From: Gemmatimonadota bacterium
Lineage (GTDB): Bacteria; Gemmatimonadota; Gemmatimonadetes; Gemmatimonadales; Gemmatimonadaceae
Assembly: GCA_027622655.1 (NCBI GenBank)
Contig: JAQBYI010000025.1
Span: 1-48,395 of the forward strand
Direction: 5' to 3'
Length of the DNA stretch: 48,395 nt
Notes under the pieces: generated by a model
Database searches by the model: none
Told to the model about the DNA's origin: nothing
The model's input: the letters and a program-made list of their open reading frames with translations, nothing else
Position numbers and translations under genes: made by a program
In this document: in pieces, positions 1 to 48,395 of the stretch
Layout of the letters: every line of letters begins with the position of its first letter
Numbering within the stretch: position 1 is the first letter of the stretch

Positions 1-173
1 AAGGTTGCTGCGTGACCGTTGACCCCCGAGTCATCACCTGACTTTCAACTAGAAACGGGACATACCCGTATCCGCTCTCTGAGCGTTTTTGCCCGCGCGA
101 CGGCACCGCACTGCGGGGCACGAATCCGCTGGGCGATCTGGTTGGCTCGATAGTCGCCGAACGCTACCACATA

Positions 174-1763
174 ATGAAGAAGCTGGGCGAAGGTGGAATG
201 GGCACCGTCTACCTCGCCGAGCACGTGAAGATGGGGCGCAAGGCCGCGCTGAAGGTGATGAACCCCGGAATGAACCAGGACGCGGATGCCAGCGCGCGGT
301 TCAATCGTGAGGCGGCCAACGCCAGCCGGCTCAGCCACCCGAACATCTGCGGCATCTACGATTTCGGAGAGACGCCTGAAGGCCTGATCTATCTCGCGAT
401 GGAGTACATCGAGGGCGTTTCGCTCACGGATCTCATTGAGAAGGCGGGCGGACTGACGCCGGCGCGCGCAGCCGCAATCATCCATCAGAGCGCCGACGCG
501 CTGCAGGTTGCACATGACGTCGGGATCGTGCATCGCGATCTCAAGCCCGACAACATCATGATCACCAAGGCGCGCGATGGCAGCGACTCGGCGAAAGTGG
601 TGGACTTCGGCATCGCCAAGGCAAGCTCGAGCGACGCGCAAAAGGTGACCAAGACCGGACTCGTGGTGGGAACACCCGAGTACATGAGCCCGGAACAGCT
701 GGCTGGCGACAAGCTGGACGGACGCAGCGACATCTATTCGCTCGGCCTCGTGGCGTTCAACTGCCTGACCGGAAAGCTCCCGTTCCCGAGCAACAGCGCT
801 CAGGAAGCGATGATAATGCGGCTGACCGATCAGCCCAAGACGCTGGCCGAGATTTCGCCTGAGCGCGAATGGCCGGAGCAGCTTCAGGCCGTGATGGACA
901 AGGCGCTCGCCCGCAACGCCGATGAGCGGTACCAAAGTGCTGCTGAGTTCGGACGCGACATGGCGAAGGCCGTGGAGAACATGCCGGACGCCATGGCCGC
1001 CGAGGGCGCAACGCAGGTGATTGGTGCGGCGGGCGCGGTGGCGGCTGCGGCGGCCAAGACGGCTTTGGCACAGGCCGTGCCCAAGACGCGCGTTGCTGGT
1101 GCCGGCGCGGTTACGCCGGCCGGCGGTGCGCCGCTCGTTGAGACCGCGAAGAGGGGCGGTCTTCCGATGCCGCTCATTGCCGCTGCGGCGGTGATTATCA
1201 TCGGCGGCGGCGCTTTCGGCGCGTATAAAAGCGGAATGCTCGGCGGTGGCGGAACAGACACGACGACCGTCGGGGCGCCGGCCGGTTCACCTGCGGGCGG
1301 AGCGGAAAATCAATCACAGGGCGCCCAGACGCCGCCTGCAAATGCCGGCGGGAATGCACCCGTTGGCGGTAGGAGTGGTGGCACGACGCAGATGAACACG
1401 CCCACGAAAAGCCCAACGAATCCTCCGTCTGATGCGGGGCGTAGTGGCGGGGGAGCTGCGCCAGCCGGAGGAGGCAGCGATCCCGCTGCTGCATTCGAAG
1501 CCGACCGGAAGGCGTGGGCGGAATGGACCGACCCATCGACTATGAGCGAAGCAAGCGCCCAGCGCGTGATTCGGGATGTGACTGGCAAGCTCGCAACCCT
1601 ATCGGGTGACAACCGGGCCGATGCGCTCTACTATCGTGCGTTGGGCTACGTACAACAGGACCGGATCGAGACGGCTTGCAATGACTTTCGCGAAGCAATG
1701 CGTGTCGCTAACAGAACGACGCTCAAGGACAAGGTCCAGCCCTTCCTGGGGAGTTGCCCGTGA
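174..1763 (+). CDS. Membrane-anchored Ser/Thr protein kinase
   Basis: Hanks-type Ser/Thr kinase, 529 aa from the first usable ATG. Visible motifs are the glycine loop (LGEGGMGTVY, residues 4-13), the ATP-binding Lys27, HRD at about 120-122, DFG at about 144-146 and SPEQ in the activation segment. A Gly/Ala/Pro-rich linker leads to one transmembrane segment around residues 330-350 and a roughly 100-residue C-terminal domain, presumably periplasmic, ending in a TPR-like helical pair. The same frame stays open from 42 to 173 and encodes a plausible family N-terminus (CPRDGTALR, then GSIVAERYHI), but that stretch has no ATG, GTG or TTG. The true start is therefore unresolved. The phosphatase and FHA-protease genes follow on the same strand, so it probably provides the phosphorylation read by the FHA domain. 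Confidence 0.9.
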   Translation: MKKLGEGGMGTVYLAEHVKMGRKAALKVMNPGMNQDADASARFNREAANASRLSHPNICGIYDFGETPEGLIYLAMEYIEGVSLTDLIEKAGGLTPARAAAIIHQSADALQVAHDVGIVHRDLKPDNIMITKARDGSDSAKVVDFGIAKASSSDAQKVTKTGLVVGTPEYMSPEQLAGDKLDGRSDIYSLGLVAFNCLTGKLPFPSNSAQEAMIMRLTDQPKTLAEISPEREWPEQLQAVMDKALARNADERYQSAAEFGRDMAKAVENMPDAMAAEGATQVIGAAGAVAAAAAKTALAQAVPKTRVAGAGAVTPAGGAPLVETAKRGGLPMPLIAAAAVIIIGGGAFGAYKSGMLGGGGTDTTTVGAPAGSPAGGAENQSQGAQTPPANAGGNAPVGGRSGGTTQMNTPTKSPTNPPSDAGRSGGGAAPAGGGSDPAAAFEADRKAWAEWTDPSTMSEASAQRVIRDVTGKLATLSGDNRADALYYRALGYVQQDRIETACNDFREAMRVANRTTLKDKVQPFLGSCP

Positions 1764-1775
1764 CTCACGTCACTT

Positions 1776-1803
1776 TTGATTCGCGACGCATCCAATAGAT
1801 ACT
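1776..1803 (+). promoter_or_regulatory. Possible sigma70-type promoter of the phosphatase gene
   Basis: TTGATT (1776-1781), a 16-bp spacer and GATACT (1798-1803) lie in the 110-bp gap between the kinase stop and the phosphatase GTG start. Each hexamer matches consensus at four of six positions. This is a match by eye only; it would allow the phosphatase and FHA-protease genes to be transcribed separately from the kinase. Confidence 0.25.
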
Positions 1804-1873
1804 CGCCCCCCACCTGCACTACCGTCATATTTCGTGACCGTGAATATCAACTGGCCAGCCTACTAACCTCGCC

Positions 1874-3043
1874 GTGACCGGATCCAGACCGACCAGCGGC
1901 GAGATCGTCGTCCACGTCTTCGGACGGACGGACGTAGGCCGAACCCGCGAACACAACGAAGATTGCTTCATTGTCGCCGACCTGACGACGATGAACGCCA
2001 CGCTTCAGCCCGAAGTGCGCGAGCACCGGCCGGGCGAACGCGGCTCGCTGTTCATGGTCGCCGATGGAATGGGCGGCGCGGCAGCAGGCGAAATCGCCAG
2101 CGCGATGGCCACAGAGGTGGTCTTGGCCGAGCTCGATCAACGATGGCGCCACGCGAGTGACGCAACATCAGAGACTTTCGCGCGCGCGCTCAAGGCTGCC
2201 ACCGAAACGGCAAACGCCAAGATCCATCGCTACGCGTCGGAGCACCCCGAAAATCGGGGGATGGGCACCACCGCCACGATCGCAGGGATTCTCGGCGACA
2301 CCCTGTATCTGGTTCAGGTTGGCGACAGCCGTGGCTACGTGATCCGCGGCGGCATGGCGCTCCAAATCACGAAGGACCAGTCGTTGATGCAGAAGCTCAT
2401 CGAGGCAGGCGAGATGACCGCCGAAGAAGCCGAAGTGAGCGAGCGGCGGAACATCATCCTGCAGGCACTGGGCCCGGAGCCGATCGTCAAAGTGGACCTC
2501 ACAAGCCAGCAGGTGCGCCGCGGCGACACGCTGATTCTCTGCAGCGACGGCCTGTCGGGACAGATGCGCGCGCCGGACATCGCCCGCATCGTCAATGAGG
2601 GCCCGGATCTGGTCGCCGTCTGCCGCAACCTGATTGACCTGGCGAACGAGAACGGTGGCCCCGACAACATCACGGTGATCGCGGCGCGCTTCGAAGGCGA
2701 AGGGCTCGCACCGCCATCCGCAAATGAAATCCCCGAACATCACGTGTACACGAGCGAACACGACTCTCGCGCAACTGTGCCGGTGAGCGCGGCGTCCATT
2801 CCCCAGTTTGAGCATGATGAACGAACCGTGTCTCCTGACGCGGTTACCGACGAAGTCACGGCAGTTGGCGCCGGCACGCCGAAGAGTGCTGCGACTCCCG
2901 CCGCTGCCGGCCCCCTCGACGCGCAGGGCAAGCCGCTCGCTCCGGCAAGCCGCATTCCGGTGGGGATGCTCCGCATGGTGTTCGGATTCATTGCGGTGCT
3001 TGTTGCGCTGGGTTTCATTCTGGTCGCGCTTCGAAATAACTGA
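1874..3043 (+). CDS. PP2C-family protein phosphatase with C-terminal membrane anchor
   Basis: PPM/PP2C metal-dependent Ser/Thr phosphatase, 389 aa, of the Stp/PrpC type. The family motifs occur in order: RTREHNED near the N-terminus, VADGMGG (metal-binding Asp), GDSRGY, LCSDGL and GGPDNIT. The catalytic domain fills about residues 10-275. A Pro/Ala-rich linker of about 85 residues leads to one hydrophobic segment at the extreme C-terminus (FGFIAVLVALGFILVAL), so this is a tail-anchored cytoplasmic phosphatase, unlike the usual soluble Stp. Start is GTG at 1874 with no convincing Shine-Dalgarno site. Its TGA overlaps the next ATG by one base (TGATG), which indicates translational coupling. Likely role: reversing phosphorylation by the neighbouring kinase. 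Confidence 0.93.
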   Translation: MTGSRPTSGEIVVHVFGRTDVGRTREHNEDCFIVADLTTMNATLQPEVREHRPGERGSLFMVADGMGGAAAGEIASAMATEVVLAELDQRWRHASDATSETFARALKAATETANAKIHRYASEHPENRGMGTTATIAGILGDTLYLVQVGDSRGYVIRGGMALQITKDQSLMQKLIEAGEMTAEEAEVSERRNIILQALGPEPIVKVDLTSQQVRRGDTLILCSDGLSGQMRAPDIARIVNEGPDLVAVCRNLIDLANENGGPDNITVIAARFEGEGLAPPSANEIPEHHVYTSEHDSRATVPVSAASIPQFEHDERTVSPDAVTDEVTAVGAGTPKSAATPAAAGPLDAQGKPLAPASRIPVGMLRMVFGFIAVLVALGFILVALRNN

Positions 3044-4476
3044 TGCGCGCCGAGTTCCGCATCACCAGCGGATCGCGCGCAGGCCAGCGCGAGGTATTCG
3101 AAAAGAGCGTTGTCGTGATCGGCCGTCATCCGGCAAACGACTTTCGCTTTGACGCCAACAACGACCCCGACGTCTCATCGAAGCACGCGGAGGTCCGGAT
3201 CGTGGGCCACACGGTCATGCTGCGTGACCTCGACAGTACCAACGGCACGTTCCTGAACGGGAAGCGCATCAGCAGTGAGACCACGCTCAGAGACGGCGAC
3301 ATCATCGCGTTCGGCGACTCCGGACCGCGGGTCACGTACCACGATGGGTCCGACGCTGACGCTCCGGGCGCCACCCGGGCATCCCTCGCGCATGGTTCGC
3401 CCGCGGTTGGGGCTTCGGCGGGCGCTGGTTCCGCAGGGCGGCCACGGCGCGACACGACGATGCGAATCGCCGAGGCTGTCGAGGAACAGACTGGAAAGCT
3501 GCGCATCATGATTGGAGGACTCGCCGGGTTGGTCATCATTGGCGTTGGCATTGCGTATTGGGCGGGCAATCGTGGATCGGCGGAAGCCCGGCAGCAGGTC
3601 GCAGCACTGCTCCAGCAGAATGATTCGCTCGCCAGGATGTTCGACAACACGGTGACGCAGCTTCAGGGCCGGAGTGCGGGAATCGACGCGGCGCTGCAGG
3701 CGGCGCGCCGCGAGAGCGACGATCTCCGCCGCCGATTGCAGGCTGCGGCCTCAGGCGGGAATGCCGCAGACGTGGCGGCGATTGCGCAGGACCTGGAAAC
3801 GAGCGCCAGCCGTCAGCGAGCGCTGATGGGTGCGGCGCGGCCAGACTGGGAAACCGTCACTGCGCGAAACGCTCCGGCGATGGTTTTCATCGTTGTTCAG
3901 GCCGAAGACGGCACGAACTCGAGCGGAACCGGCTTCAACGTGAGTCCGTCCGGCCTGATCGTCACCAACCGGCACGTCGTGCGCGACGCCGGCGGACGCA
4001 TGGCCAAGAAGATTGTAGTCAAGTTCGAGAACTCGGATCGCCCGTTCCAGCTCGTGACTGTGGTCAAGGTGAGCGAATCCGACGAGCTGGCGTGGCTCAA
4101 GCTCGAGGGCGGGGGCCGCTATCCGACGGTTCTTGGCGTCGCGCGTACGCCGACGCTGCGCGTGGGCGCGCCCGTAGGGCTGATCGGCTACCCGCTCGGT
4201 ACGGGCACCGCGGGCATGGACGGCGACATCAGTAGCATCAAGCCGGTGAGCACGCTCACCGTTGGTACAGCGAGCAAGGTCCTCGGCGAGACGCTGCAGC
4301 TGGACGTGTATGCCGCGCAGGGATCGAGCGGCAGCCCGGTGTTCAACACGCAGGGACTGGTCGTCGGCGTGCTCTATGGCTCGCCGACCGACAGCAACGG
4401 CCGCATCATCTACGCCGTGCCGTCGTCGAGACTCGCAGCGCAGATGCCGCCCGAAGGCGCCGCTATCGTAAAGTAG
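3043..4476 (+). CDS. FHA-domain transmembrane trypsin-like serine protease
   Basis: 477-aa fusion. Residues 1-102 form an FHA phosphothreonine-binding domain (GRHPANDF, SSKHAEV, STNGT). A disordered linker leads to a transmembrane helix at about 153-176, a coiled coil at about 180-270, and a chymotrypsin/HtrA-like protease domain from about 280. The catalytic triad is readable as His311 (VTNRHVV), Asp347 (SDELAWL) and Ser429 (GSSGSP). No PDZ domain is seen. Topology implies a cytoplasmic FHA sensor and a periplasmic protease, so a kinase-generated phosphothreonine could recruit or gate proteolysis across the membrane. It overlaps the phosphatase by one base and overlaps the convergent GH3 gene by 14 bp at the 3' end. 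Domain calls are firm; the signalling model is inference. Confidence 0.9.
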   Translation: MRAEFRITSGSRAGQREVFEKSVVVIGRHPANDFRFDANNDPDVSSKHAEVRIVGHTVMLRDLDSTNGTFLNGKRISSETTLRDGDIIAFGDSGPRVTYHDGSDADAPGATRASLAHGSPAVGASAGAGSAGRPRRDTTMRIAEAVEEQTGKLRIMIGGLAGLVIIGVGIAYWAGNRGSAEARQQVAALLQQNDSLARMFDNTVTQLQGRSAGIDAALQAARRESDDLRRRLQAAASGGNAADVAAIAQDLETSASRQRALMGAARPDWETVTARNAPAMVFIVVQAEDGTNSSGTGFNVSPSGLIVTNRHVVRDAGGRMAKKIVVKFENSDRPFQLVTVVKVSESDELAWLKLEGGGRYPTVLGVARTPTLRVGAPVGLIGYPLGTGTAGMDGDISSIKPVSTLTVGTASKVLGETLQLDVYAAQGSSGSPVFNTQGLVVGVLYGSPTDSNGRIIYAVPSSRLAAQMPPEGAAIVK

Positions 4477-6052
4477 GCGACACCAGCGCGCGGGCCGCCG
4501 CCTCGAGCATTGGCCGCGCGCTGTCCCAGGCACAGACAAGAGCGGCGTCACCAGGCAGCGCACCCGCAATGGCTGCGGCGGCGCGCGGGTGGCAGCACGC
4601 GATGACAACCACGTCGCGCCCCGGCTCAGCACCGGGAATCGCTGCTGCGCACATGTCCACGATTGCGGCGATGGTTTCATGGCTGGGCCTCTCATCCGCT
4701 GCCGCAGTTCCCGCCCCGCCGGTAGCGTTCGACTCCGGCACGAAGACGATCGCGAGCGGCGCGCGCTCCTTCGGCGACGGAGCAGCCGACTCCGTTACCT
4801 CGATGTGCATGGCGCGCAACGTGGCGGTGAATGGTCCGGCGACCGACGAGTCGCCACTACCCTCGAAGGACGCGCTACCTGCATGGCCGACGAGCACGAC
4901 TTCGATAGTGCCCCCGATACGCGGTCTGCGGCCACGCGCGAAGCGCAGCGAGCTATCGGCCAGCTGGCGGCTCCAGAGCACATCATCCATACTCGGCTCG
5001 CGCGCCGCCGCCGCCGGGCGTGCCCATCCCGCCCAACGTTCGACGCGTTCGATCGCCTGACGCAGCCGGGGCGCGCTTACCTCCCTCCGGCCTGCGGCCC
5101 GAGCGAGCGCGTCGGCCACACCGGAAAGGTCGCCCGGCGCGAGGACGATGTCGCAGCCGGCGACCAGAGCGGCGATCGCCACGCTCGCTTCACTGGTTGG
5201 CGCCATCGTGGGTTCGCGGTCGAACGGCACGGTAGACACGATCCCGTCGAAATGCATTTCCGTTCGCAAAACGTTCTCGATCATCGCGGCCGACGTCATC
5301 GCGCCTTCCGGCGCACCGAACGCCGGCACCGACACCGGCGCAATCATCACCGACGCGACTCCGGCGTCGATCGCCGTGGTGAACGGGTGAAAGTCATTGG
5401 CACGGAGCTGCGAAACGGCGTCCTTCAGCACACGTAGCGACGGGACGGGAGCAAGGCCGTCGTGCGGGCGGACAGCGGACGGGCCGCCCGCTCCGGCTCT
5501 TCCGATCCCCGGGAAGTGCATCGCACAAGCAAGCACGGCGTCGGCCTGGCACGTGTCTATCCATTCAGCGACCACCGCCCCGATAACTGCGGGATCTCCA
5601 CTCGCGCCGCGCGCGCCAACATCGGAATTGCCGAGCGCCACATCCAAGTCGCACACGGGCGCCAGCGCCCAGTTCACGCCCACGTTCTTCAACTCGCGTA
5701 TCGTGAGGAGTGCGGCACGGCGAACGACCGCCGCGTCGAGGGCCGGCCCCGTGCTCCCCTCCGGCTGCACCACCGCTACGGAAGCGATCGCGCCGAACGA
5801 CGGGAGCTCGGTAAGCCCGTCAAAGGTGCCACCGGCTCCCCGCTCCGCCCGGCCTGCGACGAGAATCGGATGGCGCGACTCAGCATGCAGTCGGCCGATG
5901 AGCGCGGCCACCTCGTCACGTGGCCCGCCTTCTACGAGGAATCCGCCGACGCCCAGCTCCAGTGCGTCGTCAACGAGTCCGTCGAGGTAGCGAAATCCGT
6001 GCGCCCGGTCCCATCGCAATGCGGGAACGAGAAGTCGGGCGAGTTCGTTCAC
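4463..6052 (-). CDS. GH3 (NagZ-like) protein, probable pseudoenzyme
   Basis: 529-aa protein with a glycoside hydrolase family 3 TIM barrel (about 1-335) and a C-terminal alpha/beta region like that of two-domain NagZ proteins. NagZ removes GlcNAc from 1,6-anhydro-muropeptides. The fold signature is clear (GVGGFLV, NVGVNWALAPVCDLDV, AMHFPGIG, HFDGIV), but the family KHFPGHG is AMHFPGIG here (Lys to Met178), and the nucleophile motif SDD is STV, placing Val275 where the catalytic Asp belongs. A His is kept at 197. It overlaps anmK by 4 bp and is last in a murQ-anmK-GH3 operon, so it belongs to cell-wall recycling, but ordinary hydrolysis is doubtful. It may be a binding or regulatory homologue. 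No signal peptide is seen. Confidence 0.8.
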   Translation of the reverse strand: MNELARLLVPALRWDRAHGFRYLDGLVDDALELGVGGFLVEGGPRDEVAALIGRLHAESRHPILVAGRAERGAGGTFDGLTELPSFGAIASVAVVQPEGSTGPALDAAVVRRAALLTIRELKNVGVNWALAPVCDLDVALGNSDVGARGASGDPAVIGAVVAEWIDTCQADAVLACAMHFPGIGRAGAGGPSAVRPHDGLAPVPSLRVLKDAVSQLRANDFHPFTTAIDAGVASVMIAPVSVPAFGAPEGAMTSAAMIENVLRTEMHFDGIVSTVPFDREPTMAPTSEASVAIAALVAGCDIVLAPGDLSGVADALARAAGRREVSAPRLRQAIERVERWAGWARPAAAAREPSMDDVLWSRQLADSSLRFARGRRPRIGGTIEVVLVGHAGSASFEGSGDSSVAGPFTATLRAMHIEVTESAAPSPKERAPLAIVFVPESNATGGAGTAAADERPSHETIAAIVDMCAAAIPGAEPGRDVVVIACCHPRAAAAIAGALPGDAALVCAWDSARPMLEAAARALVSPTLR

Positions 6053-7251
6053 GCCGGCGTGTAGGTGCCAAGCACCCGCGGGCCGCGCGCACCGGTGGCG
6101 GTCGGCACGTTCCCGGCCCGCGCCTCGAGATGCAGCCAGCCAAGGAAGGCAAATGCAACGGCCTCCTTGGCGTCGCCATTGAAACAGACGTCGTCGAATC
6201 GGCGAATTCCGCGCCGTTCGAACCCCGATGAATTGGATATGGCAAGCACTTCGTGCTCGATCGCGTCAAAGAGCGCCGGGTTTCGCGCGCCGCCGCCGGA
6301 CAGCACGACCTCTGCGACCGGTTCCGCGACAAACTTATTGAACGCATGCGCGATGCTCCGGGCCGTCAGTGAGACGGCGGTCGCCACAACGTCGGCGTCG
6401 GTGCACCCTTCTCGCGCCGCCCGGCAGCGCGCGATGAAGTCAGCGATGTACGCATCGTTGAAAAGCTCGCGCCCCGTGCTCTTGGGCGGCTCTGCAGTGA
6501 AAAACGGATGCATCATTGAAGCATCTACCACGACCGGAATCGCAGCGCCAGCTCGCGCGAGTGCACCCCCCTCATCGAACTGGAGGTCGGGGCGCAACGC
6601 CCGTGTGACGCCATCGATCACGACGACACCGGGGCCAGTATCGAATGCTCGAACCGACGCCAAGGTTGCCACGGAGGCGGCCGGCGGAACGATCGTCACG
6701 TTCCCGATTCCGCCGAGATTCTGGAGTGCGCGCCAATGAGTGGGCGCCGAAAAAAGAAGTGCGTCGGCGATGGGAACCAGCGGCGCGCCCTGCCCTCCAG
6801 CGGCGACGTCGCGTACACGAAAATCGGAAATGACGGGGAGGCCTACCCGCTCGGCGATCACCGCCGGCTGACCGAACTGCCACGTGGCGTGCGGCGGTTC
6901 GTGCCAAACTGTGTGGCCGTGCGAGGCAATCGCGGCGATATCGGCGTGCGCCACTCCGGCTTCGGCGATCGCTGAAATCGCAGCAGCGCCCAGAAGTGCG
7001 CCGAGATCAAAGTCGAGTCGCGCATACTCGGCGGGCTTCGACCCATTGAGGGCCGCCGCGAGCCGTGTGCGCGTGGTGGAGTCGTACGGGCACTGCACGA
7101 ACGCAAGCAGTTCCGGCGCAATCCGTGCGTCGGCGTCTTCGCGAAAGCGTACGACTGCCGCGCTGATGCCATCGAGCGAAGTGCCCGACATCAGCCCAAC
7201 AATCACGTCGGATTCCGGGCGCGCTGTGCCAGGCCAGACCGTTCGGCTCAC
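6049..7251 (-). CDS. anmK: Anhydro-N-acetylmuramic acid kinase
   Basis: Converts 1,6-anhydro-MurNAc plus ATP to MurNAc-6-phosphate in peptidoglycan recycling; its product is the substrate of the adjacent murQ. Family motifs are the N-terminal VGLMSGTSLDGI, the central NLGGIGNVT, DTGPGVVVID and the C-terminal VVLSGGGARNP. The frame is open to TTG at 7278, but GTG at 7251 has AGGA about 5 nt upstream and gives a 400-aa protein, close to the usual AnmK length, so 7251 is preferred. It overlaps the GH3 gene by 4 bp and lies about 55 bp after murQ, consistent with one transcript. Cytoplasmic. Confidence 0.94.
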   Translation of the reverse strand: MSRTVWPGTARPESDVIVGLMSGTSLDGISAAVVRFREDADARIAPELLAFVQCPYDSTTRTRLAAALNGSKPAEYARLDFDLGALLGAAAISAIAEAGVAHADIAAIASHGHTVWHEPPHATWQFGQPAVIAERVGLPVISDFRVRDVAAGGQGAPLVPIADALLFSAPTHWRALQNLGGIGNVTIVPPAASVATLASVRAFDTGPGVVVIDGVTRALRPDLQFDEGGALARAGAAIPVVVDASMMHPFFTAEPPKSTGRELFNDAYIADFIARCRAAREGCTDADVVATAVSLTARSIAHAFNKFVAEPVAEVVLSGGGARNPALFDAIEHEVLAISNSSGFERRGIRRFDDVCFNGDAKEAVAFAFLGWLHLEARAGNVPTATGARGPRVLGTYTPA

Positions 7252-7306
7252 GACGCTTCCTGGAGGTGACGCGCCCAAGCGGGCGAGTGACCTGACGGTA
7301 CGGCGA

Positions 7307-8251
7307 TCATTTCACCGGGGGCGGAGGGCCGGGAATCAGACGGCGGATGACGCCGCCGACTTCGGCGAGGCGCCGTTCGGCTTCCTCGCGGTCGATCCCG
7401 AGCCGTTGCATCACAATCGCAATTTTCACGGAACCGCCCGCCGCCTCGATCCCATCACGCGCCTGATCGCGCGGCACTCCGGCGACTTCGGCCACGATGC
7501 GTTCGCTGCGATCCCGGAGTTTCGCGTTCGACGCTCTTAAGTCGACCATCAGATTGCCGTATGTCTTGCCGAGGCGAATCATCGCGCCCGTAGAAATCGT
7601 GTTGAGGATGAGCTTTGTGGCCGTCCCGGCCTTCATGCGAGTTGAGCCGGTCACCACTTCGGGTCCGGTGATCGCCACGATCGCGAGGTCAGCCACGGCC
7701 AGTGTCTCAGCCGGAGGCGGCGAGCAGGCCACGATGGCCGTTCGCGCTCCCAGTTCTCTTGCGCGTGCCAGCGCTTCGCGCACATATGTCGTCGAGCCAC
7801 TGGCAGCGATGCCGATAAAGAAATCGCTCGGAGTCACCTTGGCTGCGTCGACGTCGGCACGGGCGCCCGCAGGCTTGTCCTCCGCGCCTTCCTGTGATCT
7901 GGTGAGGGCGGCGTGGCCACCGGCAATGATCCCGTGTACCAACTCATAATGGGCGCCGAATGTCGGCGGAATCTCGCTGGCGTCGAGCACGCCCAGGCGG
8001 CCCGATGTTCCGGCGCCGGCGTATATCAGCCGGCCCCCTTGCCGGATCGCCGATTCGGCCCACTCAATGGCTTGGGCGATTTCCACGCGCTGGGTTGCGA
8101 CCGCAGCGGCCACCAGACGATCCTCGTCGTTTATGAGGTCGACGAGTTCGAGCGGCGACGCGAGGTCGATATCCGCAGTGCGCGGGTTGCGCTGTTCGGT
8201 GACGCGCGGGTCCACGACAGCTAAGTTATGGTTTGCGCGCTGGGCGGCCAA
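7307..8251 (-). CDS. murQ: N-acetylmuramic acid 6-phosphate etherase
   Basis: Cleaves the lactyl ether of MurNAc-6-P to give GlcNAc-6-P and D-lactate. The 314-aa protein has a SIS sugar-phosphate domain with the family signatures YAGAGTSGRLGVLDASE, AASGSTTYV and EVVTGSTRMKAGTATK, then a small C-terminal helical segment (about 255-310) typical of MurQ. It heads the murQ-anmK-GH3 operon. The start is uncertain: TTG at 8251 is the longest form, while GTG at 8215 (VDPRVTEQRNP) gives a family-like N-terminus; neither has a clear Shine-Dalgarno site. It diverges from ggt, whose start is only 31 bp away, so the two promoters must overlap or lie inside the neighbouring coding regions. Confidence 0.95.
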   Translation of the reverse strand: MAAQRANHNLAVVDPRVTEQRNPRTADIDLASPLELVDLINDEDRLVAAAVATQRVEIAQAIEWAESAIRQGGRLIYAGAGTSGRLGVLDASEIPPTFGAHYELVHGIIAGGHAALTRSQEGAEDKPAGARADVDAAKVTPSDFFIGIAASGSTTYVREALARARELGARTAIVACSPPPAETLAVADLAIVAITGPEVVTGSTRMKAGTATKLILNTISTGAMIRLGKTYGNLMVDLRASNAKLRDRSERIVAEVAGVPRDQARDGIEAAGGSVKIAIVMQRLGIDREEAERRLAEVGGVIRRLIPGPPPPVK

Positions 8252-8282
8252 CGCCCAGATGGTTCACAACCGGAGGCCCGCT

Positions 8283-10076
8283 GTGCCCACGACCGGCAAT
8301 TCCATACGCCACCTCTCGCTTTCCGTCGCTTCGGCGTTCGCATTCGTTGCGTGCGCCCCGGGACCACAGCCCAGCGGCACGCCCGGTCCGACGCGCGCCG
8401 ATGTGGCGGCTGTTGATCCGGTTCGTGCGGCTGCCGCGGCGAGGGGAGCATTCCCGACCGGCTGGCGATTCGAGCCCGGCGAGGACGCGACGTTCGGCGA
8501 GCACGCCATGGTTGTCAGCGTCTCGCGCTACGCGAGCGAGGCCGGCGTCGAGATCCTCAAGGCAGGCGGCAATGCGGTTGACGCGGCCGTCGCGACTGGC
8601 TTCGCGCTCGCCGTAACGTCGCCAAGCAACGGCAACATCGGCGGCGGTGGCTTCATGACCATTCGCCTGGCAGACGGCCGAACCGCAACGCTCGACTACC
8701 GGGAGACTGCTCCGGCCGCCGCGAGCCGCGACATGTATCTCGGGCCGGACGGCAAGCTCACGAACAAGAGCACGGTCGGTCACCTCGCATCGGGCGTACC
8801 GGGCTCCGTGGCGGGCATGGCCGAGGCACTGGCCAAGTACGGCACCATGTCGCTCGCCAAGGTGATGGCTCCGGCGCTGCGCCTTGCCGGCGAAGGCTTC
8901 CTTGTGGACAGCAACTTTTCGAGCGGCGGCCAGTGCAACAGGCTCATCGCCCAGTTTGGCGGCAAGGAGCTGTTCTGCCCCGGTGGCCAAGCGGCCCAGC
9001 CCGGTACGCTCTTCAGGCAGCCCGACCTCGCGCGCACTCTCTCGATGATTGCGGCGCAGGGACCGAAGGCGTTCTACGAGGGCCCCATCGCCGACTCGCT
9101 CGTGGCTGAAGAGCAGCGCGGCGGCGGCATCATTACCAAGGCCGACCTCAAGAACTACAAGCCAATCTGGCGAACGCCGGTCACGGGCAACTATCGCGGC
9201 TACACGCTCATCACCATGCCGCCTGCTTCGTCGGGCGGCGTTACGATGAACCAGACGCTCAACATTCTCGAGCAGTTCGCTCCGCTGCCGCCGGCAGGAA
9301 GCGCGGCATACGCTCACGTGGTGGCCGAAGCGCTGCGGCTGTCGTTCATGGACCGGAACGCGAAACTCGCCGACCCGGCGTTTGCAAAAGTTCCAATCGC
9401 TGAGCTAACGAGCAAGGATTACGCGAAGACGCTCGCAGCGCAGATTAACCGCAACCGAGCCTCGAAGACGCCGGCGTTCGACCCGGGAAAGGAGCCGGAG
9501 CACACAACGCACTACTCTGTCGTGGACGCGATGGGCAACGCGGTCGGTACGACGACGACGCTCAACGGCGGCTATGGTTCGGGCGTCTGGGTGCGCGGCG
9601 GTGGCTTTTTCATGAACAATGAGATGGACGACTTTGCCGCGGCACCGGGCCAGCCCAACATGTTCGGGCTCGTGCAAGGCGAGGCGAACGCGATCCAGCC
9701 CGGCAAGCGAATGCTGTCGGCGATGTCGCCGACGATCGTACTCGATCCGAACGGCCAGCTGCTGATGGTGTCGGGCGCGGCCGGCGGTCCGACGATCATC
9801 ACGGCGACGATGGAGGTCATTCTCAACGTGATTGAGCATGGCATGACCCTCGCCGACGCCATGCACGCACCGCGACTGCATCACCAGGCCCTGCCGGACC
9901 AGCTGGATTACGAGCAGCGTGGCCTGACTGGCGCCGTCGTGGACTCGCTAAAGGCCATGGGACATACCGTGGGGACGCGCGCTTCGCTCGCGACGGTGAA
10001 CTCGATTATGCGCGTGCCGGGTGGATGGCACGGCGTGGGTGAGCCACGTGCCCGGGGTGTGGCGGTCGGGTACTAG
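8283..10076 (+). CDS. ggt: Gamma-glutamyltransferase (glutathione hydrolase)
   Basis: Ntn-hydrolase that cleaves gamma-glutamyl bonds; it self-processes into large and small subunits. The frame is open further upstream, but GTG at 8283 follows GGAGG (8272-8276) by 6 nt and gives a 597-aa protein beginning with a hydrophobic signal ending FVACAPG, which looks like a lipoprotein signal, so export and lipid anchoring are likely. Family features: GGNAVDAAVATGFAL, NIGGGGFM, the processing site HTTHYSVVD where the second Thr becomes the nucleophile, GYGSGV and NNEMDDF, and the late SAMSPTIV and GGPTIIT. Length is typical. Divergent from murQ; gene-free repeat sequence follows. In the periplasm it would degrade glutathione or other gamma-glutamyl peptides. 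Confidence 0.94.
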   Translation: MPTTGNSIRHLSLSVASAFAFVACAPGPQPSGTPGPTRADVAAVDPVRAAAAARGAFPTGWRFEPGEDATFGEHAMVVSVSRYASEAGVEILKAGGNAVDAAVATGFALAVTSPSNGNIGGGGFMTIRLADGRTATLDYRETAPAAASRDMYLGPDGKLTNKSTVGHLASGVPGSVAGMAEALAKYGTMSLAKVMAPALRLAGEGFLVDSNFSSGGQCNRLIAQFGGKELFCPGGQAAQPGTLFRQPDLARTLSMIAAQGPKAFYEGPIADSLVAEEQRGGGIITKADLKNYKPIWRTPVTGNYRGYTLITMPPASSGGVTMNQTLNILEQFAPLPPAGSAAYAHVVAEALRLSFMDRNAKLADPAFAKVPIAELTSKDYAKTLAAQINRNRASKTPAFDPGKEPEHTTHYSVVDAMGNAVGTTTTLNGGYGSGVWVRGGGFFMNNEMDDFAAAPGQPNMFGLVQGEANAIQPGKRMLSAMSPTIVLDPNGQLLMVSGAAGGPTIITATMEVILNVIEHGMTLADAMHAPRLHHQALPDQLDYEQRGLTGAVVDSLKAMGHTVGTRASLATVNSIMRVPGGWHGVGEPRARGVAVGY

Positions 10077-10110
10077 CCTGCTCAGAGTGTTCGCGGAGCC
10101 TGCAACTACT

Positions 10111-10251
10111 GCGGAACCGCGGAGATTCACGGACGGTTGCTGAGACTCACGGATACGACAACGGCGGAACCGCGGAGATTCACGGACGGTTGCTGAGACT
10201 CACGGATACGACAACGGCGGAACCGCGGAGATTCACGGACGGTTGCTGAGA
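10111..10251 (+). repeat. 53-bp tandem repeat, about 2.7 copies
   Basis: Copies at 10111-10163 and 10164-10216 are identical, and a third matches for about 35 bp from 10217 before diverging. The unit starts GCGGAACCGCGGAGATTC and contains two related sub-motifs (GATTCACGGACG and GACTCACGGATACG). It lies in the 383-bp stretch (10077-10459) without a gene downstream of ggt. There are no unique spacers and no palindromic CRISPR-like repeat. Confidence 0.9.
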
Positions 10252-10270
10252 TTCGCGGAGACTGCAACTG

Positions 10271-10324
10271 AAAAACGGGGGAACTACACCGACCGGTTGA
10301 AATCACCGTCGTTGTAGTTCCCCC
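10271..10324 (-). terminator. Rho-independent terminator of the lipoprotein gene
   Basis: A perfect 12-bp stem (GGGGGAACTACA at 10277-10288 pairing with 10313-10324) around a 24-nt loop. On the minus strand it is followed by five T residues (10275-10271), so it fits termination of the lipoprotein gene, which ends at 10460. The plus-strand side has no T run. Confidence 0.7.
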
Positions 10325-10401
10325 AATCAGTTGTAGTTGTCGTTATAGTTGCTCTTTCCGTCGTGTCGCGCCGTCGCCTTCCGCGGTGTTTCCGTGCAGT
10401 T

Positions 10402-10423
10402 CGTCCGTGAATCTCCGCGGTTC
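10402..10423 (-). repeat. Inverted copy of the 53-bp repeat core
   Basis: These 22 bases are the exact reverse complement of 10114-10135 in the tandem array. With similar flanks on both sides (an ACTGC on one side and a TGC on the other) the region could form a long imperfect hairpin enclosing the terminator stem. Confidence 0.8.
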
Positions 10424-10459
10424 GGCAGTAATACTGTCCAGCCACCGAAACCAGCGATG

Positions 10460-11323
10460 CTACGGTTTGAGCCGCAACACCAGCGGCCGGTCGAGCGCCA
10501 GCGTGATCGTGGCATCGTCGCCCGTGCACCCTTCGTAGCGCGTATCGCCAGCCGCTACCGCCGCGCCCGCTGCCGCTCCGATGGCGCCGCCCAGCACCGT
10601 GGACTTCGTGTTGCCGCCGAGCACACGGCCCGCAATGGCACCGATCGCTGCGCCGGCGCCGACCTTTTTGACCTTGTCACCTGTGCTCTGCGCACCCGTC
10701 CGCACGAGCGGCGCCGACTCAGTAACGTGCGCGATGACCTCGTACGTCTGGTCGTCCACGCGAACTGAGAGAATGTCGAACGTGAGAAGTGCACTATCCT
10801 TGGGAGCCTTGCTCGAGGATTCAACAATGCGGAGGATCGCGTTGACGCCGGCGGGAATCACCGCACCATTGGTGCCCACGACTTCGGAGGCGAGCGTCGC
10901 TGTGAATCGATCGCCGACCTTGTGCGTGTTGGTACAGATCTTCATCGCGGGCTTCACCGTGAAGGTCGTCCCCAACGCGATTGATCCGGTCGTTGGTGCA
11001 GGCGGCAAGGCGGGCTCCGGAACCGGTACCGCGGCCATCGGTACGGGCGCCGGCGTCTCAACGGGACGCTGCTCGACCGGCAGCGCCGGCAGCGCCGGCA
11101 GCGCCGGTGGCGGCGCAGGGCGCTTTGTCTCTGCTGCTCGAACCGGAGCCTTTGGTGGCGCCGCCTCGGGGAGCGGAGCATCCGCGAGTTGCGGGTCGGC
11201 CGTGGCGCTCGGTGCGAGCTCGATCTGGCGTACTGGCTCGCTCGACGCGTCGTTGCCACCGCAGGCGGCTGCGACGGATAACGCGATCGCAGCGCTCCAA
11301 CGAAGGTGGGGATTCAGTGACAT
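10460..11323 (-). CDS. Lipoprotein with Pro/Ala-rich linker and glycine-zipper segment
   Basis: Unrecognised 287-aa envelope protein. ATG at 11323 has AGGAG 8 nt upstream, so it is preferred over the longer form from 11338. The N-terminus is a signal ending AAACGGND, a lipoprotein-type cleavage site. About 90 residues of Pro/Ala/Val-rich linker follow (including PALPALPALP-type repeats), then a beta-rich domain (TFTVKPAMKICTNTHKVGDRF, ending near HVTES). Residues about 220-260 form a glycine zipper (GAGAAIGAIAG, GGAIGAAAGAAVAAG) like those of SlyB/OmpA-associated lipoproteins. The beta domain resembles periplasmic modules that fuse to a zipper, but no specific function is assigned. Followed by a terminator at 10271-10324. 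Confidence 0.8.
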   Translation of the reverse strand: MSLNPHLRWSAAIALSVAAACGGNDASSEPVRQIELAPSATADPQLADAPLPEAAPPKAPVRAAETKRPAPPPALPALPALPVEQRPVETPAPVPMAAVPVPEPALPPAPTTGSIALGTTFTVKPAMKICTNTHKVGDRFTATLASEVVGTNGAVIPAGVNAILRIVESSSKAPKDSALLTFDILSVRVDDQTYEVIAHVTESAPLVRTGAQSTGDKVKKVGAGAAIGAIAGRVLGGNTKSTVLGGAIGAAAGAAVAAGDTRYEGCTGDDATITLALDRPLVLRLKP

Positions 11324-11443
11324 GATCAATCTCCTCAAGTGCTGGGGCGGGCCACGGCCGATATGGCCGTCGCGCCCTTCCCTATCAATCCTAACCTGAT
11401 CGACGCGCGCAGTTCCTTATACGCGCACGCCGTAACGTTCGTG

Positions 11444-11480
11444 GGAACCTTTGCGTCTGATCACTGTATCGCGATGCATA
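11444..11480 (+). promoter_or_regulatory. Weak promoter-like elements upstream of the small OMP gene
   Basis: The 193-bp divergent region between the lipoprotein and the small outer-membrane protein gene contains GGAAC (11444-11448), which resembles the -35 of an ECF sigma promoter of envelope-stress type. A weak TTGCGT/TGCATA pair with an 18-bp spacer (11451-11480) overlaps it. Neither is convincing by itself; the location upstream of envelope genes is the main support. Confidence 0.2.
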
Positions 11481-11516
11481 AGCAACTCGGCCGCCCTTCT
11501 CGCAAATCACACACTC

Positions 11517-12068
11517 ATGTCGATTCTCACTCGCATTTTCGCGGCCGGCTTCGCTGCCATCGTGGTTGCGCCAACTGCCCAGGCACAGTTTGGCGGGGGG
11601 ATCAACCTCGCCGGCACCAGCGTCGCGCTCTCCGCGAACGCTCCCATGGGCAAGTTCGACGAACTGGTCCAGACTGGATATGGTATCGCAATCCGGCGGG
11701 GAGCAGGCGAGAGCGCGGAAACGTGGACGGGGAGGACCAACTTCTCGTTCGACACGTTCAACGGAAACGTCACGTACGAGAATGTCCGGTTCATCACGTT
11801 CGGCTTCGATATCGTGCACCGCTCACGCCGGTCGTTTTACCAGTTCGGAGGAATCGCGCTGTTCAACACGCGAATCACGTATAAAGAGGGAACGAATCCG
11901 TTCGGTAACGTGCGACAGTCGCAGGACATCGGACTGACGGGTGGCGTCGGCGTGAACTACGGCACCGACGGCGGGCCGAAGCTTTTCGTCGAGTTTGCCG
12001 CGACAACCGTGTTCACGACGGGCGACAACACTTCGTGGTTCCCCTTGCGCGTCGGGTTCCGGTTCTAG
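11517..12068 (+). CDS. Small outer-membrane beta-barrel-like protein
   Basis: Unrecognised 183-aa secreted protein. ATG at 11517 starts directly before a signal peptide (SILTRIFAAGFAAIVV, cleaved after AQA); the longer form from 11451 would push that signal inward, so it is rejected. The mature part alternates polar and hydrophobic residues in short strands separated by Gly/Asn/Asp turns and ends in an aromatic residue (VGFRF), the usual C-terminal barrel signature. The size fits an 8-stranded OmpA/OmpW/PagP-like barrel. It diverges from the glycine-zipper lipoprotein and converges on ccdA. The outer-membrane call is inference from composition. Confidence 0.7.
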   Translation: MSILTRIFAAGFAAIVVAPTAQAQFGGGINLAGTSVALSANAPMGKFDELVQTGYGIAIRRGAGESAETWTGRTNFSFDTFNGNVTYENVRFITFGFDIVHRSRRSFYQFGGIALFNTRITYKEGTNPFGNVRQSQDIGLTGGVGVNYGTDGGPKLFVEFAATTVFTTGDNTSWFPLRVGFRF

Positions 12069-12085
12069 GCCATCATCCCGATCAC

Positions 12086-12115
12086 GCGTTCGCATACGCG
12101 TTCGCGTTCGCGTTC
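12086..12115 (+). repeat. Hexamer tandem repeat at a convergent gene junction
   Basis: Five consecutive hexamers of GCGTTC (one variant, GCATAC) lie in the 58-bp gap between the OMP gene stop and the ccdA stop. No T-tract terminator accompanies them. Confidence 0.8.
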
Positions 12116-12126
12116 GCGCACCTGAA

Positions 12127-12855
12127 TCAGATGCGCGACCTCAGGAACTCGGGAGTCAGCGCCTGCAGTGCCGTCGCCAGAATCGTGAAGTAGTTGGTGA
12201 TCATCAGGATGCCGACAATGATCAGGAGCACACCTGCCACCTTCTGCACGTAGCCGAGGTAGCGTTTGTACTTCTGGAACGTCTTGAGGAACCACTCCAC
12301 GGCGAACGCTGCAACAAGAAACGGAACGGCAAGACCCATCGAATAAGTGAAGAGCAGCAGCATTCCGCGCTGCAGGTCAGCTTCGCTGGCCGTGTACGTG
12401 AGGATCGCGCCAAGAATGGGCCCGATGCACGGGCTCCAGCCGGCTCCGAACGCGATTCCGACGAGCACCGAGCCGAGATAGCCGACGGGCTTGTTGGCAA
12501 GATGAAAGCGCCGCTCGCGAGCGAGGAAGCCGATGTTGAGCGCGCCAACCAGGTAGAGGCCGAACACGATGATCAGGCCACCGCCAACGCGCGCCAGCCA
12601 GACGCGGTGCGACTTGACGACGTATCCAAGCGTCGTCGCGCCAGCGCCGAGGAGCATGAAGATGATCGTGAACCCGGCAATGAAGAGCAGCGCGTGCGTG
12701 ACCGCGGTGCGCCGCGTCTTCGATACGTCCTCGACCGATAGCCCGGTGATGAACGTGACATAGCTCGGTACTAGCGGCAGAACGCAGGGCGACAGAAACG
12801 ATAGTAGCCCAGCCGTGAACGCGATGAAGATGCCGATTCCACCGGATGCATCCAT
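12127..12855 (-). CDS. ccdA: CcdA/DsbD-like thiol-disulfide transmembrane protein
   Basis: Six-helix membrane protein that carries electrons from cytoplasmic thioredoxin to periplasmic thiol proteins, used in cytochrome c maturation. Both redox cysteines sit in the family context: LSPCVLPLVPSY in helix 1 and GWSPCIGPILG in helix 4. From ATG 12855 the protein is 242 aa, the normal CcdA length; the longer reading from 12909 adds a charged tail and lies inside the regulator gene. The ATG is 2 bp after the regulator stop codon, so the two are translationally linked. Confidence 0.93.
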   Translation of the reverse strand: MDASGGIGIFIAFTAGLLSFLSPCVLPLVPSYVTFITGLSVEDVSKTRRTAVTHALLFIAGFTIIFMLLGAGATTLGYVVKSHRVWLARVGGGLIIVFGLYLVGALNIGFLARERRFHLANKPVGYLGSVLVGIAFGAGWSPCIGPILGAILTYTASEADLQRGMLLLFTYSMGLAVPFLVAAFAVEWFLKTFQKYKRYLGYVQKVAGVLLIIVGILMITNYFTILATALQALTPEFLRSRI

Positions 12856-12857
12856 GA

Positions 12858-13340
12858 TCAGAGTGCCTCGTTTGTTTGCGATTCGCGTAATGCGCGGCAG
12901 GCCGCGCACATCCCATAGACTACCAGCCGGTGCCGCACTGAAACAAATCCGGCTTTTCGTGCTGCCGCCGCTGCGTCGCTGGCGAGGCCGTCAACGGTCA
13001 ACGTGGCTACGTGTCCGCATGCCGTGCAAAGCAGCTCTTCGGTGGAGACGTCATCGCGCACCGGCTGGAACCGACGGAAGCCCTCGTGCCGGTCTTCCTC
13101 CACCACGAGTCCGCACTGGATCAGCACGTCGATGGTCCGATACACGGTTGCCGTGCCGGGCGCCGGTCCCTTGGCCCGCAAGGCATCGACGACTTCTTCC
13201 GCGGACAACGGATGGTCTGCGCCAAGCACAACGGTAGCGATCGCCACGCGCTGCGGCGTGGCCGGAAGGCTGCGCGCGCGGAGCCACGACCGAAAACGGT
13301 TCAGCGACTCATCGCGGGCCAACTCGAGCGGCGTCGTCAT
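12858..13340 (-). CDS. Fur-family regulator lacking the usual His-rich metal-binding segment
   Basis: 160-aa ferric-uptake-regulator family protein: N-terminal winged helix (about 15-85; LPATPQRVAIATVV, GTATVYRTIDVLIQCGLV) and C-terminal dimerisation domain. The structural zinc site is intact (CTAC at 105-108, CAAC at 145-148). However, the HHDH-type segment that normally precedes the first CxxC is VSTEELL here, so the standard regulatory metal ligands are missing. It could sense something else or use a rearranged site. It overlaps nothing upstream (7-bp gap) and is 2 bp from ccdA, suggesting control of redox or metal functions. Fur, PerR and Zur cannot be separated from sequence alone. Confidence 0.85.
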   Translation of the reverse strand: MTTPLELARDESLNRFRSWLRARSLPATPQRVAIATVVLGADHPLSAEEVVDALRAKGPAPGTATVYRTIDVLIQCGLVVEEDRHEGFRRFQPVRDDVSTEELLCTACGHVATLTVDGLASDAAAAARKAGFVSVRHRLVVYGMCAACRALRESQTNEAL

Positions 13341-13347
13341 CAGCGAA

Positions 13348-13905
13348 TCAGGCGGGCGATGGCGCCGGTTCGTTGGCGGCTACCACCGGCGAATCCGAAG
13401 TTTCGACCGCGACAGCATCGAGAGACGTGCCTGCGTCGGTATCGAACTCGCTGAGACCGAGGAGTTCTCGGATCTCGCTCGCCGTCATCCGATACGCGTC
13501 CATCGCCTCGCCGGAACGCACCTGAACGCCCCGCACGACGGTTTCCACCGTCGGCAGCGGCGCGCGCGCCTCTGTGTTCACGTCCACGACCCATTTGCCA
13601 CGTTCGGGGCCCTTCCGCGTCCAGACATAGGTCGCGGTAAATACCTCAGTTCGTTCGGGAGTTCCCTGATCGAATCCGGTCGATTCAACCACAGTCTCAA
13701 GTTCCAACTCTGGCTCTGGCGCATCCGCACGCGAGACGACCGTTGGTACAGCTTCGGCCGGCATCGGCGTAGCGGCAATCACGGCGACGCCGGTCTCTAT
13801 CGGCCCCTGCCGAATCGACGGGAACAAATGGAGTTCGACGATGCGGCGCGGGTCGAGGCGCTCGGCAATCGCACGAATGAACCTTTCTCGGGTCTCGTTG
13901 ATCAC
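13348..13905 (-). CDS. Conserved-looking hypothetical protein
   Basis: 185-aa protein that I do not recognise. The first about 60 residues (NETRERFIRAIAERLDPRRIVELHLFPSI) look like a small alpha/beta unit. Residues about 85-150 form a strand-rich section (EVFTATYVWTRKG, GKWVVDVNTEA) with a possible DNA- or protein-binding helix after it. The last 35 residues are acidic and Pro/Ala-rich and are probably disordered. There is no signal peptide or membrane segment, so it is cytoplasmic. It lies 22 bp after priA and 7 bp before the Fur-family gene on the same strand, so it is probably cotranscribed. Confidence 0.7.
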   Translation of the reverse strand: MINETRERFIRAIAERLDPRRIVELHLFPSIRQGPIETGVAVIAATPMPAEAVPTVVSRADAPEPELELETVVESTGFDQGTPERTEVFTATYVWTRKGPERGKWVVDVNTEARAPLPTVETVVRGVQVRSGEAMDAYRMTASEIRELLGLSEFDTDAGTSLDAVAVETSDSPVVAANEPAPSPA

Positions 13906-13927
13906 GGAATCAAGATAAGGGCTCGCG

Positions 13928-16339
13928 CTACAACAGGCTGACGGGATCGCGGTCGAACGTCACTCTGAGGCCGGCCCGCGCGGGGAGATCGAACGTGGTC
14001 AGGAAACGGCGCGAAATCCTGGTGAGCGCCGACGGCTTCCACGCCCGCAGCACGAGGTGCCAGCGCCAGCGGTCCTTGATTCGGTCCACCGCGCAAGGCG
14101 CGGGCCCGATCACTTCCACGACGCCAGGCGGAAACTGCGCCAATGCCCGCACGAACCACTCTCCGGCCTGAGTAGCTGCCTCCGCGGCCGCGTCCTCGCG
14201 CGTGGCGCTGATCACGATGTTGGCGAGGCGCACCGTTGGCGGGTAGGCAGGGCTGACGCGCGACGCGAGTTCCTCGGCGACGAACGCAGCGTAGTCGTGC
14301 GTTAGCGCGGCCGTGAGCGCATGATGCGTTGGCGCGCGCGTCTGCACGATCACCTCGCCGCCCTTTGGCCCGCGCCCCGCACGCCCCGCCACCTGACTCA
14401 CCAGTTGATATGTCCGCTCCGATGCACGAAAATCCGGGAGGTTGATGCCGACATCGGCGTCGATCACTCCCACGAGCGTTACGTTCGGAAAGTCGAGTCC
14501 TTTGGCGATCATCTGCGTGCCAAGGAGGATGTCCACTTCACCGCTGCCGACACGATCGAGAATCTCCGCGTGCGCCCATTTTCCGCTCGTCGTGTCCACG
14601 TCCATCCGCGCGATTCGGGCCGACGGAAAGCGTTCACCGAGCACCCGCTCGACTTGCTGAGTACCCAAACCCCTTTGACGCAGCGTCGCCGCGCCGCACT
14701 GCGGGCAGTTCGCGTGGAGCGCCTCACCGTGCAGGCAGTAGTGGCAGACCAGGCGTTCGGGGACGCGATGGTACGTGAGCGAGATGGAGCAGCGCGGACA
14801 GGCCGCGACCCACTCACACGCGCTGCACTGCACGAATGACGAGTACCCGCGCCGGTTGAGCAGCAGGATGGTCTGCTCATTCCGCGCAAGCCGCGCGTGG
14901 ATGGCTCGCTCCAGCGGATCGCTCAGAATGTGCCGCAGGTTTCGGTCGGCGGCGGCTACGGACTTGGTCGTCTCGCGCAGGTCGATGATTTCGACCTTGG
15001 GCAGTGCGCCTCCACCTACGCGGTCGGGGAGCGACAGCTTGGTGTACTTGCGGTCGATCACGTTCTGCCACGACTCGAGGCTCGGCGTCGCGCTGCCAAG
15101 CACGCAAACAGCACCCGCTGCGCGCGCGCGCACAATCGCCACATCGCGGGCGTGGTACCTGGGCGACTCACCCTGCTTGTAGCTCGACTCGTGTTCTTCA
15201 TCCACAATCACAGCACCGAGATTCGGCAGCGGAGCGAAGACGGCCGAGCGCGCGCCAACGGCAATCCGTTTCTCGCCGGAGCGGAGTGCCTTCCACGCGT
15301 CGTAGCGTTCACCGTCGGAGAGCGCAGAGTGCAGCACGGCGACCTGATCGCCGAACACTGCGCGAAAGCGATCCACCGTCTGCGGAGTGAGCGCAATCTC
15401 AGGCACGAGCACGATCGCCGTCCGTCCCTGTTCCGTAACAACCTTCCGCAGCAACTCCAGATAGACGAGCGTCTTTCCGCTCCCGGTGATTCCGTGTAGC
15501 AGCGCCACGCTCCCCGGCGCAGCTGCCGTGAGCGAATCGATTGCCGCCCGCTGCGCGTCGGTCGGTGTGGGAGGTTTCGCTGCACCGCCCGCCACGCGTG
15601 CGGCGCGCGCATCGCGAGCGGCAAACGGATCCCTGGCAACCGTCTCGACTTCAATCCGGATGAGCTCACGCTTCGCCAGCGCCGTGATTATTCCGGGCGA
15701 ACAGCCCAGTGAACTGATCACCTTCGCCGCGTCGGCACGGCCGCCGAGCGAATCGAGCAGGTCGTACGCGGCGCGTTGCTGCGGGGCGCGCTTGAAAATC
15801 GCGTCACGCTCGGTGAGCGTCGGGAGTGCCCGGACGACCTGAAGCACGCGCTGCGTCTTCACGGCCGGATCGGGTCGCCGCGCAGCGCCGAGTGCTACCG
15901 GAAGCGCCGCGCGCAGCACCATCCCGACCGGCGCGACGTAATAGTCGGCAAGCCAGCCGCACACTTCCAACAGGTCCGGGAGGAAAACCGGTTCCGGATC
16001 GAGCACAGCCAAAATCGGCTTGAGCTTCGCGGCCTTCTCCGGCGCGCGCGTCGGTGCGTCCGCCGCCGTGACGCCCGTGCAGACGCCAATCACCTTGCGT
16101 CCGCGTACGGCCACCAGAACCCGCGAGCCCGGGCCGATCGGATGCCGCGTCTCGATTCCGGCATCGAACGTCAAGGTGCCGAAAAATGCCAGCGGAACCG
16201 CGACCTCAACGAGGTGGCGGGCGTCGGCAGCCAGAGCGGGAGTCAAAGCGGCAGCCAGAGCGGGAGTCAAAGCGGCAGCCTGGTCGGCAGCCTGATCTGC
16301 GCCGGCGCCAGTCGGGCCGGCCGGGCCGGCCGCGTTCAC
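13928..16339 (-). CDS. priA: Primosomal replication-restart helicase PriA
   Basis: 3'-to-5' DEAH-type helicase that reloads the replisome at stalled forks. From GTG 16339 it is 803 aa. It has an N-terminal DNA-binding region (PLAFFGTLTFDAG), Walker A (GITGSGKTLVYLELL), Walker B DEEH followed by SSYKQGESPRYHARDVA, and the zinc module with four CxxC-type pairs (CSACEW, CPRC, CHYC, CPQC). Helicase motifs V-VI (GTQMIAKGLDFPNVTLVG, QVAGRAGRG) follow. The GTG overlaps the kinase TGA (GTGA), and the longer frame to 16615 runs antisense-like through the kinase with Arg-rich composition, so it is rejected. A 24-bp duplication near the 5' end encodes a repeated ALTPALAA segment before the conserved domain. 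Confidence 0.93.
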   Translation of the reverse strand: MNAAGPAGPTGAGADQAADQAAALTPALAAALTPALAADARHLVEVAVPLAFFGTLTFDAGIETRHPIGPGSRVLVAVRGRKVIGVCTGVTAADAPTRAPEKAAKLKPILAVLDPEPVFLPDLLEVCGWLADYYVAPVGMVLRAALPVALGAARRPDPAVKTQRVLQVVRALPTLTERDAIFKRAPQQRAAYDLLDSLGGRADAAKVISSLGCSPGIITALAKRELIRIEVETVARDPFAARDARAARVAGGAAKPPTPTDAQRAAIDSLTAAAPGSVALLHGITGSGKTLVYLELLRKVVTEQGRTAIVLVPEIALTPQTVDRFRAVFGDQVAVLHSALSDGERYDAWKALRSGEKRIAVGARSAVFAPLPNLGAVIVDEEHESSYKQGESPRYHARDVAIVRARAAGAVCVLGSATPSLESWQNVIDRKYTKLSLPDRVGGGALPKVEIIDLRETTKSVAAADRNLRHILSDPLERAIHARLARNEQTILLLNRRGYSSFVQCSACEWVAACPRCSISLTYHRVPERLVCHYCLHGEALHANCPQCGAATLRQRGLGTQQVERVLGERFPSARIARMDVDTTSGKWAHAEILDRVGSGEVDILLGTQMIAKGLDFPNVTLVGVIDADVGINLPDFRASERTYQLVSQVAGRAGRGPKGGEVIVQTRAPTHHALTAALTHDYAAFVAEELASRVSPAYPPTVRLANIVISATREDAAAEAATQAGEWFVRALAQFPPGVVEVIGPAPCAVDRIKDRWRWHLVLRAWKPSALTRISRRFLTTFDLPARAGLRVTFDRDPVSLL
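16228..16275 (+). repeat. Two identical 24-bp tandem units within priA
   Basis: Exact tandem duplication at 16228-16251 and 16252-16275, in frame with priA, which encodes an eight-residue unit (ALTPALAA) twice in its nonconserved N-terminal tail. The tail length could vary between strains without touching the helicase domain. Confidence 0.85.
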
Positions 16340-17334
16340 TCCGCCGCCGGAGCGGCGTCTGGGTTCACGGCGCGCACATGCGACGGAGTGTTGTCGCCCA
16401 GGTTGCTCAGGAAACCGAGCAGCGCGTCGGCAAGTTCGTGCCCGCGTTGCGGTCGGTCCGCCGGATCCTTCTCGAGGCAGCGCATCACGATGGCCGCGAG
16501 TTCGGGCGGCACGCGGGAATCCACTTCGGTAATCGTGACGGGCTTCTCGTGGACGTGCTTGTAGCCGACCGAATAACCGTCGAGACCATCGAATGGCGGG
16601 AAACCCACCAGACACTCATACAGCAGCACGCCCGCCGCATAGATGTCGGCGCGGCCGTCAAGCGTCTTCCCCATCGCCTGCTCAGGTGCCATGTAGTGCG
16701 GAGTACCCATCGCGCGGCCGCCTGCGGTCAGACGCCCGTGAAATTGCGCCGTCGCGATTCCGAAGTCGGTCAGAATCGCATTGCGGTCATCGTCAAACAG
16801 AACATTGTCGGGCTTCACGTCACGATGCACCACGCCCTGCCTGTGTGCATAGTCGAGCGCCGATGCCACCTGTGCCGCGATGCGCACGATCTGGTCGACC
16901 TTGATGGTCCGATACTTCGTCAGGTCGTCGGCAAGGCAGCCGCCGCCGAGAAATGGAAGCACGAGGTAGACCACTTCGCCGACTTCGCCATAGTCGAGCG
17001 GTGTGCAGATAAGCGGGTGGACGAGCCGACTCGCCGCTTCGGCTTCGCGCCTGAAGCGGAGACGCATTTCGCTGTCGCGCGCGAGATGGGTGTGCATGAC
17101 CTTGACCGCGAGCGGCCGACCGAGCTGCTCGTGCTCGGCGGCATACACGTCGGCCATTCCCCCGGAGCCAAGCCGGCGTACTATGCGGTAGCGATTGCCC
17201 ATGGCGTGCCGCAACGCCGTGATCAGCGCATCGGGAACGCTCGGCGCAACGCGCACATCGGGAAGCTCAGCACCGCAGCTGGCGCACAGTTTTGCGGCGC
17301 CGCGGTTCCAGGTTCCGCAATCAGGGCAGAACAT
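16336..17334 (-). CDS. Soluble Ser/Thr protein kinase with N-terminal zinc ribbon
   Basis: 332-aa Hanks-type kinase. The protein begins with a zinc ribbon (Cys3, Cys6, Cys17, Cys20). The kinase domain runs from about residue 48 to 310: glycine loop LGSGGMADVY, VKVM (catalytic Lys), VVHRDVKPDN, TDFG and APEQ. There is no transmembrane segment or extracellular domain, unlike the kinase at the left end of the window. Its final GAG TGA overlaps the priA GTG start (GTGA), so helicase translation is probably coupled to it. The region upstream (17335-17415) is filled by an intergenic repeat. Its substrates are not deducible; the link to priA may be operon convenience. Confidence 0.92.
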   Translation of the reverse strand: MFCPDCGTWNRGAAKLCASCGAELPDVRVAPSVPDALITALRHAMGNRYRIVRRLGSGGMADVYAAEHEQLGRPLAVKVMHTHLARDSEMRLRFRREAEAASRLVHPLICTPLDYGEVGEVVYLVLPFLGGGCLADDLTKYRTIKVDQIVRIAAQVASALDYAHRQGVVHRDVKPDNVLFDDDRNAILTDFGIATAQFHGRLTAGGRAMGTPHYMAPEQAMGKTLDGRADIYAAGVLLYECLVGFPPFDGLDGYSVGYKHVHEKPVTITEVDSRVPPELAAIVMRCLEKDPADRPQRGHELADALLGFLSNLGDNTPSHVRAVNPDAAPAAE

Positions 17335-17347
17335 GGGATGAATCTAG

Positions 17348-17400
17348 GTGAGGAGCGCGAGTGATGAGTGAGAAGGACGTGAGGGGGTGAGGAGTGAGGG
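17348..17400 (+). repeat. GTGAGGAG-type intergenic repeat, copy A
   Basis: Low-complexity element built of GTGAGGAG/GAGTGA words that fills the gap between the HDAC stop and the kinase start. It aligns by eye with the reverse complement of 18346-18430 over about 50 bp (both run GGTGAGGAGCG, GAGTGA, AGTGAG, AGGACG, GGGGTGAGGAG), so the two copies are inverted repeats around the HDAC gene. A GGGGCCGGGCCCC palindrome adjoins it. Confidence 0.75.
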
Positions 17401-17415
17401 GCCGGGCCCCATACC

Positions 17416-18348
17416 CTACAGCAGGGCGCGGAGGTGGGTAACTGCGGCCTCGCCGAGGCGTTCCGGTGCGTAACCGCCTTCGAGCGCGCTGACGAGTCGG
17501 CCGCCGCACCACTGCTCGGCCCGCGACACCATCTCACGCGTGAGTCGCGTGACGTCGTCGAGTTCGAGCGTGAATCCGCCGAGCGGGTCTCCAGCCAGCG
17601 AGTCGAAGCCGGCGGAAATGATGACCATATCCGGCGTAAACCCTTCGCTCGCCGCGTCGACCGCCGCCAGAAACGCACTGACGTATGCCTCGCGTGATTG
17701 ACCGGCCGGCATCGGCACGTTCCAGACATTCTGGTGCGGGCCGCGGTCATCGGCCGGCCCGGTGCCCGGATACCACGGCCACTGGTGCATGGAGACGAAC
17801 CGAATATCCCCGTCGCCCTCCACGAGCGCCTGCGTCCCGTTCCCGTGGTGCACGTCCCAATCCACAATCAGAACGCGGTCGAGCCCCTTGGAGCGCCTGG
17901 CGTAGTGCGCTGCTATCGCAACGTTGCCAAAGAGGCAAAACCCCATTCCCGACGCGCGCAGCGCGTGGTGGCCTGGCGGACGAACGGCCGAAAAGCTGCG
18001 GAGCGCCGTACCCGAAAGGGCGAGATCCACGGCATCGAGTACACAACCGGCCCCGGCACTGGCCGCGGCCCACGAGCCCTCGCTCGCAATCGTGTCGGCA
18101 TCGAGGTGCCCACCGCCTTGCCGGGCAATCGACTCGACGAGCGCCACGTACGACGGCTCGTGCGCGAGCGCGATCTCATCAGGCGTGGCGTGGCGCCCCT
18201 CGAGGTGCTGCAAGGCGCCGAACAAGTCGAAGTCGTTGCGCAGCGCACGCGGAATCGCGCGCAACCGCCCCACGTGCTCCGGGTGGTTCCACCCTGTGTC
18301 GTGGCGGCCGCAGTCGGAGTGCGAGATGAAAGCAACGGAGGGGGTCAC
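17416..18348 (-). CDS. Histone-deacetylase-family (AcuC/HDAC class II-like) deacetylase
   Basis: Zn-dependent amidohydrolase of the arginase/deacetylase fold, 310 aa. The diagnostic motifs are present: RPPGHHA (charge-relay His pair), LIVDWDVHHGNGT (Zn ligands Asp and His), ISAGFDSLAGDPLGGF (Zn ligand Asp) and LEGGY with the transition-state Tyr. Bacterial members deacetylate polyamines, acetoin-related substrates or lysines; the substrate here is open. The frame continues to GTG 18363, but GTG at 18348 is 7 nt after AGGAG supplied by the adjacent repeat, so 18348 is preferred. It is flanked by inverted copies of an intergenic repeat and is last in a run of minus-strand genes. Confidence 0.9.
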   Translation of the reverse strand: MTPSVAFISHSDCGRHDTGWNHPEHVGRLRAIPRALRNDFDLFGALQHLEGRHATPDEIALAHEPSYVALVESIARQGGGHLDADTIASEGSWAAASAGAGCVLDAVDLALSGTALRSFSAVRPPGHHALRASGMGFCLFGNVAIAAHYARRSKGLDRVLIVDWDVHHGNGTQALVEGDGDIRFVSMHQWPWYPGTGPADDRGPHQNVWNVPMPAGQSREAYVSAFLAAVDAASEGFTPDMVIISAGFDSLAGDPLGGFTLELDDVTRLTREMVSRAEQWCGGRLVSALEGGYAPERLGEAAVTHLRALL

Positions 18349-18430
18349 CACCTCACTCCTCACCCCTCACAGATTCACATCGCTCCTCACCCCGCGCGTC
18401 CTCCTCACTGTTCACTCACGCTCCTCACCC
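18346..18430 (-). repeat. GTGAGGAG-type intergenic repeat, copy B
   Basis: Reading on the minus strand it starts 1-2 bp after the TAG of the 128-aa gene and ends at the HDAC GTG start, where it provides the AGGAG ribosome-binding site. Its 5' half matches copy A (17348-17400) in opposite orientation, and its 3' half adds further GTGAGG words. Confidence 0.75.
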
Positions 18431-18431
18431 G

Positions 18432-18818
18432 CTACCGTACCGGCCGCCGGAATCTGTGCGCAACGAGAAACGTTGATCCATCGCGCGCTCCGCTCTCGGC
18501 GACTGTGACGCCCATATCCATCACTTCCCAGCCATTCAGCTTGGTCACGAATTCAGACATCGGGAGCTCGCCCTGACCAAACCGGCCCAGCGCAGCGCGT
18601 ATGAGCGTCTCGAGCGGCTCGTCCTTGGCGATATCGAACGCGACGGCGTCCCAGAGCGCCTCGAACTGGACGCGCAGCGTTACGCGTTCCGGCCCGTCAC
18701 CTCCGACGCGCACGACAACGCCGCGCGGCGTGCGCAGCGCCGTGACGAACGGCCGCGCTTTCGCAACGGTGGCGCTACCGGTAGCTCCACGCGCCGCCCC
18801 GGTCTTGGCGGCACTCAC
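18432..18818 (-). CDS. Putative ubiquitin-fold (EsaB/YukD-like) small protein
   Basis: 128 aa, no confident family. After a basic Ala/Gly-rich tail (1-25), residues about 30-125 read as beta-beta-alpha-beta-beta. A Thr/Val strand (ERVTLRVQF) and the helix entry KDEPLETLIRAALGRF are followed by NGWEVM and by TVAESGARDGSTFLVAHR, the closing turn typical of ubiquitin-like beta-grasp proteins such as YukD/EsaB. There is no C-terminal Gly-Gly, so conjugation is unlikely. GTGA overlap with the 113-aa gene upstream and, through it, the GAF protein indicates a coupled three-gene unit. Fold assignment is inference and moderate to low in confidence. Confidence 0.7.
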   Translation of the reverse strand: MSAAKTGAARGATGSATVAKARPFVTALRTPRGVVVRVGGDGPERVTLRVQFEALWDAVAFDIAKDEPLETLIRAALGRFGQGELPMSEFVTKLNGWEVMDMGVTVAESGARDGSTFLVAHRFRRPVR

Positions 18819-19156
18819 GACGCGGCTCCTGCACCGGCCCCGGCACCAGCCCCGGCACCAGCCCCAGCAGCCGGGGGCAGCGATGAGAGGAACAGCGCCA
18901 CCTGCTGGTCGAACATGTACGACGATGCGTTGACGGCCGTGTCGCTCGGATTTCCCGCGGCAGCTGCCACACCGATCACGATCTCCTCACCGCCCATGCC
19001 CCGCAGCGAAACGTGAGCAGGTCCTTCCTGCTCGATGAACGCCGCGTATATGCCGTTCTGTCGCGAAAAGAACTCGCGCGCCGCACCGAGTACCTGCGAA
19101 CCGGCCATTGAGGTCGTCGCGGTTTGCAGCGTGCGATTGCGCTGGATGTGCGTCAC
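18815..19156 (-). CDS. Small protein of unknown function in the GAF-protein operon
   Basis: 113 aa, not recognised. A helix (GSQVLGAAREFFSRQ) is followed by about three strands (YAAFIEQEG, AHVSLRGM, EEIVIGVAAA), a second helix (YMFDQQVALFLSSLPP) and an Ala/Gly repeat tail encoded by 12-bp tandem repeats (18829-18885). Cytoplasmic by composition. It starts in a GTGA overlap with the GAF gene and ends in a GTGA overlap with the putative ubiquitin-fold gene, so stoichiometric coexpression of all three is likely. Confidence 0.7.
   Translation of the reverse strand: MTHIQRNRTLQTATTSMAGSQVLGAAREFFSRQNGIYAAFIEQEGPAHVSLRGMGGEEIVIGVAAAAGNPSDTAVNASSYMFDQQVALFLSSLPPAAGAGAGAGAGAGAGAAS
18829..18885 (+). 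repeat. 12-bp tandem repeats encoding an Ala/Gly tail
   Basis: Repeats of GGCACCAGCCCC and close variants at the 3' end of the 113-aa gene encode alternating Gly-Ala residues (AGAGAGAGAG). This is a likely length-variable disordered tail. Confidence 0.75.
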
Positions 19157-20358
19157 TCAGTTTCTCCGTGTCGAATCGGTTCGGTCCCACGTTCCTGTGC
19201 GCCGATCGGCAGTGAAAACACCACCGTCGCCACTCCACCCTTCGCGTCCTCAACGAGCTCCGCTCCCAGCATCGTCGCTAGAGCCGCAGCGAGTCGCCAC
19301 TCCACATCTTCCCCGGCGCTGCCCGGCAGCCGGTATTCAACCCGCTCTGACACCACGGCCACGGATGCGCGCACTTCGCCGGATTCGGCCACCAACAGTG
19401 CGCGCGTCAGTAATCTAGCGACGACGATGCCCACTTTATCGGCGTCGCCACGCACCACGGGCAGCGTATGGGTGGGCTCTTCGGCAATGAGATGCACACT
19501 TCCGTCGGGCGGCGCCACGGCGCGCATCGCGGCGCGCATCGCGGCGCGCAGCGGGGAGCGTGGGTCGAACGGCTCTGCGCTGGCCGTCACCCCGCCGCCT
19601 TCGATCTCAGCGATCAATGCGAGGTCGTCCACGAGCCGCCTCGCGGCATCCGCGGCCGGCGATCCGTCGGCCAGAGCGCCGAGCGCGGGCCGGATCGCGT
19701 CGGATGCAGCCGCGATGAAGTCGCGACCGACGCGCCTGGCGTGCGCGACTGCGATGTACTGCCGGTCGAGTTCGGTGAGCGCCTCGACCGCCGCGGCGTC
19801 GGCCCGTCGCATCCGATCGAGCAGGCGCGAACGCTCGGCCGCCGCCGACATCAGGTCGGCCACCAGCCGAAGCAACCCGCGGCGTTCGACCGTGAAGTCG
19901 TCCCAATTCCTGAAATAGAACGTGACGGCACCCAGGGCCGCGGTTCCCGACTGCAATGGCAGCGCCACCAGCGCGCGGAACTCGAGTTCCCGCGCCACTT
20001 CCTGCCAGTCTTCGAGATCGGGATCGGCGAAGACGTCGGGGACTTCGATCACGCGACGTTCGCTGGCCGCCTCGCCGCTCGGACCGAATCCGACGCGCAC
20101 CCGTACGTCGGCGAGCCACGGACGGAGTCGCTCGGGCCAGTTGTAGGCCGCAGCGAGGCTCATCAACTCTGATGCTCCCTCAAGCAGGTACACCGATGCA
20201 AACGACGCACCAACCACAGGCCCCACGCGGTCGAGCGCGAACTGAAACGCTTCCGCCGGCCGGTCGGCGTGCAGGAACGCGTGCACGATCTCGCGCACGG
20301 CCAGCATCTCGCGCTGCCCAGGTACGTCGACACCCGGCGGACCGAGCGGCGTGCGCAC
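19153..20358 (-). CDS. GAF-domain protein with degenerate histidine-kinase module
   Basis: 401 aa. The N-terminal GAF sensor domain (about 15-175; VGASFASVYLL, LVALPLQSGTAALGAVTFYF) is followed by a helical section matching a histidine-kinase DHp (FIAAASDAIRPALGAL then RLVDDLALIAEIE) and an ATPase-like domain (about 285-390). The phosphoacceptor position of SHELRTP is Asp220 (SDAIRP), and the N-box residues are Arg315 and Arg319 instead of Asn. The G-box glycines are not evident. It therefore looks like a pseudo-histidine kinase: a ligand sensor that signals by conformation or partner binding. GTGA-coupled to two small proteins. Alternative start is ATG 20307. Confidence 0.85.
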   Translation of the reverse strand: MRTPLGPPGVDVPGQREMLAVREIVHAFLHADRPAEAFQFALDRVGPVVGASFASVYLLEGASELMSLAAAYNWPERLRPWLADVRVRVGFGPSGEAASERRVIEVPDVFADPDLEDWQEVARELEFRALVALPLQSGTAALGAVTFYFRNWDDFTVERRGLLRLVADLMSAAAERSRLLDRMRRADAAAVEALTELDRQYIAVAHARRVGRDFIAAASDAIRPALGALADGSPAADAARRLVDDLALIAEIEGGGVTASAEPFDPRSPLRAAMRAAMRAVAPPDGSVHLIAEEPTHTLPVVRGDADKVGIVVARLLTRALLVAESGEVRASVAVVSERVEYRLPGSAGEDVEWRLAAALATMLGAELVEDAKGGVATVVFSLPIGAQERGTEPIRHGETE

Positions 20359-20415
20359 GGCGTAACGGCGGCGGGGCTTCAGCGGACCGTCTCCATCTCA
20401 CGCAGCGGCACAGGG

Positions 20416-21282
20416 CTACCGCGCGGCCGCTGCAGGCGCGTACAGCTTGGCCAGAAAGGCCTTTTGCACCTGCCGCGTCACCGGGCCCGGCTTCCCGTCA
20501 CCCACCGGTTTTCCGTCCAGCGATACGACCGGTGCAACGTCAGTAGTTGTGCCGGCAATGAACAGTTCGGCCGCAGCCAGCAGCTCCTGTTGCGTAACGG
20601 GCACTTCGGAAACTCGCACTCCCACATCGCGCGCCGCGTCGAGCGCGTAGTGGCGCGAGACGCCGGGCAAGATGTAGTTCGACAGCGGATATGTACGCAC
20701 GACGCCGTCGATCACGGCAAAGGCGTTGGTCGCAGCGCCTTCGGTGAGCACCCCGTCGCGGATGAGGAACGCCTCGTAGGCTCCGGCCTCGTGCGCGGCC
20801 TCACGCGCGAGCACCGCACCCATCAGGTTCACCGTTTTCAGGTCGCAGCGGGTCCAACGGAAATCGGGAAACGTGATGGCCGCAATGCCGTCGTCCCGCA
20901 TCGTAGGCGACGGCGTGAACCGCGAAGCGGCTGCATACACCGTTGGCTGTGTTCCGGCCGGCGGGAAATAGTGCGTCCGCGGCGCAGAGCCACGTGTCAC
21001 CTGCAGATAGACCGTCGCTTCGCCGGATGTGAGATCGTTGTCGGCTAGCAGTCGCAGGCAGACCGCCTCGAGGCCATCGACGTCCGGCGCGCCAAACGGA
21101 ATTCGCACCTCGGACAGGCCGTGCGTCATTCGCCGTGCGTGTTCGGGCCACGCGAAGATGCTGCCCTCGATCACGCGCACGACTTCGTAAATCCCATCGC
21201 CAAATACGAATCCACGGTCGTCAACGGAAACCCTGGCTTTTTCTTTCGGGAGGTATTCGCCGTTGAGATATGCCGTCGTCAT
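20416..21282 (-). CDS. dat: D-amino-acid transaminase (class IV)
   Basis: PLP enzyme that makes D-Ala/D-Glu from 2-oxo acids, supplying peptidoglycan precursors. 288 aa from ATG 21282, which gives the family N-terminus (TTAYLNGEYLP). Family motifs: VDDRGFVFGDGIYEVVRV, VTRGSAPRTHYFP, the PLP lysine in CDLKTVNLMGAVLA, FLIRDGVLTEGAATNAF and FIAGTTTDVAPVV. The CD-K-x-N-L pattern favours D-amino-acid over branched-chain transaminases. The gene is 57 bp upstream of the GAF/pseudo-kinase gene on the same strand. An enclosing longer frame from 21333 adds an unlikely basic tail. Confidence 0.88.
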   Translation of the reverse strand: MTTAYLNGEYLPKEKARVSVDDRGFVFGDGIYEVVRVIEGSIFAWPEHARRMTHGLSEVRIPFGAPDVDGLEAVCLRLLADNDLTSGEATVYLQVTRGSAPRTHYFPPAGTQPTVYAAASRFTPSPTMRDDGIAAITFPDFRWTRCDLKTVNLMGAVLAREAAHEAGAYEAFLIRDGVLTEGAATNAFAVIDGVVRTYPLSNYILPGVSRHYALDAARDVGVRVSEVPVTQQELLAAAELFIAGTTTDVAPVVSLDGKPVGDGKPGPVTRQVQKAFLAKLYAPAAAAR

Positions 21283-21383
21283 GGTCGAAAGGTGTCCGTC
21301 CGCAACCGAAGGCGGCAAGCGGCGGCGATGCAACCGGACCCGTCGCCTTCACATTCGTACGCCTGGGCCGTCTTACGGATGAA

Positions 21384-21402
21384 CAAGCCGGTCACCGGCT
21401 TG
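21384..21402 (+). promoter_or_regulatory. Perfect 19-bp palindrome upstream of the repeat-protein gene
   Basis: CAAGCCGGT-C-ACCGGCTTG is a perfect inverted repeat (9+1+9) lying 28 bp before the ATG at 21430. The one-base centre is too tight for an RNA hairpin but suits a dimeric regulator operator. The regulator is unknown. Confidence 0.35.
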
Positions 21403-21429
21403 AACCGCCAACGTGAGGGGCAACAGATA

Positions 21430-21804
21430 ATGACTACGCGAAGAACCTTGGCTCTACTGGCAGTGGCGCTGCTCTGCGGCGCACTGGCAACTGCCGACGC
21501 GCAGGGGCGCGGCCGTGGGCAGCGTCAACGGCCCGACTCGGCTCAGCGTCAACGGCCCGATTCGGCCCAGCGTCAACGGCCCGACTCGGCCCAGCGTCAA
21601 CGGCCCGATTCGGCCCAGCGTCAGCGGCCGGACTCAGGCGCGCGTGCAGGTGAAGGACGCGGGCGGCGTGGCGGCCAGCGGCCGGACTCAGCCGGACGCC
21701 AGCGCCCGGACTCGGGCGATCGTGCGGACCGGGGACGTGGCCGCGGTGGCCGCGGGCGCGGAGGGCAGAGACCACCACCACCGCCTCCGCCGGCTCAGTC
21801 GTAG
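21430..21804 (+). CDS. Secreted Arg/Gln/Pro-rich protein with RQRPDSAQ repeats
   Basis: 124 aa, not recognised. ATG 21430 is preceded by GAGGGG and begins a clean signal peptide (TRRTLALLAVALLCGALA, cut near ADAQ); the longer frame from 21121 is rejected. The mature protein is wholly low complexity: five copies of RQRPDSAQ, then RGR/RGG-type Arg/Gly segments and a polyproline end (PPPPPPP). It is strongly basic and disordered, so a cell-surface, polyanion-binding or matrix role is possible but unproven. Convergent with the metallopeptidase gene across a strong terminator. Confidence 0.75.
   Translation: MTTRRTLALLAVALLCGALATADAQGRGRGQRQRPDSAQRQRPDSAQRQRPDSAQRQRPDSAQRQRPDSGARAGEGRGRRGGQRPDSAGRQRPDSGDRADRGRGRGGRGRGGQRPPPPPPPAQS
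21520..21639 (+). repeat. Five tandem 24-bp units encoding RQRPDSAQ
   Basis: Units of CAGCGTCAACGGCCCGACTC-GGCT at 21520, 21544, 21568, 21592 and 21616 differ mainly at synonymous third positions (GAC/GAT, GCT/GCC); the last is the most diverged. Expansion by slippage or recombination is likely, and the copy number is probably strain-variable. Confidence 0.9.
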
Positions 21805-21860
21805 GCCATAGCGTAGCCGATTCTGGCAGCCAGACAGTGTGATCGGTGTGATCGGTGTGA

Positions 21861-21898
21861 TCAGGCGGGGCCGCAGGGCCGGCCCCGCCTGACGCGTT
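21861..21898. terminator. Strong terminator hairpin between convergent genes
   Basis: A perfect 12-bp stem (TCAGGCGGGGCC at 21861-21872 pairing with 21881-21892) with an 8-nt loop, followed on the plus strand by CGCGTTTT. It lies between the repeat-protein stop (21804) and the metallopeptidase stop (21907) and can stop transcription from either side. Three direct copies of TGTGATCGG/TGTGATCAG lie just before it. Confidence 0.7.
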
Positions 21899-21906
21899 TT
21901 CGGACC

Positions 21907-23430
21907 CTAGCCCAGCATCCGCTCAATGGACCGGACGAGCGGGGCGAATCCGAGCGTCTTTCCGCTCACGCGGGTGGCCTGCTCGTCCGCAAGTTCACGC
22001 TGGCCGTGGCCAAAGAGCTCGCCAACCATCCAGGGGCCCGCACTCGGATTGCGCCACCAGTCATCGTTGAACCGCTCCGTCAGCGTCTCATCGAGCAGCG
22101 CCTGCAACTGCCACGCCCGCAGGTACCGCGCCGAGTAGAACCGCGGATCCACGTCCACAAATGCGTCCGCCGTGCGGTACTGGAAGTCCGTAGCCTCTCC
22201 GAGCGTTTCCACGTAGAGGTCCGGTAACGCGCTCCAGCTGACGCCGCCGCCGTACAGCTCCATCTCATAGATGAGCTTGCCACAATAGCGCCGAAGGAAG
22301 TGAAGTTCCTCAAAGCCCGCAGACCGCAGGTATTCTCCGACGTTGGCTTTCTCCAGCCCGGTGTACCGGCGCAACCACCCGCCGTTCTTGAGCCGGTGGT
22401 CGAACAGCATTGCGTACGATTCGGTCACGGAATTGTCGCCAAGCCAACGATACTCGAACGGGAGTGAGCGTTCCGCGTTCCCGAAATGGAGGGCGTGGCC
22501 GAGTTCGTGCAGCAACGTCATCCAGTCGTTCTGGCCGCCGTGCGGACGAATCACCAGATGGACCTCTTCTGGAATGCGCACGGGCGCGCAGAACGCGCGC
22601 GAACGCTTCCCCTCTCGCTCTCCCGTATCGTATTTCACGCGGCCGCCGGCGTCCGGGCTCGCACCCATGTCGGCCACGTGCCGCCTCACTTCGCGCTCCA
22701 TCGCATCAGCCGGAAAAGCGCCATCGAACTCCCGAGCCCGCATCAGCGCCCCGACGTCGGCGCGCGTGGCCTCGGAGACCGTGAGCTTCAGCCGCTCCTT
22801 GAGGAAGCGCGGAAGCACATCGTCCCACATGCCCTGTGTATCGCTCAGGAATGCCTTGCATTGGTCCCGCAGGCCGCCGAGCGACAGTCCCGAAAGCGTT
22901 TCGAACGTGTCGATGTAGTTCGTGGCAACGCCTGCCGACGCGAACCGGTCGCGTTCGCGGTCGAGCTTCTCCTGTTTGAGCGGCGCCAACTCGGCTGCGA
23001 CAAGCGTTGCCCGGGCATCGTCCAGCACCCGTCGCTCGGCCGCCTCGGCCGTGTTCGCCATCGTGATGGCCGCGCGCTGATACGGTTCCACGGTGCCGTC
23101 GGGAAGCGTGATGGTCGCCGTCGCTTCCCATGCGAGATCGCGTTCGTCGAGCGGCGCGAGTTCCCGGCCAATACGCGAATCGATGGTCCACTCGAGCAGC
23201 ATGCGTGCGGACCTGTGATCGTCTGTGCCCGGCCTGGCTGCGTCGTATGCGGCACGCACTGTCTCCAGCGTTTCATCGCCGTACGCTTCTGCGTGGCGGG
23301 CGTAGATCGGCTGCAGGTCAACGCCCGTCTTGAATCCCGCCAGCGCGCCATGCACCTCACGTGACATTTCCTCAAGAAATGTCTCAGCTCGCGCGCGCAT
23401 TGGCTCCAATGCCCCGTTATCCCAAGTCAT
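21907..23430 (-). CDS. M3-like zinc oligopeptidase
   Basis: 507-aa metallopeptidase. The zinc signature HELGHALH is at about residues 313-320, with the third ligand probably the Glu of VTESYAMLFDH about 25 residues on. The all-helical architecture with a large N-terminal helical domain matches the thimet-oligopeptidase/PepF (M3) group; I cannot exclude M32. No signal peptide, so it is probably a cytoplasmic peptide-degrading enzyme. The ATG is 28 bp after the gspE stop, so it may be the last gene of the secretion transcript, and it ends at the bidirectional terminator. Confidence 0.85.
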   Translation of the reverse strand: MTWDNGALEPMRARAETFLEEMSREVHGALAGFKTGVDLQPIYARHAEAYGDETLETVRAAYDAARPGTDDHRSARMLLEWTIDSRIGRELAPLDERDLAWEATATITLPDGTVEPYQRAAITMANTAEAAERRVLDDARATLVAAELAPLKQEKLDRERDRFASAGVATNYIDTFETLSGLSLGGLRDQCKAFLSDTQGMWDDVLPRFLKERLKLTVSEATRADVGALMRAREFDGAFPADAMEREVRRHVADMGASPDAGGRVKYDTGEREGKRSRAFCAPVRIPEEVHLVIRPHGGQNDWMTLLHELGHALHFGNAERSLPFEYRWLGDNSVTESYAMLFDHRLKNGGWLRRYTGLEKANVGEYLRSAGFEELHFLRRYCGKLIYEMELYGGGVSWSALPDLYVETLGEATDFQYRTADAFVDVDPRFYSARYLRAWQLQALLDETLTERFNDDWWRNPSAGPWMVGELFGHGQRELADEQATRVSGKTLGFAPLVRSIERMLG

Positions 23431-23458
23431 TGGAGCGGAATATATCCGCGGCGGAGTG

Positions 23459-24985
23459 CTAACCGCGGGCGACGCGGAGCACTTCTTCGATGGTCGTTAC
23501 ACCAGCCCGCACGAGGCGCATTCCGTCGTCGAACAGTGTCCGCATCCCCTTTCTGATTGCCAGCTGCCGAAGCTCCTCTGAGCCGCGGCGCTGCTGAAGC
23601 TCGCCCCGGAGCTCACCGTCGAGCACGAGCAGCTCGTAGATGCCCGTGCGGCCACGGAAGCCCGTGTCGCGGCACTCATCGCAGCCCTTGCCCTTCCAGA
23701 CTCGCTCAATGCCAAGCGCCTTGACGTCGAGCTGCTTCGTAACAAAGCCCTCGGGAACGGTCTCGGCGCGGCAGTTTAAGCAGATGCGACGCACGAGCCG
23801 CTGCGCGAGAACCGCATCCACGGTGCTGGCCACGAGGTACGCTGCGACGCCCAGGTCGAGCAGCCGCGTGAGTGCCGTGGGCGCGTCGTTGGTGTGAAGC
23901 GTCGAGAGTACAAGGTGACCCGTCAGAGCAGCCTGCGTGGCGATCTGGGCCGTCTCGGAATCGCGGATTTCGCCGACGAGAATGACATCCGGATCCTGAC
24001 GCAGCATCGCGCGAAGCGTATTGGCGAACGTCACGCCCGCCTTTTCATTGACGGGCACCTGCGGCACCCCGACCAGTTCGTATTCGACCGGATCTTCGAC
24101 CGTCAGAATCTTTTCGCGTCCGGTCTTGAGGAGTTCAACGGCCGCGTACAGCGTCGTTGACTTGCCCGAGCCCGTCGGACCCGTGCTGAGCACGATTCCG
24201 TGGGGCCGTGAAATCACGTCGCGGAACAAGTCGAGCGTGTCGTCCGCCATCCCCAGTTCGGTGAGCGAAATGCTCCCGCGCTGCTTGTCGAGAAGACGAA
24301 GTACGACACTCTCGCCACGCAACGTCGGCACCGTCGACACGCGCACGTCCACCTGTCGGTCCAGCAAGCGGAGCCGAATGCGCCCGTCCTGCGGCATGCG
24401 CCGTTCAGCGATGTCGAGTTCGGCCATGATCTTGATGCGGCTGATAATTGCCGCGGCCAGGTGCGGCGGCGGCGATGGCGCCGGCTGCAGCACGCCGTCC
24501 ACGCGGTAGCGAACCCGAAGCTCGTGATGGTACCCCTCGAGGTGGACGTCCGAAGCGCGTGCCTCGAGCGCCTCGATGAGGAGCAGGTTCACGAGCCTCA
24601 CTACCGGCGCTTCGTTGGCGAGGTGGAGGAGATCGTCCAGAGGGATGTCGTCCACCGTGCCCGCACGCCCGACACTGGTGAGGCCGGCGATGACGCCCTC
24701 GGCGGTCGTTTCGTCCTGCGCATACGCACGGCGAATGGCGCTCTTTAGATCGTGTTCCGTGTGCCTCTCGACCTCGACTTCAGTTCCGAACATCAATCGC
24801 AGGTCGTCGAGCGCAAGCGGATCCACGTGGTCGAGCCACGTACCCACGCGGAGCGCATTCCCGTTCAGCTTCAACGGGAGTACGCCTTGCTGCTCGAGCC
24901 ATTCGGCCGAAAGCAGCCGCGACAGGCGCTGCACGTTGGCCAGCTCGGTCAGCTCGTCGAGCCGTGCGGCGTCGCTCGCTCCCAT
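23459..24985 (-). CDS. gspE: Type II secretion ATPase GspE
   Basis: 508-aa cytoplasmic ATPase that drives pseudopilus assembly. N-terminal domain about 1-130 (binds GspL), then the ATPase core: Walker A GPTGSGKSTTLYAAVE, Asp box LTVEDPVEYEL, Walker B VILVGEIRDSETAQ, His box LSTLHTNDAPTAL. A tetracysteine zinc module (CLNC, then CDECRDTGFRGRTG) is typical of GspE/PilB. ATG at 24985 is 1 bp after the gspD stop, whereas the longer frame to 25069 overlaps gspD with atypical residues. Last gene of the gsp operon. Confidence 0.94.
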   Translation of the reverse strand: MGASDAARLDELTELANVQRLSRLLSAEWLEQQGVLPLKLNGNALRVGTWLDHVDPLALDDLRLMFGTEVEVERHTEHDLKSAIRRAYAQDETTAEGVIAGLTSVGRAGTVDDIPLDDLLHLANEAPVVRLVNLLLIEALEARASDVHLEGYHHELRVRYRVDGVLQPAPSPPPHLAAAIISRIKIMAELDIAERRMPQDGRIRLRLLDRQVDVRVSTVPTLRGESVVLRLLDKQRGSISLTELGMADDTLDLFRDVISRPHGIVLSTGPTGSGKSTTLYAAVELLKTGREKILTVEDPVEYELVGVPQVPVNEKAGVTFANTLRAMLRQDPDVILVGEIRDSETAQIATQAALTGHLVLSTLHTNDAPTALTRLLDLGVAAYLVASTVDAVLAQRLVRRICLNCRAETVPEGFVTKQLDVKALGIERVWKGKGCDECRDTGFRGRTGIYELLVLDGELRGELQQRRGSEELRQLAIRKGMRTLFDDGMRLVRAGVTTIEEVLRVARG

Positions 24986-24986
24986 G

Positions 24987-26753
24987 CTACCGCCCCGGCG
25001 GCCGGCGCCGCGTGGTATCCGGCGGCAGGAAGCGCTTCGCCGAATCGCCCGGAACAATGCGCGGGCCAAGCGGCATTTCCTTCAGCAGCTCGGTACCCTG
25101 CTCAAGCGAGTTTCGGTAGCGATCGATGTCCTCGTCGCTCGAAATGATGTGCGGCGTGAGGAACAGGAAGAGCTCGTTTGTCGTTGTGACCTTCGACGTG
25201 TTGCCGAACAGGAATCCGCCAATGAACGGAATTCTCGAGAGAAACGGGATTCCCGATACTGTCTGGCTCGTATTGTTCCCGGCGAGCCCGCCAATCACCG
25301 TTGTCTGGCCGTCGCGCAGGAATATCTGCGTTGTGGCCTCGCGCTTGGAGATGACCGGCGCGCTGAACTGGATCTCGTTGGTGGCCGAGTTGTTGGTCTG
25401 GTTCACGGCCATGTTCACATACCCATCGGGGTTGATCGTCGGCGTAATGGTCAGCGTCGTGCCCACGGGGATATACTGCACGGTCTGTACGGTCGTGGGC
25501 ACCGCTCCCGCGCTCACGCTCTGATTCACCTGCACGAACGGCCGATCCTCGCCGACGTTCAGAATGGCTTCCTTGTTGTTCTGCGCGATGATGACGGGCA
25601 TCGAAAGCACCTTCACATCGCCGCGCGTCTGCAGCGCGTTGATCGCCGCGTTGTAGTTGATCGAGCCGTTGCCGCTCGTCAGCTTGAAGATGAAATCGCG
25701 CGCGCTGGCGTTGCCCGGAAGAAGTCCGACCGTATCGCGCGGCGCATTGTTGGTCGCGCCCTTCCTGGTTGCTGCCCCGCTCAAGCCGAGTTCAAGGTCA
25801 CTCGAGCGCGACACCTCGGCGATTGTCACCTCGATGAGCACCTGGAGCGGCCTGAGGTCAATGCCCTGCATCAGCGCCTGGATCAGCTCAAAATCCGGAA
25901 GCGTCGAGCGAATGAGCAGTGAGTTCGTCGGTTCATCGGCGACGATGCGGATCTGCGCTGACGCGTTCGAAAGCGTTCCGAGCGCACCTTGGGCGCCGAG
26001 TACGTTGCCAAGAATGCCCTGCACGAGCGCCTGTTGCTGCGCGGCTGCGCCACCCCGGCCGCCTCCAGCGTTGTTGCCACCGCGCCCGCCTCGGCCACCG
26101 CCACCGCCACCGCCAGCTCCAGCGGCAGCCGCCACCTCAAACGCTGCATTGCCGCCGCGGCCGATCTGTGTGAGCTGAAGCCCGCCCCCGGCGCCGCCGA
26201 ATCCACCACCTCCTGTACCGCCGAGCAGGTTCATCAGTACCGGGGCAACGGTCACGGCATTGGCGTGCTTGAGCCTGTACGTGTAGAGCTTCAGATCAAC
26301 CGCCTGCTGCTGCTGCACCAGCAATGCCTGCTGTGCGCGCTGCTGTGCCGTAATCTGAGCGGCCGGTGCAAGCGCCGGATCCCCCTCAAGTCTGATCAGC
26401 GATCCCTGCGCGGTGAACTTCACACCGTTCGCCTCAGACAGTCCGCGGATCATCGCCACGAGCGTATCACGTGTGAATCCGCGCGCCATCCGCACAGTCA
26501 CCCGCTGCGCCGGCACGTTGGTCATTGTGATGTTCAGGTCACCCGCCTCGGCGAGCGCGCTCAAAACAACCTGAAGTTCCTGATTCTGGAAGTCCAGCGC
26601 AAATGCGCCCTGACCGCCCTGGCTCGCAACCGTGTCGGCACGCAGCGCCACGGCCCTCGGAGCAGCGCCTCTGGCACCACGCTGGGCCAGTGACGGCGAT
26701 GCGAGAAGCATCGCGGCAGCGGAGGCAATGAGAAATCGTCGATTTGGGATCAT
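24987..26753 (-). CDS. gspD: Type II secretion secretin GspD
   Basis: 588-aa outer-membrane channel. Signal peptide (IASAAAMLLASPSLA, cut after AQ), a secretin/TonB short N-terminal repeat (VTVRMARGFTRDTL), one N-type domain, and the C-terminal secretin domain (NVGEDRPFVQV, VPVGTTLTITP near the end, ATTQIFLRDGQTTVIGGL). It is shorter than typical GspD (about 650-700 aa), with fewer N domains. A Gly-rich loop of about 40 residues (residues 185-230) interrupts the periplasmic part. Located between gspC and gspE. Confidence 0.92.
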   Translation of the reverse strand: MIPNRRFLIASAAAMLLASPSLAQRGARGAAPRAVALRADTVASQGGQGAFALDFQNQELQVVLSALAEAGDLNITMTNVPAQRVTVRMARGFTRDTLVAMIRGLSEANGVKFTAQGSLIRLEGDPALAPAAQITAQQRAQQALLVQQQQAVDLKLYTYRLKHANAVTVAPVLMNLLGGTGGGGFGGAGGGLQLTQIGRGGNAAFEVAAAAGAGGGGGGGRGGRGGNNAGGGRGGAAAQQQALVQGILGNVLGAQGALGTLSNASAQIRIVADEPTNSLLIRSTLPDFELIQALMQGIDLRPLQVLIEVTIAEVSRSSDLELGLSGAATRKGATNNAPRDTVGLLPGNASARDFIFKLTSGNGSINYNAAINALQTRGDVKVLSMPVIIAQNNKEAILNVGEDRPFVQVNQSVSAGAVPTTVQTVQYIPVGTTLTITPTINPDGYVNMAVNQTNNSATNEIQFSAPVISKREATTQIFLRDGQTTVIGGLAGNNTSQTVSGIPFLSRIPFIGGFLFGNTSKVTTTNELFLFLTPHIISSDEDIDRYRNSLEQGTELLKEMPLGPRIVPGDSAKRFLPPDTTRRRPPGR

Positions 26754-26762
26754 AGGTGTAGC

Positions 26763-27275
26763 TCAGGGAACTGGTTTGCTTGCGTCAATCGAAAAGCGCT
26801 CGCCTTCAGCCGAACGAAACGTCACTCGCCCACGCTCGATGGAAACGACGGTAAATCCGCCGAGCTTTGCGCCAACCCGCACGATGGTTGGTTGCCCACC
26901 AGAGACCTGGCATGTCGCGAAATGCGCACCGTCGCTCGCCAGTACGGTGCCGAGTACCACCGGACGCGGCGCCGGCTGGCCCGGGGTATTGTCTGCCTCG
27001 CCCGGAAGCCGGTAGCGGCGGAGCGGTGCCTGCCGATCGTCAGTGAAAATGTCGTTCGCCACCGCAGCGGCGATGTTCGCGCCGCCGCCGGGAATTGTGA
27101 ACTTCAGCGCCGAGTCCGCAATCGGAATCGGCGGCGCAGCGGCCTCAACCGGCGCGATACGTGCCGCGCCCACCGCGGAGGCTACGAGCACCGCCACGGC
27201 GACAATGACAGCGGCGACCACGACGCGGAAAAACCCGTCGCGAAGCGTTTCGCGCGAAGCGACAAGCTTGCTCAT
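26763..27275 (-). CDS. gspC: GspC-like inner-membrane coupling protein
   Basis: 170 aa: short cytoplasmic start, one transmembrane helix (about 17-36, VVVAAVIVAVAVLVASAVGA), a linker and a homology-region-like beta domain (LGTVLASDGAHFATCQVSGGQ then VSIERGRVTFRSAEGERF). GspC normally links secretin and inner-membrane platform; this one lacks a PDZ or coiled-coil domain, so it is a minimal form, also similar to PilP. Assignment rests on position between gspM and gspD as well as on the fold. Confidence 0.75.
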   Translation of the reverse strand: MSKLVASRETLRDGFFRVVVAAVIVAVAVLVASAVGAARIAPVEAAAPPIPIADSALKFTIPGGGANIAAAVANDIFTDDRQAPLRRYRLPGEADNTPGQPAPRPVVLGTVLASDGAHFATCQVSGGQPTIVRVGAKLGGFTVVSIERGRVTFRSAEGERFSIDASKPVP

Positions 27276-27997
27276 GGAGCACCCCCCCGCGCAGCCGATA
27301 CTGACCCTGCCAGTGCTTCCGGGCCGGCCTCAGCTTTGACCACCGAATACCCGACCACGGTCGCAGTTATTGAGAGGGTCTCTCGATCCTCATCGCCCGC
27401 GCGCAGCACGCGGGCAATGTCGAGGCGCTCAATGGTCACGACCTTGTTGCCGCGCTCAAGCGCGTCCAGGAACTCCAGTACGCCCTGGAAATCGGATTCT
27501 GCCCGCAGCTCAACCCGGAGCGCCTGCATCCCCTGGGGCAGCGACTGCGTCGGCGTCGAGCCTCGCCCAGCCCCGGGGCCACCTGCGCCGGCGGGAGCCG
27601 CGAATGCCCGATTGACCCCCGCGCGGCCGCCCGCGGTTGTGTTGGCGCGCGTCGACGCACTGGCCAACCAGACGTGCGTTCTACGGGCGACGTCGCCGAG
27701 GTACGTGACGAGTGTTCCGCCCGCAGCGACTTCATTCGCGCCGGAAAACACCCGGGCATCCGCGGCCGCAATCGCAGAGTCGGCGAACTGCTTGCGCGCC
27801 GGGCTGAGGTTGGCCTGAAGAATGGCCGCACGCTCTCGCGAGAGCGCATCACGCTCGATCGCGATGCGGTCGTTCATTTCCGCGAGCGCGGCACGAAGCG
27901 GCTTCACTCCGAATACCCATCCGAGCGACGGCACCAGAACCGCCAGCGCAATGAGCACCGTTCGGCGTTCGCGCGGATTCATCGAGATGCCTTTCAT
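27272..27997 (-). CDS. gspM: GspM-like platform protein
   Basis: 241 aa: one N-terminal transmembrane helix (about 12-32, VLIALAVLVPSLGWVFGV), a coiled-coil stretch (ALAEMNDRIAIERDALSRER), a Gly/Ala-rich insert and a C-terminal ferredoxin-like beta-alpha-beta domain (LRVELRAESDFQGVLEFLDAL, VVTIERLDIARVL). That is the GspM/PilO layout. The ATG overlaps the TGA of gspL (ATGA). It stabilises GspL in the inner membrane. Confidence 0.85.
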   Translation of the reverse strand: MKGISMNPRERRTVLIALAVLVPSLGWVFGVKPLRAALAEMNDRIAIERDALSRERAAILQANLSPARKQFADSAIAAADARVFSGANEVAAGGTLVTYLGDVARRTHVWLASASTRANTTAGGRAGVNRAFAAPAGAGGPGAGRGSTPTQSLPQGMQALRVELRAESDFQGVLEFLDALERGNKVVTIERLDIARVLRAGDEDRETLSITATVVGYSVVKAEAGPEALAGSVSAARGGAP

Positions 27998-29367
27998 CGC
28001 TTCACCGGGCCGAGCTGTGCACCAATGGAAAAGTGCTCGAGCGGAATCTCCCCTTCGATGGCATCGCGACGGACCGGCGCTGTCGCACGCAAGCTGATTA
28101 CTCCGGGCATACGCCCGATTTCGTCGAACACGGGCGCGGCCTGCTCGGCAACGCCGTCAATGAAGATCGAGTCGCCGCGGGCGCGGACCGACGTCAGAGA
28201 CGCATCGATGGGAAGGTGTGCCGCAAGGTTCGCCAGCACCGAAGACCAGCGCGGCGCACTCCGCGCCGCGCCGGCCAGGCCGGCCACCTGTCTGTAGGTG
28301 GCGTCCACTGACGAGCGGCCGACGAGTGATGCATCGACCTGCGACCGGATCGCTGAGCGCTCGGCCTGAACGCTCGCGAGTTCCCGCTTCACGCCGGCGA
28401 AGTGTACGCCCGTCGCAATGAGGAGAAGCGCCGCCGCGATACCAAGCGTCCACCAAGTCAGGCGGCGGATCTCGCCTTGCTGCTGAACGCGCGATTCGTC
28501 GCTCCTGAATTCGAGACCCACGGCAGACGCAGCGAAACGGGCCGCCAGCGCCTCGGGGCGCTCGCAGAGCTCGCGCCATCGTGGTTCCGGTGCCAGCACA
28601 TGCACTCCGACGCTCATAAGCGCATCAGACAGCGCGCGACTGGCGTCGGCGGGCCCAATGATGGCGATGCGAGCCGCACTTCGACTGTCTTTACCATTGT
28701 CTCTACCAGCCGCAATCGCGCCGATCTGTTCGGCGTCGGCGGGACCGCGAAAGCGGCGCACGGCATCGAGCGAGCCGTTCACCAACGTGAGCATGTCGCT
28801 GCGATCGTCGCTCGTGACCAGCACGTGTGCCGTTCCGCGCGCGAGCAGGGGCCAGAGCGCGACCGCCGCTGCGGCCCACGCCGATTCGGCCGGCACGACG
28901 CTGCGCACCTCGCATCCCGCCGCTGCCGCGGCCGCTTGCAAGCTCTGCATGAGCTGCTGCGTCGTTGTCGTCGCAAGCACTGGAGTGGCTGGCGCGCCCT
29001 TTGCGTACGGAGCGCCGGACTGAGTGCCGACGATCTGTGCGCCACGCGCCGACAGGAAGTACCTGCCTGCGTTCCGAGCCAGAAACCGGTCGCGATCGTC
29101 CTGGCGCAATGGGGGCAGCGCAATAGTCCGGGTTTCCGACAGCGGCGGCATGAGCGCGACGACAATCGTGGGTGAGCCGAGCCCGGACGCCCGTGCCGCT
29201 TCCGCGAGCGCTGCAGCCAGCGATTCCCGCGAACCGTTGGCCCCGCCATTGAGCTCGATCTGTGAGGACCAGACGGTCGGAACCGCAGCGGCTGCCGCCG
29301 TAATGGATGCCGGCGTGAGCGCGATGCCGAGGACGTCCTTCGCCGAAGCGTGGCGACTCATCGCCAT
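27994..29367 (-). CDS. gspL: GspL-like cytoplasmic actin-fold plus periplasmic fusion
   Basis: 457 aa. Residues 1-300 resemble the actin-like GspL/PilM cytoplasmic domain (LGIALTPASITAA at the start, VVALMPPLSETRTI, GCEVRSVVPAESAWAAAAVALW). A transmembrane helix follows at about 320-343 (WWTLGIAAALLLIATGV), then a coiled coil and a PilN-like domain (RVRARGDSIFIDGVAEQAAPVFDEI). This is the classical GspL organisation, where the GspE-binding and GspM-binding parts are one chain. It overlaps gspK by 10 bp and gspM by 4 bp (ATGA). Confidence 0.85.
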   Translation of the reverse strand: MAMSRHASAKDVLGIALTPASITAAAAAVPTVWSSQIELNGGANGSRESLAAALAEAARASGLGSPTIVVALMPPLSETRTIALPPLRQDDRDRFLARNAGRYFLSARGAQIVGTQSGAPYAKGAPATPVLATTTTQQLMQSLQAAAAAAGCEVRSVVPAESAWAAAAVALWPLLARGTAHVLVTSDDRSDMLTLVNGSLDAVRRFRGPADAEQIGAIAAGRDNGKDSRSAARIAIIGPADASRALSDALMSVGVHVLAPEPRWRELCERPEALAARFAASAVGLEFRSDESRVQQQGEIRRLTWWTLGIAAALLLIATGVHFAGVKRELASVQAERSAIRSQVDASLVGRSSVDATYRQVAGLAGAARSAPRWSSVLANLAAHLPIDASLTSVRARGDSIFIDGVAEQAAPVFDEIGRMPGVISLRATAPVRRDAIEGEIPLEHFSIGAQLGPVKR

Positions 29368-30347
29368 TCCTCCGCCATCACGTCGGCGGCGGGAGCTCCG
29401 TTGACGTTGCTCCGCTGCAGGAGAACGCGCAGCCGGACCGGCTTCGCCGATGGACTCGCGTACGCCAGCAGCGTGAGCTGGATTTGCGTGGTTAGCACTC
29501 CGGCACGGGCGGTGATGGCCTGTTCGGCAGCCTCGCTCTGCTGTTGCAACGCGGATGCAACCCTGTCGCTCACTCCGCGGCGCGCGGCCGGCATGACCTC
29601 GTTCACGCTGGCGATGCGCGCACCGCGCGCGCGTGCGGACAGAATCCGCGAGAGGATCTCATCGGTCATTCCGGGGAGCACGCGCAACACCGGCACAGGC
29701 GCGGAGTTGAGGTTCACCTGCGAACTCCCGAGCGTGGTGAGATACGGGCTTACGACCTCATAGATATCCGGCGTCATTCCCTTCACGTCGAGCATCTCCT
29801 CGAGGTCACGAAAATCCTGGTTGGTCGGAAGGCGCAACAGCTTGCTCTTCAGGTACTCCTCGCGTTCACCGCCGCGCGCCCGCGCGATCTCGTCGATATC
29901 GCGCCAATCCTGAATCGCCTGGGACAGTTCATCAGCGAGCACGTAGTCACCAAGGAGATTCGAGAACAGCGTGCGGAGTTCTGACTCTGAAAGCACGTTC
30001 ACGTTAAGCCGCGCGCCCAGATCGACGGCCGAGACGTGGATCCGCGTGCTGTCAACCATCATCATGCCGGAGTACAGCGAGTCCACGCCAAGCCACGGAT
30101 CAGCCGACTGCGCGCTTCCGATGGCGCCGGCGGTGGACTGCGGCCCCATACGCAGCGCGTACTCCAGCCGTGCCCGCGTCATCGCGAAAGCACCGAGCGC
30201 ACCGGCCGATGCCCGCGCGCGGTCGGCAGCGGCAAGCCCAACCTCACGCCGTTCGCGGCCCACAAGCGCAAACTCCAGGATGACGACGGTGATTCCGACC
30301 ACGAGCCACAGCGCGGCAAGCATCGCGATACCACGACGGTTCTTCAC
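29358..30347 (-). CDS. gspK: GspK minor pseudopilin
   Basis: 329 aa from GTG 30347, which overlaps the gspJ TGA (GTGA); the frame continues to 30479 with a Cys/Arg-rich, unlike-protein stretch, so it is rejected. N-terminus RRGIAMLAALWLVVGITVVIL is a prepilin-like helix. GspK tip proteins lack the Glu5 of the others, as here. The large alpha domain contains LSQAIQDWRDIDE (Ca-site region) and LNSAPVPVLRVLPGM, a family signature. It caps the pseudopilus together with GspI and GspJ. Confidence 0.88.
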   Translation of the reverse strand: MKNRRGIAMLAALWLVVGITVVILEFALVGRERREVGLAAADRARASAGALGAFAMTRARLEYALRMGPQSTAGAIGSAQSADPWLGVDSLYSGMMMVDSTRIHVSAVDLGARLNVNVLSESELRTLFSNLLGDYVLADELSQAIQDWRDIDEIARARGGEREEYLKSKLLRLPTNQDFRDLEEMLDVKGMTPDIYEVVSPYLTTLGSSQVNLNSAPVPVLRVLPGMTDEILSRILSARARGARIASVNEVMPAARRGVSDRVASALQQQSEAAEQAITARAGVLTTQIQLTLLAYASPSAKPVRLRVLLQRSNVNGAPAADVMAEEWR

Positions 30348-31024
30348 GGAGTTGCCTCGCCAAACACGATCGTGAGCGGCAATTCGAGCAGTCGTGGCAA
30401 CACGAACCCGTCGGCCGCAATCATCGCAATGCGTAGCGCGATCAGTTGCCCCGTCGCGGCTTCCGTGCTCGGTATCCATCGGCCCGTTCGCTGGTCGTAG
30501 AACTCAATCGCGAGATCGCCGACGGAGGGATCCAGTTCACGCCGCAGTAGCGGAGTTTGAGTGCTCGCCTGATACTCGATCACCAACCCCTGCTCTGGCG
30601 TGTCGTCGTCTGCGTCAACGAAGATTCGGATACGCACGTTGGCCGCCATCAACGGATTCGGCCCATTCGTGACGACCGTCAATTCGTTGCCGGTTGATAC
30701 AGCGGCGGTCACGCCCGCTGTCGTGGCGCTCGTCCCTCGCGCTCCCGGAGCGACGCTCGCCAACTGTCTGCCGCCGGTACCGCCTCCGCGTCCCCCACGT
30801 GGTGCGCCGCCCGTCGTAACCTGCGGATCGCCCTGCAGAATCCACTGCCGGAGCGTTTCCCGTAGCGCTGCTGCCCGTTCGACGTCCACGGACGCCTCAC
30901 GGATCGTTTCCTGTCGATCGATCGTCATTCCGAATGCAACGGCGCCGGCAATCGTCATCATCGCGAGAATGGACAGCGCGACGATAAGCTCGAGCAGCGT
31001 CATTCCAGAGCGCGCGCGCATCAT
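30344..31024 (-). CDS. gspJ: GspJ minor pseudopilin
   Basis: 226 aa from ATG 31024, which overlaps the gspI TGA (ATGA); a second ATG at 31021 is also possible. Prepilin signature GMTLLELIVALSIL with cleavage before Met and Glu5 present. A Gly-rich loop (GGAPRGGRGGGTGG) sits at the base of the soluble domain. The long 5' extension to 31219 overlaps gspI and contains no family sequence. Confidence 0.85.
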   Translation of the reverse strand: MMRARSGMTLLELIVALSILAMMTIAGAVAFGMTIDRQETIREASVDVERAAALRETLRQWILQGDPQVTTGGAPRGGRGGGTGGRQLASVAPGARGTSATTAGVTAAVSTGNELTVVTNGPNPLMAANVRIRIFVDADDDTPEQGLVIEYQASTQTPLLRRELDPSVGDLAIEFYDQRTGRWIPSTEAATGQLIALRIAMIAADGFVLPRLLELPLTIVFGEATP

Positions 31025-31488
31025 CGGTCTCCTCCACCGCGTCTGCCACCGCCACCCTGGGTGCCCTGGGTGCCCTGGGTGCCCGTTCCGGTCGTGAACA
31101 GCGGGCGCCGATACACGTAGGTGTGGACAGCAAACGCTCCGTCCGTTTCCCAGCGCACGGTCACACTGACGTCGTACACGCCTGCCTGCGTACCGACCGG
31201 CGTCGCAGTCGTTTCCCACGAGTATTCGTTCAACGGCTCAGGAAACGTCCCTTCCTTCACGCTGTCCGGCAGGGCGCGCAGCGCGGTCTCGTTGAGAAAG
31301 TCGAGCCAGTCCACACGAGTCTGGGCAAGCGCGGCGGCCTCGATTGCCCGCCGCGAACGGACCGCCGTCCGCATTTCCGTTCCAACGGCCTCGAGTGCGG
31401 CAATCGCCACTATCCCCACCATCGCCATCGCGGCGACGGCTTCGAACAGCGACACGCCCTTCCGCTGGGACCTAGCGCTGGCCGGCAT
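31021..31488 (-). CDS. gspI: GspI minor pseudopilin
   Basis: 155 aa. Signature KGVSLFEAVAAMAMVGIV (Glu5 present) followed by a soluble domain (RVDWLDFLNETAL, YDVSVTVRWE) ending in GTQGTQGTQGGGG, encoded by three 9-bp tandem units (31055-31081). Overlaps gspH by 17 bp and gspJ by 4 bp. It probably nucleates the pseudopilus tip with GspJ and GspK. Confidence 0.85.
   Translation of the reverse strand: MPASARSQRKGVSLFEAVAAMAMVGIVAIAALEAVGTEMRTAVRSRRAIEAAALAQTRVDWLDFLNETALRALPDSVKEGTFPEPLNEYSWETTATPVGTQAGVYDVSVTVRWETDGAFAVHTYVYRRPLFTTGTGTQGTQGTQGGGGRRGGGDR
31055..31081 (+). repeat. Three 9-bp tandem units in the gspI tail
   Basis: CCCTGGGTG repeated at 31055, 31064 and 31073, encoding GTQ triplets in the disordered C-terminus of GspI. 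Confidence 0.8.
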
Positions 31489-31927
31489 ATGCCACTCCGG
31501 TCCACGGATCCACCTGCACCATCAAAGTCCCGCCGGGGCCGCGCACCGCCACCGAATCTGAAAACGACGCGCCGCTCGGCTGGAACAGAAACGTCAAACG
31601 GTCGAGCTCGGTCTCGAACACGGTGGCGCCGCCAAGGTCGATCGTTCCAGTGGCGTACGGACCCATCCCGTTTACGCCGGTCGTGTCCACGCGAAACGTG
31701 CCGCTCGTCGGATCGAGGCGGACGGCGACCGTTGTGCTCGTCTGCACTGCCTGACGGCGTGCATCGCGCAGCAACGTCAGCAGCGATTCCGCGTCGGACT
31801 GCGTCTTGTAATAGCCGAAGTTTCCGAGCGCGGGCGCCACCAGCGCGAGCGTAACGCCCAGGATGGCCAATACGAGCGCCGTCTCCCAGAGCGTGAATCC
31901 GCCGCGCGCGCGCGCCAAGACCGTCAT
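31472..31927 (-). CDS. gspH: GspH minor pseudopilin
   Basis: 151 aa. Prepilin motif GGFTLWETALVLAIL (Glu5 present), then a small beta domain (VAVRLDPTSGTFRVDT, LTFLFQPSGASFSDS). Position between gspF and gspI and the motif support GspH; GspG is assigned to the next pseudopilin in the operon by its length and conserved soluble domain. Overlaps gspF by 4 bp (ATGA). Confidence 0.82.
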   Translation of the reverse strand: MTVLARARGGFTLWETALVLAILGVTLALVAPALGNFGYYKTQSDAESLLTLLRDARRQAVQTSTTVAVRLDPTSGTFRVDTTGVNGMGPYATGTIDLGGATVFETELDRLTFLFQPSGASFSDSVAVRGPGGTLMVQVDPWTGVAYAGQR

Positions 31928-33123
31928 CGGAACGAACCCGCGTTGATGCCGTAGATCGCCTGCAGCAGCGACAGCGCCACGAACGCTACGATCATGCCAA
32001 ATATCACGATCATGGCCGGCTCGGCGAGCGCAGCCACGCGCTGAGTCGCGCGCTCAGTGCGTTCTTCGAAAATGTCCGCGGACTTCACAAGGAACGTCCT
32101 GAGGTCACCTGCCTCTTCGCCCACGCCGATCAGCTGCGCGAGTAACGGTGCGAACAGCGTGCTCTCAGCCACCGCAGCTCGCATCGTGCTCCCTTCACGT
32201 ACCATGGCGCGCACACGGGCAATGTCGTCCTTCGCTACGGGGTCGCCGATGCTCTCCATCGTGTCGTCGAGAGCCGGGAGAAGCGGAGCCCCACCAGCGA
32301 GCAGTACGCCCAGCAGGCGCGCGAACCGCGCCGAGATCGCGTATTGGCGGAGCGTGCGCACGACCGGGAGCGCCAGCAGGAACGTGGCCCACGCCCGACG
32401 TCCGTCCTCCGAGTTGCGCACCCAAGCGAAAAGCGCCGCGCCCACGAACGGAATGAGCGCCAGCACCGGCCACCCGGTGCGGACGAGGTTGGTAAATGCC
32501 AGCATCGCGCGCGTCGTCGCCGGCAGCGTCGCCCCGCTCCCCTCCAGCAGCGTCACGAAGCGAGGGAGCACGAAGAAAATCAGCACCGTGACGGCGACAG
32601 TTCCGGCGCTGGCCAGCAGCAGCGGGTAAATCGCGGCCGACACGATGCGGCTCTGCAGCTGTTCCGCGCGCTCGATCTGTTCGGCGAGGCGCGCGAACGC
32701 GGTGTCCAGATCTCCGCTCCGCTCTCCGGCCCGCACGATGCCGACGTACAACGGGTCGAACAACGTCCGGTGTTCTGCAAGCGCGTCGGCCAGCGGCACG
32801 CCGCGTTCAACGCGTGACTTTACGTTGAGGATTGCCTCCGCAACGTCGCCGGATGCCACCCCTGTTGCTGCGCCGAGCGCGCGAGCGAGCGGCATGCCCA
32901 CCGGAAGGAGGGCCGACATCGCGCGCGTAAACTCCAGAACTTCCCGCTTGCGACCCGGCCGCCACCCCGTGTTGCCCGAACCCGCCGCGGCCTCGGCCAC
33001 CTGCAGCACGAAGAGGCCGCGCGCCTCCAGCGACTTGGAGAGCGCACCGGCGCTCTCAGCGCTCGACTGCCCGCTTTGGCGTCGGCCGCTGACGTCTACG
33101 GCTTCGTATGCGAACGTGGGCAC
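31924..33123 (-). CDS. gspF: Type II secretion platform protein GspF
   Basis: 399 aa. Two homologous cytoplasmic four-helix domains (EFTRAMSALLPVGMPLARAL and FARLLGVLLAGGAPLLPAL) and three transmembrane helices (around 170-190, 215-235 and 370-395). GTG start at 33123 gives the normal PTFAYEAVD N-terminus. It is the inner-membrane rotor that couples GspE to pseudopilin extraction. It lies 18 bp after gspG. Confidence 0.95.
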   Translation of the reverse strand: MPTFAYEAVDVSGRRQSGQSSAESAGALSKSLEARGLFVLQVAEAAAGSGNTGWRPGRKREVLEFTRAMSALLPVGMPLARALGAATGVASGDVAEAILNVKSRVERGVPLADALAEHRTLFDPLYVGIVRAGERSGDLDTAFARLAEQIERAEQLQSRIVSAAIYPLLLASAGTVAVTVLIFFVLPRFVTLLEGSGATLPATTRAMLAFTNLVRTGWPVLALIPFVGAALFAWVRNSEDGRRAWATFLLALPVVRTLRQYAISARFARLLGVLLAGGAPLLPALDDTMESIGDPVAKDDIARVRAMVREGSTMRAAVAESTLFAPLLAQLIGVGEEAGDLRTFLVKSADIFEERTERATQRVAALAEPAMIVIFGMIVAFVALSLLQAIYGINAGSFR

Positions 33124-33141
33124 GGGCAGGCCTCTCGCTGC

Positions 33142-33603
33142 CTACAGCCAACTCACGACATCGGCGTTTTCGCCCTCGCCGCCAAGCTGGCCGTCCGCAC
33201 CGTACGAGTAGAGATCGAATCCGGTGGGATTCACGTCGCCAGGCGACGCGTAGAGATACGCGCGTCCCCACGGATCGAGCGGAACCGCCTTTCGCAGGTA
33301 CGGACCACGCCAGTTCGACGGCGGGTCGATCGGCGGAATCTCCTGCAGCGCCTGCAGGCCCTGCTGCGTGCCCGGGTAGTAACCGTTGTCGAGCCGGTAC
33401 GCGTCAAGCGCCGACGCCAGCATTTCGATCTGCGTCTTGGCCGTGGTCGTTTTTGCCGTTCCGACGTTCTGGAACACGTTCGGCGCCACGAGCGTCGCAA
33501 GGATCGCGATGACCACGATTACCACCAGGATTTCGATCAGTGTAAAGCCGCCCGAGCGTCCCATATGGCGGGCGCGGAGGAGCTTCAGGGTTTGTTCGGT
33601 CAT
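33142..33603 (-). CDS. gspG: Major pseudopilin GspG
   Basis: 153 aa. Signature GGFTLIEILVVIVVIAILATLVAP with Glu5, then the GspG-specific soluble domain (QIEMLASALDAYRLDNGYYPGTQQGLQAL, LRKAVPLDPWGRAYLYASPGD). ATG 33603 is chosen over the longer frame from 33672, which would add a non-family leader. It is first in the gsp operon; the 149-bp region upstream contains two GGCAACGACG direct repeats and A/T-rich words but no promoter I would call. Confidence 0.93.
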   Translation of the reverse strand: MTEQTLKLLRARHMGRSGGFTLIEILVVIVVIAILATLVAPNVFQNVGTAKTTTAKTQIEMLASALDAYRLDNGYYPGTQQGLQALQEIPPIDPPSNWRGPYLRKAVPLDPWGRAYLYASPGDVNPTGFDLYSYGADGQLGGEGENADVVSWL

Positions 33604-33752
33604 GGCGTACCAGAGCTGAGGGCTGACTACTTGGACACGAACGCGCAGGATATCGTTTTCGCATACGGGCAACGACGGGCAACGACGGTCGCCGTCCTTG
33701 CATAGGGAGGACGGGGGTTGCTCTTAATAGTTAAGCAAACGCCCGAAAACCA

Positions 33753-35135
33753 CTACCCCGCGGTCGCGTGCTCCGACACCGCGGTCGGGACGTCCGACTC
33801 CAGATAACGGGCGATCACGTCGCCTGCCCGGGCCGAGGCCACCCGGATCTGCTGCATATCGTCACGAAACCGGATGGTTACGTCGTCGTTCTTCGTGGAA
33901 TCGGGGTCGATCGTGATCCCGAACGGTGTGCCGGCCTCGTCCTGGCGCCTGTATCGGCGGCCAATGGCACCAGCTTCGTCACGGAAGACGGGGAACCGTT
34001 TGCGGAGGTCCGCGGCAATGCGATCAGCCATTTCAGGCTGTCCGTCTTTCTTGGTCAGCGGGAACACGCCGGCCGTGATCGGCGCGAGCGCCGGATGGAG
34101 CCGCATGACAGTTCGCCCCTCCTCCTCACCTTCCACAGCTTCCTCACGGTACGCGTTCACGAGCACCGCGAGCGTCACCCGATCCGCGCCAACGGACGTT
34201 TCGATCACATACGGGAGGTACTTCTTGTTTGCTGCCTGATCGATGTACTCGAGCCGTTTGCCCGACGCCTGCTGGTGCTGCGAAAGATCGAAGTCCGACC
34301 GGTTATGAACGCCCTCGATTTCCTGAAAGCCCAGCGATCCGCCAAAGTCGAACTCGATGTCGAACGCAGCGCGCGCGTAATGCGCGAGTTCCTTCTCGTC
34401 GTGCTGGTGGAACTGGAGGCGGTCAGCATCGATGCCAAGCGACTGGTGCCACTCCAGACGCGCTGCCTTCCACTTCTCGAACCATTCCATGTCTGTACCG
34501 GGCTCGACAAAGAACTGCATTTCCATCTGCTCGAACTCGCGCGTACGAAAGGTGAAGTTTCCCGGCGTGATTTCGTTGCGGAACGCCTTGCCGATCTGCG
34601 CAATGCCGAACGGCACTTTCTGACGCGTGGCCTGCTGCACGTTGAGGAAGTTCACGAAGATGCCCTGCGCCGTTTCGGGGCGCAGGTAGACGACGCTCGC
34701 CGAATCCTCGACCGGCCCCATGAATGTCTTGAACATCAGGTTGAACTGGCGCGGTTCGGTGAGCTGGCAGTCCGAGTGTTCGCCGGGATGCTTTGACGGT
34801 TTCCGTGGGCACGGCATGTCGCCCAGCTTATCGGCGCGAAAGCGCGCCTTGCACGCCTTGCAGTCAATGAGCGGATCGCTGAACCCAGCCACATGCCCGC
34901 TCGCTTCCCAGACTTTCGGGTGCATCAGGATCGCGGCGTCAAGCCCTTCGACATCGTCGCGCTGGCGCACCATCGCGTTCCACCAGCGCGCCTTGACGTT
35001 GTTCTTGAGCTCTACGCCGAGCGGCCCGTAGTCCCAGACGGAGCCGGTGCCGCCGTAGATCTCGGAGGACTGGAAAATGAACCCCCGCCGTTTGGCGAGG
35101 GAGACGAGTTTTTCGAGGACGTCAGGATGTGGCAT
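33753..35135 (-). CDS. glyS: Glycyl-tRNA synthetase (alpha2 type)
   Basis: 460 aa class II synthetase that charges tRNA-Gly. Family landmarks: [17 protein letters not shown], motif 1 region [12 protein letters not shown], the CKAC/CPRKPSK zinc-like insert, motif 2 FRNEI...RTREFEQME, motif 3 region [15 protein letters not shown] 35135 gives the family N-terminus ([18 protein letters not shown]); the frame is open to GTG 35171. A GTGAGGAG-type repeat (copy C) lies upstream. Confidence 0.95.
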
Positions 35136-35189
35136 CGGCGCAATTTCGCCCGCGGGAGACTCGCTGTCCACGTGCGCGCGGAGGCGGGC

Positions 35190-35276
35190 CGCTCCTCACT
35201 CCGGGCGCTTCACATCCCCACCCTCACGCCTGACGCATCACTTCCTCCTCACTTTTCACTCGCCCACCTCACCTGC
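35190..35276 (-). repeat. GTGAGGAG-type intergenic repeat, copy C
   Basis: On the minus strand it begins inside the last codons of ypdA (CAGGTGAGGTGGGCGAGTGA) and supplies that gene's TGA, then continues towards glyS. Its first 45 bp align by eye with copies A and B (GGTGAG, GCGAGTGA, AGTGAGGAGGA). Confidence 0.7.
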
Positions 35277-36238
35277 AGTGCCCTTGCTATGACCTCCCCG
35301 TGCCCCCGCCCGTTTTCGATGAATATCCCATTCGCCCTGCTCCCCGACGTGAGCACACCGCAGAGGAACACGCCCGGAACTGGAGTCTCCATCGTTGTCG
35401 GATCGTGCTCGGGTACGCCGGTATCAGGATCAAACGGTACACTGAGCGTGCCGAGCAGCCCGGGCGTCGGCGTGTATCCCGTCATCACGTAGACGTGGTG
35501 CGCGGGGACGACCATTGTCCCGGACTCCGCGGCGAGCACGACGCGCTCAGGCTCAATCGCGCTCACCCGTGCGCTCCAGACCGTGGTGATCTCTCCGGCG
35601 GCGACTCGGGCGTCGAACTCCGGACGAATCCATGGCTTGATCACGTGTGACACAAAGCCGGTCTCGTAGTGCGCGAGGGTCACGCGCGCGCCGCACCGCG
35701 CGAGTTCCAGCGCACATTCGACCGCCGAGTTGCCCCCGCCGACCACGAGCGCATCGCGCTGGAACGCGCCGTGCCCCTCCACGAAACGGTGCGACACGTG
35801 CGGCAGATTCTCTCCCGGCACGCCGAGGAGATTGGGATGCGCGAAATACCCGGTGGCGATGATCACCGCGCTCGCTCGGGATTCGCGGCGCTCGCCCTGC
35901 GTCGGCGTGGAGTGCACGATGAATCCGTCGCCGGCGCGCTCGATGCCCTCGACGTTCTCGTACTGCCGCAGATAGATCCCGTGCTTCGTCGCAACGCCGC
36001 GGTAGTACGCCAGCCCTTCCTGCCGCGTAGGCTTCTCGCCGGCACACTTGAATCGTACGCCGCCGATCTCGAGCTTCTCGGGCGTCGAGAAGAAGGTGAC
36101 GTATGTGGGATACCCGGCGATCGCGCTGACCAGGCAGGAGCGGTCAAAGAGTGTTGACGCAATACCGACCTTCTTGAGCGCAACCGCGGCGGCGAGCCCG
36201 CATGGGCCGGCCCCAACGATTGCGACCGGTGCACTCAC
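35249..36238 (-). CDS. ypdA: YpdA-like FAD-dependent (bacillithiol-disulfide) reductase
   Basis: 329 aa thioredoxin-reductase-like flavoprotein. FAD-binding GAGPCGLAAAVALKK with the YpdA-specific Cys13, YPTYVTFFSTPEKLEIGG, VIIATGYFAHP, NADPH-binding VVGGGNSAVECALELA and the C-terminal GVFLCGVL. It lacks the CxxC of true thioredoxin reductases, as in YpdA, which reduces bacillithiol disulfide in Firmicutes. GTG 36238 overlaps the purA stop (GTGA). The last residues are encoded within repeat copy C. Confidence 0.85.
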   Translation of the reverse strand: MSAPVAIVGAGPCGLAAAVALKKVGIASTLFDRSCLVSAIAGYPTYVTFFSTPEKLEIGGVRFKCAGEKPTRQEGLAYYRGVATKHGIYLRQYENVEGIERAGDGFIVHSTPTQGERRESRASAVIIATGYFAHPNLLGVPGENLPHVSHRFVEGHGAFQRDALVVGGGNSAVECALELARCGARVTLAHYETGFVSHVIKPWIRPEFDARVAAGEITTVWSARVSAIEPERVVLAAESGTMVVPAHHVYVMTGYTPTPGLLGTLSVPFDPDTGVPEHDPTTMETPVPGVFLCGVLTSGSRANGIFIENGRGHGEVIARALQVRWASEK

Positions 36239-37527
36239 CCGCGTTGCTCAACTTCCAGAATCTGATCCCGTCGCGTACCCACCGACACGTACCGAATCGG
36301 GCACTCGACGAGTGCCTCAATGCGATCCAGATATGCGCGTGCGGCCGCCGGCAGGTCCGACAACTTGCGCGCGCCCGCAGTGGACGTCTGCCACCCGTCG
36401 AACCACTCGTACCGGGGCGCGATGCCGTCGAGCGCGGCAATGTCGCCCGGAAACTCCTCCATCACTTCGCCACCGAACTCGTATCCCGTACACAGTGCGA
36501 TCCGGTCGAGCGTGTCGAGCACGTCGAGCTTGGTCACGGCAAGCGCGGACAGTCCGTTCACGCGCACCGCATATCGCACCACCACCGCGTCAAACCAGCC
36601 ACATCGGCGCGGCCGCCCGGTCGTGGCGCCGAACTCGTTGCCGAGCTTCCGAACACGTTCGCCCATCGCCTCGTCGTACTCGGTCGGCAACGGCCCCGAT
36701 CCAACACGCGTCGTATATGCCTTCACCACGCCCAGCGCAGCATCAATCGAGCGCGGGCCAATCCCGGTTCCGATGGCCGCGCCGCCTGCCGTTGTGCTGC
36801 TCGACGTGACATAGGGATATGTGCCGTGATCGATATCGAGCAACGAACCTTGCGCACCCTCGAGCAGGATCGTCGCGCCGCCCTTCACGGCCCGGTGAAT
36901 CGCCAGCCCGACATCGTCTGCGATCGACAGCAGGCGCGGTGCGAGTCGGTTCAGGACGGCGAGTGTGTATTCGGCATCCGCCCGTTTTGCCGACCCGAAG
37001 CTCGCCAACGCCTGGTTGGCATGCGCAACGCCGCGTTCGACCAGCGTCTGCAAGCGTTCGGGATGCCTCAGGTCGAGCACGCGAATGCCGCGGCGCGCGA
37101 CCTTGTCTTCATAGCATGGCCCAATCCCACGGCCCGTCGTGCCAATTGCCTTCGATGCCGCGCTCTGCTTGTCCACGCGCTTGTGGTACGGCATCACGAG
37201 GTGCGCGCGATCGCTCACGTAGAGCCGCCCGTTCACATCCACGCCGTCCTTGACGAGCTCGTCCACTTCGTCGAACAGCGTCTCGGGGTCGAGCACCACG
37301 CCGTTCCCGATCGCGCAGCGTACGCCCGGATGCAGAATCCCGCTCGGAACCTGGTGCAGCACGGTCTGCCGGTCGCCGATGTGCACGGTGTGCCCGGCGT
37401 TCGCGCCACCCTGGTACCGCACAACCCAGTCCGCTCGCTCGGCGAGAACGTCAACGAGCTTTCCTTTTCCCTCGTCGCCCCATTGGGCTCCGACGACAAC
37501 GAGAGTGCGCGTGCTGGAGTCGAACAT
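36235..37527 (-). CDS. purA: Adenylosuccinate synthetase
   Basis: 430 aa; joins IMP and aspartate with GTP to give adenylosuccinate in AMP synthesis. GAQWGDEGKGKLVD (catalytic Asp and GTP site), YQGGANAGHTV (catalytic His), TTGRGIGPCYEDK and GAQGSLLDIDHGTYPYVTSS are intact. Normal length and ATG start. A terminator on the same strand lies directly upstream (37557-37590), so purA probably starts a new transcript with ypdA and glyS. Confidence 0.96.
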   Translation of the reverse strand: MFDSSTRTLVVVGAQWGDEGKGKLVDVLAERADWVVRYQGGANAGHTVHIGDRQTVLHQVPSGILHPGVRCAIGNGVVLDPETLFDEVDELVKDGVDVNGRLYVSDRAHLVMPYHKRVDKQSAASKAIGTTGRGIGPCYEDKVARRGIRVLDLRHPERLQTLVERGVAHANQALASFGSAKRADAEYTLAVLNRLAPRLLSIADDVGLAIHRAVKGGATILLEGAQGSLLDIDHGTYPYVTSSSTTAGGAAIGTGIGPRSIDAALGVVKAYTTRVGSGPLPTEYDEAMGERVRKLGNEFGATTGRPRRCGWFDAVVVRYAVRVNGLSALAVTKLDVLDTLDRIALCTGYEFGGEVMEEFPGDIAALDGIAPRYEWFDGWQTSTAGARKLSDLPAAARAYLDRIEALVECPIRYVSVGTRRDQILEVEQRG

Positions 37528-37556
37528 TGGCGTCAGGGGAACGGGTGGGCGACCAC

Positions 37557-37590
37557 AAAAAAACGCCCCGGCGGTAGAGTCGCGGGGCGT
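37557..37590 (-). terminator. Rho-independent terminator after the HOGA-like aldolase gene
   Basis: On the minus strand ACGCCCCG (37590-37583) pairs with CGGGGCGT (37570-37563) across a 12-nt loop and is followed by a run of seven T. It lies 36 bp after the aldolase stop. Confidence 0.85.
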
Positions 37591-37626
37591 TGGCGGAATC
37601 TACTGACGGGCCCGCCGAGTGCAACG

Positions 37627-38517
37627 CTACGCCGCCACGACAACTCCGGACAGGACGTCGCGCACGCGCTTTTCCGCCGCTTCGTCAAGGTCCACGAGAG
37701 GACGGCGCGCCGGACCGCCGTAGAGTCCCACCACGTCGCAGGCCGTCTTCACACCTGGCACGCCAAGCTCCGCCACGATCACAGCCGCCAGCGGCTTCAT
37801 TGTGGCCTGATGCCCGTCCGCCGCGGCCGCATCACCCGTGACGTGTGCGTCGAAGGTCTGCAACGCAAGCGTGGGAGCGAAAAGTGCGACTGCAAGAATG
37901 CCGCCGCGCGCGCCCGCGTTGAGCGCGGGTACGAACGTGCTCGCGTTGCCGGTCAGCACAGTGAAGCTGTCGCTCTGCGCAGCCAGAAATCCGTTGAGGA
38001 TATTGAGGTCGCCGGAGCTGTCCTTGATGCCGACGACATTCCCGTGCTGCGCCAGCTCACCTACCAGGTCGGCGGGAAGCGCGAAGTGCATGTACTTCGG
38101 AATGTTGTAGAGAATCACGGGAAGCGGGCTCGCATCGGCCACCGCCCGGTAGTGCACCCGAAGCGCTTCGTGATTCATCGCACTCGAGTAATAGTGCGGC
38201 GCCACTACGAGCACGGCATCTGCGCCGGCCGCCTTCGCGTCCTTGCACCGCTTGATAGTCTGGCGCGTCGACTCGGCGCCAGTGCCCATGACGAGCGCCT
38301 GGTCCGACGTGACTACCGTGCGCGCTGCCTCGAGCAACACGCGGCGCTCATCCTCCGACAGCAGCGCGGCCTCACCCGTGGATCCGCACACCACGATGCC
38401 GTGAAGCCCTGCTGAAACGTGCGCCTGCACATTTCGCGCAAACGACGCGATGTCGAGATCCTCCGTTCCCTCGTGGAACGTGGAAACGACCGGCCCGAGT
38501 ACCCCGTGAAGCTTCAT
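37627..38517 (-). CDS. DapA-family aldolase, 4-hydroxy-2-oxoglutarate aldolase-like
   Basis: 296 aa class I aldolase of the DHDPS/N-acetylneuraminate lyase family. Schiff-base Lys in NVVGIKDSSGD, catalytic Tyr in VILYNIP, and GSTGE where DapA has GTTGE. The segments GTGAESTRQTI, HYRAVADASPLPVILYNIP and the C-terminal GVPGVKTACDVVGLYGGPARRPL read closer to mammalian HOGA1-type proteins than to DapA, so the substrate is more likely 4-hydroxy-2-oxoglutarate or a related 2-oxo acid than aspartate semialdehyde. DapA cannot be excluded. Followed by a terminator. Confidence 0.88.
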   Translation of the reverse strand: MKLHGVLGPVVSTFHEGTEDLDIASFARNVQAHVSAGLHGIVVCGSTGEAALLSEDERRVLLEAARTVVTSDQALVMGTGAESTRQTIKRCKDAKAAGADAVLVVAPHYYSSAMNHEALRVHYRAVADASPLPVILYNIPKYMHFALPADLVGELAQHGNVVGIKDSSGDLNILNGFLAAQSDSFTVLTGNASTFVPALNAGARGGILAVALFAPTLALQTFDAHVTGDAAAADGHQATMKPLAAVIVAELGVPGVKTACDVVGLYGGPARRPLVDLDEAAEKRVRDVLSGVVVAA

Positions 38518-38587
38518 GACTATCGGCTCGCTGTTCAGTGAACGGTTCAGGTGAGCGCTGCTGCGGAGACTGCTGGCGCTGGCTGGC

Positions 38588-39787
38588 TCAGAAATCGAAG
38601 CTGCTGCTCATGCCGTCCATACCGTCCTTGCCGTCCTTGCTGTCCTTGCCGTCGTTCGCGGGTGGTTTCTGCGCGGCGGGCTCGGGAGGAACATCGGCGC
38701 TCTTGACTGCAGCGGTCGGCCGCCGGCCAAACGTATTCATCTTCAGTTGGAAGTCGCTCGGCCGTGACGAAGCCGCCATCGCCACGGAAAACTCGACCGA
38801 ATCGTCGTTCACAAGGTCCGCGAGATGCTGGTCGAAGGTCTGCATCCCGTACTGTTCGCGCCCTTCGGCAATGAAGTCGCGAATCTCTCCCGTGCGGCTG
38901 GCGTCCAGGATGAGGTCACGGATCGTGGGTGTCACGATCATGATCTCGAGCGCAACAGCACGGCCTCCGCCGCTCTTCTTCGGCAGCAGGCGTTGTGACA
39001 CAACCGCAGCCAACGACTCGGCGAGACGCACCCGCACCACGTCCTGCTCTTCCGGAGGGAACATCGCGAGCATTCGCAACACGGTGCTCTGGGCATCGGG
39101 CGTGTGCAGCGTCGACACGAGCAGGTGGCCCGTCTCGGCCGCCTTCATCGCCGTGTCGATCGTCTCGGCATCGCGCATTTCGCCGATCAGTACAACGTCA
39201 GGATCCTGACGGAGGGCGGCACGCAGACCCATCTTGAAGCTGTCGGTGTCGACGCCAATCTCGCGCTGCGTAATCGAACTTTGCAGGTCGCGATGCAAGA
39301 ACTCGATCGGGTTTTCCAGCGACAGGATGTGCTTGTGCTGTGTGGCGTTGATGTGATTGATCAGCGCGGCCATCGTGCTCGACTTGCCGGACCCCGTTAC
39401 GCCGGTGACCAGAATCATACCGCGCTCGGTGAGTGCGATCGTCTTGAGCACCGCTGGAAGCCCCAGCTTCTCAAACGTGGGGACCTCAAACGGAATAACT
39501 CGCATTACGATCATGAAGCTCGACCGCTGCTTCAGGATGTTTACGCGGAACCGCCCAATTCCCTGCGCGCCCCAGGAGCAATCGTAGTCCTGAATCTTGT
39601 CGATCCTGGCGCGGTCTTCCTCGTTCGGAATAAGACGTAACGCGATCGAACGCGTCTGCTCTGGCGTGAGCGCCTGTTTCGTCAGGGGCGTCAGCCTGCC
39701 GTCAATGCGGGCACGAAACACGTCGCCCGCCTTGATGTGCAGGTCGCTTGCACCGCGATCCACCGCCGCCTTGATGATTTTTTCCAT
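38588..39787 (-). CDS. pilT: Twitching-motility retraction ATPase PilT
   Basis: 399 aa. Walker A GVTGSGKSSTMAALI, Asp box LSLENPIEF, Walker B VVLIGEMRDAETI, His box LLVSTLHTPDA, and the PilT-like AIRNLIRE-type segment is present as IRDLILDASRTGEIRDFI. The tail beyond residue 350 is long, disordered and repetitive (DGKDSKDGKDGMDGM), about 45 residues more than typical PilT. Not adjacent to other pilus genes; the T2SS operon 5 kb away has its own ATPase. Confidence 0.93.
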   Translation of the reverse strand: MEKIIKAAVDRGASDLHIKAGDVFRARIDGRLTPLTKQALTPEQTRSIALRLIPNEEDRARIDKIQDYDCSWGAQGIGRFRVNILKQRSSFMIVMRVIPFEVPTFEKLGLPAVLKTIALTERGMILVTGVTGSGKSSTMAALINHINATQHKHILSLENPIEFLHRDLQSSITQREIGVDTDSFKMGLRAALRQDPDVVLIGEMRDAETIDTAMKAAETGHLLVSTLHTPDAQSTVLRMLAMFPPEEQDVVRVRLAESLAAVVSQRLLPKKSGGGRAVALEIMIVTPTIRDLILDASRTGEIRDFIAEGREQYGMQTFDQHLADLVNDDSVEFSVAMAASSRPSDFQLKMNTFGRRPTAAVKSADVPPEPAAQKPPANDGKDSKDGKDGMDGMSSSFDF

Positions 39788-39808
39788 CAGTGATCAGTCC
39801 GCTTTTTC

Positions 39809-39838
39809 AACATAGCTTGGGAAGGTGCCACGAATGAA
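39809..39838 (-). promoter_or_regulatory. Possible pilT promoter
   Basis: On the minus strand TTCATT (39838-39833), an 18-bp spacer and TATGTT (39814-39809) lie 22-52 bp before the pilT ATG. Only a partial consensus match by eye. Confidence 0.25.
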
Positions 39839-39906
39839 CTCGTGCCCGCCAGCGCCTCGCCGTGGAGTCCGCGCGAGCCGTGCCGGAGCCCGGTGGCGCA
39901 GCCGTG

Positions 39907-40602
39907 TCAGTCGAAGAACACGTTTCGGATATCGGAATGCTCCACCAGCTCCGCCCGCGCAATATCAAATTGCCGCGCCGGCCCGCTCAGGCGCATTTCG
40001 AAGATCCGATCGGTCGAATGGTCGAACATCCGCAAGCTGATAATGCGCAGTCCGTCGGCCCCAAGCCGTTCGCGGACCCACTCCTCGGTCACTCCCGGCT
40101 TCGTCCGCACCGTGACGCTCATCGTTCGCCGCACCCGGAGCAGCCGGTGCTCCAGCCGTCCAAGTCCCGCGAGGACCAACATGACCGTGAGCGTCGCGCC
40201 AAGAGCCTCGACATAGAACCCGGCGCCGGTTGTCAGCCCGATCGCTGCGACGACCCAAATGGTGGCCGCCGACGTGAGCCCCGTGATCGTGCCGCCGGAC
40301 TGCATGATCGTACCGGCTCCAATGAAGCCAATTCCGGTCACCACCTGAGCGGCCACCCGTGCCGGATCGCCAATCAATCCCTGGCCCCAGACTCCACCGA
40401 TGTTGATGGAGAGGTCCGCAAGCAGTGCTGAGCCAACACAGATGAGGATGTTGGTGCGCAGTCCTGCAGGTTTGCCGGCTACCTGGCGCTCGAGCCCGAT
40501 CGCTCCACCGGCAAGCACGGCGACGAGCATCTTCACGCCAAGGTCCAGGCGCATGACCAACGCGATGACTTCCATGATCGAATCCTGCGCGCCCAAGAGC
40601 AT
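39907..40602 (-). CDS. mgtC: MgtC/SapB-family membrane protein
   Basis: 231 aa with about five transmembrane helices (13-30, 33-50, 62-80, 85-105, 112-140) and the signatures GGAIGLERQ, GLRTNILICVGSAL and GIGFIGAGTI. The C-terminal domain (about 160-231) is an ACT-like fold seen in longer members. MgtC proteins act in Mg-limited growth and modulate the ATP synthase in pathogens. Ends 3 bp after trpS stop? The start lies 3 bp downstream of the trpS stop, so the two are cotranscribed. Alternative start: 40575. Confidence 0.9.
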   Translation of the reverse strand: MLLGAQDSIMEVIALVMRLDLGVKMLVAVLAGGAIGLERQVAGKPAGLRTNILICVGSALLADLSINIGGVWGQGLIGDPARVAAQVVTGIGFIGAGTIMQSGGTITGLTSAATIWVVAAIGLTTGAGFYVEALGATLTVMLVLAGLGRLEHRLLRVRRTMSVTVRTKPGVTEEWVRERLGADGLRIISLRMFDHSTDRIFEMRLSGPARQFDIARAELVEHSDIRNVFFD

Positions 40603-40605
40603 AAT

Positions 40606-41598
40606 CTACCTCTGTTCCGGAAGCCCCATTCGGACCTTCACTTCGTGCAACGTTTCGCGAGCCACGACCCGCGCCTTCTCCGCGCCGGACGCGAGCAGTT
40701 CGTCAACCTGCCCGGGGTTCGCCTCGAGTGAGGCCGCCCGCTCGCGGACCGGAGCGAGTTCGGCGAGCAGGGGCGCCAGAAGCGCGTTCTTGCAATCCAC
40801 GCACCCCCACTTCGCCCCGCGGCAGTTCGCTTCCACTTCGGAGACGGTTTCCGGAGGCGAGAACGCGCGATGCAGTTGGTAAATCACGGGGCATTTATCA
40901 GGGTCGCCCGGATCAGACTTCCTCTGGCGCGCAGGATCGGTCACTGCCGGCCTCAGTTTATCCCAGATCGCCTCTGGCGACTCGAGAATGCCGATCGTAT
41001 TGCCGAGCGACTTGGACATCTTGGCCTGACCATCAAGGCCAACGATTCTTCTGGTAGGCGTCAACTTGGGCTGCGGCTCTGGAAAGAACGGCGCATCGGG
41101 CGCAAAACGTGCGTTCCAGTTTCGCGCGACCACGCGCGACAGTTCCAGATGCTGCACCTGATCCTCGCCGACCGGCACGAGGTCGGCTCGATACAGCAGG
41201 ATGTCGGCGGCCTGAAGCACCGGATAGTTGAGCAACCCGGCCATCACCTGCTCCTGGCGCCCTGATTTTTCCTTGAACTGCGTCTGTCGCTCGAGCTCGC
41301 CGAGTGGCGTCAGCGTATTGAATATCCAGGCGAGTTCCGTGTGCTCAGGAACCTGCGACTGGACGAACAGCGCGCACCGTTTCGGATCGAGCCCGGACGC
41401 GAGGAGGCCAATCGCCATATCGCGGGTTCGCCTCCGCAGGTCGTCTGGCTCGTACGGAACCGTGATCGCGTGATAGTTGACGATGCAAAAAAACGACTCG
41501 AACTGGGCCTGAAGCGAAACCCAGTTCTTCACTGCGCCAAGGTAATTACCGACGTGCAGTTCGCCGGACGGCTGAATGCCGCTGAAGATGCGGGACAT
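40606..41598 (-). CDS. trpS: Tryptophanyl-tRNA synthetase
   Basis: 330 aa class I synthetase. Class motifs: PSGELHVGNYLGA (HIGH-type) and KMSKSLGNTIG (KMSKS). Normal length, ATG start, and a promoter-like -35/-10 pair ending only 6 nt before the ATG, which suggests a leaderless or nearly leaderless transcript (see the promoter entry). mgtC follows 3 bp downstream. Confidence 0.96.
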   Translation of the reverse strand: MSRIFSGIQPSGELHVGNYLGAVKNWVSLQAQFESFFCIVNYHAITVPYEPDDLRRRTRDMAIGLLASGLDPKRCALFVQSQVPEHTELAWIFNTLTPLGELERQTQFKEKSGRQEQVMAGLLNYPVLQAADILLYRADLVPVGEDQVQHLELSRVVARNWNARFAPDAPFFPEPQPKLTPTRRIVGLDGQAKMSKSLGNTIGILESPEAIWDKLRPAVTDPARQRKSDPGDPDKCPVIYQLHRAFSPPETVSEVEANCRGAKWGCVDCKNALLAPLLAELAPVRERAASLEANPGQVDELLASGAEKARVVARETLHEVKVRMGLPEQR

Positions 41599-41604
41599 TC
41601 ATTA

Positions 41605-41633
41605 AACTTAGGGCTCGATGACAGGCCTAACAA
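41605..41633 (-). promoter_or_regulatory. trpS promoter with -10 six bases from the ATG
   Basis: Minus strand TTGTTA (41633-41628), a 17-bp spacer and TAAGTT (41610-41605), followed after 6 nt by the trpS ATG. The -10 overlaps the plus-strand TAAACT (41603-41608) that lies 9 nt before the suhB ATG, so two divergent, near-leaderless starts share one TTAAACTTA core. Confidence 0.4.
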
Positions 41634-42559
41634 ACACAACGCCTCCGGTCGTAGCGCCCGGCGAACTCCTTGCCGTTGCGCTGGAGGCCGCGCAGGCAGG
41701 CGCGGCAGTCGTCCGCGACGCGGCCCCCCGGGTGCGGTCCATCGCGTGGCAAACCAAGCGGCCAGCCGATTTTGTCAGCGAGGTTGACCTCGCGGCGGAG
41801 GCCGCGGTCCTGGGCGTCGTGCGACAACTGGCACCGCATGCGGCAATCCTGGCCGAGGAAAGTGGCTCCCATGATGGCCTGGCAGGTCAGGGCAACGACG
41901 GCACAGCGGCCAGCGCCGGCTTGGCACCCGCCGGCTTGGCACCCGCCGGCTTGGCGCCCGCCGCGGCGCTCGGCGCACGGCCCGCGGTCATGTTCGTCGT
42001 CGACCCGCTCGACGGCACCACGAACTTCCTGCACGGGTACCCGGAGTATGCCGTTTCTGTCGGCGTGTTGGTGGACGGCGTGCCGGTGGCGGGTGTCATC
42101 ATTGACGTCGCGCTGGGCGAAACGTTCACTGCGGCGACGGGTTCAGGAGCGTTCGTGAACGGCAGCCGCATTCAGGTGTCGCCCATCGACGACCCTGGCC
42201 GGGCGCTCATCGGCACCGGCTTTCCCTTCACCCGGATGGAGGACATCGATCCCTACACGCTGCAGCTTGCGCGCATCATGCGGGGTGCAGCCGGCGTGCG
42301 CCGCGCGGGAGCTGCTGCGCTTGACCTCGCAGCCGTGGCCGCCGGCCGCTTCGAGGCGTTCTGGGAGACCGTCCTCTCGCCGTGGGATATTGCCGCCGGC
42401 CTGGTTCTCGTGCGCGAGGCCGGTGGCGTGGTCACGGACCTGACAGGCGCGCCGTGCCAGGTCGCGCGCACCGGGATCGTGGCGGGAAACCCGGCGGTGC
42501 ACGCCTGGCTGCTTGGTGAGATCGCAAAAGGCAACGACGGGCCGGCAGATTACGGTTGA
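41618..42559 (+). CDS. Inositol-monophosphatase-family protein (SuhB-like)
   Basis: 313 aa Mg-dependent sugar-phosphate phosphatase. Family sites: EESG, DPLDGTTNFLHGYPEYAVSVG and SPWDIAAGLVLVREAGG. An insert between the EESG and DPLDGTTN motifs is encoded by three 15-bp tandem repeats (41915-41959, encoding AGLAP) and would form a loop at the active-site edge. Substrate (inositol-1-P or fructose-1,6-bisP) is open. Divergent from trpS with a 19-bp gap. Confidence 0.9.
   Translation: MTGLTNTTPPVVAPGELLAVALEAAQAGAAVVRDAAPRVRSIAWQTKRPADFVSEVDLAAEAAVLGVVRQLAPHAAILAEESGSHDGLAGQGNDGTAASAGLAPAGLAPAGLAPAAALGARPAVMFVVDPLDGTTNFLHGYPEYAVSVGVLVDGVPVAGVIIDVALGETFTAATGSGAFVNGSRIQVSPIDDPGRALIGTGFPFTRMEDIDPYTLQLARIMRGAAGVRRAGAAALDLAAVAAGRFEAFWETVLSPWDIAAGLVLVREAGGVVTDLTGAPCQVARTGIVAGNPAVHAWLLGEIAKGNDGPADYG
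41915..41959 (+). repeat. Three 15-bp tandem units in the SuhB-like gene
   Basis: GCCGGCTTGGCACCC at 41915, 41930 and 41945 (the last with one change), encoding AGLAP repeats between two catalytic motifs. Likely length-variable. Confidence 0.85.
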
Positions 42560-42675
42560 CGGCTCACGGCCGCCGGTGCCTGCGCGCGCGGCCAGCGGAG
42601 CCGTGAGTATGTGCCGCACCAATGCCGTCGTGCCGGTCCCGTCAGCCGTGTACCGTTAACCGTAAGCCGTGAACC
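42560..42675. repeat. ACGGTTNACGG low-complexity intergenic sequence
   Basis: The 116-bp gap before ftcD ends in a run of CCGTTAACCGTAAGCCGTGAACCG words, and the start contains the inverse (ACGGTTGACGGCTCACGG). The suhB TGA and the ftcD GTG start both lie inside these repeats. No gene is seen here. Confidence 0.6.
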
Positions 42676-44217
42676 GTGAACCCGGAGTTGTCGTTGCCCA
42701 AACTCGTCGAGTGCGTCCCGAATTTCTCCGAGGGCCGCCGTCCTGAAGTCATAGATGCGATCACCGCGGCCATCGCAGCAGTCGACGGAGTGGCGCTGCT
42801 CGACGTCTCCAGCGATCCGTCGCACAATCGCACCGTCGTGACGTTCGTTGCGCCCGCCAATCGCGCAGTGGAAGCGGCGTTTCGCGGTGTCGCCAAGGCG
42901 CGCGACCTCATCGATCTCACCCAGCAAACCGGCGAGCATCCACGCATCGGCGCAACCGACGTGTGCCCGTTCATCCCGCTTGATGAGAGCACGATGGACG
43001 AGTGCGTGGCGCTTGCCCGCGAACTTGGCGCTCGCGTCGGCAAGGAACTCGACATTCCCGTTTTTCTCTATGAAAAGGCTGCCTCGCGCCCTGATCGGGT
43101 AAACCTCGCCGACGTTCGCCGCGGCCAGTTCGAAAAGGCGCAGGACGAAATCGGGACGAATCCTGATCGGGTTCCCGATTTCGGGCCCAACCACGTTCAC
43201 GCGACCGCAGGCGCGACGGTGATCGGCGCCCGCCCATTCCTCGTGGCATACAACGTCTACCTCGGGCCCGCCACGAACCTTGCCGTGGCGAAGGAAGTGG
43301 CGAAGGTCGTGCGCGCCTCGGGTGGCGGTCTCCCCTGCGTGAAAGGACTTGGACTCGAGGTGGACGGACAGGCCCAGGTGTCTATGAACCTGACCGACAC
43401 GGACACCACGCCCATCTGGAAGGCGTACGAGGCCGTCAAGCGTGAAGCCGAGGCGCGCGGCGCGAGTCCGACCTGGAGCGAAATCGTCGGGCTCGTGCCG
43501 GAACGGGCGCTGTTCGAAACGGCGGCGCACGACGTTCAGCTTAGGGGCTTTTCGAACGCCATGGTGCTCGACCACAAGGTGCGCGGCGCGCTGGGGGGCG
43601 GACCATCACTCGCCGGTTTCGTCAGCTCAGTCGCTTCGAACGCACCCGTCCCCGGCGGCGGAAGCGTGGCAGCCCACGTCGGTGCGCTGGGCGGTGCGCT
43701 CGCCGAAATGGTTGCCGGCCTGACCATTGGCCGAAAGAAATACGCGGCGGTCAACGACGAAATGCAGACGCTCGCCGCCGAAGCGGCTGGCCTTCGCGCC
43801 AGGCTCGCTGAACTCGTCCAGTCCGACGCCGACGCCTATTCAGTCGTCGGCGCCGCGTACAAGTTCCCGAAATCCTCACCTGAAGAGCAGGCCACGCGCG
43901 GCGCAGCTATCCAGGCCGCGCTTGTCACCGCCGCCAAGGTTCCACTCGAGACCGCGAGAGCGTGCGCCGCAGTGGCCGCACTGGCGGCCGTGTGCGCCGA
44001 AAAGGGGAATACCAACGCGGCCAGCGACGCTGGCGTCGCCGCGCTGCTTGCGGAGGCCGCCTGCCGCGGGGCGGCTTACAACGTGCGGATCAACGTGAGT
44101 GCAATGGAAGACAAGGCAGCCGGTGCTCCCCTCGCGGACGAGGCTGCGCGCATCGTGGCGTCAGCGCGCGCTGCAGCTGCAAGTGCGGTCACAGCCGTAG
44201 AAAAAATGATCGGCTAG
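42676..44217 (+). CDS. ftcD: Bifunctional glutamate formimidoyltransferase / formimidoyl-THF cyclodeaminase
   Basis: 513 aa fusion. Residues about 6-300 are the formimidoyltransferase domain (LVECVPNFSEGR, GEHPRIGATDVCPFIP, HATAGATVIGARPFLVAYN); about 310-513 are the cyclodeaminase (LAGFVSSVASNAPVPGGGSVAAHVGALGGALAEMV). Together they transfer the formimino group from histidine breakdown to THF. An alternative start at TTG 42694 has GGAG 6 nt upstream and gives the family start PKLVECVPNFSEG, so the longest form may be too long by six residues. No other hut genes are in the window. It lies convergent with map. Confidence 0.92.
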   Translation: MNPELSLPKLVECVPNFSEGRRPEVIDAITAAIAAVDGVALLDVSSDPSHNRTVVTFVAPANRAVEAAFRGVAKARDLIDLTQQTGEHPRIGATDVCPFIPLDESTMDECVALARELGARVGKELDIPVFLYEKAASRPDRVNLADVRRGQFEKAQDEIGTNPDRVPDFGPNHVHATAGATVIGARPFLVAYNVYLGPATNLAVAKEVAKVVRASGGGLPCVKGLGLEVDGQAQVSMNLTDTDTTPIWKAYEAVKREAEARGASPTWSEIVGLVPERALFETAAHDVQLRGFSNAMVLDHKVRGALGGGPSLAGFVSSVASNAPVPGGGSVAAHVGALGGALAEMVAGLTIGRKKYAAVNDEMQTLAAEAAGLRARLAELVQSDADAYSVVGAAYKFPKSSPEEQATRGAAIQAALVTAAKVPLETARACAAVAALAAVCAEKGNTNAASDAGVAALLAEAACRGAAYNVRINVSAMEDKAAGAPLADEAARIVASARAAAASAVTAVEKMIG

Positions 44218-44251
44218 CTGCTTACAAGCCGCCACCAGCGGCGATCACCTG

Positions 44252-44315
44252 CTCCAGCTGCTCCAGCTGCTACCGCGGCTACCGCGGCTACCGCGGCTAC
44301 CGCGGCTACCGCGTC
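44252..44315 (+). repeat. 9-bp tandem repeats (CTGCTCCAG and TACCGCGGC)
   Basis: Two CTGCTCCAG units, then five TACCGCGGC units (44271, 44280, 44289, 44298, 44307, the last TACCGCGTC) in the gap between the convergent ftcD and map genes; the last unit runs over the map stop codon. Each TACCGCGGC contains the palindrome CCGCGG. Confidence 0.85.
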
Positions 44316-45055
44316 AACACCAGCGGCTCATCTTCGGTCACGGCCACAGTATGCTCGAAGTGAGCGCTGCGTGACCCGTCAATCGTCACCACCGTCCACC
44401 TGTCCGGAAGCGTTCGCGTTTCGGCGCTTCCCGCGTTGACCATCGGCTCGATCGCAATCGTGAGTCCGGCCGCGAGCTTTGCGCCCCGCTTCGGCTTGCC
44501 GTGGTTTGGCACCTGCGGCTCTTCGTGCATCGACTGGCCGACGCCGTGCCCCACAAGGTCGCGCACGACGACGAATCCACCCCGCTTCACGTGCGCCTCG
44601 ATAGCCGCCCCGATATCGCCTACGTGGTTGCCGGGGCGCGCCTGGGCGATTCCCTGCTCGAGCGACTCTTCCGTCACCTGAAGCAGGCGCTGAGTTTCGG
44701 CGTCGATACTGCCGACCGCGTAGGTCCGGGCTGAGTCCGTGTGCATGCCGCCGTAGTAGACGCCGATATCGATGGACACGATATCGCCGCCGTTGAGCAC
44801 GCGACGCGGCGACGGAATGCCGTGCACGATCTCCTCGTTCACGCTCGCACAAATGCTCGCCGGAAAGCCGTAGAGTCCCTTGAAACTCGGCGTCGCGCCG
44901 GTGTGCGACCGAATGAACGCTTCCGCCACAGCGTCGAGTTCGGCGGTCGAGATGCCGGGCCGAACTGCCTTCCGCATCTCTGCGTGCGTCGCGGCGAGGA
45001 TCTTGCCTCCTGCCGCCATGGTTTCGATTTCGCGCGCGGACTTGAGCTGCACCAT
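44306..45055 (-). CDS. map: Type I methionine aminopeptidase
   Basis: 249 aa metalloenzyme that removes the initiator Met. Metal ligands: DIGVYYGGMHTDSARTY (two Asp), VGHGVG (His), AIEPMV (Glu) and VTEDEP (Glu). ATG 45055 overlaps the adk TGA (TGATG), the usual spc-operon arrangement; the frame extends to 45262 inside adk with no family sequence. Last gene of the operon; stop codon lies in a 9-bp repeat. Confidence 0.95.
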   Translation of the reverse strand: MVQLKSAREIETMAAGGKILAATHAEMRKAVRPGISTAELDAVAEAFIRSHTGATPSFKGLYGFPASICASVNEEIVHGIPSPRRVLNGGDIVSIDIGVYYGGMHTDSARTYAVGSIDAETQRLLQVTEESLEQGIAQARPGNHVGDIGAAIEAHVKRGGFVVVRDLVGHGVGQSMHEEPQVPNHGKPKRGAKLAAGLTIAIEPMVNAGSAETRTLPDRWTVVTIDGSRSAHFEHTVAVTEDEPLVLTR

Positions 45056-45705
45056 CAGGCGAGTCCGGCGGCGGCGCGTACTCGCTCCTCCACCTCGTCC
45101 ACCGTACCGCGCGCATCGATCGACGTCAGTGGGCCTTCGTTGGCGCGGTACCATTCCACGACGGGCGCCGTCTGCGCGTGGTAGACCTTCAGTCGGTTGC
45201 GGATGGCATCGGGTTCGTCGTCCTTGCGGCGGACGAGGCGCCCCTTCGGGTTCTTCGGGCATTCGGCGTGCAGTTCACCCGGAGTGCGCCCCATGAACGG
45301 CGACTGACACGCCTCGCACACCATTCGGGACGATAGCCTGCCGACGAGTTCGTCGTCGGCAATGTCGAACTTGAGGACGAGATCCAGCGGTCGATTCAAC
45401 GACGCCAACGCCACGGCGAGTCCCTCGGCCTGCGGCACGGTGCGAACCACGCCATCGAGCACTGCGCCGCGTGCCTGCTCGGGCGCCGCGAGTGCTTCCC
45501 TGACAATGTCGAGAATGAGCGCATCGGGGACGAGGTCGCCCCGGTCGTAGAACGACTTGGCCTCGACTCCCAGCGGTGTGCCCGCCTTCATGGCCGCGCG
45601 AATGACGTCGCCGGTGGAAATCTTCGGGATGTTCAGCGCAGCTGCAAGCCGTTCTCCTTGCGTGCCCTTGCCGCAGCCCGGCGGCCCCAGCAGGACGACA
45701 ATCAC
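45055..45705 (-). CDS. adk: Adenylate kinase
   Basis: 216 aa P-loop kinase (ATP + AMP to 2 ADP). GPPGCGKGTQ, LDGVVRTVPQAE and a long zinc-type LID (Cys130, Cys133, Cys149). The usual DGFPRT segment is DGVVRT (Val86, Val87), an unusual change beside the AMP-contacting Arg88. The gene is in the standard secY-adk-map position, so it is expected to be functional. It lies 10 bp after secY. Confidence 0.94.
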   Translation of the reverse strand: MIVVLLGPPGCGKGTQGERLAAALNIPKISTGDVIRAAMKAGTPLGVEAKSFYDRGDLVPDALILDIVREALAAPEQARGAVLDGVVRTVPQAEGLAVALASLNRPLDLVLKFDIADDELVGRLSSRMVCEACQSPFMGRTPGELHAECPKNPKGRLVRRKDDEPDAIRNRLKVYHAQTAPVVEWYRANEGPLTSIDARGTVDEVEERVRAAAGLA

Positions 45706-45715
45706 TGCCGCGCGC

Positions 45716-47035
45716 CTAGAAGCCCTGCCGCCCGCGCGCCGGCGCGCGTCCCTTCTTCATGAACGTGTCGTACTTCCGCAGCAAGAGATGCTGGTTCATC
45801 TGCGCCAGCGTGTCGAGCGCGACGCCCACCACGATCAGGAGCGAAGTACCGCCAAACTGGAAAGTTACGTTCACAAAATCGGCGATCCAGATTGGGAGCA
45901 ACGCGATCAACGTGAGGAAGATCGCGCCCGGCAGAGTGATGCGGCTCACAACGTGATCGATGTACTCGGCCGTTTTCGACCCGGGCTTGACCCCAGGAAT
46001 GAACCCGCCCTGCTTCTTCAGGTTCTCCGCAAGATCGACCGGATTGAAAACGATCGCCGTGTAAAAGTAGGTAAACGAGATGATCAGCACGGCCGACAGG
46101 ATGAAATACAGACCCGTTCCCGGCTGAAAGCGGTCGGAAAAGTCAACCAACGCCTGATTGCCGCTGAACGTGGCGAGCGCACCCGGTACCACGATGAGTG
46201 ACTGCGCAAAGATGATCGGCATGACGCCCGCCGCGTTAATCCGCAGCGGAATGAAGTTCTTGGCTGCTTCGCGCATCCGGCCGCGCCCCATCGTGCGCTG
46301 CGGAATCTGAATGGCGATGCGCCGCGCGGCGATGGTGATGAGCACGATTCCAGCGATCACACCGGCCATGAGGATCAGCAGCCCGATCACGGCCAGCGGG
46401 CTCACACCTTGATTGGCGACGAGCTGCAGCGTGCTCCAGATGGCCGGAATGAACCCCTGAACGATCGAGAAGAAGATCATCAACGACGCGCCGTTGCCAA
46501 GCCCGCGCTCGGTGATCTGCTCGCCCAGCCACATGACGAAGACGGCGCCGGTCGTCAGGAAAATCGCCATCTCCATCTTGAAACCGAAGCCCGGCGATGA
46601 GACCGCGCCCTGCACGCTCTCAGTGAAGATCGAAAAGCCCCACGCCTGTACCAGGGCCAGCCCAACCGTCGCATAGCGCGTGTACTGCGTGATCTTCTTT
46701 CGGCCTTCCTCGTCCTTCTGCATCTTCTCGACCTGCGGAATCACCGCGGCCGCGATCTGCGCAAAGATGCTCGCCGAGATGTACGGCATGATGCCGAGGG
46801 CGAACACCGTCGAACGCGACAGGTTTCCGCCCACAAACAGGTCATACAGCCCCAGCAGCCCGCCGCTTTGGCTCTCGAAGAAGTCGACCATCGCCTGCAC
46901 GTTGACGCCCGGCACTGCCACGAACGAACCGAGGCGGTATACCGCGAGACACATGAACGTGAAGACGATCTTTTCCCAAAGCTCCGGCGTGCGATAAATA
47001 TTCGCCATCGCCTGGGTCGGGTTTCCCTGAGCCAT
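45716..47035 (-). CDS. secY: Preprotein translocase SecY
   Basis: 439 aa, ten transmembrane helices forming the Sec channel. Family landmarks: VPGVNVQAMVDFF in the N-terminal region, GIMPYISASIFAQIAAAVIPQVEKMQKDEEGR, PLRINAAGVMPIIFA and FVNVTFQFGGTSLLIVVGVALDTL. Normal length. 8 bp after rplO. Confidence 0.97.
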   Translation of the reverse strand: MAQGNPTQAMANIYRTPELWEKIVFTFMCLAVYRLGSFVAVPGVNVQAMVDFFESQSGGLLGLYDLFVGGNLSRSTVFALGIMPYISASIFAQIAAAVIPQVEKMQKDEEGRKKITQYTRYATVGLALVQAWGFSIFTESVQGAVSSPGFGFKMEMAIFLTTGAVFVMWLGEQITERGLGNGASLMIFFSIVQGFIPAIWSTLQLVANQGVSPLAVIGLLILMAGVIAGIVLITIAARRIAIQIPQRTMGRGRMREAAKNFIPLRINAAGVMPIIFAQSLIVVPGALATFSGNQALVDFSDRFQPGTGLYFILSAVLIISFTYFYTAIVFNPVDLAENLKKQGGFIPGVKPGSKTAEYIDHVVSRITLPGAIFLTLIALLPIWIADFVNVTFQFGGTSLLIVVGVALDTLAQMNQHLLLRKYDTFMKKGRAPARGRQGF

Positions 47036-47043
47036 TGGTGAGG

Positions 47044-47505
47044 CTACTCCTCGACTGTGCCGCCGGCCGCGACGATCTTCTCGCGGGCCGACGCGCTGAC
47101 TTTGATGCCGCGCACCGTGAGGGCCTGTGTGACCTCACCGTTTGCCAACAGCTTCGCGTGTCCCTTGCTCGTGCGGATAATCCCCGCCTCGATAAGCGTT
47201 TCGCGAGTCACCTCGGCGCCCTTGGGCAGCTTCGCCAGGTCGTCGAGGCCAACCAGCTGAGACTCAACCCGGAACGGGTTTGTGAACCCACGCTTCGGAA
47301 CGCGCCGCGTGAGTGGCATCTGACCGCCTTCGAAATGCGGCTTGCCGCCGCCCGGACCGTGATGGCCCGCGCGCGCCTTCGAACCCTTGTGGCCCTTTCC
47401 GGATGTCTTGCCCGTGCCGGAACCCGGGCCACGCCCGATGCGCTTCCGATCCCTGTGCGAGCCGGGGCTCGACATCAGGTTGTGAAGACCAATCTTGTCG
47501 CTCAC
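47044..47505 (-). CDS. rplO: 50S ribosomal protein L15
   Basis: 153 aa. The basic Gly-rich N-terminus (RKRIGRGPGSGTGKTSGKGHKG) and the RRVPKRGFTNPFR segment are diagnostic. 8 bp before secY and 4 bp after rpmD. Confidence 0.97.
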   Translation of the reverse strand: MSDKIGLHNLMSSPGSHRDRKRIGRGPGSGTGKTSGKGHKGSKARAGHHGPGGGKPHFEGGQMPLTRRVPKRGFTNPFRVESQLVGLDDLAKLPKGAEVTRETLIEAGIIRTSKGHAKLLANGEVTQALTVRGIKVSASAREKIVAAGGTVEE

Positions 47506-47509
47506 CGTC

Positions 47510-47770
47510 TTACTCCTTGGCCGCTGGTACCGCGGTCACCGTTATCAGGTGACGCACTCGCTTGATCATGCCCCGCAACGCGGGGGAGTCCTGCTTCACC
47601 ACCGATGCCTGATGGTGGCGCAGGCCGATGGCCTCGAGCGTCGCGCGCATACGCGCCGTGTTCCCGATGCCCGATCGCACCTGTGTGATCTGAACCTGTC
47701 CCTCTGTGAGGGTGTTCGGCTCAGTCTTCTTTGGCCCCTTCGTGCGGTGCCATACGAATGTCCTAGGCAT
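47510..47770 (-). CDS. rpmD: 50S ribosomal protein L30
   Basis: 86 aa. Core L30 motif [31 protein letters not shown], but with about 24 extra N-terminal residues ([14 protein letters not shown]) before it; usual length is about 60. No other in-frame start matches better. Overlaps rpsE by 8 bp. Confidence 0.93.
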
Positions 47771-48395
47771 TGGCCGTCACCTTTCCTTTTGCGCGTGAGC
47801 GGTACGGCAGTGACGACACGTCAACGCCCCGCTCCTTCGCGATCTGCTCAACGGTAGTCAGGCTCGTTAGCCCGTCCATCGCCGCGAGCACCATGTTGTG
47901 TGGATTGGTCGAGCCGAGCGACTTCGTGAGGATATCGGCGATACCGGCGCACTCCATGATCGCACGCACGGCGCCGCCCGCGATAACTCCGGCACCCGGT
48001 GCAGCAGGCTTCATGAGGACCCGCCCCGCCCCGTGCTTGCCAACGATCTCGTGCGGGATCGTCGCGCCCGTCATCGGGATCGCCACCATCGCCTTGCGAG
48101 CGCCGTCTACCGCCTTTCGGACAGCTTCAGACACTTCGTTCGCCTTGCCGGTCGCGATCCCCACTTTCCCCTGCCCGTCGCCAATGGCAACGAGCGCGTT
48201 GAATGAGAACCGCCGGCCGCCCTTCACGACCTTCGCCACGCGGTTGATCGCAATGACGTTCTCGACAAGCCCGCTGTCGTCGCCGCCAGGGCCACCACGG
48301 CCGCCAGGGCCACCTCGACCACCACCCGGACCGCCACGGCCTCCGCCCGGTCCACGGCCACCGCCGCCGGGACCACCACGGCCGCCGCCGCCCGG
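47763..48395 (-). CDS. rpsE: 30S ribosomal protein S5 with Gly/Arg-rich N-terminal extension (5' end beyond window)
   Basis: Partial: 210 codons visible, start lies beyond the right edge. From about residue 45 of the visible part it is ordinary S5 ([50 protein letters not shown]). Before it are at least 38 residues of RGG/GGPGG repeats, unlike the short acidic or Ser-rich tails of most S5. A GTG at 48239 opens inside the conserved INRVAKVV segment and cannot be the real start. First gene of the spc segment seen here; followed by rpmD. Confidence 0.9.

Follow-up and report, generated by a model that had tools for sequence, protein, structure and literature searches.

Gene pairs of Gemmatimonadota suggest a family of small partners of ubiquitin-fold proteins, next to a GAF kinase lineage that is losing its kinase

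The window analyzed here is a 48,395-nucleotide stretch of a Gemmatimonadota genome (assembly GCA_027622655.1, contig JAQBYI010000025.1), and the genes of interest are three consecutive ones on its minus strand that, in agreement with the original prediction, overlap by 4 bp each, with GTGA at both junctions. The first gene (19153..20358) encodes a protein of 401 amino acids with a degenerate histidine-kinase half, hereinafter the GAF protein, in which GAF is the sole domain detected by Pfam (GAF_2, 1.6e-12; residues 34-173, minus-strand positions 19840..20259). The overlap at 19153..19156 connects it to the gene of an unclassified small protein, P113 (18815..19156), and the overlap at 18815..18818, which is indicative of translational coupling, connects P113 to the gene of P128 (18432..18818), a protein of the ubiquitin (beta-grasp) fold. 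In related genomes, the order of the genes is glyS, M3-like peptidase, GAF protein, P113, P128 and HDAC-family deacetylase, followed by a Ser/Thr kinase, an enolase-superfamily enzyme and priA, the genes of the GAF protein and the Ser/Thr kinase not being constant.

Several additional features were observed around these genes. A block of six genes, encoding a MoxR-type ATPase, a DUF58-like protein, a BatA-like protein, a large membrane protein, a DUF4159 protein and one more, is inserted between P128 and the deacetylase gene in L040, L049, L053, L054, L057, L059, L060 and other loci, and is located on the opposite side of P113 in L063. Within the window, open reading frames with tandem RQRPDSAQ repeats (21121-21811) adjoin a D-amino-acid-aminotransferase-like gene and probably encode a secreted low-complexity protein. 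A search with PADLOC yielded no match for the three genes or the deacetylase gene, and on these grounds, a role of the locus in anti-phage defense was rejected.

The structural model of P128 (pLDDT 86) adopts a ubiquitin fold, which bears out the beta-grasp assignment made originally for the third protein. Structural alignment with VIA-align superimposes the model on SUMO1 (1y8r_C; Z 12.2, rmsd 1.8, 84 aligned residues) and on the bacterial BilA Ubl (8tyz_B; Z 11.8, rmsd 2.0, 81 aligned residues), and the P128 profile matches the solved structure of the latter as well as polyubiquitin chains, the matches to single ubiquitin domains being weak. Pfam matches are weak, too, namely, to DUF2604 in 22 of the 34 P128 family members (best 8.5e-6) and to YukD in 19 (best 1.9e-4). 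Four residues are the same in all of 34 P128 sequences: Trp56, Lys93, Gly96 and Arg124. The window protein ends in ...TFLVAHRFRRPVR, where the final RRPVR (minus-strand positions 18435..18449) belongs to a conserved C-terminal tail that usually reads RRRRPVR; RPVR comes last in 45 of 86 loci, and close variants are found in most of the others. A terminal Gly is present in 0 of the 86 P128 sequences and therefore, judging from the sequences, covalent use of P128 by the standard route is unlikely.

The original prediction likened the C-terminus of P128 to proteins of the EsaB/YukD type, and the weak matches of 19 of the 34 members to the YukD model could indeed suggest that P128 is a component of a type VII secretion system. 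The likeness stands at the level of the fold but does not extend to the system: no WXG100 protein was found in the genome and no FtsK/EssC-type gene in the neighborhood, to which the search for EssC was confined. We give this reading next to no credence and dropped type VII secretion as a candidate.

Searches of Pfam, NCBIfam, PHROGs and PADLOC returned nothing for P113 of the window, and other members of its family produce only scattered single-member noise in Pfam. The model of P113 (mean pLDDT 87.3) has a beta-alpha-beta4-alpha topology, and its Gly/Ala-rich C-terminal tail is not conserved. Structurally, the model comes closest to KA1 domains (Z 9.7, 89 aligned residues, rmsd 2.8), with START-like and similar proteins either ranking lower or showing a high rmsd; no Foldseek match to the model fell below 1e-3, and comparison of the P113 sequence with solved structures returned weak, uninformative matches only (best E 0.016). 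A Roadblock-like identity of P113 was dropped, finding no support in either Pfam or structure. The KA1, Bet v1/START and phosphoglucomutase C-terminal domains belong to one 'TBP-like' fold class, so that the likeness of the P113 model to KA1 and START is a fold-level resemblance rather than demonstrated kinship.

The two small genes are widespread in the phylum and are almost always found together. Queries with single sequences detected P113 in 57 and P128 in 44 of 61 relatives, and profile searches of 395 genomes of the phylum detected P113 in 266 and P128 in 238, with both genes present in nearly all genomes of the order to which the window belongs. A scan of genome contigs for P113 recovered two loci only, both from Gemmatimonadota. 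In 87 of the 92 P113 loci examined, the next gene downstream is P128, and an in-frame ATGA/GTGA start overlaps the P113 stop codon by 4 bp in 84 of 86 loci, the start codons being inferred rather than mapped. The five exceptions to the pairing all come from one genus, g13 (L064, L094, L100, L103, L106), in which P128 has been lost from every genome sampled and P113 and the GAF protein gene have been kept. Because g13 keeps P113 after the loss of P128, P113 does something without P128, which tells against strict interdependence of the two proteins. Once the signal from the other neighborhood genes is removed, the residual evolutionary rates of P113 and P128 are correlated at r=0.54-0.57 in 17 genomes, compared with 0.02-0.29 for other pairs of genes, and at r=0.43 in 57 genomes, a value reached in 0 of 2000 permutations.

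Homologs of P113 are also present in other orders of the class, where they fall into two additional types, P113b and P113c. All three types are homologous by profile comparison and form coherent groups in a tree built from 97 columns, in which the deep forks are unsure. P113b has an HU-family gene on one side and moaD-moaE(-moaA) on the other, with MoaD and MoaE identified by Pfam; moaD is the next gene in 11 of 11 P113b loci, which were fetched by their match to P113. P113c immediately precedes another ubiquitin-fold gene, Ubl2, in 9 of 9 Ubl2 loci, which were fetched by a P128-like match, so that the P113c neighbor lies outside the selection. Thus, P113 travels with beta-grasp genes, given that its relatives directly precede moaD or Ubl2, and the synteny analysis extends the pairing seen in the window across the order, with equivalents in further orders of the class. 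The three types of partner differ at the C-terminus, Ubl2 with an invariant Gly, P128 with the basic tail and MoaD with GG. In the Gemmatimonadales, moaD and moaE are located elsewhere, and no P113 copy was found at the moa locus (0 of 8 loci); nor was P113b found on plasmids.

The conserved tail of Ubl2 ends in an invariant terminal Gly across L073-L081, for example, DLGHYPRFRG, and a ThiF-rhodanese E1 is encoded 5-7 kb from Ubl2 in several f7 loci, so Ubl2 is possibly a conjugatable or sulfur-carrier Ubl. In most of the loci L082-L092, a gene of the HU family stands in front of P113b, moaD and moaE, and several f7 and f9 loci have another HU gene no more than about 5 kb from P113c-Ubl2.

The position of P113b in front of moaD-moaE, together with the invariant Gly of Ubl2 in other orders and the E1 nearby in f7, could be taken to mean that P128 itself is an E1-activated ubiquitin-like modifier or sulfur carrier, with P113 as an accessory factor. 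We regard this as very improbable. No P128 ends in Gly, and no cognate E1 was detected in the P128 locus by Pfam or in the neighborhoods; the genome encodes a single ThiF, located elsewhere, as expected for MoaD alone, and its own moaD, also elsewhere, has a PPVAGG tail. With the only JAB match falling below the cut-off, conjugation of P128 was set aside as a candidate.

Another explanation is that P113 and the beta-grasp genes are co-regulated housekeeping neighbors, P113 having an independent role, such as binding a small ligand, the membrane or nucleic acid. The persistence of P113 without P128 in g13 fits this possibility, as do the HU genes directly upstream of P113b and the structural neighbors of P113, KA1 domains and START-like proteins, which bind lipids or ligands; furthermore, both the gene neighborhood and the rate co-variation can stem from shared regulation instead of binding. 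It is difficult to reconcile, however, with the presence of three separate beta-grasp families directly downstream of P113-type genes, the strict 4-bp coupling and the specificity of the rate co-variation between P113 and P128, and we consider it rather unlikely, albeit deserving of attention.

The remaining gene of the locus is that of the GAF protein. The alignment of the GAF protein comprises 57 orthologs encoded next to P113, of which L055 and L051 contain the GAF, HisKA and HATPase_c domains of Pfam, and ordinary histidine kinases are common among those elsewhere in the window's family. The window protein aligns collinearly with these canonical orthologs and shares their synteny, which identifies it as a descendant of a GAF-HisKA-HATPase_c ancestor, so that the GAF-DHp-ATPase layout described originally is valid by descent only; in the protein itself, Pfam recognizes GAF alone. 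As predicted, Asp220 (codon 19699..19701, minus strand) occupies the phosphoacceptor position, which is His in 20 of the 31 orthologs with an intact G1 box. Of the two arginines taken to replace N-box Asn residues, Arg319 (codon 19402..19404, minus strand) does so, its position being Asn in all 31, but Arg315 is uninformative and represents no lost Asn, its position being Ser in 18 of the 31 and Asn in only 4. The G1 and F boxes, on which the original prediction was silent, are deleted and G2 is unrecognizable; lacking the acceptor His, the N-box Asn and both G boxes, the kinase is catalytically dead in this genome, as had been claimed.

The five nearest relatives of the window protein (G010, G003, G008, G004, G001), with which it forms a clade, likewise lack the acceptor His and have a dead kinase throughout, so the alignment of homologs proposed at the outset as a check rules out a sequencing error as the source of the lost His. 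Mean identity within this clade is 71% for GAF and the linker vs 40% for DHp+CA and, therefore, it is the sensor that is conserved, not the kinase. In relatives of the same genus, the acceptor His is replaced by Tyr or Leu with the rest of the kinase intact; other orthologs carry Asn, Arg, Thr, Phe or Val, and in genus g35, the kinase half is missing entirely. On the tree of the GAF part, the state of the acceptor position requires 5-7 changes and the loss of the ATP site at least 2, many forks being weakly supported and the exact number of loss events accordingly uncertain. A single clade of all His-less sequences is rejected (p=9e-5, with four long rows left out), and a single clade for the loss of the ATP site gives p=0.028. 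The acceptor His has been lost more than once in this lineage, and the kinase activity of the GAF protein appears to be dispensable in the window's family.

DivL of Caulobacter is a known precedent for the replacement of the acceptor His by Tyr, with the N, G1, F and G2 boxes kept (PMC4211667). Genus relatives of the window protein in which His is replaced by Tyr and all other boxes are intact show exactly the DivL change, and the general pattern of a replaced His with the other boxes kept is found in L050, L055 and L131-L135. Conceivably, then, the GAF protein could be a pseudo-histidine kinase that was repurposed in the manner of DivL, with a dead transmitter sensing a phosphorylated response regulator. 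The window protein does not share the pattern, however, given that this protein and those closest to it have degraded motifs in DHp and the ATP-binding part as well, whereas DivL retains N, G1, F and G2, and neither Pfam nor the neighborhoods of relatives reveal a response regulator in the locus. We deem this explanation improbable.

The connection between the GAF protein and the pair is looser than that within the pair. The GAF protein gene is found beside P113-P128 only in the window's own family and is absent from this place in families f2 and f3; within its family, the overlap with P113 occurs in only 13 of 57 loci. In f2 and f3 (e.g., L032, L034, L067), a Zincin_1-like metallopeptidase gene (PF06262, 8.9e-6) takes its place, either directly or a few genes upstream of P113. 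The trio described originally is, thus, not one fixed unit: the linkage of P113 and P128 is upheld, and this pair is the core. It is quite possible, at only a little short of even chances, that the GAF protein has nothing to do with the pair, the kinase half being a decaying relic and the GAF/linker part functioning elsewhere in the cell, which would be compatible with the rarity of the overlap, the lack of the gene in f2 and f3 and the faster divergence of the kinase half than of GAF. Yet, in most family members, the gene is kept directly upstream of P113, even through the loss of the kinase half. Most likely, the GAF protein either feeds into the P113-P128 module as a lineage-specific input or is a neighbor of it, gene order being the only tie seen between them.

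The explanation we favor, to which we assign an even chance of being correct, is that P113 is a dedicated partner of ubiquitin-fold proteins, the pair forms a non-covalent adaptor complex, and the GAF protein provides a lineage-specific input. Under this scenario, P113 would be a dedicated partner of beta-grasp proteins, and translational coupling would yield P113 and P128 in similar amounts; the two proteins would then bind non-covalently, with the complex acting as an adaptor or scaffold and the conserved tail and Trp/Lys positions of P128 as candidate contacts. The window's family would have gained a GAF histidine kinase upstream of the pair; the activity of this kinase would have been dispensable and repeatedly lost, and the GAF protein encoded here could signal, if at all, only through ligand-induced binding or changes in the dimer. 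The basis of this two-gene-module explanation consists of the predicted folds, the pairing, the coupling, the rate co-variation and the repeated loss of kinase residues; from these we infer the physical complex, its adaptor role and the tie between the GAF protein and the pair. The binding-based signaling complex proposed originally remains a plausible candidate.

A bolder version, which we put forward tentatively and expect to be wrong somewhat more readily than right, is that P113 is the founder of a new family of dedicated partners, be they chaperones, gatekeepers or adaptors, for ubiquitin-fold proteins, the targets of which would be MoaD in certain lineages and, elsewhere, Ubls with or without a terminal glycine, and that the pair of the Gemmatimonadales is a core non-covalent ubiquitin-like signaling module, the sensor of which was repeatedly turned from a kinase into a binding protein. 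What appears to be new here is a family of small partners that accompany ubiquitin-fold proteins, encoded next to a kinase lineage in which the kinase is being lost. Bacterial ubiquitin-fold proteins mostly work with an E1 enzyme or within a larger machine, and a small uncharacterized family encoded directly upstream of three kinds of beta-grasp genes offers a testable handle on their conjugation-free handling; it may also expose an unrecognized factor that is involved, in some lineages, in the molybdopterin-synthase step. The GAF kinases, which grade from canonical enzymes through forms that lack the His but retain the ATP site to proteins with GAF alone, amount to a natural experiment on the origin of pseudokinases.

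Among known systems, DivL resembles the GAF protein in the His to Tyr replacement seen in kinase-intact relatives but has PAS domains instead of GAF, and the window copy, unlike DivL, is without an ATP site as well as without a known response-regulator partner. The best Pfam match of the P128 family is DUF2604 (PF10790), under the cut-off of which the window protein falls (17.4 bits vs 25). RnfH of beta- and gamma-proteobacteria, encoded with an upstream START-domain protein (RatB/RatA; Iyer et al. 2006, PMC1779556), is similar to P128 in that both are small proteins of the ubiquitin fold whose genes are accompanied by one for a protein of the helix-grip/START fold class, tentatively so in the case of P113, and in that their strongly conserved neighborhoods are devoid of E1, E2 and JAB; no RnfH Pfam match is found among the 34 P128 members, however, P113 is shorter than the START partner and closest in structure to KA1 domains, and smpB and smpA are missing from the locus. 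TmoB, RnfH and YukD were suggested to be adaptors or stability factors in a follow-up by the same authors (PMC1949818). YukD/EsaB, which belongs to type VII secretion (PMC5845737), is, like P128, a stand-alone ubiquitin fold without a diglycine tail, to which P128 shows a weak profile match, but P128 has no secretion-system genes around it and has another partner and another conserved tail. The Bil-type bacterial ubiquitination system differs in its E1-E2-DUB operon and conjugatable terminus, both of which P128 lacks, and is similar in the fold of the BilA Ubl (8tyz/8tyx, Z 11.8). P128 differs from MoaD, too, in lacking the GG tail, and the moaD and moaE genes of its own genome are separate and without a P113 copy, but in other orders, a P113 homolog lies directly upstream of moaD, just as P113 lies upstream of P128.
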